From: Cherax quadricarinatus | Lineage: Eukaryota; Arthropoda; Malacostraca; Decapoda; Parastacidae | Direction: 5' to 3' | Assembly: GCF_038502225.1 (NCBI RefSeq) | Contig: NC_091323.1 | Span: 23,952,845 to 24,016,844, forward strand | Length of the DNA: 64,000 nucleotides | Part shown: in pieces, positions 1 to 64,000 of the stretch | Numbering within the stretch: position 1 is the first letter of the stretch | Layout: every line of letters begins with the position of its first letter | Notes under the pieces: model-generated | Seen by the model: only the letters and a program-made list of their open reading frames with translations | Told to the model about the DNA's origin: nothing | Database searches by the model: none | Made by a program: the position numbers and the translations under genes

Positions 1-71
1 CACTTTTGTAAAACTCAGCAATGTAATTATGTTTATGTAAAATGTTTGTACCGATAAATTTAACCCCAGGA

Positions 72-239
<168 letters not shown>

Positions 240-459
240 GGTTAAAATTGATCAATTAGCAAGAACTCGTTTAAAATTAAGTCATTTCTAAAATTTTCTC
301 TTATACCTTTAAAGATATGTTTTTTTTCATTTATGTTATTGTAAAAATTAATAATTTTGTACCAAGAGAACCTTCGAAAACTTACCTAACCTTATTATAA
401 CAAGCGCAATTTAATATAGCCTAATCCAACTAAATATTTTTAAATAAGTTTGGACTTCC
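240..459. other. No recognised feature
   Basis: AT-rich sequence with stop codons in all frames and no repeat boundary that I can see. Confidence 0.5.
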
Positions 460-867
460 AGCAAGCGTGCATGAGCGTGTTAGATAGGAGTGAATGGAGA
501 CGAATGATACTTGGGACCTGACGATCTGTTGGAGTGTGAGCAGGGTAATATTTAGTGAAGGGATTCAGGGAAACCGGTTATTTTCATATAGTCGGACTTG
601 AGTCCTGGAAATGGGAAGTACAATGCCTGCACTTTAAAGGAGGGGTTTGGGATATTGGCAGTTTGGAGGGATATGTTGTGTATCTTTATACGTATATGCT
701 TCTAAGCTGTTGTATTCTGAGCACCTCTGCAAAAGCAGTGATAATGTGTGAGTGTGGTGAAAGTGTTGAATGATGATGAAAGTATTTTCTTTTTGGGGAT
801 TTTCTTTCTTTTTTGGGTCACCCTGCCTCGGTGGGAGACGACCAACTTGTTGAAAAAAAAAAAGTTT
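460..867 (+). mobile_element. 3' part of a non-LTR retroposon with short poly(A)
   Basis: The stretch ends in CCTGCCTCGGTGGGAGACG, a short linker and an A-run of about ten bases (855-864), the layout of a retroposon 3' end. From memory this end sequence is very common in decapod genomes, but I cannot search for it. A 72-codon frame (555-773) lies inside and has no recognisable domain, so I treat it as incidental. The 5' boundary is a guess. Confidence 0.5.
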
Positions 868-895
868 ACAATAGTTTAATAATAAACAAACACAA

Positions 896-1105
<210 letters not shown>

Positions 1106-1134
1106 CACTGATCGCTACTAGGTAGCGATCAGTG
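1106..1134. repeat. Perfect short hairpin, 13-bp arms, 3-nt loop
   Basis: CACTGATCGCTAC and its exact reverse complement are separated by TAG. The left arm is LINE-A sequence; the right arm is a snap-back copy that leads directly into a second (TG)n tract (to about 1155). Confidence 0.9.
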
Positions 1135-1155
1135 TGTGTGTGTGTGTGTGTGTGC

Positions 1156-1950
1156 AAGCAATGCAATCGCAGACATGTGATCTTAACAATGCAGGACAAA
1201 GCAACTCCCGTGATTTGTCTTGCTTGTCTGTGTCCTAGCGCTATGATGTCTGTGTCCTGGCAGCCATGTCTGTTTCTTGGCAGCCATGATGTCTGTGTTC
1301 TGGCAGCCATAATGTCTGTGTTTTGGCAGCCATGAATATACTGGTTACCTATCTACTGTCCACTGCCCTTGCAATGTTAATCCAGAGCTGTATCGACTCA
1401 ACCTATGAGTGAATACACGAATTGTGTGGATAGCCCCGACTGCTGCTCAACCAGCTTAAACTTACGCAAACTTCGAATTTCACGCAAGGAATGATGGCAA
1501 AATTGCTTCTCCCTGTTAAATCTTGAAATTATATTACATTACATATCCACTTTAATTACTTCCTTCGGTTGTGTATATGGTTTTAACATTCATATTATCT
1601 TATGTTTTTAGGACATTGGCTTTTTTCTACATTTCGTAGTTGAATTATCTTTTTATCTTTAAAGTGTCTCGTAGAAGTGACAACTGCAATATTGCAATTT
1701 TTTATGCTATAAATGTATACCGGAACAATCTTGACACTGACGAATGGCAGCTGCCGAATTGGATCGTCTTGATGACAATGCAGAAGTAGATCTGTGTGTC
1801 GATATGATGCTGTGAGCATGGACGACCAAGATGATTATGTGCATTCTTCACAAACCTGTTCTTCGTTGTAAACTTTCAAAGATAAGGTTATTGCCCTTAA
1901 TTTCTTTTGGCGTATTTTCTCAACTCAAGTAGAGTTCAGGGTAACATTAA
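1156..1950. other. No gene seen; short imperfect repeats
   Basis: Between about 1220 and 1335 a 'TGTCTGTGT..TGGCAGCCAT' phrase of about 30 bp recurs four times imperfectly. The rest is AT-rich with no convincing coding signal. Confidence 0.5.
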
Positions 1951-1982
1951 TTCATATGCCCTTCACGGCTGTGAAGGGCATA

Positions 1983-1986
<4 letters not shown>
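1951..1986. repeat. Perfect hairpin, 16-bp arms, 4-nt loop
   Basis: TTCATATGCCCTTCAC, loop GGCT, then the exact reverse complement. It abuts the following (TA)n tract. Confidence 0.93.

Positions 1987-2074
<88 letters not shown>
1987..2074. repeat. (TA)n microsatellite
   Basis: About 44 uninterrupted TA units. Confidence 0.97.
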
Positions 2075-2077
<3 letters not shown>

Positions 2078-2103
2078 ATAACCACAAAACAAGTGGTTTT
2101 GAA

Positions 2104-2305
2104 TCATTTACCAAACTGCGGCAGGCCGGGATTCGACCTCACGCATGAAGAGGCCAAAAATTGTACATGTCACCCTACCATCACAGCCATTGACCCTAGG
2201 ATCCTTGATCGGGCAACCTAGGATAGATGGCTCAGATAGTAGGGTGACAAGTACAATGTTTGGCCTCTTGAGGCGGGACAATGTGTCATGGGGTCGAATT
2301 ATATT
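2104..2305. mobile_element. Inverted pair of tRNA-derived SINE heads
   Basis: Positions 2149-2177 and 2239-2267 are imperfect inverted repeats. Read on the minus strand, the left copy has an A-box-like TGGCTGTGATGG and a B-box-like GGTCGAATCCC. The right copy, on the plus strand, has TGGCTCAGATAGTAGGG and GGGGTCGAATT. This promoter layout is that of a pol III tRNA-related SINE; the parent tRNA is not identified. The two copies face each other with about 60 bp between the arms. Confidence 0.5.
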
Positions 2306-2309
2306 CATT

Positions 2310-4400
2310 TATAATAATTAAAAGTTAGGAAGAATTTAAGCTATGTGTGACAGATCCTTGACACTCCCTCCCCCCCACTTCATGCTGGGACAGGTGTAAT
2401 GTCATGTGACATCTCAGCCTTATAATCCTTCTACTTCATCAACGCTGATTCAGCAAAAAAATAATCGGTTGGTTTGGCTTCCACCTTCAGTTATAACGAG
2501 TTTTATTACAGGAAGAAAATTTAGTTTATTATTTTATTAAACCCCACTCATTTGAAAATAATGTAAGAGTTGATCCCTGCCCAGCCCAGGCTCCTCCTGG
2601 CTCATATCCTCCCGTCAATAACGTGAAACCATTAAAAATTCTGACTTTTTTTGAAATACATATCGAAGTATCACATAATGAAAAATATTTTATTATCTTA
2701 AAAAGTGATGAATTCACATTATTTGTTTTTATTTTGATAGCTGATGTGTAGTGTAAAACTATCAAAAATTCTCATCACCAGGCCCAGTATGCCGTTAATG
2801 ATAAAATATATGTATAGTTGACAAGATGTAAATAGAGGCAGAAGATGACTAGGTCATTACCTCTCCTACATATGTACCTTATAACCTCAGTCTCCATTTC
2901 TGCTAGAATCCTTATTTTTTTTTTTTTTGGCGGGGGGAAAAACATACTGTGATATACTGAAGGTGGAGGTGCGTGAGGAGTTGGGTGTGGAGGTAGGCAT
3001 GAAGGCGGGTGTTGAGGTGGAGATTGGTGTTGTGGTAGAGGAGGTGCGTGAAGGTGGAAGTGGATGTGGAGGCGGATGCACTGCGGAGTAGCGGCAGCTG
3101 CGTTTAATCCCCGTTAATATTTTTTTGTTTTACAAAAGAATAACCTGCCTAAGCTACACTATGTTTACATAGCTGCTAAGTATTTACATCCAACGGTAAT
3201 GAACCAGGAATTACAAATTTCAATCATTTTCTTTTATCATCTTTATACATGATACAAAAAACATCGCATCTTAATGAAAGATGCTTCAAACATCACATTT
3301 TAACACACGTTACTAGAAACATCTCATCATAATACATGATACTTCAAACATTACGTCTTAATGTATAAATCAAGAACATCCGAATATTAACAAAAACTTA
3401 TATGTACACTTGGTGGTAAAGACAACAACGACACTTTCAATGATGAAATTAAATACTATGGATAAAATACTAAAGGATTATTTTTATTAGTGAATCAACT
3501 TAATTGCTTGACTGTGTAATTATCAACAAAATGTTAATCAACCAAAGGTCAATATTCTAAAATCTATATCAAAAGCAATTATTTTAAGTCTGGTAAAGAA
3601 ATATCAAGCTCCTCACACACTTCCAGGATAACCAATTAAATAGTTATGTCAAGTGTTTGGCAACATTTCCTAACTTGACAAAAGTTCACGTAAAATATTC
3701 TCGCTTAATTTGCCTACTCTCTTCAAGAATTTAAATTTTAATACTTAACTGGTTCTCTTAAGGAGATGTGAATCTTAAGATAAACTGAAACAATTCTACA
3801 AACCTGACATTATAATGTTCACTAATGAAAGAGAAAAATTAATTTCTTTGAGAATTCGTAAGCTATTTAAATTCAATGAGTAATTAGTGTACGTTTTATT
3901 ATACTTGTACGTAGATGCCTTTGTTTCTGCATCCATTTGCGTATCTAGTAAATAAATAGTAAAAATTACGCTGTTTATATGTGCCCAAGAGACCATCGCT
4001 TCCGTGTGCATTAAACTATTTAAAATTTCTACGGTTGTGTTTATTTTGAATATATTTAATATTTATCTCAGCAACCACCTGTCTAGGTTTTGACGTGTCT
4101 ATGCTCCTGTTTGCTGAAAACAAACTCAATTCAGGATTGCGTGTATTTACATGCCACGCTATTCAGGACTGCATTTATATTATATCTAATTAAGAAATAA
4201 TTTTCTGGGAATCCTTCAGATAAAAATGATACTCATCCTGAGTCTGTTATCTTATCTCATCTTGACTGTATTAACCTCTAACTAACCATATTTTAATTGT
4301 TTACATAAAATAGTTGTAATGTTAAGATTACAAGTACACACTGTCTCCCAAATCTATACAATATTCCGTATGACTGGCATTTCCCCTAGAAGGGTGAATG
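2310..4400. other. AT-rich non-coding stretch
   Basis: No open frame with coding character and no element ends. Around 2950-3080 there is a GT/GA-rich patch of imperfect GGAGGTG-type repeats. Frames in it (proline/threonine-rich on the minus strand) follow from composition. Confidence 0.5.
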
Positions 4401-5600
4401 CTAGTAGGTATGCAGCAATGCTAGTAGGTATGCAACAGTGCTAGTAGGTATGCAACAATGCTAGTAGGTATGCAACAATGCTAGTAGGTATGCAACAATG
4501 CTAGTAGGTATGCAACAATGCTAGTAGGTATGCAACAATGCTAGTAGGTATGCAACAATGCTAGTAGGTGTGCAACAATGCTAGTAGGTATGCAACAATG
4601 CTAGTAGGTATGCAACAATGCTAGTAGGTATGCAACAATGCTAGTAGGTATGCAACAATGCTAGTAGGTATGCAACAATGCTAGTAAGTATGCAACAATG
4701 CTAGTAGGTATGCAACAATCCTAGTAGGTATGCAACAATGCTAGTAGGTATGCAACAATGCTAGTAGGTATGCAACAATGCTAGTAGGTATGCAACAATG
4801 CTAGTAGGTATGTAACAGTGCTAGTAGGTATGCATCAATGCTAGTAGGTATGCAACAGTGCTAGTAGGTATGCAACAATGCTAGTAGGTATGCAACAATG
4901 CTAGTAGGTATGCAACAATGCTAGTAGGTATGCAACAATGCTAGTAGGTATGCAACAGTGCTAGTAGGTATGCAACAATGCTAGTAGGTATGCAATAATG
5001 CTAGTAGGTATGCAACAATGCTAGTAGGTATGCAACAATGCTAGTAGGTATGCAACAATGCTAGTAGGTATGCAACAATGCTAGTAGGTATGCAACAGTG
5101 CTAGTAGGTATGCAACAATGCTAGTAGGTATGCAACAATGCTAGTAGGTATGCAACAATTCTAGTAGGTATGCAACAATGCTAGTAGGTATGCAACAATG
5201 CTAGTAGGTATGCAACAATGCTAGTAGGTATGCAACAATTCTAGTAGGTATGCAACAATGCTAGTAGGTATGCAACAGTGCTAGTAGGTATGCAACAATG
5301 CTAGTAGGTATGCAACAGTGCTAGTAGGTATGCAACAATGCTAGTAGGTATGCAACAATGCTAATAGGTATGCAACAATGCTAGTAGGTATGCAACAGTG
5401 CTAGTAGGTATGCAACAATGCTAGTAGGTATGCAACAATGCTAGTAGGTATGCAACAATTCTAGTAGGTATGCAACAATTCTAGTAGGTATGCAACAATG
5501 CTAGTAGGTATGCAACAATGCTAGTAGGTATGCAACAATGCTAGTAGGTATGCAACAATGCTAGTAGGTATGCAACAATGCTAGTAGGTATGCAACAATG
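4401..5600. repeat. 60-copy, 20-bp minisatellite
   Basis: The unit CTAGTAGGTATGCAACAATG repeats exactly 60 times in 1,200 bp. Units differ only by scattered substitutions (for example ACAGTG, ACAATT, AAGTATG, CTAATAGG). No unit gains or loses a base, so the 20-bp register holds from end to end. Edges are sharp: AGGGTGAATG before, CATACTTG after. Confidence 0.99.
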
Positions 5601-5774
5601 CATACTTGTTATCTCCTCGTCCGTGTCTTGATGCCTCTCGTCCGTGTCTTGATGCCCTTCGTCCCTGTCATGGTCATAGTCACCGGGAGCAAAGGAAGCA
5701 TACTGGACGACGAATGTTCAAACATGGTCATGACTGGACACCGTACCGTTACTTGTGTGTCTCCCATGCACACT

Positions 5775-5778
<4 letters not shown>

Positions 5779-5868
<90 letters not shown>
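5779..5868. repeat. (CA)n microsatellite
   Basis: About 45 CA units. Overlapping frames of poly-TH are artefacts. Confidence 0.97.
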
Positions 5869-5869
<1 letters not shown>

Positions 5870-5922
5870 AGAAATAAAGAAATATGCCAAGATCAAATAT
5901 TTATTCCACCTGTCACTTTTTA

Positions 5923-5924
<2 letters not shown>

Positions 5925-6018
<94 letters not shown>
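5925..6018. repeat. (GT)n microsatellite
   Basis: About 47 GT units, 56 bp after the (CA)n tract. The two tracts are complementary and could form a large hairpin. Confidence 0.97.
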
Positions 6019-6019
<1 letters not shown>

Positions 6020-6021
<2 letters not shown>

Positions 6022-6720
6022 CGCGTAGTTAGAATCTATCACATCGACTTTTCAATGCATACAGAGTTTGAATCCACTACTTCCTCACGTAGTTCCTTCC
6101 ACTCATGCACAACACTGCAAAAGAGGTTCCTTGCGTCCTTCATCTCTGCATGTAACACACTTGGTAGCAAGATTACTACCCTCTCTGCTCAGCTTCGTCA
6201 TCCCTACATTTCAATGCACATTTCAAATGTACCTTCTTTATAATGTCTTCATCTTACTACACTCACACTAAATATTTTTTCCTGTGTTCATCTGGCTCAT
6301 TTCAGCTTCCGGTTTAAACCTGTATTTATGGATAATCGTATAACTGTGAATATGTATGTATATGGATGAGCATGTTAAATAAATTCCAAACACCAGGGCT
6401 TGCCGGCCAACACTTCCCTGTAATATTATCACGTTGTTCTGTTGACAGCAACACAAGAAGCTTTGGCTGAGTGGATAATCTCACGTTATATCACGTTCTC
6501 CTTCGTGGTGGGATGGAGAAAGGGTGCAGCGGAAGAGCGAACGAGAAAAACACACGTTGTAGTTCGTCTATACCTAAACATAAAAAAACGTTCATTTTGC
6601 CTGAGGCAGTTGAACAGGTTCAGCGTCTTGGTCTCCCCGCCCTAATCAGCGCTACTGAGCTGGGGCCCACGGGGATCAAGTCCTGCTACACTGTTTACTC
6701 CCAGCCCGCACCATTCCCAA
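6020..6720. other. No recognised gene
   Basis: Several overlapping 60-70 codon frames exist, but none has a recognisable domain or splice context. Frame 6471-7022 is open only because it runs through the following CAG-type repeat. Confidence 0.45.
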
Positions 6721-6786
6721 AAGCAGCAGCAGCAGCAGCATCAACACCACCACCACAACAGCAGCAACAACACCACCACAACATCA

Positions 6787-6849
<63 letters not shown>

Positions 6850-6905
6850 CCAGCAACACCAAAAACAGCAACTTCAGCAGCGGCTTCAGCAGCAAAAAAA
6901 CAATA
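6721..6905. repeat. (CAG)n/(CAA)n/(CAC)n trinucleotide region
   Basis: A pure CAG tract of about 18 units (about 6790-6845) sits in imperfect CAA/CAC/CAG triplets. All three plus-strand frames are open, giving poly-S, poly-Q or poly-A. That is expected of the repeat and is not evidence for a polyglutamine gene. Confidence 0.92.
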
Positions 6906-7149
6906 ACAAACAGCAGTAGAAACAATAATACAACGGCAATCCAATACCACCTTCTCATTTGTCTCGTTTCCCGCTATCCAATCACTGACCGGAAACCATC
7001 CAGCTCAACAACTGTGGTCTAACTACCAACGTTATGAAAGCTCTCATCACAGTGATTGGACTGATCTTGAAAGTTAATTGCCTCGACGCAATCACTAGTT
7101 GCAATCCAGATGATATAAGTCTCTCACAGTGATGAGGCTGCACATGTAA

Positions 7150-7795
7150 CACATGGTCTGCAACACACGGATCTTGGGGTGAGTATAATACTAAGCACAT
7201 CTCCTGAGGCGTACATCAACCAAATAACTGCTGCAGTATATGGGCGGCTAGCAAACCTAAGAATAGCGTTCCGACACCTCAGTAAAGAATCGTTCAAGAC
7301 TCCGTATACCGTGTACGTCATGCCCATATTGGAGTATGGAGCAATAGTTTGGAACCCACACCTGGTCAAGCACGTCAAGAAATTAGAGAAAGTGCAAAGG
7401 TTTGCAACAAGACTAGTCCCGGAGCTAAGGGGCATGTCTTACGAGGAGAGGTTAAGGGAAATCGACCTGACAACACTGGAGGACAGGAGGGATAGGGGAG
7501 GACATGATAACAATATAAAATACTGAGAGTAATTGACAAAGTGGATAGGGACAGGATGTTTCAGAGATGGGACACAGCAACAAGGGGTCACAACTGGAAG
7601 TTGAAGACAAGGATGTTAGGAATTATTTCTTCAGTCATAGGGTTGTCAGGAAGTGGAATCGTCTGGAGAGTGATGAAGTGGAGACAGGATCCATACACAG
7701 CTTTAAGAAGAGGTATGACCTAGTAGCGACCAGTGAACAGGACGGGGCAGGAGCTATGATTCGACCTTGTAACCACAAATGAGCACACACTGTAC
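7150..7795 (+). mobile_element. LINE-A 5'-truncated copy (RT C-terminal region)
   Basis: Frames 7179-7526 and 7567-7782 together give the C-terminal part of a non-LTR retrotransposon ORF2, downstream of the catalytic RT motifs. Recognisable phrases are INQITAAVYGRLANLR, YTVYVMPILEYGAIVWNPH, KLEKVQRFATRLVPELRGMS and WNRLESDEVE. A frameshift near 7500 and later stops break it. The 3' end resembles the family end but has decayed (AACCACAAATGAGCACACAC). Clade assignment to CR1/Jockey-like is from protein style only. It is not functional. Confidence 0.85.
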
Positions 7796-7799
7796 GCAT

Positions 7800-8937
7800 A
7801 ATATAACACTACACATACTATACATACAAACTCACCCTGTGCCACAACCTTTAAGTACAAAACGTGTCATGGAGCACAACTGGGTGACTGGGTGGGCAAC
7901 CTACACTCAAAATCGACCTAGAGGTAGGTAACCCACAGACAAGATCAATCTAGTTGTCGCAGCAAGTTTGCGAATGTATTACGCGTATTAAGGACACCAT
8001 GATAAGTGCTGATTGCACTTATATCACATACTGATCAACGTTGATATCAAAGATACAACCTTACATTGTGGAGACTAAAAAATGGTGACTATCATTCTTC
8101 TTGAAAGTGCCGTTATGTAATAGAGTTGACAAAAGACGCACTATACAGCGAGAGTCTGGCCAGGAGGCGTTAACTGTTAACAGTCATGAAAGGCGGAGCC
8201 CCAGGCCTAGAAGAGGTTACCACCACCAAAACCTCAGCTATTACCACCATCATTGCTCCCATCGCTACTACCTGAAAAACAGCCATCAAAAGCATTTCGT
8301 ATTATAGGCCTAGGCATTGATCATACCTTCTAGTGGCAGCATATAATTAGACGAAATATATTTAATGCAAAGTAGCAGCGACAACCGGCCTTTCAATTCA
8401 ACAGCCCTTCCTCGGATTAATAAGTTTGATTTTTTTACTTATTGTAAGTAGTGATTTGAGCACACATAAAAACAGCTGATAAGTAATAATATACGGGCCT
8501 TACATTCTGACGTGAATAGCATACGTACTTTGAGCATCATGAGCGCGATTTTCAACAATATCTTCTATTCTAATGGGCGTTTTTACTCTTCAAAATTCTA
8601 AACCTAACCTAATGATAATCTAATCAACAGACTTAATGTATGACGAGAAATCATTAGAAAAATTATGCAAAAAAGATATGAGCTTTATTATGAAGTTACA
8701 AGTACATACGTGACATATCTGGTGGTAAACCTATTATGTTGAATTTGAACTTATGCGTATTTTGGAATCCAACTTTATGTAAAATATGTTGGATAACTAG
8801 CATACTAATCCAAGAACAAGTTACAATTCAAGCTTAAGGGTGGTAACGCTGTTACAACCCATCATTTATAACATTTATAAGCACTTGAATATTTTACTAC
8901 AAAGTTTTAATTAGCCACTGAGCTTGTCATTTTTTTT
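7800..8937. other. No recognised gene
   Basis: AT-rich, with short CCTAACCTAA-like motifs near 8600. The 68-codon frame at 8101-8307 has no recognisable features. Confidence 0.5.
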
Positions 8938-9215
8938 TTCTTATTCGCCGGTACTCTCCCGCCCGGGTCTTTTCCAAGTAGTGGTGACCCGGCCTTGGCT
9001 CCCTATCTGGGGAGTATCTTGAGACGTAAGTCTCCCATAGGAGGAGGCACAAGTACCCCCTCATCTTTGAGACCAACTGTTCTCAGGCCTAGCCACAGTC
9101 CCCGCCCTCACGGGGCTCGTAGGGAGAAGCTAGGCCTCTGGTCTGCCATCTACCCCGCCTCAAAGGGGCTCGTGGGGATGGCAGTCTTATGAGCTGCAGG
9201 TGGTAACAAGCTCAG
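8938..9215 (+). repeat. Dispersed GC-rich repeat, family R1
   Basis: A GC-rich block (GGTGACCCGGCCTTGGCTCC, then CATAGGAGGAGGCACAAGTA). It matches, in inverted orientation, the block at 54600-54745, and in part 24855-24915. Shared phrases include the 'CCCATRGGAGGAGGCACAAGTACCCCC' region. It is a dispersed repeat of unknown class; the 65-codon frame inside it is not supported as a gene. Confidence 0.6.
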
Positions 9216-10244
9216 GCCTTCTAAACTTGTCATCATATGAACAAGACATGTATCAAGCGGTTTTCCCTGAAAAATAATATTCGGTAATTTTAGTATAATT
9301 AAAAATACCAAATATGATTTTATTTTTTGTAAAATCATTATTCTGGGATATATTTATTTTTGTTATGTTTTAGCATAAGTCTGGAAGAGAATATGATCCA
9401 GTATATTGTGCTTGAGTAGTTGTGTTAATTAAAACTGCTTAAAAATCCTGGAGATCAGTCCATGACTTATCGCAAATCTTAAAGCAGTGTAACTCAATCC
9501 TCTCTTGAAGATCCAAAGATATACTTAGAAGCTATCAATTCTAAGGATGCCTTCCTTCTTCCCACCAAGTGCCTGTGGCGATTACTCACATGGGTTGCCA
9601 GACAATTAAGACTTACCCTAGACAGTAGGGTAATAATTATTTATAATGGCGACAACCCATTATAATTACATAATAAGAACTTGTCCAAAGATTAATATAT
9701 GAAGAATGGTTAGTTTATTATATAATTTCTGTATGATTTGCCATGATGTATATGAAATGACCACAACTAATTCATTCCCCATTCCCTAGATCAAGGATAT
9801 ACCAGATAATTTCGATACTACCAAAATCAATTTTTTTAGGTCATTTTTATAGCAAATGAAGAGAAGATTGGGTGCACATAGTTTAGTGTAAGCTTTTGCC
9901 CTTTCAACTTATTGTAGAGAGCAATAAACTTCATCGTCAGTCTTGTGGTGGGTAGACATTCGTTCTTCCTGGATGGCATAAGTTAACATTCAAACTCCTT
10001 GTCAGGACATGTTCATCCTTGTCAGGACATGTTCATGACCTGACGAAGCTAATAAATATTTTGCAGGGGCCATCTGCACAGGGGATACCGAATATTTTTC
10101 TATTACAATTTCTCAATGGTAGGTGGAAGGAGGAGCACTGTTTTGTAAGAAGTTGATTGTATGGGCCTTTTATACAAGTCGTGAGAGGTGGATATGGGCT
10201 GAAGCTCATGATGGCTGGTAAGTGTAATATGGGTAGTAACCCAT
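9216..10244. other. No recognised gene
   Basis: AT-rich sequence. A 21-bp phrase (TTGTCAGGACATGTTCATCC-like) is tandemly duplicated at about 9999-10038. Confidence 0.5.
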
Positions 10245-10330
10245 CATCCTGGAGGGTGTTCCGGGGGTTAACGCCCCCGCGGCTCGGCCCATGACCAGGC
10301 CTCTCGGTGGATCAGGGCCTGATCAACAAT
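10245..10330 (-). mobile_element. LINE-B 3' tip
   Basis: On the minus strand, TGATCAGGCCCTGATCCACC, then CCTGGTCATGGGCCGAGC and GGCGTTAACCCC. This corresponds to the 3' end of the longer LINE-B copy at 14.4 kb. Confidence 0.6.
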
Positions 10331-10373
10331 ATCACTTTTTCACATAGGGTTTGCAGCACATTTTTAAGGTAAC

Positions 10374-10393
10374 TTAGGTTAGGTTAGGTGAGG
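10374..10393 (+). repeat. Interstitial telomere-type repeat
   Basis: Three perfect TTAGG units followed by one variant TGAGG. TTAGG is the arthropod telomere repeat. Four units are too few to mark a chromosome end and could arise by chance. Confidence 0.6.
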
Positions 10394-10394
10394 T

Positions 10395-11226
10395 TGCAAC
10401 GGAAAAATTACAAGCATAAGATAAAGGTGATAAAAAAAAACCTGCCGCGAGAACACAAAGCGGGTAACCATTGTGCGCGGTTGATGTAAAACAGTCATAT
10501 TTCGACTGTGCAAGGTTCCGTCAACAGCCACCCATTTGACTGTTTTTACAACAGTGCCAGGATGTCTATAGGTAAAAGGATGAGTTGTATACCCGAACAT
10601 ATCTTCAGCGAAGACGACTGGGAGAGCAACGAAGAAGTGAGTCGGGTAGAGTGAATGCGGGACAGTTGGTGGAGGTGGCTATGGCAAAGATAGGACGAGA
10701 GTGGAGGATTTCCGAGGACATTATAAGTGGATGGAGCAAGAGACAGGCGGAGGTGAGCTTAAATCATGCCATATGATGGAGGGTAAAAAGCTGGAACACT
10801 TGAGTATATTACTAGTTAATGGGAGCAGTCGTTTAAGTTCAACAAAAGAGTGAATAGGCAGGATAAATTTGTGAATTTGGCGGAGGACGCTGCCTGCAGT
10901 ATCTTCTTTTCTGGAGACAGAAGAAAATGAAAGAAAGAGGGTGATGAACGACTGAAAGACAATAAAAATTTAACAAAAAAGTAATCATGAGGGTAGTAAA
11001 AAAAAGGGGTATGCACAATGAATAGGTTTGCTCCTAGTTACACTCTTCTACTCTCTTTAAAATTATCTCAAGTATTTTCTGACAGAGTTTTTAGGTATAA
11101 ATGTAACCCAAAGCTGTATTCAGCATTTCTTTAATGAAAGTTTAGCAAAAGTACTAACTTAATGAGGTGACTGTAAGGTAATCAATAACAGACTTGAATT
11201 CCCTTACGATTAATTCATGTATATCT
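10395..11226. other. No recognised gene
   Basis: A purine-rich stretch (10600-10990) contains a 63-codon plus frame (10585-10776) without a recognisable domain. It may be eroded retroelement sequence but cannot be placed. Confidence 0.4.
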
Positions 11227-11413
11227 GTCTAGCTTCAGATTATTACTATAATCATGGGGGAGCGCTAAACCCGTAGGGATTATACAGCGCCTGTGGGGGG
11301 AAGATGGAAGGTATTCAGGCTTAATTAAGGGAACTGGAGCACAGATCCAATTCCCTAGATCAAGAGCCCCTCACCAGCGTCAAGGAACCTCCCTTGAGGG
11401 GTCTGGCTTCAGA
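11227..11413 (-). mobile_element. SINE copy with 13-bp target-site duplication
   Basis: Body 11240-11400. The flanks GTCTAGCTTCAGA (11227-11239) and GTCTGGCTTCAGA (11401-11413) match at 12 of 13 bases. On the minus strand it starts CCCCTCAAGGGAGG, contains the CGCTGTATAATCC and GGGTTTAGCGCTCCC phrases and ends in a degenerate ATA tail. No clear A and B boxes are visible. Confidence 0.85.
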
Positions 11414-13009
11414 ATGAAACGTGTTATAATCTGATTTCAAGCTATTTAGAGCAATTAACGCGGTTAGATAGTAGATGATTGTCTAAAGCTGTAATTTCCG
11501 TAAACGTGAAATCAGAATAAAGGTAGATTCCTAGATATTAATTCCTGCATCCCTCGTTAACTTATCAATATAAAGGATTACAATGGGAGCACTTCCCGCT
11601 ATTAGGTTAAGGCAGCCCCCAGTATATTCTGTAGGCTGCACATGTATTTAAGGGCATTAAATTTAACAGTGTGTTGAACTGAATATGAATATAGGCACTT
11701 CTCATCCTGTATTCAAAATGGGCAGTTCAGGGGTCAAAGTTCAATACACGGAAAGGAATGTTGTTTAATGCAACACAACAATGACCACGAATAACACTGA
11801 AGCACAAGCTATCAAGTATCATCAAGGGAGAGAAAAAACCGCAGTAGGTTAAAAATGTAGAAACAAAGGCCGGAGAGACTTGCAAGGGAGGGCCGCTCCA
11901 TTTTCCTTCCCCCCATCAACAGCCAAGTTTAAGTGATCTTCCTGGTGGTATCGGTTTGTTATATTTCCAGGGCTTGATTTGTTGTATATCTTTAACGAAC
12001 CTAAACAAAAGTCATGAAATTTTGGGTGACAGATTAACAGTGTAAGAAATAAACAAATGTGACGTTGAACGAAGAGTAAAAAAAAAAAGAAAGTAGAGAG
12101 AGTAAATACTGGGGTGAGAGAGTTTGCCAACCGTGACTAACTTGGCAGAGGCTTCACAGCAGTGACCTCCACACTGACCCTCCCCCCCTCCCAGCATCCC
12201 TCCCCTCCCCCTATCTCTCTCTCTCTTTTATACTAAAAACTTATGCAGGGGTCAGTCCTAAGTTAACTAAGTTGGACCGACAAGCCAGCGGATGCTGTAC
12301 CTTGACCTAGCGTAAGAACAATAGCTACTACAGTCTCATGTGTATCAGTAGACACTACAATGTATAGACCAACTTACAATGAATGGTTGCTTCTTGCCTG
12401 ACACCTACCATAGTGCCAACGGCACCACTGAAAAAATCATCAGACAACAAACACCCGTCTCAGGTGACTTTTCCCTAACGAATTCAAATAACAATAAGAG
12501 GAGGCATGCCTAAATTCTCTTCTTACTTGAAAAACTACAACCTGTTATTGCAATTCAGCTTTCACTTAACAAGTGGACTCATCTCTTTCAAGAAGCGTCC
12601 ATAACTATAGAACCCATAGTGGAATACGGCGCCATATTTTCATCACGCTACTGAAATCCTTTCTAGACTCTGAAACATCTATTTATGCCCAATGGAATAT
12701 TACTTTTCGGCTTCCTCACATATTAATGAATAAAACTATAAATGATAAAAATGTTAAAAATTCGACTATGATTCAATCGTAAAAAAATATTATATAAACG
12801 TTGTTTATCTATTGGTACAGTTTTCTAGAACAAACTTTCGTGAAAGTCCTCTATAATCAGTGGGGGAACTGACTACACAAACCCTCTATTTAAACAGACA
12901 CAGTGTAATGCCTCGCTTAACGGGTGGATAAAGAAAAATATGAAGGATCAAGTTAACGTAGAGTGAGATGAGAATATTAGTGTATACGAAAAAAGCTCTT
13001 GTACAAGAT
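11414..13009. other. No recognised gene; Tigger-like end near 12905
   Basis: A C/T-only stretch lies at about 12180-12230. Near 12908-12925, CCTCGCTTAACGGG recalls pogo/Tigger-type ends, but no partner end was found. Frames 11849-12130 and 12573-12782 show no domain. Confidence 0.4.
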
Positions 13010-13200
13010 AGTGAGTATTGATTATTATTATTATTATAATCAAGGGGGAAGCGCTAAACCCGGAGGATTATACAGCGCCTGGGGGGGGATGTGGAAGGCA
13101 TTCAGGCTTAATTCGGGGAACTGGAGCACAGATCCAATTCCCTAAATCAAGAGCCCCTCACCAACATCAAGGAGCCTTCCTTGAGGGGAGTGAGTATTGA
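13010..13200 (-). mobile_element. SINE copy with perfect 12-bp target-site duplication
   Basis: Body 13022-13188, flanked by AGTGAGTATTGA on both sides (13010-13021 and 13189-13200). The minus strand ends in (AAT)n tail, opposite the CCCCTCAAGGAAGG start. The clean duplication implies a fairly recent retroposition. Confidence 0.92.
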
Positions 13201-14399
13201 GAGCCTAAGGAAGGCAGGAAGGCAGGAAGGCACGGCTGCTCACCCAGCACTCGCTCACCAGAACGGAAGTGAACTAGACAACCGCTTCGGGTTTGGTGCA
13301 AAAATGTCACTCAATATCCAAGTGTTGCAGAGCGTAGTAAAGTACATTTTAACGTGACACTACTGTTGATGAGGCTATTATTGTCACATTCACTTGGTAC
13401 AATCTGATTTCAACAACGTTAAGCCTCACTTTAACGAAATAAAACTGTGTAGATGAATACACACCTTCATAAATCATTCACTCCTGGACGATAAGTGCGA
13501 ACGCTAGCATCCACACGATAACTGGAAAAAAATTAGCACCCCTGCTAGATGTAAGCAAAGGGATAACAGGAATTCACTTATTTGGAAATAAACACTAAGG
13601 ACCTATTAAAATTCCACCAGGCTTAAGAGCACATGCCTAAGAGAATTGGCTAAGTGAATGTAAATTTCACTTAAAATATCTTAAAACAGCTGCAGTGATC
13701 GGCTATCATGCATTATACGAGTTCTATGGTGGGAAAAAAGCTAGCTAGAGTCCCCCTTTCATACTCTGTCACACAGGATGGGTTTCATTGCAGGAGTAGT
13801 AAAACTTAGCCTGCTCTAGCAGACCTCAGCAAGATGAGGATAAAAGTAAACAAAAGCCCGTGCTAAAAAAAAAAAAGTCCTGAACCTTTCCCTGAAAGAA
13901 TCAGAGTGGGAGTAAGCCACACTTCCAGTCAGATTAGGCAGACTCAGCATATATACAACCGCTCGAATTTAACGACCAAGTGAAGGAAATTCTTCCAGCA
14001 CATATACCCAATTTGGCAGGGGTGGATGACCGCAGCTATGCTAGTGGCACCAGCGTGTCGGATACCCTTTTAGTTCAGGCAACAGGACAACTGAAACTTT
14101 CGTTCAAACACTTCAGTTGGGACAGCCCCATCATGGAAAAGGTGGTTGTAGTTGTATCAGAGGGTATAAGCCCTGCAAGTGAAAGACCTCACCACTTAGC
14201 TGCGATTGCCCATCACTCGGGTGATTTTCTCCTAACAGTTCCCACAGTTCCCATACGTCTTGAATCGCAGATCTTTTGTACTGCAGTGACTCTGCCTTTC
14301 TGCCACTATTCACCCTAAGTACAAGAGCATTTGTGGTCTGCACGGTCTGAACTGCTCAAGTTCCGAAGGATGGTAGATTAGACAATGAAGTCAACGAGA
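13201..14399. other. No recognised gene
   Basis: Starts with GGAAGGCA repeats (13209-13232). The 112-codon plus frame at 13980-14318 has ordinary composition and no visible domain, splice site or repeat match; I cannot call it. Confidence 0.4.
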
Positions 14400-15790
14400 T
14401 TACCTGGAGTTTACCTAGAGAGTGCTTCGAGGGTCAACGCCCCCCGCTGCCCGGTCTGAGACCAGGTCTCATGGTGGATCAGGGTCTGATCAACCAGGCT
14501 GTTACTGCTGGCCGCACGCAAGCTGATGTACGAACCACAGCCCGATTGATCAGGTACTGACTTTAGGTGCCTGTCCAGTGCCTTCTTGAAGACAGCCAGG
14601 GATCTATTGGTAATCCCCCTTACGTATGCTAGGAGGCAATTCAACAGTCTTGGGCCCCGGACACTCACTGTGTTGTCTCTCAGTGTACCCGTGGGGAATG
14701 TTGCATCTCCTGCCGAGTCTTTTGCTGTCATAGGGAGTGATTTTCGTCGGCAGGTTTGGTACCAATCCCTCCAGGACCTTCCAAGTGAATATTGTCATGT
14801 ATCTCTCTCGCCTGCGTTCGAGGGAATACAGATCAAGCACCTTCAACCGTTCCCAGTAGTTTAGGTGCCTTATCGTACTTATGTGTGGCGTGAAAGTTCT
14901 TTGTACACTCTCCAGGTCTGCAATGTCGCCAGCCTTGAAGGGGGCCGTTAGTGGACAGCAGTATTCCAGCCTAGAGAGCACAAGTGATTTGAAGAGAATC
15001 ATCATGGGCTTGGCGTCCCAAGTTTTGAAGGTTCTCATTATCCATCCTATCATTTTCCTAGCGGATGAGGTAGATACATTGTTGTGGTCTTTGAAGGCGA
15101 GATCCTCTGACATTATCACCGCTCTATTGTATAGTTAGAATTTGTTGTATACCCTGACACATTTTTAACTTCTTCAAGTTTCCCATATCTGAGTAGTTGA
15201 AATTTCTCCTCGTTGAACTTCATATTGTTTTGAGTGGCCCATTCGAAGATTTGGTTGATGTCCGCTTGGAGTCTCGCGGTGTCTTTGATGGAGGTCACTG
15301 CCATGGTAATCCGGGTGTCATCCGCAAAGGAAGAGACGGAGCTATGACTTACATCTGTCTATGTCAGAAATGAGGATGAGGAATAGAATGGGAGCGAGCA
15401 CTGTGCCTTGTGGCACAGAGCTTTTTACTATGGCTGCCTGGGACTTTACTCTGTTTACTGTTACTCTTTGTTCTCTGTTTGTCAGGAAGTTGTAGACCCA
15501 TCTACCAACTTTTCCCGTTATTCCTTTATCAAGCATTTTGTGTGCTATTACATCATGGTCACACTTGTCGAAAGCTTTTGCAAAGTCTGTGTATACTACA
15601 TCCGTATTTTGTTTATCTTCTACAGTATCCAGGACCTTGTCATAGGAGTCCAGTAGCTGGGACAGGCAGGAGCGACCTGCTCTAAACCCGTGTTGCCCTG
15701 GGTTGTGTAACTGATGGGTATCTAGGTGGTTGGCGATCTTGCTTCTTAGAACCCTCTCAAAGATGTTTATGATATGGGATGTTAATAGCT
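14400..15790 (-). mobile_element. LINE-B 5'-truncated copy (RT to 3' end)
   Basis: Read on the minus strand from 15790 down, several frames give consecutive RT segments. They are HGFRAGRSCLSQLLDSYDKV, the motif A region FAKAFDKCDHDVIAHK, FLTNREQRVTVN and SVPQGTVLAPILFLI. These are followed by the thumb region (FKDHNNVSTSSARKMIGWIM, LSRLEYCCPL, ERRRERYMTIFTWKVLEGLV) and the C-terminus. Frames change several times (near 15120, 15310 and 15540), and the A/YADD box is disrupted. The 3' end reads CTCTAGGTAAACTCCAGGTAA. It is a CR1/Jockey-like element distinct from LINE-A, and a pseudogene copy. Confidence 0.88.
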
Positions 15791-16275
15791 TGTTATAGCT
15801 TAATTCTCAGCCGAGATGGAACCTCAATCATTAGTACAAATATCTGCAATGAAGTCGATGGCCCCAATACTGTAAAAAAGGTCATCACACACTCTTGAAA
15901 TATCAAGAATACTGAAAATACGGGAAGCAACGACTTACAAAAGCAATGAAGCCGATGGCTGCCTAGCTCTAAGCCGTGCATAGCAAGCTATGGGTGTAAC
16001 TGTATCTAGGCTCACTAAATACAAACAAGAGTTTGCTGATATCATGTAGTGCTTTAAGTATAACATAAAGCTATTATATATTATATGATATATAATATAT
16101 ATAAGCGAGGATTAAAACACATTTTTTCTGAAGAAAATTACGTTAAAATAAGTATATCCGTGTAGAAGACTTTAACAATTAAAACAAATGCACTAATGGC
16201 TTTGCCTCTAAAACAATGGTGCAATTGCAGATATCTGCTATGTAAACTAAACGGACAAACACGCGTCTAATATCG
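15791..16275. other. No recognised gene
   Basis: AT-rich, with a small self-complementary TATATTATATGATATATAATATA stretch around 16075-16100. Confidence 0.5.

Positions 16276-16357
<82 letters not shown>
16276..16357. repeat. (CA)n microsatellite
   Basis: About 40 CA units, immediately upstream of a long LINE-A copy. Confidence 0.97.
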
Positions 16358-16359
<2 letters not shown>

Positions 16360-16513
16360 CACGGGAAGGAACTAAAACACCTCAGAGGATGCAATGGGAG
16401 TCACAGTGGGAGGTGGAAAGGAAGAGATCAGTTTTTGTCTATAGGTAGACGAAGCTAAAGGGGAAACTTATGAGGTAAGAAAGCAGGAGGAGAAAAAAGC
16501 GACTGAAGGTATC

Positions 16514-16873
16514 ATGAAGGTGATAGGCGAGGGAGACATGACCCAGGTGGCAAATTTTCGGAGAATCGGGAGGTTCACAAAGAAAAGGAATCGGCCTCTC
16601 AAAGTAATTTTCAAGGCAGAACCAACCCGAACCATGATCCTGCAGGAGAAAGCACGGCTGAGAGGCAAACAGGAGTTCATGAGTGTGTACCTCGATCGAG
16701 ACAGAACACAAGAGGAAAGGATGATTCTGAAAGAGAGAGTGCAAAAACGAAAGGAGGAATGGGAGGAAATGAAAAAGGAGAGCAGAATAACCCAGGAACA
16801 GGTGGAAGGACAAGCACACCCCCCAGAAACACCTGAAGAAGGACTCCAACCACGACACCCCCAAGGCAACTGA
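16514..16873 (+). pseudogene. LINE-A ORF1, C-terminal part
   Basis: A 119-codon open frame, basic at its start (FRRIGRFTKKRNRPLKVIFK) and then rich in E/K/R with heptad-like spacing. It precedes the endonuclease frame in the same element, as ORF1 does in CR1-type LINEs. By position and charge it is the nucleic-acid-binding ORF1 product. No zinc knuckle is visible. The N-terminus is missing. Confidence 0.6.
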
Positions 16874-17067
16874 ACAATCCAAACCAACCATCACACACCG
16901 ATCCCTCTGTTCCCACCCCCCGCACCACGAACCCTACCCCTACAGCAACCCCCTATGGGAGCTCTTCCTCCACCTCCACTGCAACCCCCCACAGGCCCCC
17001 ACCAGGGCTCCTGCTCTCCCAACCCCAGTATTCCACCAGGACCACAGTTACAGTATTAGAACAGAAG

Positions 17068-17316
17068 TTGAAGGTTTGGTACACAAATGCGGATGGATTA
17101 ACGAATAAACATGAGGAATGGCAAGAAAGAATCAATGAGAAGTCCCCAGACATCATAGCAGTTACAGAAACAAAACTCACGGAGACAATAACAGATGCAG
17201 TCTTCCCACCAGGATACCAGATCATGAGGAAAGATAGAAGGGGCAGAGGGGGAGGAGGGGTTGCTCTGCTCGTAAAAAAACGATGGAAATTCAAGAAAAT
17301 GGGAGGCATAGACTAG
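17068..17316 (+). pseudogene. LINE-A ORF2 endonuclease N-terminus
   Basis: An 82-codon frame carrying the first APE-like endonuclease motifs: N-A-D-G (target of the catalytic Asn), then a conserved E in AVTETKL, and the GRGGGGVALL strand. It stops at 17316; homologous sequence continues in another frame to about 17700. Confidence 0.8.
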
Positions 17317-18023
17317 ACAGGAGAAAGGGACTACATAGTAGGTACACTTCAGTCTGGGGAGCACAAGGTGGTCATTGCAGTGATGTATAATCCATCACAG
17401 AACTGCAGGAGGCCAAGAGAGGAATATGAAGAGAGCAACAGAGCAATGGTGGACACACTTGCTGAGGTGGCAAGAAGAGCTCATTCCAGCAGAGCAAATT
17501 TGCTAATTAAGGGGATTTCAACCACAGGGAGATTGACTGGGAAAACCTGGAGCCACATGGGGGTCCCGAAACATGGAGAGCCAAGATGTTGGATGTGGTG
17601 CTGGAAAACCTCATGCACCAACATGTTAAGGACACTACCAGAGTGAGAGGGGAGGATGAACCAGCAAGATTGGACCTAACATACAAAAATATATTCTCTA
17701 CAAATGCACGAAGCAAATCCATGAGAGGGAGCAGAGGCGCTGTGTGAGCCACTAACAGCAAATGTAGTCCCAATATTTAAGAAAGGAGACAGTCAGGTAT
17801 CATTAAACTACATATCATTGTCACTGACATGTATAGTATGCAAAGTCATGGAGAAGTTTATCAGGAAAAGACTAATAGAGCACCTAGAAAGGAATGAGCT
17901 TATATACGATAACCAGCACGGTTTCAGGAAGTGGTAATCGTATGTCACAAACCTACTGGAGTTTTATGACAAGGTGACAGAAGTAAGGCAGGAGAGAAAT
18001 AAGGGTGGGAAGACTGCATTTTC

Positions 18024-18470
18024 TTGGATTGTAAGAAGGCTTTCGACACAGTTTTACACAAGAGATTAGTGCAAAACCTAGAGGAGCAGGCAGGGATAAT
18101 AGGAAAGGCACTGCAATGGATCAGAGAATACCTGACAGAAAGGAAACGACGAGTGATGGTATGTGACGAGGTGTCAGAGTGGGCGACTGTAACGAGCGGG
18201 GTTCCACAAGGGTCAGTCCTAGGCTCGTCGGTGCTGTTTCTGATATATGTGAATGACATAACGGAAGAGACAGATTCAGAGGTGTTCCTGTTTGCAGACG
18301 ATGTGAAGTTAATACGGAGAATTCAAGTGGATGGAGATCAGGTAGAACTACAAAGGGGTCTGGAGAGGCTGCAAGCCTGGTCCAACAATTGGCTCCTAGA
18401 GTTTAACCTCACCAAGTGCAAAATCATGAAGATTGGGGAAGGTCAAAGAAGACCGCAGAGTTCGGACTAG
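18024..18470 (+). pseudogene. LINE-A reverse transcriptase core
   Basis: 148 codons covering RT motif A (DCKKAFDTV), motif B (SGVPQGSVLGS) and motif C (LFADDVKLI), then LQAWSNNWLLEFNLTKCKIM. The catalytic aspartates are intact in this segment. The frame begins inside the domain because of an upstream frameshift and ends before the thumb. Confidence 0.9.
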
Positions 18471-19104
18471 GGGGGCAAAGACTGCAAACCTCACTCAGGG
18501 AAAAGGATCTTGGAGTGAGTATAATCCCAAGCACATCTCCTGAGGCGCACATCAACCAGGTAACTGCTGCAGCATATGGGCGCATGGCAAACCGAAGAAT
18601 AACGTTTCGACACCTTAGCAAAAACTCGTTCAACACTCTGTAAACCGTGACGTCAGGCCCATACTGGAGTATGCAGCACCAATATGGAACCCACACCTGG
18701 TTAAGCAATTAAGAAATTAGAGAAAGTGCAGAGGTTTGCAACAAGACTAGTCCCGGAGGTAAGGTGTATGTCCTACGAGAAGTTAAGGGAAATCGACCTG
18801 ACATTACTGGAGGACAGGAGAGATAGGGGAGACGTGGTAGCGACATACAAAATACTGAGAAGAATTGACAATGTGGATATGGACAGATCAGTCACAGGGA
18901 TGTTAGAAAGTTTTTCTTTAGACATAGAGTTGTCTGAAAATGGAATACTCTGGAGAGTAATATAATGGAGGCAGGATCCATACACAGCTTTAAGAAGAGA
19001 TATGATAAGCTCGTGAAACAGAGAGTGGACCAAGTGGCGAACAGTGAAGAGGCGGGGCCAGGAGCTGTGACTTAACCCCTGTAACCATAAACAGGTAACA
19101 CAAA

Positions 19105-19110
19105 CGCGCG

Positions 19111-19204
<94 letters not shown>
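19105..19204. repeat. (CG)n/(CA)n microsatellite
   Basis: A short CG run, then about 40 CA units. It follows the 3' end of the long LINE-A copy. Confidence 0.95.
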
Positions 19205-19349
19205 GTATCCTGTTTATATTAACAGAAAATACATCCATGATCACAGGTCTCGCTGATATCTTTAAAATTCGCCTGAACTAGACACCGCCAAACCTCTTGT
19301 GTGCACCACCAAGCCTGTGTGCACCACCAACCCTGTGTGCATCATCCAG

Positions 19350-20022
19350 TACTCACCTAGTTGTGGTTGCAGGGGTCGAGTCATAGTTCCTGGCCCTGCC
19401 TCTTCACTGGCCGCTACTCGGTCTCTCTTCCCACTCCATGAGCTTTATCATACCTATTCTTAAAGCTATGTATGGACCCTGCCTCCAGTACATCACTACC
19501 CAGATTATTCCACTGTCTGACAACTCTGTGACTGAAGAAGTGCTTCCTAACATCCCTGTGGTTCATCTGAGTCTTCAACTTCCAACTGTGACCCATTGTT
19601 ACTGTGTCCCATCTCTGGAACATCCTGTCTCTGTCCACCTTGTCGATCCCTCTCAATATTTTATATGTTATCATGTCCCCCCTATGTCTCCTGTCTTCCA
19701 GTGTCGTCAAGTCGATTTCCCTTAATCTCTCCTCGTAGGACATACCCCTTAGCTCTGGGACTAGTCTTGTTGCAAACTTTTGTACTTTCTCTAGTTTCCT
19801 TATATGCTTGGCTAGGTGAGGGTTCCAAACTGGCGCTGCATACTCCAGTATGGGCCTAACGTACACAGTGTACAGAGTCCTGAATGACTCCTTATTTAGA
19901 TGTCGGAATGCTGTTCTTAGGTTTGCCAGGCGCCCATATGCTGCAGCAGTTATTTGGTTGATGTGTGCCTCAGGAGATGTGCTTCGTGTTATACTCACCC
20001 CAGTGTGTATATGTATACCCAA
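19350..20022 (-). mobile_element. LINE-A 3' copy, open for 202 codons
   Basis: Minus frame 20022-19414 encodes the LINE-A region after the RT palm: SPEAHINQITAAAYGRLANL, YTVYVRPILEYAAPVWNPHL, KLEKVQKFATRLVPELRGMS, HFFSHRVVRQWNNLGSD, IHSFKNRYDKAHG. There are no internal stops, so it is younger than the copies at 7 and 28 kb. The 3' end (19350-19413 region) is the family end. It is truncated at its 5' side at about 20020. Confidence 0.92.
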
Positions 20023-20026
20023 CTAT

Positions 20027-20481
20027 TTGTACTCACCTGTTTGTGGTTACAGGGGTCGATTCATAGCTCCTGGCCCCACCTCTTCACTGACTGCTACTGA
20101 GTCCTCTCTCTGCTCCATGAGCTTTATCATACCTCGTCTTAAAACTATGTATGGTTCCCGCCTCCACTACGTCACTTTCTAGGCTATTTAACTGCCTGAC
20201 AACTCTATGACTGAAGAAATACTTCCTAACATCCCTTTGACTCATCTGAGTCTTCAACTTCCAACTGTGGCCCCTTGATTCTGTGTCCCATCTCTGAAAC
20301 ATCCTGTCTTTGTCCACCTTGTGTATTCCGCGCAGTATTTTATATGCCGTTATCATGTCTCCCCTGACCCTTCTGTCCTCCAGTGTCGTCAGGCCAATTT
20401 CCCTTAACCTTTCTTTGTAGGACAATCCCCATAGTTCTGGGACTAGTCTTTTCGCAAACCTTTGCACTTTCTCTAATTTCT

Positions 20482-20485
<4 letters not shown>
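20027..20485 (-). mobile_element. Second LINE-A 3' copy in tandem
   Basis: Its 3' terminus (TACTCACCTGTTTGTGG on the plus strand) directly follows the 5' truncation point of the preceding copy, giving a head-to-tail pair on the minus strand. The coding frame is open from 20484 to 20084 (KLEKVQRFAKRLVPELWGLS through VVRQLNSLESD). On its 5' side the copy merges directly into a (TG)n tract. Confidence 0.9.
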
Positions 20486-20568
<83 letters not shown>

Positions 20569-20576
20569 CGCGCGCA
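20486..20576. repeat. (TG)n/(CG)n microsatellite
   Basis: About 40 TG units ending in GCGTGCGCGCGC. It is fused to the 5' truncation point of a LINE-A copy. Confidence 0.96.
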
Positions 20577-21110
20577 CCGCCTAACCTCTGCTGGAGAAAC
20601 GTATCATTAGACAAATTTACAAAGTGTCTGAAGAAAGGCATCCTGCGCATTTTATATATATAATTTTTCCTTTACTTCTAGTAATGTATCAGAGTAATGA
20701 TGCGAAGTTAATAATTTCAAAGGAATAATAACAGCGAATAAACGAAGCTTCCAGTGAATTTACCCCTCGACGCTGTGTCACTTTTAGACGTTGATGACGC
20801 CTGAGTGGTTTGTATCTAGAGAAGCGTCACTCTCACTATAGTTGCTTGTCAAAGTTAATTAAAAAAAAAGGGCAAACTTTATTAGTGACTGGAGGATCAA
20901 GCATCCGCTACTCATTATGCTGAATGACCCACACGTGTTTAGCGCTTCTCATAAATTCCCTCTGAACCCAATATCTCTTTCTTAACTTAAGTGACGGGAA
21001 TATTTCTTGTTTGGTTCGAATTTGTTGTGGCCTGACCCTAGTCTCATTGTTATGGAAGGTATGATGGATATGGTGTGAGAACAGTACATGAACTAGATTT
21101 TAATTTCTCT
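20577..21110. other. No recognised gene
   Basis: Mixed-composition sequence with no open frame of note. Confidence 0.5.
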
Positions 21111-21329
21111 GTTTACCAACACTCTCTCTACATCTACCACAAACAAAATTACTCTCTCTACATCTACCACACACACCATCATTCTCTCTACATCTACCAC
21201 AAACACCATTACTCTCTCTACATCTACCACAAATACCATCACTCTACATCTACCACAAATACCATCACTCTACATCTACCACAAATACCATCACTCTACA
21301 TCTACCACAAATACACCATCCCTCTACCT
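21111..21329. repeat. Degenerate minisatellite (CTCTACATCTACCACAAA)
   Basis: A phrase of 22-28 bp, built on CTACATCTACCACAAAYACC, repeats about nine times with length variants. Confidence 0.88.
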
Positions 21330-21664
21330 CAGAAGTTCCCGACGTAGGGTGCACGCACTCCCAGGGAGTGCGAGGTGTCATTTCAGGGGGTGCGACAGAG
21401 TCCTAATAAAAGCACGATTCCGTTTATTTTACCAAAAACTTTTCTAACTGCTCAATTTATTTTTGCATTTTATGCACTAAATTAAAAGATTATTTCTCAA
21501 GTTCAATTTGTTCACCCGCAGTACTGTATTTGGTTGAGTCTGTGATTAAAATATTAGAAATCTGACGTTTTCATCCTCAAATATGAGATTACTTTGGTAG
21601 GTGGTGCAACATTACTCAACCATTTCCTAGGAGTGCGGGGCATAGACAAGGTTGGGAACCCCTG
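21330..21664. mobile_element. Non-autonomous hAT-like element (335 bp)
   Basis: The left end reads CAGAAGTTCCCGACGTAGGG and the right end, reversed, CAGGGGTTCCCAACCTTGTC. This fits the CAGGGGTTCCCAA-type hAT terminal inverted repeat. Flanking 8-mers CTCTACCT and GCCTACCT match at 6 of 8, consistent with hAT's 8-bp duplication. No transposase frame. It splits the minisatellite on both sides. Confidence 0.78.
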
Positions 21665-21965
21665 GCCTACCTGCACCACTAACACCATCACTCTACCTGC
21701 ATCACAAACACCATCACTCTGCCCGCACCACTTACACCACTCTACCTGCACCACTAACACCATCACTCTACCTGCACCACAAACACCATTACCTGCACCA
21801 CAAACACCATTACTCTACCTGCACCGCTAACACCATCACTCTAACTGCACCACTAACACCATCACTCTACCTGCACCACTAACACCATCACTCTACCTGC
21901 ACCACAAATACCATCACTATCTACCTACACTACACACCATCACTGTCTCTACCTGCACCACCCTC
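21665..21965. repeat. Degenerate minisatellite, second half
   Basis: Continues the array on the other side of the hAT insertion with a related unit (CTACCTGCACCACTAACACCATCACT) in about a dozen imperfect copies. Confidence 0.85.
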
Positions 21966-22039
21966 AACCCAACCTTCAACCCCACCCTCAACACTAGCAC
22001 CACCTTCCTTGGCAGCTATTCGTCCCGACCGCGGTGTCG

Positions 22040-22220
22040 GTGTCCTCTGGGGTTGCCGTCTCTCAGTTATTGCCGGAGTCTTGTGAGCGTAGGACGTGGC
22101 CCGAGATCTCTCTTTCTATCGCCCCTGCAGCGTCTTACATTAGGCCGGGAACTCCTCACGTCACACTGGTCCTTCACTCTCACTGACAAGCTGTCGGTTC
22201 TCGTATAACTCAGTGAAAAA
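22040..22220 (+). promoter_or_regulatory. Candidate promoter / start region of the host gene
   Basis: The sequence changes here to higher GC with several CpGs. Arthropod-initiator-like TCAGTT (22063-22068) and TCAGTG (22210-22215) occur upstream of the coding start. No TATA box lies at the usual distance. The transcription start cannot be fixed from sequence. Confidence 0.25.
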
Positions 22221-22261
22221 CATCAACCCAACTTTTAGTTAAGAGTGTGTACTCTGAGACG

Positions 22262-22282
22262 ATGATGCAGGTGCAAGACTGA
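22262..22282 (+). promoter_or_regulatory. Upstream ORF 1 in the leader
   Basis: ATGATGCAGGTGCAAGAC followed by TGA: a six-codon frame 135 bp before the main start. It is present in the leader only if transcription begins upstream of 22262. Confidence 0.4.
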
Positions 22283-22330
22283 GTGAAGTGAGAACATCGT
22301 CGCGGAGGAGGGTGTTAGTGTGTGTTAGTG

Positions 22331-22358
22331 TGTATGTGTGTGTGTGTGTGTGTGTGTG
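22331..22358. repeat. (TG)n in the leader
   Basis: A short, slightly imperfect TG tract between the two upstream ORFs. Length polymorphism here would alter the leader. Confidence 0.9.
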
Positions 22359-22399
22359 AAGGAAGAGTGTTGGCGAGTGCCTGGAACGGGTGCCTGTTC

Positions 22400-22420
22400 A
22401 TGAGTTACTCCAGGAAATGA
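22400..22420 (+). promoter_or_regulatory. Upstream ORF 2 overlapping the main start (ATGA)
   Basis: ATG AGT TAC TCC AGG AAA TGA. Its stop overlaps the main start codon in the tetranucleotide ATGA (22417-22420). Such overlap fits termination-reinitiation or translational damping of the main frame. The effect is inferred. Confidence 0.45.
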
Positions 22421-22486
22421 GGATGATGTTGAGGTCGGTACTCTCCCTGGTCCTCCTGGCCGCCACCCTCACACTCACCATAACAG
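22417..22486 (+). CDS. First coding exon of a secreted or membrane protein (signal peptide)
   Basis: Twenty-three codons plus one base encode MRMMLRSVLSLVLLAATLTL and then TIT. This is a basic N-region followed by a strongly hydrophobic core, a typical signal peptide or signal anchor. The exon ends ACAG|GTAAGT, a near-consensus 5' splice site, leaving phase 1. It lies in a GC-richer leader unlike the surrounding repeats. With the exon at 63040 the junction codon becomes GCT (Ala), giving a plausible signal peptidase site before Glu-Glu. The protein family is not recognised: too little of it is in the window. I chose this ATG because it alone opens the hydrophobic frame, although ATGs precede it. 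Confidence 0.6.
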
Positions 22487-22940
22487 GTAAGTCATTCTTT
22501 ACCTACCCACCCGCGTCATAATTAACAGCTTAATACGCCCGTTATTTCAGCTTTTAACAATTGTTTTGACTCTTATAGGTGTTTAATTAGCATAATTATT
22601 TCAATTATAATGAACTGCCCCCCTTTTTTTTGCCAATAAAAGCAATCAGTACAGTACATCTAACCTAGACAAGACTCGCAGTAGCAGATTCAAACTGAAT
22701 AAATTTAGATTTGGCAGAAGAGCGAGATAAACTTCTAAGTAGCATCGGCCTTCTAGGCCTACTGCAACGCTCCTATATTCCCATGTTCTTAATACAACAA
22801 CATGTTGAGCTTTCATGTGCTGACATTAAAAGTTACTCCATTACGCGACGAGAAAGTGAATGAATATTATGTAACGACTGTGTTAAGCAGTTTATTTCTG
22901 CACTCTAATGAGGTCATTACTCATACAGTATGTTGTGGAC
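22487..22940. other. Start of intron, nothing recognised
   Basis: AT-rich sequence directly after the splice donor, without element ends or open frames. Confidence 0.5.
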
Positions 22941-22959
22941 CACTGAAGTTTGCATAAAA

Positions 22960-23068
22960 CATACGCACATGTGTGTATACATACACGCACGCACATGTGT
23001 GTATACATACACACACGCACATGTGTGTATACATACACACACGCACATGTGCATACACATACATACAC
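22960..23068. repeat. Minisatellite of ACACGCACATGTGTGTATACAT
   Basis: About four copies of a 29-33 bp purine/pyrimidine-alternating unit that is itself nearly palindromic (CACATGTG). Overlapping open frames are artefacts. Confidence 0.85.
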
Positions 23069-23379
23069 GACGAGTTTAACAGAAGACTGTATGGGGATAA
23101 CGAAACTTACAGGAGAAAAAGAACCTTATATTTATTGTACAGTATAAATAAAATGTTTCCTTGTTATAACTGCCTTTGTATCACCATTTATCGACCTACT
23201 ACCAAACATCCACCCAAGATTCCATAGTGTTTACAAGTGAGCAAGAACCAAAAGCAGAAACAGAAGGGAGGGTAAACCAAGATAAAATGTCTGGTACTGA
23301 AACCACTAATAAAGAGGCGAAGAAACTCATGATGGAACTTGATACATCAAAGATACCAAGACCAGATGGAATGTCCCAT

Positions 23380-23540
23380 TATTATTATTATTATTACTAT
23401 TATGAAACGCTAAACTCGTATGAGTCAGCGCCTGGGAATGAAGAGGAGGAGAGGCAATCGGGTTTTATCCAAGGAAAGAAGCGGTCTTGATTTAGAGCTC
23501 CATCACCGGCATCAAAACACCTTCCTTGAGGAATATTAGG
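23380..23540 (-). mobile_element. SINE copy, diverged
   Basis: (ATT)n start, then GAAACGCTAAACTCGTATGAGTCAGCGCCTGGGAATG and an end like CACCTTCCTTGAGGA. It belongs to the same family as the copies at 11.2 and 13.0 kb, in the same orientation, with more substitutions and an A/G-rich subfamily-specific middle. Target-site duplication not resolved. Confidence 0.7.
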
Positions 23541-24850
23541 AGGTGTTACAATACCAAGAAAGCGACTTACACACATATCCTTAACAAATTATTAATGACA
23601 GATTAAGTGGCAGGCGATTAACAAATGTGATGTCAATAATCAAGCAAAGTAAGGTATGAACTGCTGTAGATGAAATGAAAGACTTACTGAGCACCTAGAA
23701 AACAATGAATACAGATGTGGAAGGTTGTGTTTACAAATCTTACAGAGAAACGAACAAACTTCTACTTAGATTAACAGTATAGTGTCCTATGTTCCTTAAT
23801 AGTTTTTAATTTTGTAATAGATAATAGGTTTCTATCAGACGGGGAGGTATCAGAGGTGCGGATGCTGGCCGGACCGTCCGAGTGAACGCCCTCAGCACCC
23901 AACGCTTAACCTCACCCTCCACCTTCCAGCCTCCCATTCCCAAGCAGCAGTAACTCCAGCTCTGCTGCAAGGCAGCCTCTGAAGCTCTCGTAGTTAATGA
24001 ACCTCTACCTTTAATAGAATAATCGACGATAGCCTCGTTGTCTCCCAGCTCAGGATGACAGATTTCAGCACAATATATGAACCCAATACTGCGTTATGGA
24101 ATACGACAGAAAAACATAGGAAGCTTGTTTCCACTGTGTAACTATCATACAGAAACAGGATAGCAAAACCATGTTGCTGTATCGAAGCCTGTTAAATAAA
24201 AAAAAAAATCTCACTGCTCGTTGGCCTTAACCCCCTACATTCCTTACACGCTCTCCTGCGTATCTTATAATTCGTGAGTAACATCTTAACCTCCCAATTG
24301 CTTTTATTATTTCTCTCCTCACCTTTGTTATTGCTTCCCTCTCCATTATTTTTCTCCTTTTCTTTATTATTTCCTTCGCATCCACTACTTATCAACTCCC
24401 CTTCATTATTACTCTCCACTGATGAATCTCCAGATCCTGAAAGTGGTTTTGCTAGATTAGTCTTCAGTATGAAGCAAAAGTTTGCCAGACGTCTTAAAAA
24501 ATTATATCGTCAACTTACAGCAAATCAGTTGACAACAAACTGGCATCTGAGAGTGTAAATTAGACAAAAATGTACACTTAGTTGTTTTTCAGATTCACTG
24601 TTAGTTTTATTCAGTCTAAATTCTAGAAATGTCACTGTAGAGGACATGATAAAGGCAAAAATATTATAAAAAAGTACTGAGTGACCTTTGTGTAGATACA
24701 TTCTTATTATCACAGTAACTTGAGTTGTGATGAAAGAATCTGCACAAATGCAGTATAATGCGATCCTTTCCTGATTAGGTTTCGTCCACACATTGGGCTT
24801 TGTCAAGTCACAAAAGGATCTTCCTGAGCAGATGTTCATGTCTATATAAG
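23541..24850. other. No recognised gene
   Basis: A GC-rich patch (23860-23990, ending GCAAGGCAGCCTCTGAAGC) stands out from the AT-rich surroundings but lacks clear splice sites. A C/T-rich stretch at 24280-24420 produces a spurious minus frame. Confidence 0.45.
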
Positions 24851-25160
24851 TTTACCAGGACGGGTCCTGGCCCAGGTCTTCTCCATGTGATGACCCGGCA
24901 GTGGCTCCCGAAGGAGTGTCAAGTTCGTACAAGTGATGTACTGTTTACAGCCCTATGGCAGGGGCACGGTGAACATTCATGTTAAGTGGAGTACCTTTTA
25001 CAGACCTATGGCGGGTGCAGCCCCATGTCACAGGCACAGTGAGCCGTCTTTGTGTCAAGTGGAGTACTATGCCGTATGGCGGGGCAGCCCTATAACAATT
25101 ATTCGGTGACTCAACTCAAGCTGAGTCATTCCTGGTACTCAGGCCGCAGCCCGAGTGCTA
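24851..25160. repeat. R1-related block with internal duplications
   Basis: 24855-24915 resembles family R1 (GGTGATGACCCGGCAGTGGC-like). It is followed by three imperfect copies of a phrase of about 85 bp, 'GTACTGTTTACAGCCCTATGGCRGGGGCACGGTGA'. Confidence 0.5.
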
Positions 25161-25526
25161 GAACGCCTCAGGAGATTCTCTGGAGGTAACCAGGATTCAT
25201 TTAAGAAGATACAGGATAATTATATACAACGCAGTAGGCTTTATCTAAGGCTTGGTAAAGCCCATTTTGTGGGTGAAATGCCGTCAATAAAAAATTCATA
25301 TACTAACTGCATTTGTGTCTCTTCACCCTCGGGTCGATATTTGTACCATTACCTACCCAGAATTTATTCAGGTTACCTGCATAGGAAGCACGTTGGTGTA
25401 GCAACTCCAGGAGAGGAAAAACAGTGTCGAGTGTGTGGAGAGAAAAACACCCTCATCCATTATATCCGTGAATATAAAATCAAGACCACTAACATTGATG
25501 AAGTATACATGCTCACTGCAACGTAA
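25155..25526 (+). pseudogene. LINE ORF2 C-terminal fragment with damaged zinc motif
   Basis: A 123-codon frame. Residues near its end read CRVCGEKNTLIHYIREY. This is the C-x2-C-x7-H-x4-C layout found at the C-terminus of L1/Tx1/I-type ORF2 proteins, but the last Cys is Tyr here. LINE-C's own ORF2 has the intact version (CRACGSMETILHAVYFC). The preceding SRLYLRLGKAHF phrase fits too. It is likely a relic of another LINE family. Confidence 0.45.
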
Positions 25527-25539
25527 TTTCATAACACTA

Positions 25540-27940
25540 CAAAAAGTATGCAGGATCTTCTGAAATTAGATCAAAATAATTATGGGTATAAATGGTTTAA
25601 AATACCGAAGGGTTGATAAAAAAAAATCAAAAGCTATTTCAGGCTTTTGAAATGCTTGTTCTCTAAGCGAAACGTAGTCTTAGTCCAGCGTCTATTCTGC
25701 CTTTGTGTCTTTGTCTTGTAAAGGTGATGTTGCAAAAGTCGTTATACCTGAATAATGAAGTAGTTAAGAATGGATTTGATGTCGTAAATGCCGTGTGAAG
25801 TACTTGGGCTAAAATATACTGTTTTTGTGTCGGCCTTCACAGTTACAGGATGAGTGACGCTGCAGAGTACACTCGCTCCTCTGGGCAAGATATTAAAAAT
25901 CTTAAATCTCTCCTTTGTTTCATCTACCACTACCAGTCACCATTTCTTCCTCGGAATTTCTTCTCTTCATTCTGAAATTTTTAGTTTTTTTAATTATATT
26001 TTAAGTACTGTGAGTTAATTCTTTCATTAACCAGCCCTACAGTATATCCTCTGCATTTGCATCATCCACTCTCACAACAAACACCAGCAACAACAAACAT
26101 AACAGTGGTAGAAACACACAAAAGCGCCCAACACTGGTAACATCAAACACACACACACACAGATACACAACAAAGAATACATAAGCTCGAATTCACAAAA
26201 AAAATTATCAAAAATTATGACCATTCAGTTACCACTACAACACTCAACCACACATCATTTTTCTCTCTCTTACACAATTTCTATAAACTCGTCATTTCAC
26301 TTACTTTTGCGGTATGAACGCATACCACATGGACACATACTCATTTTTCTCATCAACTATCATTTAGAACTTTTCTTAACGACTTCAAAACTTATCAAGA
26401 CTCCCTGATCAAGTTCCATGGCATCAGTGTGGCCCAGTTTTGTATGAAGGCAGGGCGTACAGGTCACTCAGCTGTGTATAAACACCTGGTATCCTGAATC
26501 AAACACAGCTGATTTTAATCATAAAATTGTCAGGTTGTATACGCTGCTTGACTGGGGTTATGGTGTAGATAAGACACATATGAACAGTTTAAGACATTTC
26601 CTTAACAAATGTCTTGAACTGTACATAAGTGTTTTTATCTACATATGCCGCTTGTTTTTCATTCCTTTAACACAGCATTAATCACCAAATTCATTATTAT
26701 TATTCTGCTTAACGATCTACTGGATCTGTGTTTGCTTTGATGTCCTTTTAGCAGTGCGAAATCAGTGCGATACAGATAAACTGATTAAAGATCGCTCACA
26801 ATGGTGGAACCGGTCACACCAGAGTGAAGCTCATCCACGAACTTGATACATTCCTTTGTCACTAAGGTCACGTTGGAGGACAAGCGGCCTCCCTCCTTCA
26901 CGATACACCATTACACATGTTTATTTCAACAGCTGGAACAAACTATGAAGACTAATACTATATTTAAACAAGAGAAGACAAAGCTTGCAGAGGAACCAAG
27001 GACAGGTGAAACGAGTCTGGGATGGAGTTAATATTTTCGTCGTCCACCCGAGTCAATCCGACACTCGAGAACGACACATGATCACTGACATCTTGTTTCC
27101 TCAAGGTCGCCCCAACTCAGCATATTCACAAGACCTGTAAAGCATCTGTTGTGGTTCTTGCTTCGTAAGGCAGACGCATTAAACGCTGATTCTGTTTTCA
27201 TTATTAACACCTAATATTTACATTTCTTATAAAATTTGTAAGCTAATTCCATGTCCAATGAGTTCTACTGTGCATCATTAAATGCTGATACATTATAGTT
27301 CATGCTGCTAATCTCTCATTCTAATGATATCCGGAAGTGAGTCAAGAGAGTTTTTTGTGAAGATGATATCTAGGTTGTAGAGGTGGGTGAGTCCGCCACC
27401 TGGGCCCCATTAAATGCCGAGCCAGGCGTCAATGACCCCTCCGACACATCACTATCCCCAAGAAATGTATATCCCTCAATGTATATACACTGAGAGTTGA
27501 TCATACTCCATATTTTAGGGATTAAAATATTCAAAACTCTGATTTACAGTTGACAGACCTTATACCTTATAACCAGTCATCATCGCACTGTCGAACACCA
27601 CTAGGGAATTAGAGACAGTCATAAATGTCTTAGATCGTCAGGCCCGTTACTCGGCATTCGTAAAAGCAAGTCTAAAACTAGATTTGCTGACTAGGTATTA
27701 CATAATAAGATATTTTGAGTTTAAGGTCAAAGAGTCAAAAGTCAGACAACGAGAGTGATAAAGACTACTCTGGTAACCAGTCAGAGACGTGCCACAAGCT
27801 CTACAACACGTCTCATGACTAATAATTCATGACCTATACGACCCCAGCCTATCACACTGTGAAGTTGCTCCACCCATACCCGTCTACTTGAGATGAAATA
27901 TAAGTGTGAAACAAGAAGTACCTCGTTCCCTCACCATGTG
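25540..27940. other. AT-rich non-coding stretch
   Basis: No coding signal. A 16-bp imperfect hairpin at 26591-26629 (one mismatch) sits beside AAGACACATATGAACAG (about 26571-26587), which resembles the AAGACACATATGCAACAG phrase of the 400-bp array unit. GTATATACACTGAGAG at 27481 resembles the palindrome at 35225. Confidence 0.5.
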
Positions 27941-27944
27941 AAGG

Positions 27945-28115
27945 AGTGGATTTTATTTTGATCAGGGGAAAGTGTTGAACTTGTAAGGGTCATATAGCGC
28001 TCCAGGGAATGGGAGGTATTCAAGTTCGATCCAAGGAAGAGAAGGATAGTTCCAATTTCTTAGATCAAAAGCCCCTTGCCAGCATCACTGCACTTCCCTT
28101 GAAGGCGGGGGAAAA
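27945..28115 (-). mobile_element. SINE copy, diverged subfamily
   Basis: Contains CATATAGCGCTCCAGGGAATGGGAGGTATTCAAG and ATCAAAAGCCCCTTGCCAGCATCA, the SINE body with a subfamily-specific middle. The tail is eroded. Confidence 0.65.
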
Positions 28116-28299
28116 GGGGGTTGACTTGCAATACAAGGAGATGAGGTGGGTCCTAGACCGTTATTATGTTCACAAAAAGCCACAAAACCTGCATAGCCCC
28201 AAACTTTACCAGCGTTCTCAGTGAACCCCAAAATCTTCACTGAGACTCCTCAGTATGTAGCAAGACAACAGAATGCCCACCAAATAGTGATATACAGAA

Positions 28300-29165
28300 G
28301 AATCAAGAGTGAAGTACTCGTATATAGACGAAGTCAAGAAAAAAGTAAATCTGAAAGAACTGTTAGCAGAGGAAAGCGCTGAAATCCTAGCAATTACTTA
28401 GATGAAGCTAACAGGTGCAGAAATCCCAGGGTGGTACCAAATAATAAGAAAGCAAATGAAAACTAATGATCAGAAACCAGTGGAAAGTTGAAGAATTGGG
28501 AAACCTGGACAGAAGGGCATCAACAGATTTGACAGCAGGTACCATAATGTCTGAGACAAACGTGATAGTGGCAGTGGTAAATAACCCCTTCCCTCTCCAT
28601 CAAAGAATAAAGGCCTAACTAATAAATACAATAACACCATCACAGTGCGAACAAGAAGAATCAGAGCTGAACTACAGATACTAGAAGATTTTAACTATAA
28701 GGTAACTGAGTGGGTGAAATTGCCCCCTAATGTCCTCTTCTCTCCCATCCAAAGGAAACGTAGAAACATGGAGACAAAAACTCCTATAGGTAACAGTGAA
28801 GAAGTTTCTCAGTCAACATGCAAAGGATACACCAAGATTGAAAGAGATAAGCCAATAAGCATGCATTATGGGAAGAGATTTAAGGAACTGAAAATGACGA
28901 AGATAGCAGAAGGGAGAGCTTCGGGAGACTTGATTATGACATACACAATTTTAGGTGGAATTGATAAAGTATATAGTGATAAACTGTTAGAGAACCAGAC
29001 ACAGGTGGAAACAGAAAGATAGATGAGTCAGTGGGGTACTACGACACATTTCTTTAGTCTAAGGGTAGTTGAAAAACTGAATGAATTAGGCGAGAAAGTG
29101 GTAGCAGCAAATTTAATATACCGGTTCAAAAGTACTTATGATGACGTCTAAGAAGCCATAAATCA
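28300..29165 (+). mobile_element. LINE-A relic, strongly decayed
   Basis: The endonuclease region is still recognisable in pieces (AEILAITxMKLTGAEIPGWYQ-like near 28380-28440). The C-terminal region is too (FKELKMTKIAEGRASGDLIM, YTILGGIDKVYSDKL at 28860-29020). Large deletions separate them and stops abound. It is older than the copies at 19-20 and 31 kb. Confidence 0.6.
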
Positions 29166-29650
29166 ATAATGTAGGTCAAAATATGTTTAAAAGGCACGGT
29201 CAGGAACTGAGACTCGATCCCTACACATACAAATAACCGAGTACGCGCATGGTGTTTAGCTGTAAAAAGGAATTATTAGCCGGGAATTGTAAGAGAAAAA
29301 AAAAAAGAAATGACCATCAGGTTTCCGTGCTCGCCCTCTCATGGAAGGAGCTACGCAACAATGTTCTCAGAAAGAGGAGCTTCGTGTGGAAGGGTTTTGT
29401 CTGGGGTTAATGTGAAAGGAACATTTCCACGTGAGATAGTCATAAATGTCAAGGGCGATGGGGAGGAAAGGGAGTCAGTAGAGATGAGGATTCCTCATAA
29501 ATTATCTTATTGGAAGGGTGTGGGCATTTTTTTCCTCGCACGACCTGATGATTAAAATATTTCCTACAAAGTTTTGTAGAATACGATATACACACATACA
29601 GACATGCACGCTCACACACATGCATGCACATAATACAACAAACACAAACA
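29166..29650. other. No recognised gene
   Basis: The 81-codon frame at 29310-29555 has no recognisable domain. CA-rich sequence precedes the next LINE-A end. Confidence 0.4.
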
Positions 29651-29722
29651 CAACCCCACACACACAAGGCGGGGCCAGGAGCTCTAAATCGACCCCTGCA
29701 ACTACATACAGGTGAGTACACA
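29651..29722 (+). mobile_element. LINE-A 3' tip
   Basis: AAGGCGGGGCCAGGAGCT through ACAGGTGAGTACACACAC, the last 60-70 bases of LINE-A. CA-rich sequence lies on both sides. Confidence 0.75.
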
Positions 29723-29739
29723 CACTTGGAAATATTTTT

Positions 29740-30418
29740 TTAGAGAAAGCCGCACAGACTTAAAGCTGGCAAATCCTGTCCTACTAAGTTGCTGGAGTCT
29801 TGCGGCATTCAAAGATGAAAGACAAGGCTGGGTGGATTGTACTTTCTTAATACAGTACCACACTAGAGATTACTTCAGTAATAAGAATAACAGGCTGGGT
29901 TTAAAGGCAATGTACTCCAATGACTCAGGAAACATCTGAAAGACAGAAGGCAAACAGTAAGGAATGAGGCATCAGCATGGAAAAGAGTAATGAGTGGGGC
30001 TCCGCAAGAATTGATACTATTCCTAATATTCGTCAGCGACCTAACAGAAGGGAATGAGTATTTTGTGTCTTTGTTTGCTGATGTAAAACTATAATGAGAA
30101 TAAGAACAAGAACGGACCATGGTAAGCTTCTGGGAGATCTCACACTGCAGATGCGAAAAAAAGCAAGTGGTTTCTTGAGTTCAATAGAAAAAAAATACAC
30201 ATGATGCGATCTGAGAAAGGTAAGAGCAGACAAGACGCAGAGAAAAGCTGCAATATATCAGAGAGAGAAAAGAACCTGGAACTAATATGAGACCAAACAT
30301 AAAGTCAGAATTGCCCTTAAACAATAAAATGTCAGCAGTATATACAAAATTATCATACCTCAGAACATTATTCAGGAACTGAACAAGGAAATTATCAGGA
30401 TTTTATGTGGACATATGC
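29740..30418 (+). mobile_element. LINE-A RT relic, first part
   Basis: Around 29995-30095 the reading SGAPQELILFLIFVSDLTEG and LFADVKL corresponds to RT motifs B and C with a lost Asp codon and a frameshift. The piece is split from its continuation (30612-30696; HLVKHMQKLEKVKKYATRLV-like) by a SINE. Confidence 0.7.
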
Positions 30419-30611
30419 TAAATCAGTGAACCCCTCAAGGAAGGTTCCTTGATGTTGGTGAGGGACTCTTGATTTAGGGAATTGTATCTGTGCTCCAGTT
30501 CCCCGAATTAAGCCTGAATGCCTTCCACATCCCCTTCCCCAGGCGCTGTATAATCCTCCGGGTTTAGCGCTTCCCCCTTGATTATAATAATAATAATAAT
30601 AAATCAGTGAA
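30419..30611 (+). mobile_element. SINE copy with perfect 12-bp target-site duplication
   Basis: TAAATCAGTGAA flanks the body on both sides (30419-30430 and 30600-30611). Body 30431-30599, starting CCCCTCAAGGAAGG and ending TTGATTATAATAATAATAA. This copy defines the family ends, length (about 169 bp) and direction of the ATA tail. It landed inside a LINE-A relic, so it is younger than that relic. Confidence 0.94.
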
Positions 30612-30696
30612 TACACGGTCCCGGGATGGAACCCAACATCTGGTCAAGCATATGCAGAAACTCGAAAAGGTTAAAAAAGTATGCAACTAGATTAGT

Positions 30697-31592
30697 ACTC
30701 AGAGGTGTCCCTATTCGCAGATGATGTGAAGTTGATGAGAAGAATTAAATCGGATGAGGATCAGGCAGGACTACAAAGAGACCTGGACAGGCTGGATACG
30801 TGGTACAGCAACTGGCTTCTCGAATTCAACCCTGCCAAATGCAAAGTCATGAAGATTGGGGAAGGGCAAAGAAGACCCCAGACAGAGTATAGGATAGGTG
30901 GACAACGACTACAAACCTCACTCAAGGAGAAAGATCAATGGGTGACCATAACACCGAGCACGTCTCCGGAGGTACGCATCAACCAGATAAGTGCTGCAGC
31001 ATATGGGCGCCTGGCAAACCTGAGAATAGCGTTCCGATACCTTAATAAGGAATCGTTCAAGACACTGTACACTGTGTACGTTAGGCCCATGCAGCACCAG
31101 TTTGGAACCCACACCTTGTCAAGCAAGCCAAAGTTAGAGAAAGTACAGAGGTTTGCAACAAGGCTAGTTTCAGAGCTCAGGGGAATGTCCTACGATGAAA
31201 GGTTGAGGGAAATCGGACTGACAACACTGGAGGACAGAAGGGTCAGGGGAGACATGATAACGACATACAAGATACTGCGGGGAATAGACAAGGTGGACAG
31301 AGACAGGATGTTCCAGATAGAGGACACAGAAACAAGGGGTCACAATTGGAAGTTGAAGACTCAGACGAGTCACAGGGATGTTAAGAAATATTTCTTAAGT
31401 CATAGAGTCGTCAGGCAGTGGAATAGCCTAGCAAGTGACATAGTGGAGGCAGGAACCATACACAGCTTTAAGACGAGGTATGACAAAGCTCAGGAAGCAG
31501 AGAGAGACGACCTAGTAGCGATCAGTGAAGAGGCGGGGCCAGGAGCTGAGTCTCGACCCCTGCAACCACAATTAGGTGAGTACACACACACA
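30697..31592 (+). mobile_element. LINE-A 3' copy, uninterrupted frame
   Basis: A 5'-truncated copy that begins at RT motif C and reaches the family 3' end CAATTAGGTGAGTACACACAC. The absence of internal stops makes it one of the younger copies. Its 5' edge is fused to the older relic at about 30697. Confidence 0.92.
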
Positions 31593-31757
31593 CATATTTA
31601 CATACGAACCCGAGGAATGTTAAAAAAGCAGACAATGTTGAAGGTTAAGGTGGTGGTTGTGGTAAGCCTTTCACTGAGGATTCCCAAGGCTTGTCTCACT
31701 ACGTGGGCGTCGGGAGGGTACGGCAGGATGGCAGGAAATTTCTTGGGCCTGACGTAA
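30705..31757 (+). pseudogene. LINE-A ORF2 C-terminal third (open frame)
   Basis: The 350-codon frame starts at LFADDVKLMRR (motif C, Asp-Asp intact), continues with LDTWYSNWLLEFNPAKCKVM and INQISAAAYGRLANLR, and reaches VVRQWNSLASDIVEAGTIHS and LQPQLGEY. The last family residues are encoded by the terminal bases of the element. The frame then runs on through (CA)n (THTH) into unrelated DNA and stops at 31757. A short lesion around residue 130 changes PILEY to PMQHQ. Without an N-terminus it cannot act as a transposase source. Confidence 0.9.
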
Positions 31758-34147
31758 GAGTTCAAAAAAGACTGACTTCTGCTTTTTGGTTCTACAATTG
31801 GTTGAAGGTTACATGACTTCATCTACTAGAAAATAATGACCTTATTTTACTTATACACAAAGTTTCAATACATTATTAAAACTCCTCTCAGGGGCGGCGC
31901 CAGAATTTCTATATACTGGAGACTTAGGGTGGTTGTCTAAATGGATTTTTTGGGGTGAGGAAATTGCGGGGGGGGGGGGGAGTCATCCCCTCCAAGGCCC
32001 CACTTGGCGCTCCCTCCCTGAATCTTCTCAAGATAGCGTTACACAGTCTGTCCTCTAAATATATTTGCTTGTGTCACGTCCATAACAGTTCGTTGATTTG
32101 TGATCGATCTAAACATCTACAAAAAATAAATATTAGTTATTTAGGTATAAGTTATGTATAGTCAATAACCAATAACAAAATAACACAGGGCAGCCCTTAC
32201 GTCTAGCAGTGCGAGACAAAGAGTGTCTTAGAGAGTTGGTATTCCTATACTCGCGATTGAAGTTGGAGGATGGCCCTTGTACAATACTGTTACGATAAGA
32301 AATTCTTACCTTTATTAGCAGCTGTTCCCTTCGGGGTTAGCTCTTCCCTATGAATCTAATAATATTAACACCTGTCAATGAATGCTTCACTCGCAGACTT
32401 ATGCCCCGTCATCAGCGATACCTACACGACACGCCCTACAAGGATTGATACATAAAATCCAATGAGAAATTTTTTGAACGTGTAGAAGAGAATGTGTTAC
32501 ATGAGTAGTACTGAGGTTACTGCAGCAACTAATGAGTGATCTAGCGGTAGTTAATGAGTGGTTTGTTGATAATTACTGAGTTGTTGGCGGTAGTTATTAA
32601 CCGGTTTAATAATAGTTACTGATTAGTCTAGTGGTAGTTACTGTGGTGTGGTGGTACTTACTGTTTGTTCTGGCGGGCCATACAAAGCAACCACTGGCTC
32701 ACCGGCGTTGAACTCGGTGGTCTGAGTGATATTAGGGTACTACATATGGTCCTCGGGTTCACTACCTGTGGGAGAGTTGAAATCTCCTAACTCCGTGCAT
32801 CACGCCTGGCAGGGATCATTGCTTACCAAGGAAGGTATGAGATAACACTTTAGCAGCCAAAACTGAAAACCTTTTCATTGTGCTGTCCTTCAATGCAGTT
32901 GCTGAATGACCAAACAAATTTATATACATGTTCGATGTTAATCATAATAAAAAATTAACTATGCTTTATGTTTAAGAGTAAATGTTATTTGGAATATGAA
33001 ATACATGTTTTGGTTTTATTTATAATATACACATTTAAAAGATTAAAGACAAGATCTGCAATCATAGTAAATATGAACTACATTAATTAACTGTATATAA
33101 ATTTCTTCTATAAATCGAGTACATATTGAAGTTGGTGGTGCTGGATCACTTTGAATCAGAATAGTAATTAAAGTGTTAACTGTAATTAGAAAATAATTTG
33201 AGGATAAATTATGGTTACCATTTTTGGGCTGAGATTAGTTAATATAATACAACGCCGTCGTAACGTAAGCCAAACAAACATAAGTTCAAGAGTAACGAGG
33301 ATTGTAATAGATTATACCTGATCCTCTTATTTCATTTTAAGACGAAGACAGAGGGAGAGGCAGAGATAAGCAGTTGAAAACGGTGCAGGACCCACAATAA
33401 CTTACAATAGCTGGCTTTCAAAATGTCTTGATATAAAAAGAAAATTATAATTTTAATAATATAGGCACAGATGGGTAATTTTTAATAATGCAAACACTGC
33501 ATTATTAACAGCCGTGCTTCGTGTGAAGTATGTATATATATTATATTATTAATTTCGCCATTTCCTTGGGACTCATTAACGAAGGCTTGTCAACTTTGGC
33601 AAACGTCATTAGCATGTTGGCGAGAGCCTGGGAAAATACACTGAGAAGTGATACACCTCGTATACAGGTCGCTCCAACAATGAGGTCAAGTGTTATTAGT
33701 AATTAATATTGCTTAACAAGCTTAAGTAGTTTATGCTGTAAGTGTGACCTTCTAGGGGGGCAGTAGGGAAGGGATGGGAGACGGTGGCTAGGTTAATATA
33801 GTAGTCTCTGGGCTGGCAATAACTACGTGCATGATGTATGAAGGATACACTGCTTCTCAGAAGAAATGTTATTTCTTCCCAAGCTCGGGTCTTTATCATC
33901 CGAGACTGCTCATTGGAGCGTTTGGTAATTTGATCAACTTACCAGTCTACCCAGTAAGCACTTTTAAGATCACGCCATAAAATTTGTATATTTAATGACT
34001 GTTGGATCAGGTTAGTAGATTCTAGGCTGCTACTGGATGCCAAAAAATAGGTAAAATTTTATAATTAGGTTCATTAAAACAGAATTAGGAATCTTCAACC
34101 AAGACGTTCTAGCAGAAAAGAAACTTCAAACCAGTATAAGATATCGT

Positions 34148-34149
<2 letters not shown>
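31593..34149. other. AT-rich non-coding stretch
   Basis: Holds a G14 homopolymer (about 31967-31980) and a degenerate repeat of TAGTGGTAGTTACTGA-like phrases (32520-32660). A SINE 3'-end-like phrase GGGTTAGCTCTTCCCTATGA lies at 32334-32353. No coding signal. Confidence 0.5.
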
Positions 34150-34227
<78 letters not shown>

Positions 34228-34232
34228 GTGTA

Positions 34233-34289
<57 letters not shown>

Positions 34290-34321
34290 TATATATATAG
34301 ATATATATATATATATATATA
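34150..34321. repeat. (GT)n then (TA)n microsatellite
   Basis: GT tract (34150-34226) followed by TA tract with rare GATA-type interruptions (34231-34321). Confidence 0.97.
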
Positions 34322-34974
34322 ATCAGACTGGATTAATGGGTGCACTTTTTACGGTTTATCACCTTCTAAGAGAGCACCAACTTCTAGCGTGACGCATCAC
34401 TTTCTAACGGGCCCCATGACCTAATGAATCACAGCCTCTTCAAACGTGCCCTCACCTTTCCCCTTCCTTGGATCAAACTTGAATATCTCTCATTTACCAG
34501 TCGCTGTATGACCTCCGTAGGTCATACAGCGACTGTATGACTCCGTATGTATGACGACTGTATGACGCGCTTCTCTCTAGATATATTATTATTAACCTGC
34601 TCAACATCTTTTAACGGGGTCAAATGTCTTTATCAAGGCTCTATGATGTAACGAGTCCTATCTCCCATCTACTTGCAATTGCCCCTGCGTTTTCTAGCAG
34701 GTCATATCACCTACTAACGGGCCCCATCACCTAACCGTCCTAACGGGTCCCAACCCTCTCCCTCACGCAACACTCTCCGGACATTCACATCACTACCCAC
34801 GCGCCTCTAACTGCTCCGCAGATCTAACTCGTTCACCATCTCTGCAAAGTTTCTAATTCCACTTATATTTAAACTTACATTTCCATTAATGAATTAGTGC
34901 CACAGGTCATAAAAGCAGTATATAATAATAATAATGTGAGTCAATGGTACTATGTAGTGATCTTTCATGTTTTT
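34322..34974. other. SINE-like remnants, no gene
   Basis: TTCCTTGGATCAAACTTGAATA (34465-34486) matches the diverged SINE middle on the plus strand. CTAACGGGCCCCATCACCTAA-like phrases recur at 34403-34424 and 34715-34740. Confidence 0.4.
34499..34534. repeat. Perfect hairpin, 16-bp arms, 4-nt loop
   Basis: AGTCGCTGTATGACCT, loop CCGT, then its exact complement. Two partial further copies of GACTGTATGAC follow at once (34531-34567). Confidence 0.93.
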
Positions 34975-35100
34975 AAATGGGGGGAGGGAGTGGGTGAAAG
35001 TCGAGCTGGAGCAGGCCAACAGATGCTTAGTGGCCATCATCTGACTAAGACCTTCGCCAACAGACACAGTCCTCTTTCCTGACGAACAAAACACCACCTA
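34975..35100 (+). repeat. Dispersed repeat, family R2
   Basis: Starts with a G-rich TGGGGGGAGGGAGTGGGTG stretch and ends ACAGTCCTCTTTCCTGACGAACA. The same start and end phrases occur at 55018-55150, and in reverse near 63835-63935. Confidence 0.55.
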
Positions 35101-36000
35101 CTTGGATGGTAAGTTAATGGGGTTTAAAGCCTGTCGATTACACAAGGGTTATTAAGAGAGTGTGTAACCTGTTCACCACAAACCAAGAATACTTTAATCC
35201 CTAAAAATTTGTATTAAAGTAAACTCTCAGTGTATATACACTGAGAAATATCTCCTGGGTGTGTATATCCTGCTTCATCGCGATGAATGAGTTCATGTTA
35301 ATCTTCAGTATTAAAAGTGTGCGGGAATATTCCGTATCAGGTAGACCGGATGCGCACCTGATGTGAACATAATTGCCCGTTGAACAAGCCGTTTGGAAAT
35401 ACACAGACACGCATCAAATTACACAATAAAACAAGAGAAGTGGTTATTTTTTCCAACACATAATTTACTGTTGTGAAAGCCAGATATGTGTGACCTGAAC
35501 ATGAGTGGGACCCCGAACATAAGTGTGACCTTAACGAGGTGTGACACGAACAACTATGACTTGAGCACAAGTGTGACTTCAACATGTGACCTGAAAAATA
35601 TAAAAAAAATAACCCGTAATGACTATAAACAAAACGTGCAGCACGTATGACCGGCAAAATATAAAATTACAAACTACAAATTGAACTGAGAATCTTGCGT
35701 GAAGACTGACGAAGAAAGAATGTAATCACAGCGATCTTGAGGAACACACCAAAAAAAATGTTTACTTCATACGTGTAATAAATGATCCTCGAAGTGAGAA
35801 GGATGAGCCTCGGAATATTTTCTCTCACATTGTTTGGTATATATCACCAACATTATTTTGCTCGTGAGTGTTGCTTCTGCTTCTGCCTCCTCTTATTGGC
35901 TGAGCCATCGCCTTGGTCAAACTTTCCGAATTTCTCTTGAGTAATTTTAATGCAGTTTTCTTGTTTTGATATATATCTGTAATAAATTCTGGAAGTCATT
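35101..36000. other. No recognised gene
   Basis: Contains a perfect 22-bp palindrome, TCTCAGTGTATATACACTGAGA without its last two bases written out (35225-35246). A phrase of about 30 bp, ACATGAGTGGGACCCCGAACA-like, is loosely repeated at 35495-35590. Confidence 0.5.
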
Positions 36001-36066
36001 GGCCGCGTGGTCAGGTCCCAGACCATGCCTCCTGGTCGATGACCTGATCAATCAGACCGCACGTAG
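36001..36066 (-). mobile_element. LINE-B 3' fragment
   Basis: CGTGCGGTCTGATTGATCAG and GACCAGGAGGCATGGTCTGG on the minus strand match the LINE-B 3' region at 14.46-14.54 kb. Confidence 0.5.
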
Positions 36067-36074
36067 TCCACTGT

Positions 36075-36166
36075 AGTTCGTGTTGGTATATCTTTAGATT
36101 ATAGTATGTGTTGGTAAATCTATTGGTTAAAGCTTGTGTTGGCTTATAGGTCATGTTGGTTAATCT
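36075..36166. repeat. LINE-C target-site duplication, left copy
   Basis: 92 bp beginning AGTTCGTGTTGGTATATC and ending CATGTTGGTTAATCT. It is identical base for base to 41947-42038. Confidence 0.97.
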
Positions 36167-36190
36167 ATTGATTTTTTTTTTTTTTTTTTT

Positions 36191-37361
36191 ATATTTTATT
36201 GAAAAGACATACATAGTACATAAAAATAAACGACAAATTACATAGTGAAAACAGTGATGAAAAATTCTGCATAGTACATGTACTTTCCAATTAACATATT
36301 ACATCTGAAAGACAAATCTGTACAGTAAACAATGACCATTCCAATCCTTGAAGTAATGACATTATGTCTGGAACACTAAATCTAACCTAAAGACTCCTTG
36401 GCAAGTACATCTAATTCCTGATTGTACATTCTGCCACGGAATGTACACCTTACATTCTAAAAACACTACCCCCCCCCCCTTCTTGCGTGTCAAGCCGCCT
36501 GACACGTAACAATCTTTATATGTAACTGTATATTGTATGAAATACTTTCATTATTCCATATTGAACAACATGATACGTTCAGTATCACTCAATGTATTGA
36601 GATAATATAAAATTCAATTCTACATGATTCATGTACAACGTATATCTACTAAACACCCAAACATATCACCTTCTCGAGGAAGGTATAAATATATACATAT
36701 GTTACATACACTTTACAACACAACCAGTGAAAACACAAATACCTAATCCTATGTCATCCATCAATTACCCTATAATATATATCAATTCAATGGTAACCTA
36801 AACCTACGGGCTCTATTGAGCTCCCATGAAAAAACAATATGTATTAAGAAAACAGGATAAGTCAAGCTTTCTAAAAATATTTCACCCATATCATTAAAAC
36901 CACTACTAAGATGTAAGTCTGTTATCACAAAACATAACAGTGCATCACCTTCACACGTCGATAAATACTGAAGCTTCCTACCACACGCAATACTTCATGT
37001 GTATATATATATTTCGCATTCACACAGTGCCCCCATTTTGTCATTTCATTACACACATACCAATAATTTCGTTGCAGATATATAATATTCCATCACATTA
37101 CGACGTCTGTCGTCCTTTGTCATTAGCATAATTAATAATTAAATTGTAGAACGTGTATCGTTCACAACACACAACCCGCTCATCATACAGTCAAAGGCAC
37201 TTATGTCTCAGTACTATATTCATTCTCTTCCGCACTAAACCCTTTCACACTGTCCTCATCGGGAAGCCAGCCCGCCGCGACCCCTTACATTGCACTTAAA
37301 TCCCATAAATCCCTCAACCTAAAACTCCGATAGCCCTCAGTAAACGCATTCTCCCAATTCC
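36191..37361 (-). other. LINE-C 3' UTR
   Basis: About 1.17 kb between the ORF2 stop and the poly(A) tail, AT-rich, with no long frame. It contains a C10-type run (36470-36479) and a 7-bp stem (CGTGTCA / TGACACG, 36486-36506). AATAAA lies at about 36194-36199 on the minus strand. 3' UTR hairpins can serve RT recognition in LINEs; that role is inferred here. Confidence 0.8.
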
Positions 37362-40300
37362 CTACATAAATTCCCTATTACGACACTTAGTTCTGTAAAA
37401 TGTCGCAGCTAACACCTTTATCCTCTCATCCACGCCCACCTCCCTCATGGCCCATGACGTATATATAAAATCCGTGACCAAATACGCCACTGCATTCTCC
37501 ACCATCTTACTCACCCCTCCTATATCCAAACTTAAAGCCCGCAACACCTGCAATCCTCCCCCACCCACTAACCTGAACACCTTTCCTAACCAGACCCGCA
37601 CCACTTCTATACAGTCACAAAAATATACCGCATGCAAAATTGTCTCCATGCTTCCACACGCTCTACATTCCCCTCCCTCCCTTATCCTCCTATTGAATAG
37701 GACAACCCCAGACGGCAAAATCCCATGTAAAAATCTAAACATTACCTCCCGAACACCCGGTTTTACACGTAATTGTTTTAGACGCGTCCATATTTCGTTC
37801 CACGCATACATAGGGTATGCCCCTTCAACAGCAGCCACCACTGACCTACCTTCCACTCCTTCGAGGACCCGCAATTTAACACACGACGGATCCCTCACTG
37901 TCATTAATAACCTCAACATGGCCTCACCAACTATTAAATCCCTACCCCCCCACCACCGTTGCATATCCTTACGTACTCGCACAAGTCCACCTCCCCTCCC
38001 GCACCCCTCCCTTATATAACTTCGTTTTAGGTACACGCTCATCATCCTTTTTTCCAGAGGTAAAAGTCCCAGCCCTCCTCGACTGACCGGAAGTGTTAAC
38101 ACCGCTCTACTTAACCATTCGCAGCCCGATCCCCATATAAACCTAAAAACCCCATGTTGTAAACGCTTCACCTCACGTCTCATCAGCGGGTACATGACAA
38201 CGACATGCCATATCTTGCTGTACAATAGCACGTTCGTCACTATTACTCTTTGATGCAGCGTTAGTTGCGCCGCCCTCAAACCACCAAGTCTTTTCAATAC
38301 TCCATTCACTATTCTCACCGAATTCACCTCTTGAGCCACCCGTGTATTTCTCACATAAATTATCCCACATATCATTAGTTGATCCACCACCTTCCACCCA
38401 CCCCCTACCACCTCATCCCCATTTGTACTATCCCTTAAGTCTAGAAACTTAGTCTTCCCAACATTAATTTTCATACCTGAAGCCTCCCCAAACACATCCA
38501 CCACCTTACCCACCCTAAGCAAATCCCCATTACCTCTCACCAAAACAGTCGTGTCATCCACATAACCTACGATACCAGCCCCCCCCTCCCCCCGGTCAGT
38601 ACCCTCCCCACCTCCCGCAACACACCTCCGAATGGCCCTATAAAATGGATCCTGTATACACGCAAACAATATTTGTGATAGTGGGCAGCCTTGGCGCAGT
38701 CCCCGTCGCATCTGTATTTTAACTCCCAGCCTCCCATTAACCTGCACCCTCATCGATGCCCCCTGATACAATAATTTTGCCCAAGATATTATTTCTTCCC
38801 CAAAACCTTGCCAACGCATAAACCTCCATAACGCTTCCCTTTCTACACTATCATAAGCAGCCTTCCAATCTAACGCCAATACACCTCCATCACCCAACTC
38901 CCCCTGTTTCTCTATAAATTCTCGAATCATGCCATGCCCTTCATACATCGACCTTCCTGGCACCCCATATTGCCCCTTATCAATTACCTTGCCTATTACC
39001 CTCTTGATTCTGTTCCCTAATATTCTCGCAAACAACTTATAATCTCCACACATAAGCGAAAGTGCCCGATAATCCATTACCGTTGACTGCTCCCCTTTCG
39101 GCACCAACACCACAACGGCCGTCCGTTGCTGCTCTCCCATTACCTCAGCCGCCTTAAGTATGTTAAACAGCCTTACTAAAAAAAACCTCAGAACCCCCCA
39201 ATTCTTTACGTAGAAATCATTTGGCAGTCCGTCTATACCCGGCGCTTTTCCCAAACTTACTCCTGACAACGCCTGCCAAATCTCACACTCCGTAATCGGC
39301 CCACCTAATGTCACCCGATCTTGACCATCAAGCTCACACTGCACATACTCTCCCATTTCCCTCAATGCCACCTCACGGAAGCCCACACTTTGCGTATATG
39401 ACTTAAACCAAGCGTCTACATATCCACTCATACCCTCTGTCGTTACCAATGCTTGACCCGCTCTATACCCTTCCATCCCTACATGTACGTTTAACCCCAT
39501 CATCTCCATCGTCACTCTCCTCTTTCTCTGGCCTCTTAACACGCAAGCCGACGGCCGGTCACCCCATAGCACTTCTTCCAATCCTCCCATAATTCGCACA
39601 CCATCAAAACGCTCGTTTTGCAATACCCTAATACTCTCCTTTAAACCCTCAATGTCCTGCACTGGATAGCTTGCTCCTCCTCTTGCATAACAGTCCCGCA
39701 GCTGCCCTTCAAGATATCTTTGAAACCCATACTTTAACCGATTATCTTCCCTCCCACGACAAATATAATATTCTCTGATACGATTTTTAGCCACCGAATC
39801 CCACCAATTTACCAGTTCATCATCCCCCGGCGCCTCATCCACCAACCGTTCCCACAATTGCGCAAAAGACTGACAACATTCCTCACCCTGCAAAAGCCTC
39901 ACATTTAACTTCCAATAACCTTGACCCCTTCTAGGCAATCCCTCCCATTCTAGGTCCACCATTACTCCTCTGTGATCCGAAAAAACCGCGTCCACCACAC
40001 GCACTCTGCTCACTATTACTGTTCGGGGCACATACAATCGATCCAGTCTTGCCGCATATCCACGTCTAACAAAAGTATGTTCTACAACCCCACCCCGTCC
40101 AACGTCCATTAACCCCACTCCATTTAATAATTCCCCCAAAATCCCCAAACAATACCCTGCCCCTCTAGGTTCCACATCCTTACGCCTTATCACACAATTC
40201 CAATCACCACCAATTACAGCTACACCCGGCAAAGCACGCAAATAATATACTAAGACATCCTTCACAAATTTATTCTTAATACGCACATCTCCCTCTGCTG

Positions 40301-40608
40301 GACCATACACACACACCAAACTCATCTGTACCCTACCCCACCACCCATCTACACGAATCACCCTCCCCTCCCCCCCCCTCACAATGCCTCACTACGAACG
40401 GGCTAGTTTCCCTTACCAGGATGGCAACTCCTCCTTTCAACCTTATCGCATGCTCCACATACACATTATACCCATTTACCTTCAACTCATAACCTGGTCT
40501 GTAGTTGTGTTCCTGCACGAACACCACGTCAACACTATTACGCACCAAATATTCACTAAACCATACACACTTTCTCTCTGATCTCAATCCATTAATGTTC
40601 AATGTCAT
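37362..40608 (-). pseudogene. LINE-C ORF2 (endonuclease-RT), one frameshift
   Basis: Starts at 40608 (MTLNINGLRSERKC; APE Asn motif, then VFVQEHN with the catalytic Glu). Within 40333-40382 the frame changes by one base, at a run of nine C (40370-40378 on the plus strand). The remaining 1,006 codons have the rest of the endonuclease (GGDWNCV at residues 58-64, RLDRLYV 112-118, FSDHRGV 134-140). The RT follows (GKAPGIDGLPNDF 378-390, LDWKAAYDSV 504-513, GLRQGCPLS 561-569, GYVDD 606-610). A C-terminal CCHC motif reads CRACG...H...C. Motif C is YVDD rather than the usual F/YADD; Val is tolerated in some RTs. Total length would be about 1,080 residues. The lesion could be a real mutation, a polymorphism or a consensus error in the homopolymer. 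Confidence 0.95.
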
Positions 40609-40619
40609 GCACTTGAAGC

Positions 40620-41858
40620 TTACAGAGTGGTTTTCCTTCTTGACCCTGGTACTGTCTTGCCACCAGATCGTTTCGTGACACCTCGGTCCCTCTCCCCCCC
40701 TTTAGAAACGCTCTTAACCAACTCCTGCCCCGTAGGGCCGCTGTTTCCTCTCTGCGTAACATCCGCCCAGGACTTTTTGCCAGTGCGCTGAGCAGGCGTG
40801 ATCACGTCCTCGGAGTCAGATAGTGCAGCAGCGCGCTTCCGTGATGCTCCCTCTGCTTCCATCATGTCGTCTGATACATTGTCCCGGTGGACCTCCACCT
40901 CCACAGCTTGCATCAAAAGATTCTTATCACACTGCGCAGACCTCAGATCCTGTTCCACGCCCGGATCCACAACAGACCCAAGAACTAGATCTGGACTCCC
41001 AACCTTCCCAAGACTCTTGTCAGCCAATAACACATTTAAAGCCATGGCTAATGAGTCTTCCACATCGCTAGCACTCGCAGTCGGGGTGTCCTCTTCCAAC
41101 ACCTGAGCTGCGTTCAATGAAGGGGTGTCCCCCCCCCTCGTCACACCTGCTGACTCCATCTCCTCCGCTCTCTCGACCTCCTCACTCCAGGACCCACCTT
41201 GTGTAGGCAGAGTCACATAAGGCAAATCCTCACTCTTCTCTATTGCTGTATGTCGTTGCCTGTGTTCCATGTTGCCACGCCTCCTTTCACACAGAGCCGC
41301 TAGGTGATCATATGACCCACATAACCGACAGGTCCGGCGTTGCCCAGCGTATGTCACAAACACCTGGGTACGAAATTCTGGCAGCACTACGTACGACGGA
41401 ATAGGGTAACGTAACGTCATCTTCACAGAATACGTTCCTTCGAGTTTCCCTGCGTATGGCCCAGTGGCCCACTTCCCAACAGTGGCCATATGTACTGTAC
41501 CATATTTGCCCATCGCAAGACGGATGTCAGAATCATCCGCCTCGAATGGCACATTTCTAATCTTAACCCATGTGTAATGGCGAGAAACGTCGTGAAGTCG
41601 CACGGTCACAGCGGAGTTAACTGTCAAAGTAACCTCCTGGTACTTGTCGACTACCGCCTCATACACACTTGCCAAATTAAACTTGACAAAGATCCTCGTC
41701 GTGCCATTCAGCGCTACTCCATATATCTCCTCGTCAGCAATACCATATGTATCTCGTATGATTGCAGGTAGTATCAGGTCCATAGAAGTTCCTGTCACAG
41801 CCCCACGGATAAGCTCAACACAGACTGTGTTTATGCGTCTCCGGCTTGCCTGCGCCAT
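40620..41858 (-). CDS. LINE-C ORF1 nucleic-acid-binding protein
   Basis: An intact 412-codon frame. Residues about 94-170 look like an RRM-type fold (YTWVKIRNVPFEADDSDIR, then GKYGTV and GTYSVKMTL). A CCHC zinc knuckle follows at 177-190 (C-x2-C-x4-H-x4-C). The C-terminal 220 residues are acidic, then basic and low in complexity, ending with KTVPGSRRKTTL. RRM plus CCHC is the layout of ORF1 proteins that coat LINE RNA. It starts 88 bp from the element's 5' end, and its stop lies 11 bp before the ORF2 start, so ORF2 is probably reached by reinitiation. Confidence 0.93.
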   Translation of the reverse strand: MAQASRRRINTVCVELIRGAVTGTSMDLILPAIIRDTYGIADEEIYGVALNGTTRIFVKFNLASVYEAVVDKYQEVTLTVNSAVTVRLHDVSRHYTWVKIRNVPFEADDSDIRLAMGKYGTVHMATVGKWATGPYAGKLEGTYSVKMTLRYPIPSYVVLPEFRTQVFVTYAGQRRTCRLCGSYDHLAALCERRRGNMEHRQRHTAIEKSEDLPYVTLPTQGGSWSEEVERAEEMESAGVTRGGDTPSLNAAQVLEEDTPTASASDVEDSLAMALNVLLADKSLGKVGSPDLVLGSVVDPGVEQDLRSAQCDKNLLMQAVEVEVHRDNVSDDMMEAEGASRKRAAALSDSEDVITPAQRTGKKSWADVTQRGNSGPTGQELVKSVSKGGERDRGVTKRSGGKTVPGSRRKTTL

Positions 41859-41946
41859 GCTGTGAAAATATAACTGCCACTAATCAACACCAGGGGGTAG
41901 CAGCAGCGCACGTCCTCTCTACTCAAGGGCTGAGAGACGAATGACG
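41859..41946 (-). promoter_or_regulatory. LINE-C 5' leader
   Basis: 88 bp between the duplication and the ORF1 ATG. Full-length L1/Tx1 elements carry an internal promoter in or near this region. It is short here, so some promoter elements may lie inside ORF1 (inference). Confidence 0.5.
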
Positions 41947-42038
41947 AGTTCGTGTTGGTATATCTTTAGATTATAGTATGTGTTGGTAAATCTATTGGTT
42001 AAAGCTTGTGTTGGCTTATAGGTCATGTTGGTTAATCT
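41947..42038. repeat. LINE-C target-site duplication, right copy
   Basis: Exact copy of 36075-36166. It ends two bases before the first 400-bp unit of the following array. Confidence 0.97.
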
Positions 42039-42040
42039 TG

Positions 42041-44214
42041 AACATTAAAATGGTATGAAATACCGACAGATTGTTAGGTAAGACACATATGCAACAGTTA
42101 GGTATCTTTATTTCGAAACGTTTCGCCTACACAGTAGGCTTCTTCAGTCGAGTACAGAAAGGTTGATAGAAGCAGAAGATACTTGAAGACGATGTAATCA
42201 GTCCATCACCCTTAAAGTTTTGAGGTGGTCAGTCCCTCAGTCTGGAGAAGAGCATTGTTCCGTTGTCTGAAACAATATGAAGTTGAAGTGACAGAATGGG
42301 GCCTTTATATAGTGCCAGGAGGTGAGACGTAGGTTGCTTTGGGAGGGCAGGTCCTTCTCAAACCCAGCCGTTCTCACTAGTAGAGGTTGTCGAAGTGGTC
42401 TGTACCAAGATACCCTTGTGTTGCAGTGTCTGACAGAATGAACATTAAAATGGTATGAAATACCGACAGATTGTTAGGTAAGACACATATGCAACAGTTA
42501 GGTATCTTTATTTCGAAACGTTTCGCCTACACAGTAGGCTTCTTCAGTCGAGTACAGAAAGGTTGATAGAAGCAGAAGATACTTGAAGACGATGTAATCA
42601 GTCCATCACCCTTAAAGTTTTGAGGTGGTCAGTCCCTCAGTCTGGAGAAGAGCATTGTTCCGTTGTCTGAAACAATATGAAGTTGAAGTGACAGAATGGG
42701 GCCTTTATATAGTGCCAGGAGGTGAGACGTAGGTTGCTTTGGGAGGGCAGGTCCTTCTCAAACCCAGCCGTTCTCACTAGTAGAGGTTGTCGAAGTGGTC
42801 TGTACCAAGATACCCTTGTGTTGCAGTGTCTGACAGAATGAACATTAAAATGGTATGAAATACCGACAGATTGTTAGGTAAGACACATATGCAACAGTTA
42901 GGTATCTTTATTTCGAAACGTTTCGCCTACACAGTAGGCTTCTTCAGTCGAGTACAGAAAGGTTGATAGAAGCAGAAGATACTTGAAGACGATGTAATCA
43001 GTCCATCACCCTTAAAGTTTTGAGGTGGTCAGTCCCTCAGTCTGGAGAAGAGCATTGTTCCGTTGTCTGAAACAATATGAAGTTGAAGTGACAGAATGGG
43101 GCCTTTATATAGTGCCAGGAGGTGAGACGTAGGTTGCTTTGGGAGGGCAGGTCCTTCTCAAACCCAGCCGTTCTCACTAGTAGAGGTTGTCGAAGTGGTC
43201 TGTACCAAGATACCCTTGTGTTGCAGTGTCTGACAGAATGAACATTAAAATGGTATGAAATACCGACAGATTGTTAGGTAAGACACATATGCAACAGTTA
43301 GGTATCTTTATTTCGAAACGTTTCGCCTACACAGTAGGCTTCTTCAGTCGAGTACAGAAAGGTTGATAGAAGCAGAAGATACTTGAAGACGATGTAATCA
43401 GTCCATCACCCTTAAAGTTTTGAGGTGGTCAGTCCCTCAGTCTGGAGAAGAGCATTGTTCCGTTGTCTGAAACAATATGAAGTTGAAGTGACAGAATGGG
43501 GCCTTTATATAGTGCCAGGAGGTGAGACGTAGGTTGCTTTGGGAGGGCAGGTCCTTCTCAAACCCAGCCGTTCTCACTAGTAGAGGTTGTCGAAGTGGTC
43601 TGTACCAAGATACCCTTGTGTTGCAGTGTCTGACAGAATGAACATTAAAATGGTATGAAATACCGACAGATTGTTAGGTAAGACACATATGCAACAGTTA
43701 GGTATCTTTATTTCGAAACGTTTCGCCTACACAGTAGGCTTCTTCAGTCGAGTACAGAAAGGTTGATAGAAGCAGAAGATACTTGAAGACGATGTAATCA
43801 GTCCATCACCCTTAAAGTTTTGAGGTGGTCAGTCCCTCAGTCTGGAGAAGAGCATTGTTCCGTTGTCTGAAACAATATGAAGTTGAAGTGACAGAATGGG
43901 GCCTTTATATAGTGCCAGGAGGTGAGACGTAGGTTGCTTTGGGAGGGCAGGTCCTTCTCAAACCCAGCCGTTCTCACTAGTAGAGGTTGTCGAAGTGGTC
44001 TGTACCAAGATACCCTTGTGTTGCAGTGTCTGACAGAATGAACATTAAAATGGTATGAAATACCGACAGATTGTTAGGTAAGACACATATGCAACAGTTA
44101 GGTATCTTTATTTCGAAACGTTTCGCCTACACAGTAGGCTTCTTCAGTCGAGTACAGAAAGGTTGATAGAAGCAGAAGATACTTGAAGACGATGTAATCA
44201 GTCCATCACCCTTA
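42041..44214 (-). repeat. 400-bp tandem array, left arm (5.4 units)
   Basis: Unit boundaries (AACATTAAAATGG) fall exactly every 400 bp at 42041, 42441, 42841, 43241, 43641 and 44041. The sixth unit stops at unit position 174. I saw no differences between full units by eye. Strand is given as minus because the TATA box, hairpin and AATAAA read in that direction. No open frame of note. Confidence 0.98.
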
Positions 44215-44376
44215 TATAAAGGCCCCATTCTGTCACTTCAACTTCATATTGTTTCAGACAACGGAACAATGCTCTTCTCCAGACTGAGGGACTGACCACC
44301 TCAAAACTTTAAGGGTGATGGACTGATTACATCGTCTTCAAGTATCTTCTGCTTCTATCAACCTTTCTGTACTCGA

Positions 44377-44417
44377 CTGAAGAAGCCTACTGTGTAGGCG
44401 AAACGTTTCGAAATAAA
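44377..44417 (+). other. Hammerhead-like core plus AATAAA in each 400-bp unit
   Basis: CTGAAGA (44377-44383; fits CUGANGA), then a 6-bp stem GCCTAC/GTAGGC with a TGT loop (44385-44399), then GAAA (44400-44403) and CGTTTCG. AATAAA follows at 44412-44417. The order matches the two conserved boxes and stem II of a hammerhead ribozyme. I find no UH cleavage dinucleotide after stem III, so self-cleavage is doubtful. CGAAACGTTTCG is also a perfect 12-bp palindrome. Confidence 0.35.
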
Positions 44418-44612
44418 GATACCTAACTGTTGCATATGTGTCTTACCTAACAATCTGTCGGTATTTCATACCATTTTAATGTTCATTCTGTCAGACACTG
44501 CAACACAAGGGTATCTTGGTACAGACCACTTCGACAACCTCTACTAGTGAGAACGGCTGGGTTTGAGAAGGACCTGCCCTCCCAAAGCAACCTACGTCTC
44601 ACCTCCTGGCAC

Positions 44613-44646
44613 TATATAAAGGCCCCATTCTGTCACTTCAACTTCA
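44613..44646 (+). promoter_or_regulatory. TATA box and initiator-like site in each 400-bp unit
   Basis: TATATAAA (44613-44620) is followed at about 33 bp by TTCATATT, which fits YYANWYY with its A at 44646. The arrangement recurs every 400 bp on the plus strand in the right arm and on the minus strand in the left arm. It is a plausible pol II start; activity is untested. Confidence 0.4.
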
Positions 44647-46049
44647 TATTGTTTCAGACAACGGAACAATGCTCTTCTCCAGACTGAGGGACTGACCACC
44701 TCAAAACTTTAAGGGTGATGGACTGATTACATCGTCTTCAAGTATCTTCTGCTTCTATCAACCTTTCTGTACTCGACTGAAGAAGCCTACTGTGTAGGCG
44801 AAACGTTTCGAAATAAAGATACCTAACTGTTGCATATGTGTCTTACCTAACAATCTGTCGGTATTTCATACCATTTTAATGTTCATTCTGTCAGACACTG
44901 CAACACAAGGGTATCTTGGTACAGACCACTTCGACAACCTCTACTAGTGAGAACGGCTGGGTTTGAGAAGGACCTGCCCTCCCAAAGCAACCTACGTCTC
45001 ACCTCCTGGCACTATATAAAGGCCCCATTCTGTCACTTCAACTTCATATTGTTTCAGACAACGGAACAATGCTCTTCTCCAGACTGAGGGACTGACCACC
45101 TCAAAACTTTAAGGGTGATGGACTGATTACATCGTCTTCAAGTATCTTCTGCTTCTATCAACCTTTCTGTACTCGACTGAAGAAGCCTACTGTGTAGGCG
45201 AAACGTTTCGAAATAAAGATACCTAACTGTTGCATATGTGTCTTACCTAACAATCTGTCGGTATTTCATACCATTTTAATGTTCATTCTGTCAGACACTG
45301 CAACACAAGGGTATCTTGGTACAGACCACTTCGACAACCTCTACTAGTGAGAACGGCTGGGTTTGAGAAGGACCTGCCCTCCCAAAGCAACCTACGTCTC
45401 ACCTCCTGGCACTATATAAAGGCCCCATTCTGTCACTTCAACTTCATATTGTTTCAGACAACGGAACAATGCTCTTCTCCAGACTGAGGGACTGACCACC
45501 TCAAAACTTTAAGGGTGATGGACTGATTACATCGTCTTCAAGTATCTTCTGCTTCTATCAACCTTTCTGTACTCGACTGAAGAAGCCTACTGTGTAGGCG
45601 AAACGTTTCGAAATAAAGATACCTAACTGTTGCATATGTGTCTTACCTAACAATCTGTCGGTATTTCATACCATTTTAATGTTCATTCTGTCAGACACTG
45701 CAACACAAGGGTATCTTGGTACAGACCACTTCGACAACCTCTACTAGTGAGAACGGCTGGGTTTGAGAAGGACCTGCCCTCCCAAAGCAACCTACGTCTC
45801 ACCTCCTGGCACTATATAAAGGCCCCATTCTGTCACTTCAACTTCATATTGTTTCAGACAACGGAACAATGCTCTTCTCCAGACTGAGGGACTGACCACC
45901 TCAAAACTTTAAGGGTGATGGACTGATTACATCGTCTTCAAGTATCTTCTGCTTCTATCAACCTTTCTGTACTCGACTGAAGAAGCCTACTGTGTAGGCG
46001 AAACGTTTCGAAATAAAGATACCTAACTGTTGCATATGTGTCTTACCTA

Positions 46050-46580
46050 TGAGGCCTCATCAACGACACAGACCGTTGTATAAGCTGGGAAGTTTATTAA
46101 TTATAATTTCTGATATGAGGCCAGGAAGTCTTTCGTTTTACTAACATTTGTGCATATTTCTGTTTACAAGAACTGCTAAGTCTTTCTCGCCTTCGATTTG
46201 ACTAAGCTTTATAATGTGCCGAAAACTAGCAATGAACTAGCGTAACCATTCAGTGGAGTGCCACTTACGAGTTCGAGGCCTGATAGTCAACTGAAAACGT
46301 TCTATAATATTTATTGTATAAACGCCACCGTGTTACTTTTTTCGAAGATAAAATCGTACATCTGGTCACACTGTACTTCATCTGCCACATTTCTAACCAT
46401 AACAGTAATCTACTGTATCGAAAACATCCTAAAGCTCCCCGAGATCCCCCCAGATATTTAATTCTCTTATTTTTGTAGCCGGCCATCTTACTTGTCGCTT
46501 TTTATTCCCTCATTCATGTTGTTTGTAACTTGTTAAGAATGGCCTCTGTGGAAAACTACTTGTGACTGGTCCCCAGTCTG
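46050..46580. other. No recognised gene
   Basis: Begins beside the 12-bp palindrome ATGAGGCCTCAT (46049-46060). The rest is AT-rich. Confidence 0.5.
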
Positions 46581-46589
46581 CTTTCTCCC

Positions 46590-46760
46590 CATTTATGCAA
46601 ACTGTTGTCCATCGGTCAGCCATGTCCTGGTCGAGGAAAAATGCCTTCTCTAATATTGTGTGCCTCTGCTTTCTCTACCAGTCTCTTGTGTGGAAACTTT
46701 ATCGAAGGTTTTACTTAAGTCCTAAACAAATTTACATTTTTTTATGAAGATCAATCGCTT
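46590..46760 (-). mobile_element. Possible LINE RT relic (motif A)
   Basis: On the minus strand around 46725-46675 the translation reads DLSKTFDKVSTQETG. This resembles RT motif A (LDLSKAFDTV) of CR1/Jockey-type LINEs. The rest is too decayed to follow. Confidence 0.35.
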
Positions 46761-46966
46761 TAAATACCAAACTGCATTCGTAATTAGTGGTTCCACTAAT
46801 CTTTTCACAGTTAACGTGAGAAAAAATTGTCAATACATAATTAGAAGCTAATGCCGTATCTCCCGTTTTGTAAATAAGTTTCACATTGTCTATCTTACAC
46901 ATCTCTAGCACGATACCAGATTGTAGTAATTTATTATAGACCAGCTAGTGATTTACTAAGTTCCTC

Positions 46967-47002
46967 GGCACCTTAGTCTTGATTCATCAAGACTAAGGTG
47001 CC
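46967..47002. repeat. Perfect hairpin, 17-bp arms, 2-nt loop
   Basis: GGCACCTTAGTCTTGAT, loop TC, then its exact complement. It lies directly upstream of a diverged relative of the 400-bp unit. Confidence 0.93.
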
Positions 47003-47190
47003 GAACACCGGTTTCCAGGCTGAAGGCCTGATTACTTCATCCTACACTGTCTTCTGTGTATAGTTATACAAGGTTAAGGGACTGGTTTCCTCATCTTCTG
47101 TCTCCACAGAGCCTCTATAATGAATTGATAAAACCAGCCATTGGCGAAACGTCTTCAAATAATGATTTCCAGGTGCTGCAAATGTTTCTG
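47003..47190 (+). repeat. Diverged relative of the 400-bp unit
   Basis: Shares the order GACTGATTAC-like, CTTCTG, then a hairpin followed by GGCGAAACGTCTTCAAATAA (47142-47161). In the 400-bp unit the matching phrases are GGACTGATTACATCG and GGCGAAACGTTTCGAAATAA. Similarity is clear only at these anchors. Confidence 0.6.
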
Positions 47191-47590
47191 ATACTTTTAT
47201 CAAGTTACCTCTCTACATAATTAGCCAGTGGCCTCCCTAGGCAGTCAATCTGATAATCATATCGTACAGTCACCTCTATATACAGTCAATCGGATAATCG
47301 CCTCTCCCTACTGTCACTTAGCAGGTACATAATTTCGTCTCTTGACAACGGGAGGAGTGATAAAATAACAGTCTCTAAATAATACATTATTAAGGAGTCT
47401 CTAAATAATACATTATTTTTATAAATCAAACACGAGAAGGCAATAATCACAAAGGAAATGACTTTCAACTTGATTATTCTTAGCAGAATTATTTACTGAA
47501 GACAACACAGTGTTCTGAAGGCCTCAATAATTTGTTGCTCCCACCACCCCCTATAATCGTCAATATTAACAACAAATATATAAAACACTG
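47191..47590. other. No recognised gene
   Basis: A 21-bp phrase GTCTCTAAATAATACATTATT is directly repeated (about 47371-47417). CAGTCAATCKGATAATC occurs twice near 47240-47300. Confidence 0.5.
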
Positions 47591-47760
47591 ATGACCCACC
47601 ACAACTACCACCACCACCACCACTACAACCCCAACGACCACTCCAAGCCTCTGAATCATCATTATCTCCTCCACCACCACCACCCCACTTTTTATCACCA
47701 CTATTCTCTCCACCACCACTACCACCCCATCCACCACCATTACATCCCCCACCTTCACAA
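47591..47760. repeat. (CCA)n-rich low-complexity region
   Basis: Imperfect CCACCA/CCACTA triplets. Poly-H and poly-G/V frames on both strands are artefacts. Confidence 0.9.
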
Positions 47761-47809
47761 TCAGGCAAAGACAAGCCCCAGGCAAAGGGAGCAGGTTCCC
47801 ACACCTACG

Positions 47810-47947
47810 ATCTCCCATGACCCCGGGATACCATTAACCTACCATGACCCAACACTACTGCTGAGCTACCATCAATCTGATCTCTCATGACCCCGGGATA
47901 CCATTAACCTACCATGACCCAGCACTACTGTTGACCTACCATCAACC
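47810..47947. repeat. 70-bp direct duplication
   Basis: Two copies starting GATCTCCCATGACCCCGGGA and GATCTCTCATGACCCCGGGA, 70 bp apart, with about five differences. Confidence 0.92.
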
Positions 47948-48082
47948 GACTGAGGGAAGTTTCCCCACAGCTCTTCCCATGTAACACAATAACGAAATTT
48001 AATAACTTATTCTGTGAATAAAAACACTAAATTAGAGAATGTGCTTTTACATAGACAAGTCAAGAAATATGATGGTGAAGTA

Positions 48083-49978
48083 GCCAAGTACAGTGTTTCA
48101 AATAACACTGAGAGCTTCCCTCTTTATCTATTACCAGTGTTACAACACTAAGAGCTTCCATTTTTATCTATCACAGTGTTACAACACTAAGATATTTCCT
48201 CTTTATCTATCACCAGTGTTACAACTAACACTCAGAGCTTCCCTCATTATCTATCACCAGTGTTACAAATAACACTGGGAGCTTCCCTCATTATCTATCA
48301 CCAGTTTTACAAATAACATTGAGAGCTTCCCTAATTATCTATGATCAGTGTTACAAATAACACTGAGAGCTTCCCTCTTTATCTATCACCAGTGTTACAA
48401 ATAACACTGAGAGCTTCCCTCATTATCTATCACTAGTGTTACAAATAACACTGAGAGCTTCCCTCATTATCTATCACCAGTGTTACAAATAACATTGAGA
48501 GCTTCCCTCATTATCTATCACCAGTGTTACAAATAACACTGAGAGCTTCCCTAATTATCTATCACCAGTGTTACAAATAACACTCAGAGCTTCCCTCATT
48601 ATCTATCACCAGTGTTACAAATAACACTGAGAGCTTCCCTCATTATCCATCACCAGCGTTACAAATAATACTGACAGCTTCCCTCATTATCTATCACCAG
48701 TGTTGCAAATAACACTGAGAGCTTCCCTCATTATCTATCACCAGTGTTACAAATAACACTGAGAGCTTCCCTCATTATTTATCACCAGTGTTACAAATAA
48801 CACTGAGAGCTTCCCTCATTATCTATCACCAGTGTTACAAATAACACTGAGAGCTTCCCTCATTATTTATCACCAGTGTTACAAATAACACTGAGAGCTT
48901 CCCTCATTATCTATCCCCAGTGTTACAAATAACACTGAGAGCTTCCCTCATTATCTATCACTAGTGTTACAAATAACACTGAGAGCTTCCCTCATTATCT
49001 AACACAAGTGTTACAAATAACACTGAGAGCTTCCCTCATTATCTAACACCAGTGTTACAAATAACACTGAGAGCTTCCCTCTTTATCTATCACCAGTGTT
49101 ACAAATAACACTGAGAGCTTCCCTCATTATCTACCACCAGTGTTACAAATAACACTGAGAGCTTCCCTCATTATCTATCACCAGTTTTACAAATAACATT
49201 GAGAGCTTCCCTCATTATCTATCACCAGTGTTACAAATAACACTGAGAGCTTCCCTAATTATCTATCACCAGTGTTACAAATAACACTCAGAGCTTCCCT
49301 CATTATCTATCACCGGTGTTATAAATAACATTGAAAGCTTCCCTCATTATCTACCACCAGTGTTACAAATAACACTGAGAGCTTCCCTCATTATCTATCA
49401 CCAGTTTTACAAATAACATTGAGAGCTTCCCTCATTATCTATCACCAGTGTTACAAATAACACTGAGAGCTTCTCTAATTATCCATCACCAGTGTTACAA
49501 ATAACACTGAGAGCTTCCCTCATTATCTATAACCAGTGTTACAAATAACACTGAGAGCTTCCCTCATTATCTATCACCAGCGTTACAAATAATACCGACA
49601 GCTTCCCTCATTATCTATCACCAGTGTTACAAATAACACTGAGAGCTTCCCTCATTATCTAACACCAGTGTTACAAATAACACTGAGAGCTTCCCTCATT
49701 ATCTAACACCAGTGTTACAAATAACACTGAGAGCTTCCCTCATTATCTAACACCAGTGTTACAAATAACACTGAGAGCTTCCCTCATTATCTATCACCAG
49801 TGTTACAAATAACACTGAGAGCTTTCCTCATTATCTAACACCAGTGTTACAAATAACACTGAGAGCTTCCCTCATTATCTAACACCAGTGTTACAAATAA
49901 CACTGAGAGCTTCCCTCATTATCTATCACCAGTGTTACAAATAACACTGAGAGCTTCCCTCATTATTTATCACCAGCT
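48083..49978. repeat. 44-bp minisatellite, about 43 copies
   Basis: Consensus unit ACAAATAACACTGAGAGCTT, CCCTCATTATCTATCACCAG, TGTT. The first four copies are shorter or diverged; the rest differ by substitutions. Variant units (for example AATACTGACAGC, CCAGTTTTAC) recur at spaced positions, so multi-unit blocks have been duplicated. Each unit can form a 7-bp hairpin CAGTGTT-ACAAAT-AACACTG. Confidence 0.98.
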
Positions 49979-49984
49979 GGTAAC

Positions 49985-50140
49985 AAAAGTCAATTATTAC
50001 TAATTTCATGTGGAAGCGCGAAACCCACACATCATACAGCGCCTTGGGATTGGGAGATAATTAGGTTAGACAAGGGAATGGAGGTTAGCTCCAGTTCCTT
50101 GGATGAAGACCTCTTCACCAGCATCAACTGAAGGGATGTA
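49985..50140 (-). mobile_element. SINE copy, diverged
   Basis: Follows the minisatellite. ATTATTACTAATTTCATG, then GGAAGCGCGAAACCCACACA and CATACAGCGCCTTGGGATTGG are the SINE tail and 3' body reversed. It is diverged, and its target-site duplication is unclear. Confidence 0.65.
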
Positions 50141-50224
50141 AAGGTAGAAACACTCATGAAACTAGTAACAGGTGTGCTAGTTTGGTCATTAATATTTATG
50201 TTAAAAGTAATCAAGGTCCCGGAA

Positions 50225-50277
50225 GCGAAACATTTTCTAATAAATATATACCTGTGTTTACTCACGTGTCTTACTTA
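50225..50277 (+). repeat. End-motif relative of the 400-bp unit
   Basis: AAGCGAAACATTTTCTAATA, AATATATACCTG, then CACGTGTCTTAC parallels GGCGAAACGTTTCGAAATAA, AGATACCT, then TATGTGTCTTAC of the array unit, with about the same spacing. Confidence 0.55.
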
Positions 50278-50284
50278 AAAATCC

Positions 50285-50912
50285 TAAGTGTTTACTACAG
50301 TCTACATAACGGTACTGTTGAGATTCATGCATGTGTAAACAGTTTACTATAATCTACATCACGGTACTGTTGAGATTCATGCATGTGTAAACAGTTTACT
50401 ATAATCTACATAACGGTACTGTTGAGATTCATGCATGTGTAAACAGTTTACTATAATCTACATCACGGTACTGTTGAGATTCATGCATGTGTAAACAGTT
50501 TACTATAATCTACATCACGGTACTGTTGAGATCCATGCATGTGTAAACAGTTTACTATAATCTACATCACGGTACTGTTGAGATCCATGCATGTGTAAAC
50601 AGTTTACTATAATCTACATCACGGTACTGTTGAGATTCATGCATGTGTAAACAGTTTACTATAATCTACATCACGGTACTGTTGAGATTCATGCATGTGT
50701 AAACAGTTTACTATAATCTACATCACGGTACTGTTGAGATTCATGCATGTGTAAACAGTTTACTATAATCTACATCACGGTACTGTTGAGATTCATGCAT
50801 GTGTAAACAGTTTACTATAATCTACATCACGGTACTGTTGAGATTCATGCATGTGTAAACAGTTTACTATAATCTACATCACGGTACTGTTGAGATCCAT
50901 GCATGTGTAAAG
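50285..50912. repeat. 52-bp minisatellite, about 12 copies
   Basis: Unit: CTACATCACGGTACTGTTGA, GATTCATGCATGTGTAAACA, GTTTACTATAAT. Copies differ at only two or three positions (CATAACGG/CATCACGG, GATTC/GATCC). Each unit carries TGTAAACA, the forkhead-type consensus, followed by its inverted half GTTTAC. Confidence 0.98.
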
Positions 50913-51004
50913 TTTTCTTCACATGAACAGACACCCTTAACACCTCAATCATTTACCTGTTTCCTCAGATATTACTGAGCTTAATTATAACACATTAATA
51001 TGTA

Positions 51005-51182
51005 TAAACAGACTAATCAAGGGGAGGAAAGGGGGCATGCCTTAATGACGGTGAAGGGATCTTCATCCAAGAAATTAGAGCTAACTTTCCCCTTGTTTGA
51101 GTCAAACCTGTTTAGTTCCATTTCCCTAGACATTGCATGATCCCTATAGATTTAGCGCTTCCTTATTAATATAACAACAATA
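51005..51182 (+). mobile_element. SINE copy, diverged
   Basis: Starts GGGGAGGAAAGGGGGCATGCC and ends TAGATTTAGCGCTTCCTTATTAATATAACAACAATAA, the SINE 3' body and an ATA-like tail on the plus strand. Confidence 0.7.
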
Positions 51183-51540
51183 AACCGCTCAGATCCCAAT
51201 TTAAACACTCATTCATTCATTCTCTCAAATCAAAACAATACACTGTTGATAAAGACAACAAACAAATGAAAACAACGAACAAGAAAATAAACAATTATGT
51301 AGTGTTGATATCCTTGAGGCGGGTGTAACCTGTCATCGGGTATACCAGGACAACAACCACAGCTCTACGCTCTAAGACACGAGGTTTTAACCTGTCATCA
51401 GGTACACCAGGACAACCAAAGTTCTACGCTTTAATCCAACATACCAGGTCACTAACACTTGGTTACTGTCTCCACACATTATGTTGGAGTTCACATCCAC
51501 CTTGCTATAATCAACAACCCTTTCGTTAGGTTCAAGACGG
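51183..51540. other. No gene; one imperfect duplication
   Basis: 'AACCTGTCATCRGGTAYACCAGGACAAC' occurs twice (51328-51356 and 51390-51417). Confidence 0.55.
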
Positions 51541-51544
51541 CTAT

Positions 51545-51960
51545 TTCACTATGATCATGATGGCTATAACACTATGATGAAGACGATCCTTTCACTGTGG
51601 TGAAGACGATCCTCTCACCGTGATCAAGACGATCCTTTCACTGTGATCAAGACGATCCTCTCACCGTGATCAAGACGATCCTTTCACTGTGATCAAGACG
51701 ATTCTCTCACCGTGATCAAGACGATCCTTTCACTGTGATCAAGACTATCCTCTCACCGTAATCAAAACGATCCTTTCACTGGTCAAGACGATCCTCTCAC
51801 CGTGATCAAGACGATCTTCTCACTGTGATCAAGGTGATCCTCTCCCATGATCAAGACGATCAGCTCACTATGATCAATTTGATCTTCTATGATGAAGACA
51901 GTCAGCTCACTAAGATCAAGGCGGTCCTCTCACTATGATCAAGACACATCTTGCTAAGAT
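51545..51960. repeat. 23-bp minisatellite with 46-bp higher-order repeat
   Basis: Unit GACGATCCTYTCACYGTGAT plus CAA, about 17 copies. In the middle (51600-51800) CTCACCG and TTCACTG versions alternate strictly, making a 46-bp super-unit. The edges are degenerate. Confidence 0.93.
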
Positions 51961-53050
51961 TAAGACCACATCACCTGCTAGCTATATTTTGAACACAAGA
52001 CACACAAAGATTAAATCTGTTATTTCTTGTGAAGCATCGATCCTAATATCCGCTGTATTTATTTGTGTTCTACGTACTGCTTTGTGTTCTCAAAAACTTA
52101 ATGACTGATGCGTTTGCAGTTTGATCTCGTGTTGGATGTAGTCGTACTTGAGGAAGCAGAGCACGAAGAGTGCTTCCATTGCGTCATCTTAGTAATGCTT
52201 CACCAAAAGGTTGCACAGTTTCCTCACTGTTCTCAAAAGAACATTTTACTACAGAAATGGTAACAAATACGGACATTTCTCTGATATATATTCTCCTCAA
52301 CTTAGAAGCATCATGGAGCAATAAAATTATCAAAGCAACGACATGAAAAGTCATTCGGACTTGACAGGAAATCATTTGGTGCTCCATATACCGTACATTC
52401 TTTACAGGCTGCCCAGTAACACTTGGGTGGGAACAAGGTTAGTTTAGATATCTTACATTCTTGTCTGCACACAAAATTTCACACACTTTTTGAAGTAACA
52501 AATTTAGGAGGATGAATTACATCTAAATGTAACCACTACCCAGTCTCCTACCAAGAATTAACAAGAGGTGTGTGATTCCTCTCTAACTAGGAAAAATGTG
52601 CAAGAGATGTAAGAATTATGGTGCAAGAAGCCTGTTGAGTATAACAGGTAACGCTTATGGCAAAACTGCGATGGATGAGTAATGAGAAAGAGGGGCTATA
52701 GAACAATGGAATGGGTTTGGAAAGGGAAGGAAATGTGTGAAGGAAGCGTATGTACTGAAGCACAAAACTGGACGATACTATATAATGAAAAGGCGATATT
52801 TGTGGATTTTAACACATCGTCAGTTTCCCTTCAAGGCAAGGTGACCATAAGAAGAAAAATTCATCACCATTCAAACACTGGCTGCCTTTCCAGGACAGTA
52901 TGGGTATTAGGATTCAATGACCTCCCGAATCACAACATTCTTAACCATTTTTAAAGTGCAGGCCCCGTATCTGCTTCTTTTAAAATATGATTCAAGCTAT
53001 TTTCCTACGCTTAACAATTTTTACTATTCTCACACTTCATGTAATCTAAA
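51961..53050. other. No recognised gene
   Basis: AT-rich with a 90-codon plus frame (52682-52954) lacking any recognisable domain. Confidence 0.45.
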
Positions 53051-53321
53051 GAGTCACCAATGATGATGGTGGGAGGGGTGGCTAGGTGTGTGTAGTGGTT
53101 GTGGGAGTGGTAGAGTTGTGGGCGTAATAATGGTTCTTGTGGGGGAGTGACAGTGGCTCTTGTGGATGTGGTAGTGATAGGGACGGTCATGGTGGGTTGG
53201 TAGTGGTGACGATAGTAGAGGTGGATGTGGAAGTAGTATTGTGATTATGGGTTAGTATTAGCCGTTGCGTAGGCTGTAGTGGTGGGGATGGTAGCGGTGG
53301 GGTGACTGTGGTAGTGGTGCA
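53051..53321. repeat. G/T-rich low-complexity region
   Basis: Imperfect GTGGTAGTGGTG-type repeats. Threonine/proline-rich minus frames derive from it. Confidence 0.8.
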
Positions 53322-53406
53322 GCCGAAGGCGCTGGTGGAGGACAACGACCCCTGGACACCCTGGCTCCTCGCCTCGTCCTCTGCAGCGCCTCCCAAGCCC
53401 TTCAAG
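53322..53406 (+). other. Short GC-rich, coding-like island
   Basis: About 85 bp of GC-rich sequence following GTGGTAGTGGTGCAG, open in two plus frames (one reads LVEDNDPWTPWLLASSSAAP). It looks exon-like against AT-rich surroundings. No good donor follows, and the upstream AG lies in a low-complexity tract, so I do not call an exon. Confidence 0.2.
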
Positions 53407-54295
53407 GGTTACTATGAGAATATCAAGCATCTTATAAGGGCTATACAGACCTTATATACCCACGGGTTTAATGACGAACGCTTCCAAGTTTGTGTCCATG
53501 AGAAATATTCCGGATGATGTCTCTAGGATATCTGTTTAAACGTCTTCAATATATCTTGTAATTTCAAGAAACTAGGAATATCTCGGAGATTTCTTAACTT
53601 TTGTAAAAACCATGAAAATCCTGCTGATTACAGAACTGCTCAAGCATGTTTTCGTATGTGCTGGAATAATGTCTCATTACCAACCAGACTATACGAGGAG
53701 TACTTTCAACCTCCAGCATCTAGTACGTCCCATAACCCAGAGCGTACTGTGCAGGTATTTCGAAGTCTCAAGGGTACCACGGATCGACAAAACCCGAGTG
53801 TCGCCTATCAATCAAACCAGCAAGAAGAATTAGCACAAAAACATGGTGTGATGAGGATGAGGAAACAGCAGAGCACACTGGAGAATATACAGTGTTCAGA
53901 GAAAGATCTGACAGAAATTGGTTTTACAAAGAGTTTTCCAAGCTCAACTCAGATGAAACTTATTATATACCATCCCTAAGATGCTACCAACAGCAGTCAA
54001 ATAACACTTGTACCTATTCACTGGTAGATAAACGAGAGCAGCAGATGTAATGAAACCACACATCACGTCCTGCCACCTGAGAATGGAACACAGGCAGCAT
54101 GACAAGAGAATCAGCTGCCACTAAGGAAAATGCGTCAACGAACAAATAACATCAATTACTAATAAAACTAATACATGCAACAATTTTACAAATCCGCTGA
54201 ATATATTGAATTTTTCTAACGTCACACGTATGTCTAGTTTATACATTTGTCGTATTATGTCCCTTGTATAATACAAGATTCGTTATTAATACTCA
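53407..54295. other. No recognised gene
   Basis: Two overlapping plus frames (53612-53833, 53656-53979) without recognisable features. Confidence 0.45.
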
Positions 54296-54440
54296 GTCCT
54301 CTTCATGAGGGGAAGGGTGCCTTGATGCCGGAGAAGGGCTCTTGATCAAAATAACTGGTGACGCCTTCTCTTTCCTCGGAGTGAACCTGACTGCTTCCCA
54401 TTTATCAAGGACTGTCTGATTCCTACGGATCACCATCTGC
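54296..54440 (+). mobile_element. SINE copy, diverged and truncated
   Basis: ATGAGGGGAAGGGTGCCTTG, GGGCTCTTGATCAAAATAAC and AGTGAACCTGACTGCTTCCC match the SINE 5' two-thirds. It is truncated before the tail, where an R1 repeat begins. Confidence 0.65.
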
Positions 54441-54750
54441 CGGGTCACCATCTGGAGAAGACCTGGGCCGGAAGTACCAGCGAATCAACATGAATGAAAA
54501 TGAACACCAACACACGACACTCCACACAGGAGAGCACAGCGCTAGCACGATCGACACCATGCGTTGCCCTTCTAGGGCAGGGTTGGTGCCAGAGCCTGAG
54601 TTTGTAGCTCACAAGATGAGGGGGGTACTTGTGCCTCCTCCCATGGGAGACTTAGGTCTCAGACACTCCCTAGACAGGGAGCCAGTGCCGGGCCACCACT
54701 TGGAAGGGCCCGGGCCGGGAGAATACCGGCGAATCTTTAACAACAACCTA
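54441..54750 (-). repeat. Dispersed GC-rich repeat, family R1 (inverted copy)
   Basis: 54595-54745 is the reverse complement, with substitutions, of 8940-9060. It ends with GGCCCGGGCCGGGAGAATACCGGCGAAT against ATTCGCCGGTACTCTCCCGCCCGGG there. Frame 54490-54801 runs through the repeat and is not called. Confidence 0.65.
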
Positions 54751-55017
54751 CGGATTTGTTGCCCCAAGCACTGCATTACCACTCGCTTCTACTGTGACTG
54801 ATATAGTTGCAGTTAGCCACTGTGTCCGCTGTCAACAGTCATGAGTGCCTTTTAAAAGTTTGATTTATGATATAAGAAAAACTGGCAGAATTAAAAATCA
54901 TTATTACGTGACAATGTTTTTGATAACGTATCCTAATTAAAGTATATTTTTTTGTCTTCAGCCAAACTTTAGTCGCTCAGATGTTCATCGCCGGTCAAAA
55001 TGGTTATAATAATAGCC

Positions 55018-55150
55018 ATAATTTTTTAAGGGGTGGATCGGTGAGCCAGCAGAAGGCTTCGGTCTGATGACTAAAAGCTAAAGTGGCGGGTCATCATATA
55101 ACTGAGACCCGCATCAGGAAACACTTGTCCCGTTTCCTGACAAACCTTAC
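55018..55150 (+). repeat. Dispersed repeat, family R2
   Basis: GGGGTGGATCGGTGAGCCAG, GGCGGGTCATCATATAACTG, then TTGTCCCGTTTCCTGACAAACC. Confidence 0.6.
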
Positions 55151-55915
55151 CTAACCGGTCAGCCACATAACCACCCCGTCTATTACCTCTCAACCACCTA
55201 ACCACGCTGCTTGCTTACTGTCAACCACATAATCACTTTGCTGTATAACCCTTGTGATTTAGCGCTTCTTTTTTATTATAATCATGTCAACTTCAAAAGC
55301 ATCTGTCTGCTACCTGCCAACCACATGAAAAACTGTCCATCACATGCCAACCACATACCCAGGTACTTACCTCATAAGAACCTACACAACCATGATGTCA
55401 TCCACATAACCAGCTGTCTACTCCTAGTCAACCAAATAACCAGCTGACTACTCCCTGTCAACCAAATAACCAACTGTCAACTAAATAATCATGTCTAACG
55501 CCTGTTAACTACACAACCAGCTGTCTAACCCCTGTTAACCACACAATCAGTTGTCTAACCCCTGCTAACCACATGATCAACTGTCTAACCCCTGTTAACA
55601 ATATATCCATCTGTCTAACCACATAATTAGCTGTCTAACCCCTTAACCACATAACCAGCTGTCTAACCCCTGTTAACTACAACCAGCTGTTTTAACCCTG
55701 TTAACTACAACCAGATGTCTAACCCTTTTAAACCACATAACCAGCTGTCTAACCCCTGTTAACCATAAAACCAGCATTCTAACCCTTGTTAACTATAAAC
55801 AGCATTGTAATCCATGTTAACCACATAATCAGCATTCTAAGCCTTGTTAACCACATAACCAGCATTCTAACCCCTGTTAACCACATAATCAGCATTCTAA
55901 CCCCTGTTAACCCAG
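55150..55915. repeat. Degenerate minisatellite, unit of about 30 bp
   Basis: CAGCTGTCTAACCCCTGTTAACCACATAAC-like unit in at least 15 imperfect copies, clearest at 55490-55915. A SINE 3'-end scrap (GTGATTTAGCGCTTC) lies at 55251-55265. Confidence 0.85.
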
Positions 55916-56076
55916 CCTCAGGTATGGTGGCGTGCTTGTCCTTGAACTCAGCAAGGTGGGGCAACCCTCAGCACATGCCAGTCTCGCCCTTATCCATCAC
56001 TAATACAAACAGCTTTATCAAAAGCTTCAACAGCCTTAAGTGTGATAATAGGAGAAATAATGATAATGGTGATTAT

Positions 56077-56102
56077 ACTATTACTACTACTACTACTACT
56101 AC

Positions 56103-56151
<49 letters not shown>
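56077..56151. repeat. (ACT)n-(AAT)n microsatellite
   Basis: About eight ACT triplets followed by about 17 AAT triplets. Poly-N and poly-I frames are artefacts. Confidence 0.96.
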
Positions 56152-57329
56152 CTGATATATACTTGTGATAGATTTCGTGTCTTCTACTATCGAAACCTTT
56201 TCGAGAGCCAAAATTAATTGATTGCCTAGTAAATCAAACTATTGCTGCCAGCAGCCTGCATTATTTAGCCATCACAGTCTGGCTGATCTGGCATCTGCTT
56301 CATTCAGGCAAATAAGTTCAGCATCCTCTTGAAACCTGTATGTTTACTTTTCCGGCAATATTTCTTACAACTGTTGGTAATAGCTAAATTTAAGTCTTGG
56401 AAAACGTTATATTGACAATAATGGTACCTAGAGACTCCCAACTTTCACTGGGTTAATTTTACATGTGTTTTTTTTCTGTCTCTCACTCCAGTAAGATATG
56501 GTAGCATACAGGTTGGTGATATGACCTTCAAGCCTTTCCCAAAATAATTATCATTATTATTATTATTATATATTATTACTATTAATCATATTCATTACCC
56601 GGGGGCAGAATGTTCGCAATTCCAAATAATATTTTTACTTAATGTAGTACGAGGTGATCTGATTGGATAGTTAGTTTTTTAAACTGATTAAGAAAGTGAT
56701 TTGACATGTAACAGTGTATCACATGAAATGTAATGTTGGAAACAGCTAAGTATGGTCGCATGGAGGGAACCTTTGCACAAACAAGTAACCCGACTACACA
56801 GAGTGCGACAGCCCACCCACAAATTTGGTACAACTACACCTAACCGGAATGCAGCAACCAAATAAAATGCAACTTCATTTAAAGAGTAGAAAATCCTACC
56901 CAACCACACAGAGTGCAACAACCTAACCTCACTCACAGAGTTCAACAACGACACCCACTCCACACAGAGTGCAACAACCTCACTCTGAGTGCAATAACTT
57001 CGCTCACGGCAAGTGTCCTGCGAGGTTTTATGTCGGGGTGGAAAGCTCAGATTGGCTGAAAAGTTATTTGTGAATTCCGCTGTTTTGCGGTGTCGAGGAA
57101 GTTACCATGTAATGGTGACTTGGATAGATCGTGTTGTGGTAAAGAAGAAAGAACTTACCAAGACTGCAAGGATCATCCCGAGTGTTCTCTTGAACACTAC
57201 CTACATTACATGAACTCTCCGTTCCACGTAAAGCTCGCCCTTTAAGTTATACTATGTGCGTATGGCGATGTATCCAGCGCCTCCAGATGAAAGCCCGTGT
57301 TTACATTTTCACACATGTACATGAACCAG

Positions 57330-57330
<1 letters not shown>
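56152..57330. other. No recognised gene
   Basis: Includes loose repeats of CACAGAGTGCAACAACCTCAC (56795-57000) and an (ATT)n tract near 56550. Confidence 0.5.

Positions 57331-57332
<2 letters not shown>

Positions 57333-57374
<42 letters not shown>
57333..57374. repeat. (GA)n microsatellite
   Basis: About 21 GA units. Confidence 0.95.
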
Positions 57375-57378
<4 letters not shown>

Positions 57379-57624
57379 AAGAAATTTTTCTCTTCTACCG
57401 GGGTGGTCTGGGTTCTACTGAGGTGCGTGGACATTCTTGACCCACACGCCTCAGGCTAGAGAGTGAGAGATATTGGTGCAGATTCTTTAGCTAACAAAGT
57501 TGGATACACGAACAGTGTAGCTGCCCTTTTCTACCTGAGATTTACGCTGCGGTAATAAAGGCTATCTATTTTCTCCTCCCTATCTTATTCGTCACGCGGG
57601 ATGGATTTCAAACATGAGGTAATC

Positions 57625-58135
57625 AAATTGGCTCAGGACGAGGGAGGTAGAAGGGGAGGGAGTTAAAAAAGGAGAGGTGAGGACAGAGATGGAGGTGGAG
57701 AGTGGAAGGCACAAAAGAATAGGGAAAAGAATGAGACAAGGGAGGTATAAAGGTACATGGATAGGAAGACAAGTTAGTGGAGCGATAACTGAAGTAGTAA
57801 ATGACTAAGGGAGGAGTTAGAAAGGTCGATGATAAAGGAAATACACAAGTGAAGGACAGCTGGTAAGGGAGAAGTGTTGAAGGCGGGAGGAGACTCGGAA
57901 GTAGAAGGGAAAAATGAGACGATGAAGGAATCCATTGAAGTGGAAGGAGATTAGAAGAGAAGGCAGGGAAGCGGAAGATGAGAGGGAAAAGAAGAATTGA
58001 GAGGAGGTGAGATGAAAAATAAAGTAGGAAAGTGTAAGATAAGCAGGATGAGGAGGAGGGCAAGTGAAAGGAAAAGATGAGGGGGGGGGGGAGAGAGAGG
58101 CTAGAAAGAGGAAGGAAGCACAGTGTTAGGAGGTG
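57625..58135. repeat. Polypurine-rich tract of about 500 bp
   Basis: The plus strand is overwhelmingly A and G (GGGAGGTAGAAGGGGAGGGA; AGAGGAGGTGAGATGAAAAA) and ends in a G run at 58081-58090. The 179-codon minus frame here (L/S/P/F only) is a composition artefact. Confidence 0.85.
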
Positions 58136-58174
58136 AAGGGAGACTTGAGTCCACCACACCATGCAAGATGAAAT

Positions 58175-58386
58175 CTGGCCTCGGGCCGGGCTGCGAGCGT
58201 AGAACTCTGGAAACCGGTCTCAAGTATATCACAGGTAAGGCAGGGGTGATAATATAATGGATAAGGTGTCAGGTAACTCGATGACACCCGACACCTTATC
58301 CATTGTATTATCGCCCATATCTTACCTGTGATATACTTGAGACAGGTTTCCAGAATTCTACGCTCGCAGCCCGGCCCGAGGCCAGA
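58175..58386. mobile_element. Near-perfect inverted repeat, 96-bp arms
   Basis: Left arm 58175-58270 and right arm 58290-58386 are reverse complements with few mismatches. The spacer is 19 nt. The arms contain AATGGATAAGGTGTC, which resembles a tRNA A box, and GCAGCCCGGCCCGAGGCCAG. The right side continues into LINE-B-3'-like sequence (TTGATCAAACAGGCTGTTGG). Either two facing retroposon ends or a snap-back duplication. Confidence 0.8.
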
Positions 58387-58859
58387 CTTCACTGTTGACA
58401 GCTTGATCAAACAGGCTGTTGGTTCCTAATGCCTGTTAACCTACAATGCCATCAAAAAATGACTGCGCACTTGTTGCAGGAACTGTTCCCTTTTTTTTTC
58501 TTAAAATTTTAATTACTGTGCGGGAATATTTCTTGTATTTGGTTGTAAAAAAATGCATAATGTTACATTCCTGGGCCACGGATGTTGACTCAGCGTTTTC
58601 TAATAGTCTATAGCATCAATGTTTTTTACCAGGTCTATTCTGCATTTCCTTTCGTATCTCTCACGCTAGTAAGTTGTTATGGTAGTGTGCAGATTAGGGA
58701 CCTGACTCTCGAGTATCTTCCATATATATATATATATCTTCAGACATTTCTCTCTCTCTTGCCTGTTCCAGTGATTACATTTCAACTGAGTTTAGGAGTT
58801 CACATTAATTTAACTTTTTATTATATACAAGAAGAAAATGATCTCTATATTTTTCGTAT

Positions 58860-59175
58860 CTAAGGTTTCTCTACCTTGTAAAGAGCTGTAAGCATATAAC
58901 AATATTTTAGAAGTCAGAGCACGAGTAATTTGAGTAGAACCATTATTGGTATAATATGCTTTAAAACTTCTCATAATCCACCTCATCACTGTCCTGGTCA
59001 TTGTTGTATTTGTCTTGTGTTCTGAAAACGATAGGTTAATGGACATTATTATTCCTAGATCTTTCACAAGTTCCTTTCTTTCTGAGATGGTTTGCCTGTG
59101 TTTTGTAACCTATGCTCAGTGATAAACCTTTGTTCTTTCCACACGTAAACAGCTGATATTTGTAACCACTGAATG
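58860..59175 (-). mobile_element. LINE-B relic, thumb region
   Basis: Minus translation KDLGIIMSINLSFSEHKTNT, then RTVMRWIMRSFKAYYTN parallels DLAFKDHNNVSTSSARKMIG and WIMRTFKTWD in the copy at 14.6-15.1 kb. Upstream (59170-59100) QLFTCGKNKGLSLSIGYKT extends it. Broken by stops. Confidence 0.7.
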
Positions 59176-59281
59176 TATTAACCATACCACGGGCGGGGAT
59201 AGAACCCGCGATCAGAGTCTCAAAACTCCAGATCGTTAGCTGGTCCAGTGGCTAACGCGACGGTCTGGAGTTTTGAGACTG
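59176..59281. mobile_element. tRNA-like SINE head inserted, with inverted partial copy
   Basis: Minus strand 59240-59185: GGCTAAC..., GTTTTGAGACTCTGATCGCG and the B box GGGTTCTATCCC. Plus strand 59243-59280: GTCCAGTGGCTAACGCGACGG and TCTGGAGTTTTGAGACT, an inverted copy of the 5' half. It interrupts the LINE-B relic that continues at 59460. Confidence 0.6.
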
Positions 59282-59459
59282 AATATATTATTTTCCTCTG
59301 CCCGCTTAAACACTTTACTGATGTGTAGATAATATTTTTATCTGTATACTTTAAGAATAAGAAAGTGCCAGGATCATAATGTAGGCTTAATGAAATAAAA
59401 AAGTGCAGTACCATGAAACTTTTTTTTTGTTTACTACTCCACCGTGATCTGTATGTTAG

Positions 59460-59560
59460 AAATTTAAACATACGTACATTTTCCTACTGTTCATGTTATA
59501 CCTGTTGGCCTCATTTTATGAATTATCAGGCCATTGTCACAGTTGTCAAATGTGCTTTTT
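59460..59560 (-). mobile_element. LINE-B relic, RT motif A region
   Basis: Minus translation TFDNCDNGLIIHKMRPTGIT parallels KAFDKCDHDVIAHKMLDKGI in the longer LINE-B copy, in the correct order relative to the piece at 58860-59175. Confidence 0.65.
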
Positions 59561-60930
59561 AACTTGTTTTCTTCCAGTGTATTATCTTGTTCTCCAGCCT
59601 TACCTCGTTTTCCAACCTTAATTGTCCTCCAGACGTGTTTTACTGTTTTTCAGACTTTTTTTCTAGCCATACTGTATTTTATTTTTACCTTACTGTTCTC
59701 CAGACTTTCCTTCAGCCTTGATGTTCTTAATTAAGCCTTACTTTCTTGTTCTCCAGTTTTACCTTACTGTACTCCAGTCTTATCCTACTTATCGCCATAT
59801 TTAATTCAACCTTTACGCTTTATTTAACAATTCTCTTACCTTGATCATCTTTCACTTGTTGACCATCAGTCTCTGCTATAACGATTATAGATTATCACAC
59901 AAACACTTATGTATGACGGCCATCAATTGTTCTCTTTTAATAATTATAAGCGTTGCTCAGCAACGACACAGCAAGTAGTGTGACGGAGGCAGTGTTGAAC
60001 ACAGTATGGTGTCATGGTTACGACAACTATCAGAGTAGAGATCAGTGTGACAGGCAGGTTTAACAGAGCGTGGGGTATCGTGATGCCACTGTGTCAACAT
60101 GTCATGAAAACTGACCGTGACATAACATCAAATAATGGTACATATTTACTTATCCAAGGAGCTTTCAAAATATTAGTTTCATAACACTGAAATTTTTTGT
60201 CACTGTTGATTTATAAAAGAATAAACTAACAGCTACATAAAGCAAAAGTTTGCTTGGTAAGTAAGCATCATCGTCTAATTAGTATTGTTAATTTGATGAT
60301 TTATAATATCCAGCACATGAAACTCTTGCCGAAACACTTAAACTGTAAGATATGAACAACTATTTAGAAAGTATTTACTATTTACCGTCCACACCTAATA
60401 AATGATAAAGAATACAAAATATACGAAGAAATAAACACGATGTTTTAGCACCAACAAGAAGCCACAACTGTAAACTAAGAAAAAAGCCGTGCGAAAAGAG
60501 ATACTGGAAAGTTTTTCTTTGAAGATTGTTAGAACAATGGAAAGGGGTATAAGAGGAGGTAGTAAATGATGCAACCACTGGAAATTACAAAAAAAAAATG
60601 ACAAATTAAACACTGAAGAAAGAACACCACGTACATAACTGGGATGAAGTAACCACAAAGAGGTATTCACAGACTGGATAATTATCCTGTATTCACGCAT
60701 CTATCTCAAGTGCTGCCAGGTTTCTGTGTCATCATCGTGGTACAATGTTGTGCCGCCGCACATACATCATACAACTTTTTACTTACTGATCAGCAAGTCA
60801 TGGGAAACGCAGGACAGCGCAGAAGGTACAGTGAGAGCTTTATTCACATGTCACGGGTGACGGCCATAGAATCATTTCTAAATAATTTTGAGAGCATCAT
60901 AATAAAAAAAATTCATGTATTTGTCGAAAA
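59561..60930. other. AT-rich non-coding stretch
   Basis: A C/T-biased region (59570-59800) has repeated 'TCTCCAGNCTTACCTTACTGT' phrases. No domain-bearing frame. Confidence 0.5.
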
Positions 60931-60934
60931 CATG

Positions 60935-61190
60935 TAAAAACTACCCAGAGTGCTCGCCTCTTTGTCTCTAACTGGTAGCTTGTTCCACACATCTTCAACA
61001 CTGCTTTCAAACGGGGTTTTTCTAAATCCAAAATAATCTAATTTGAACCCAGTATTAGGTGTTCAATCTTTATTAGGTATTTTCAGAATTTTATTCGTTA
61101 TTCTCATTTGTACATTTCAATCCTATTTTTTCTAATCTACGTCTTTTAAGGGAATATAAGTTTAAAGTTCAAAGGCTATCTTGGAGGACC
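60935..61190 (-). mobile_element. LINE relic, ORF2 C-terminus
   Basis: Minus translation FESSVEDVWNKLPVRDKEAS followed by LGSF resembles the C-terminal NxWNxLPxxVVxA region of Jockey/CR1-type ORF2. Further upstream pieces are frameshifted. Confidence 0.5.
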
Positions 61191-61753
61191 ATAGCTTCCC
61201 CCGCATAATCTACATGAAACCTTAACAACTATTAGTATCGTCGTATAATCCCAGTGCTTCAGGAACTTATATTTCTTGATGTAAATCCAAGCAGTTAATC
61301 AGCCTTACTGTGTAGTCCGGCACTACATCAGCCTTATTGTGCACACTCTGGCACAACACCATATTTATTGCATAAACTTTAACACTACTCTCTTGATTTC
61401 AGATTCTTGTTACACAGGCTTCTCAATTAGTATGGTCAAGTACTATATTATTTAGATAATAGGTGCCGAGGTTATTTTCTTTCCACAAAACTAGGTCCTG
61501 TGACGTACGGTGAGAGTATTAGTCACGTGATGGAGCTCACTTCATCACGTCTCGTTGCTAAAAATTATTAATTTCCTTCAATGGGTAAGCAACAACTGTA
61601 CTGTCAGATACATAGGGTACTATACACTTTACGTATAAAGTGCAGTAACAGTGTAGAGAATCGTAGCTCTTCCTGGTGTTTAATGATCTTTCCATATTTT
61701 AAGGATTGTTTGTCGCCAAGTAATTATCTTGAAGTCCAAGATAATCTGATAAT
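61191..61753. other. No recognised gene
   Basis: AT-rich. CAGCCTTATTGTGCACACTC and CAGCCTTACTGTGTAGTCCG are neighbouring diverged repeats (61290-61345). Confidence 0.5.
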
Positions 61754-62110
61754 ACAGTAACCCCCTCACTTAACGTCGTCGACAGGTTCTTGGAAACTGC
61801 GACTTTAATTAACCTAACGACGTATAACAAAACCAATTTTACCACACCTCACTGTCCATCGTCAAACCTCTTTAAAACTTCTGGTTTTGTCACATTTTTT
61901 TTTTTTTTTTTTGTGGCCACAGACATCAGGGGTGCACAGGACAGCTTCACCACTCATTGCAACAAGGTTTAATCATGGAATAAGTGTTTGCAAAGCGAAA
62001 ATTGTAATGAGCACTTCCTACCTTGTTCAACAACAAGCAATAATAAATATGGCGGACTCCCTGAGCACGTTATAATGAAACTAATTTATTTGAGGACCTC
62101 CTGTAGTATT
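61754..62110. mobile_element. Possible pogo/Tigger-like DNA transposon end
   Basis: TACAGTAACCCCCTCACTTA (61754) followed by ACGTCGTCGACAGGTTCTTGG resembles Tigger-type termini (TA target, CAGTAA...CCTC.CTTAACG). I cannot find the matching inverted end, so this is one end or a coincidence. No transposase frame. Confidence 0.3.
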
Positions 62111-62572
62111 ATCTTTTTCTGATTATATCTCTCTTTGATTATTTCTGTATCTTGATTTACCTCCATCTCTCCATGATAACATTTATCTTTCTCTGATTGC
62201 CTTTATCGTTCTTCGGTTATCTTTTAATCTGTTGTTTACAATATTTCTCTAGTATCAGTATAAACGTTTCTACAAACCTTAAATTAATTAAGAATGGCAT
62301 GTGTGAATAAAAGGTAAATATACCAGTAAGTCAAGTGAATATAAGAGTATGAATAGAATAAAAATTTACACACATATTTACATAATTTGTCATTTACGTA
62401 AATCTGATACAAGCACCCACTAAAGTAGGGACAACGCTCAGTGCACCAAATCTATTAAAGAATCAACAGGTCAAAATTACAGGGACAAAATTAATAAGTA
62501 TTGTAATTTTGATCAAAAACAACAGAAAAGTAAAAAAATTTTACGACTTGTCAAATCAAAGAAGGAGCCTTA
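62111..62572. other. No recognised gene
   Basis: AT-rich, with TTTATCTTTCTCTGATTRYC phrases repeated near 62110-62230. Confidence 0.5.
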
Positions 62573-62817
62573 AACAATACACAAATAACTCGCAGATAGG
62601 AGAGAGGAGCTTACGACGACTTTTCTGTCCGACTTGGACCATTTAATATTTCTATCCTTACCCATCCTTCTTCCTTACTCATCTTACCAAAGCTCTGGTC
62701 ATAAGAAGAAGAAGGACCATTTACAAATTCACAGTGTGATTTTGTAAATGGTCCAAGTCGGACCGTAACGTCGTCGTAAGCTCCTCTCTCCTATGTGCGG
62801 GTTATTTGTGTATTGTT
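62573..62817. mobile_element. Nested inverted repeat (74-bp arms)
   Basis: Outer arms 62573-62646 and 62744-62817 (AACAATACACAAATAACTCG ... CGGGTTATTTGTGTATTGTT) are imperfect. A second perfect 14-bp pair, GGACCATTTACAAA / TTTGTAAATGGTCC (62714-62727 and 62741-62754), shares the right arm. GGTCCAAGTCGGACCGTAAC on the right arm resembles the hairpin-then-CGAAACGT signature. It lies about 220 bp upstream of the candidate exon 2. Confidence 0.8.
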
Positions 62818-63039
62818 CCAGTCACGATATTGTGCCTTTTTTGTTCTTTAAAAAGCCTTAAATAGAATACCTCAATACGACATATAAATTCCTCTTACGT
62901 ATTAAACTTCACGATATACCTGAATAAGATATGAAATGTATGTAATATTAATATGTATGAAACAGTGATACTGTGATTTTTGTTGCAGTGCACCTCAAAT
63001 ATGTTCACTTCTGATTATAATGAGTTATTTCTTCTACAG

Positions 63040-63090
63040 CTGAAGAAGACGTCGAGGGCAGCAGCAGACATGAGCTGCTACAGGATACAC
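63040..63090 (+). CDS. Candidate second coding exon, 51 bp, phase 1-1
   Basis: Preceded by a pyrimidine-rich acceptor (TTATTTCTTCTACAG) and followed by a strong donor (AC|GTGAGT). Joined to the phase-1 exon ending at 22486 it gives Ala, then EEDVEGSSRHELLQDT and one carried base. This acidic, hydrophilic stretch is what one expects just after signal-peptide cleavage. All three of acceptor, donor and open phase agree, but the exon is short and family support is lacking. It could belong to another gene. Confidence 0.45.
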
Positions 63091-63131
63091 GTGAGTATCT
63101 GCCAGATGAAGTAATCTGTACCTTGTATCTA

Positions 63132-63159
63132 TCACACACACACACACACACACACACAC
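63132..63159. repeat. (CA)n microsatellite
   Basis: About 14 CA units, 40 bp after the candidate exon's donor. Confidence 0.95.
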
Positions 63160-63250
63160 GATATGACTCTTGGAGCCGGGATAGAGTGGACTTAGTAGCG
63201 ACGTAATGTGATGACAAAAAAGCCTAACAACGATCCTAATCTTTTTGCAG

Positions 63251-63336
63251 TTTTCTATGAAGTATTTTTGTCTCATTTCACCGGATTTGCCAATCTTATT
63301 GAAGGCAAAGTGGATGATACTTATATACGCATATAA
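63251..63336 (+). CDS. Weak candidate third exon with stop
   Basis: The acceptor CCTAATCTTTTTGCAG precedes 28 codons that stay open in the phase left by the 63090 donor (LFYEVFLSHFTGFANLIEGK...), ending at TAA 63334-63336. AATAAA follows at 63487-63492. This would make a small secreted peptide. An open run of this length is not rare by chance, so this is only a possibility. Confidence 0.18.
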
Positions 63337-63834
63337 AAAAAACATACCTTCGGGTAACTGTTTTCTTAGGGGGGGGGAGAGGGAAAGGGAAAGGAGAGAA
63401 TATTCCCAGTGATCTAAAATTTCAAATGAATTTACATCTTAGAATTTTTTTGTATATTCAATTTTAAATGAAAAACCGAGATTGCAAATAAATTTTATAA
63501 AATTAAATTCAAAGAGGGAGTTTAAGTATAAATGTTTCCCTCTATTGCTAATCTCAAGCTTTTTTTTATGACATCTTCAAAGGAAACTTTAATTTAAGTA
63601 TATTAAAGATTACGTAACCCTAAAGGACCCAGTGTGTTTTAAAATCTCCCTTTACAATATTAGGAAAATTATCAACAAACTCTTTAACTTCCTTCAGGAG
63701 AGAACGTGATATATTCCCAGAAATCATTCATAATCAGCCAGGTTGTGGTGGTTATTGTTAGACTGCGAGCTACAAGCATCGTCAGTGAGAAGAGTGGTAG
63801 TTGTGAGATCTCTTTCGGCAAGTAAAACACAAGT
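63337..63834. other. No recognised gene
   Basis: G9 and GGGAAA runs near 63371-63395. AT-rich with AATAAA at 63487. Confidence 0.5.
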
Positions 63835-63957
63835 ATTTTCTGAGGTGGATCTTAGTCATACGATGACCCGAAAACTGGAGCTTCTCATCATATGACAGAG
63901 GCCTTCCGATGGCTTACCCGTCCACCCAATAAAAAAAAAATGAAAAAAAAAAAAAAG
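63835..63957 (-). repeat. Dispersed repeat, family R2, with A-runs
   Basis: Minus strand: GGGTGGACGGGTAAGCCATC, GAAGGCCTCTGTCATATGATG, then GGGTCATCGTATGACTAAG. The same order is seen at 55018. A-rich runs follow on the plus strand. Confidence 0.6.
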
Positions 63958-64000
63958 TGAAAGAAATCAACAATGACTTTCTGAAGTTCATAAGGAATGA

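Follow-up and report, generated by a model that had tools for sequence, protein, structure and literature searches.

A mirror-image array of 400-bp units in Cherax quadricarinatus as a probable non-autonomous Penelope-like insertion

Known systems and the array in the window

The closest described systems are Penelope-like elements (PLEs) that contain an endonuclease, such as PAc of Anolis (PMC11167929) and Pen of rotifers (PMC3846280). They are described as having pLTR-like repeats both in tandem and head-to-head, with a TATA box and an Inr in the pLTR, a 31-bp tail on one inverted pLTR that is delimited by two RT starts, short TSDs and a minimal hammerhead motif. The rotifer pLTR has a TATA box and a TCACT Inr, and the tail is optional on one of the inverted pLTRs (PMC3846280). 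The Anolis protein, the first active full-length PLE protein to be purified, cleaves the two strands of its target, extends each of them, and begins RT at two neighbouring sites that delimit the tail (PMC11167929). PLEs bear minimal hammerheads without helix III (PMC7761336). A second group, the metazoan non-LTR retrozymes, is described as short (150–450 bp), non-coding and non-autonomous tandem repeats of GC below 50% with a type I hammerhead, for which coexisting PLEs have been proposed as mobilisers (PMC7229834, PMC7761336); that PLEs mobilise the hammerhead-bearing tandem repeats of animals is still an open proposal (PMC7229834).

The array studied here lies in the window, the whole 64,000-nucleotide stretch of contig NC_091323.1 that was analysed, and positions are given within it. 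The left arm (42039..44214, minus strand) holds 5.44 tandem 400-bp units and the right arm (44213..46049, plus strand) 4.59, with TRF reporting a period of 400 and a 100% match in both (5.4 and 4.6 copies). Direct comparison of the right arm with the left-arm unit finds 0 mismatches, and differences at a lag of 400 are confined to the ends of the compared stretches, beyond the arms. The longest perfect inverted pair is 1837 nt long with a spacer of 301 nt, followed by one of 1740 nt with a spacer of 95 nt. These values bear out the initial annotation, which had described a mirror-image array of essentially identical units with a period of exactly 400 bp on both sides, inverted arms of about 1.7 kb, a spacer of about 100 bp and a joint with only TA in common; the arms overlap by these two bases at the head-to-head joint (44213..44214; unit positions 227 and 130). 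The annotated span, 42041..46049, is correct at its end, and the true start is 42039. The sole Rfam match within 44001–46100 is MIR447 (48.5 bits against a gathering score of 200); it lies across the inverted joint and was read as a fold-back artefact. At the left the array ends at unit position 2 (42039; class A, probably an RT start on the far side of the tail), and at the right at unit position 366 (46049; class B, probably an RT start on the near side). That the arms stop at different unit positions had been noticed at the outset and is confirmed; it is a diagnostic sign of the mechanism.

To the left, outside the array, lies a LINE with an RT ORF and ORF1 (36167..41946, minus strand, 5780 bp). 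The flank had been called a LINE duplication: the LINE is present, and what is duplicated is a perfect 92-bp direct repeat bracketing this separate element (36075–36166 and 41947..42038). The repeat is the TSD of the LINE, and the end of its right copy is, to the base, the left edge of the array. Two independent events coinciding at one base are unlikely. One idea is that a LINE insertion in progress leaves a nick at the boundary of TSD and target, and that the array could have been primed there. Comparison of its outer flanks finds no TSD for the window array, as is also the case for L011, L017 and L019 among 43 loci, and a joined-flank search of the assembly for an empty site recovered nothing but the pieces of the window itself and one weak match of 72%.

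Edges, flanks and joints across loci

The family is large. In the assembly (3.95 Gb, 7334 contigs) a 501-bp piece of the array has at least 180 matches, those listed representing about 40 loci, and a 30-bp core taken from the unit is present in 16,657 copies (8230 + 8427). We assembled 49 loci, comprising the window, 39 loci from the best matches of the 501-bp search and 9 multi-hit loci on contig C1, a non-random sample composed of the best matches listed and chosen loci. Outer edges were placed by hand on segment maps and afterwards classified by script. The edges of 43 of the 49 loci, the window included, were scorable; the others were L013, L021, L040 and L058, in whose maps a second arm is absent, L037, which runs into N, and L020, which is rearranged. 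Neither the second array within L059 nor the inner one of L028 entered the count, and L016, L023 and L028, composites of older and younger copies, were scored at their outermost edges.

The outer arms of the 43 scored loci are (−) on the left and (+) on the right, with the 3′ ends of the units pointing outward. Among the first 100 core hits on contig C1, neighbours on opposite strands within 1 kb are arranged (−,+) in 25 cases and (+,−) in 3, one of the latter sitting between two adjacent arrays of L059; (+,−) junctions are also present inside L016 and L028. The outer edges fall near two unit positions, A at about 2 and B at about 370, and every scorable locus has one of each (25 AB, 18 BA), an outcome with a probability of 1.1e-13 were A and B each drawn with a chance of 0.5 at every edge. 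The window array, with A on the left and B on the right, keeps to this rule. Furthermore, 39 of the 43 loci are bordered by perfect direct repeats of 8 bp or longer, compared with 6 of 300 shuffled flank pairs. These repeats are 11–17 bp long, the exception being a 40-bp repeat at L059 that lies in repetitive flank and is insecure, and 7–14 bp (mean 10.4, 30 loci) net of ambiguous bases. The window locus itself is one of the four loci without a TSD, and it is known here from assembly sequence.

For the joints we used 30 loci of the 400-bp family that each have one clean joint. Microhomology averages 2.27 bp against an expected 0.67, a value that none of 20,000 draws attained, even with the joints that contain extra bases (two cases, 11 and 1) counted as zero. 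Joint positions within the unit are scattered. A model in which one arm leads and the other trails along the same RNA, so that the B arm is longer, was tried and set aside: A is longer in 16 of the 30 loci (Wilcoxon p 0.45). The median arm lengths, 732 for A and 771.5 for B (n = 30, p 0.45), are alike, and a simple leader/trailer arrangement on one RNA is thus unsupported.

The units of 30 young loci contain 33 mismatches in 61,672 bases (0.05%), and each of these changes is confined to one unit. The suggestion that the array is very young thus holds for the family, and upkeep by gene conversion, which had been offered as another possibility, is unneeded for the young loci, since no change has spread beyond its unit. 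The window array is a single insertion belonging to a young family of non-autonomous elements. At L034 a 13-bp direct repeat encloses a minus arm of the young type and a 76-bp plus arm that has the four changes of an older subfamily; this locus could have arisen from two RNAs or from a later exchange at a site already used.

The 400-bp unit and its autonomous relative

The unit is 400 bp long, has a GC content of 0.4375 and is non-coding, its longest stop-free stretch being 78 aa, and it thus has the form of a short, low-GC tandem repeat without ORF, as retrozymes do. A putative TATA box, TATATAAAGG, lies at unit 130–139 (44613..44622, plus strand, for one copy) and an Inr-like TCACTTC at 150–156, and a sequence resembling a poly(A) signal, AATAAAG, occupies 329–335 (44412..44418, plus strand, for one copy). 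A Penelope-type tail, situated between the two candidate RT starts, spans unit 371–402 (44454..44485, plus strand, for one copy) and recurs every 400 bp. No stable fold is predicted for the tail alone (z 0.26).

Folding and comparison of families point to a minimal type I hammerhead-like motif at unit 290–328 (44373..44411, plus strand, for one copy), which has no looped helix III. Its order is stem I (UCGA/UCGA), CUGAAGA, stem II, GAAA and then CGU in place of the looped helix III, and the cut is predicted after unit position 324. The stable helix III of a canonical type I hammerhead is lacking, with only ACGU at that place. Rfam searches of 44001–46100 of the window and of L070, L054, L057, L055 and L016 gave no hammerhead at E up to 1; the matches returned there, all below gathering scores, are mostly of microRNA type, and several are fold-backs of inverted joints. 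We aligned 26 distinct motifs, obtained by merging identical trimmed forms of 31 of the 32 found in the fetched loci, the one omitted having a 23-nt spacer and a U3-G8 core. In this alignment 90.7% of cells are paired, compared with 75.7 in shuffled alignments, and the covariation score is 0.427 compared with 0.165 when shuffled and 0.04–0.14 when slid. Covariation is seen in stem I, in stem II and in the C3-G8 pair, which is CG in 17 motifs, UA in 9 and other in 0, the search pattern having permitted mixed forms. Two of the five measures, pairs with double change and further pair types, were no better than shuffles (88 and 135 of 500). The unit thus carries, at the level of sequence, the conserved core and covarying stems I and II that characterize the minimal hammerhead of PLEs; all 26 motifs have one extra A between core and stem II, so that hammerhead activity is not assured.

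An ORF joining RT and GIY-YIG is absent from the unit and present in its presumed partner, and we therefore file the unit only as a PLE derivative. GIY-YIG candidates number 14,992 in the genome at first look; all of the 150 scored match, and among these 150 listed matches the pairs less than 6 kb apart are all (−,+) (27 of 27). One copy, L070 (1110–3488, minus strand), retains an open frame of 793 aa with RVT_1 (E 2.3e-10) and GIY-YIG (E 6.2e-8) domains, and its named relatives among the matches listed include proteins of Cherax quadricarinatus, Penaeus vannamei, Oratosquilla oratoria and Portunus trituberculatus. Five PLE copies (L067–L071), chosen for two GIY-YIG hits close together, are all head-to-head, with one edge before and one after a tail of about 30 nt; the edges of L069 were read by eye from the alignment. 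Their direct repeats are 13–15 bp in four copies and 20 bp at L069, where the flank is repetitive. The unit matches the ends of these elements at 75% identity over 295–393, and its tail and that of the autonomous PLE have GTCGGTATTT.ATACCATTT in common. Together, head-to-head pLTRs, a one-sided tail (43 of 43), a short TSD (39 of 43) and sequence shared with PLEs mark the family as a PLE derivative, and the class itself, a PLE that is head-to-head with a tail at one end, is already known.

Insertion mechanism, alternatives and significance

We consider it very probable that the array is a non-autonomous PLE insertion, consisting only of the 400-bp pLTR-like unit, made by dual-strand TPRT from starts A and B and joined by microhomology. 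A PLE protein with RT and GIY-YIG endonuclease, supplied from elsewhere in the genome, would act in trans and make staggered cuts in the two strands of the target, about 10 bp from each other. Reverse transcription of the element RNA would then be primed by both 3′ ends, one from start A and the other from start B, which flank the tail of about 32 nt, the same start never being used twice. Each cDNA would extend across up to many units, and the two cDNA ends would be united by microhomology into a head-to-head mirror with its 3′ ends outward. Mobilisation in trans, priming by both strands and the shape of the RNA are what we infer; the anatomy, the A/B exclusivity in the sample, the flanking repeats, the microhomology and the matching autonomous PLE are observed directly. 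A head-to-head inversion with microhomology likewise arises in the 5′ inversion (twin priming) of LINE-1, where a single target offers two primers; what happens there as an occasional by-product is regular here and uses two fixed internal start sites.

The genomic pattern is that predicted from the Anolis work (PMC11167929), with the addition that each start is used once per insertion. The RT start in vitro was alike on both strands (PMC11167929), which we counted against reading exclusivity into the A/B pattern, and A/B exclusivity goes unmentioned in the available part of that source. Also counted against the preferred reading were the missing TSD at the window, the composites, L034, the hand-set edges and a non-random sample from one genome. 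Unlike the described PLEs, the unit has no ORF, its arms run to as many as 15.9 short units, and every scorable locus sampled has one A and one B edge; unlike metazoan retrozymes as described (PMC7229834, PMC7761336), it has a minimal PLE hammerhead without looped helix III and mirror arms with PLE edges. In the open-licence literature that was searched we found neither a strict rule of one A and one B edge nor PLE-edged mirror arrays of a retrozyme-like unit.

Arms of many units suggest, as far as their sequence can tell, that the template was a hammerhead-cut monomer, either circular or copied end-to-end. The alternative within the PLE reading is a long linear read-through RNA of the source array in place of a hammerhead-cut circle, and we regard this as a serious contender of somewhat lower probability. 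It accords with the finding that the PLE hammerhead is dispensable for insertion in vitro (PMC11167929) and with one change at L028 that is common to two of the four plus-arm unit pieces covering it, in neighbouring units. An arm copied from a linear RNA, however, never exceeds its source, and linear copying would shorten arrays each round, yet L017 has an unbroken arm of 6371 bp, or 15.9 units. A lengthening step is thus needed, for which the RT could either roll on a circle or copy hammerhead-cut monomers end-to-end. The privacy of every change in the young loci to one unit also speaks against it. Eight loci (L028, L052–L057 and L060) were aligned unit by unit. L052 and L056 show zero differences between units, the changes in L053 and L054 are limited to single units, the arms of L055 and L057 differ from each other, and L060 is not divisible into units. 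L053 and L060 had been considered as counter-evidence to a monomeric template and were dropped, the former having unit-private changes and the latter being indivisible. In L054 the two arms agree in a core spacing of 402, and in L056 they agree in one of 401. A monomer template is modestly favoured over a linear one.

A stronger proposal combines obligately paired PLE insertion, as though the two start sites were divided between two protomers of a single complex, with a 400-bp element that is a PLE-driven retrozyme, its monomers circular or copied end-to-end and read by both RTs. Most insertions would then be fresh mirror-form clones of one monomer. We rate this combination as nearly an even call, just on the doubtful side. 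The two subfamilies in the arms of L034 weigh slightly against a single monomer.

Outside the PLE reading, self-priming, in which one cDNA folds back and copies its own strand into a mirror, was put forward for rotifer PLEs on the strength of their palindromic head-to-head junctions (PMC3846280), and short microhomology at the joint is compatible with fold-back priming too. A self-primed second arm should nevertheless end at the start of the first arm or in copied flank, and the other start is found in 43 of 43 loci; A/B exclusivity therefore argues against fold-back, and arms of different subfamilies, as at L034, cannot arise when a cDNA copies its own strand. We regard self-priming as improbable. 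Perfect inverted repeats are also a known form of artefact, and the initial annotation had left room for an assembly product, that is, a mirror built from fold-back chimeric reads in the library or assembly. This explanation is very hard to sustain for tens of loci that lie on many different contigs, share one layout with outer arms (−) then (+) at every scored locus, use two fixed edge positions and differ in joints and flanks; fold-back reads would not yield the perfect outer direct repeats. An ordinary satellite array, later inverted in the chromosome and homogenised by unequal crossing over or gene conversion, would suit tandem 400-bp units of near-perfect identity and a possible exchange of units in composite loci such as L023 and L028, but is barely credible for small dispersed loci with flanking repeats, outer arms (−) then (+) and a core spacing equal across both arms in L054 and L056.

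The non-autonomous PLE insertion that we prefer bears on a process, PLE transposition, that is poorly understood. In a large collection of young natural mirrors, each insertion preserves its two RT starts, its stagger and its joint. Such a collection tells dual priming apart from self-priming and bears on whether PLEs mobilise hammerhead-bearing repeats (PMC7229834). It yields testable rules, namely one A and one B start per event, a stagger near 10 bp and joining by microhomology, and it cautions that exact mirror arrays in assemblies can be real insertions. If true, obligate pairing would account for the puzzling head-to-head insertions of Penelope, and a PLE-driven retrozyme would be a missing link between PLEs and the retrozymes of animals.

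Sequences adjoining the mirror array

The left edge of the array coincides exactly with the end of the right-hand copy of a perfect 92-bp direct repeat, which brackets a 5780-bp LINE on the minus strand (36075-42038 including the direct repeats) encoding RVT_1 (E 1.6e-23) and an ORF1 of 412 aa. As a TSD this repeat would be long, and the integration of the LINE and of the PLE array was possibly coupled. The right flank carries a decayed PLE hammerhead-like copy of a different, UUGAUAA type (47121-47160), with UGAA/UUCA as its stem I, and a near-perfect 40-nt palindrome lies upstream of it at 46965-47004. Elsewhere in the window, TRF identified tandem arrays of 20 bp x 60 (4397-5601), 44 bp x 43 (48091-49976) and 52 bp x 12 (50290-50911).

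Related arrays and autonomous elements

GIY-YIG PLEs are very abundant in the genome, with 14,992 first-look candidates, as exemplified by the ORF at 1110-3488 of the autonomous mirror copy L070; close GIY-YIG pairs are all head to head among the 150 matches listed. Each arm of the L034 mirror (288-993) derives from a different subfamily of the unit, and at one mirror joint in L014 the arms are separated by 11 untemplated-looking bases (3610-3620). L021 contains a direct array of 438-bp repeats (682-2952), a diverged relative of the unit, in which all six copies share the same four changes; beside this array lies a 653-bp stretch of 400-bp unit sequence.

A recurrent insertion site

Three separate arrays, in L034 (240-1050), L047 (270-1390) and L057 (185-1160), all lie within a few bases of one site, CAGCAGTAACAGCCT, which belongs to copies of one dispersed repeat. 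This recurrence possibly reflects a target preference.
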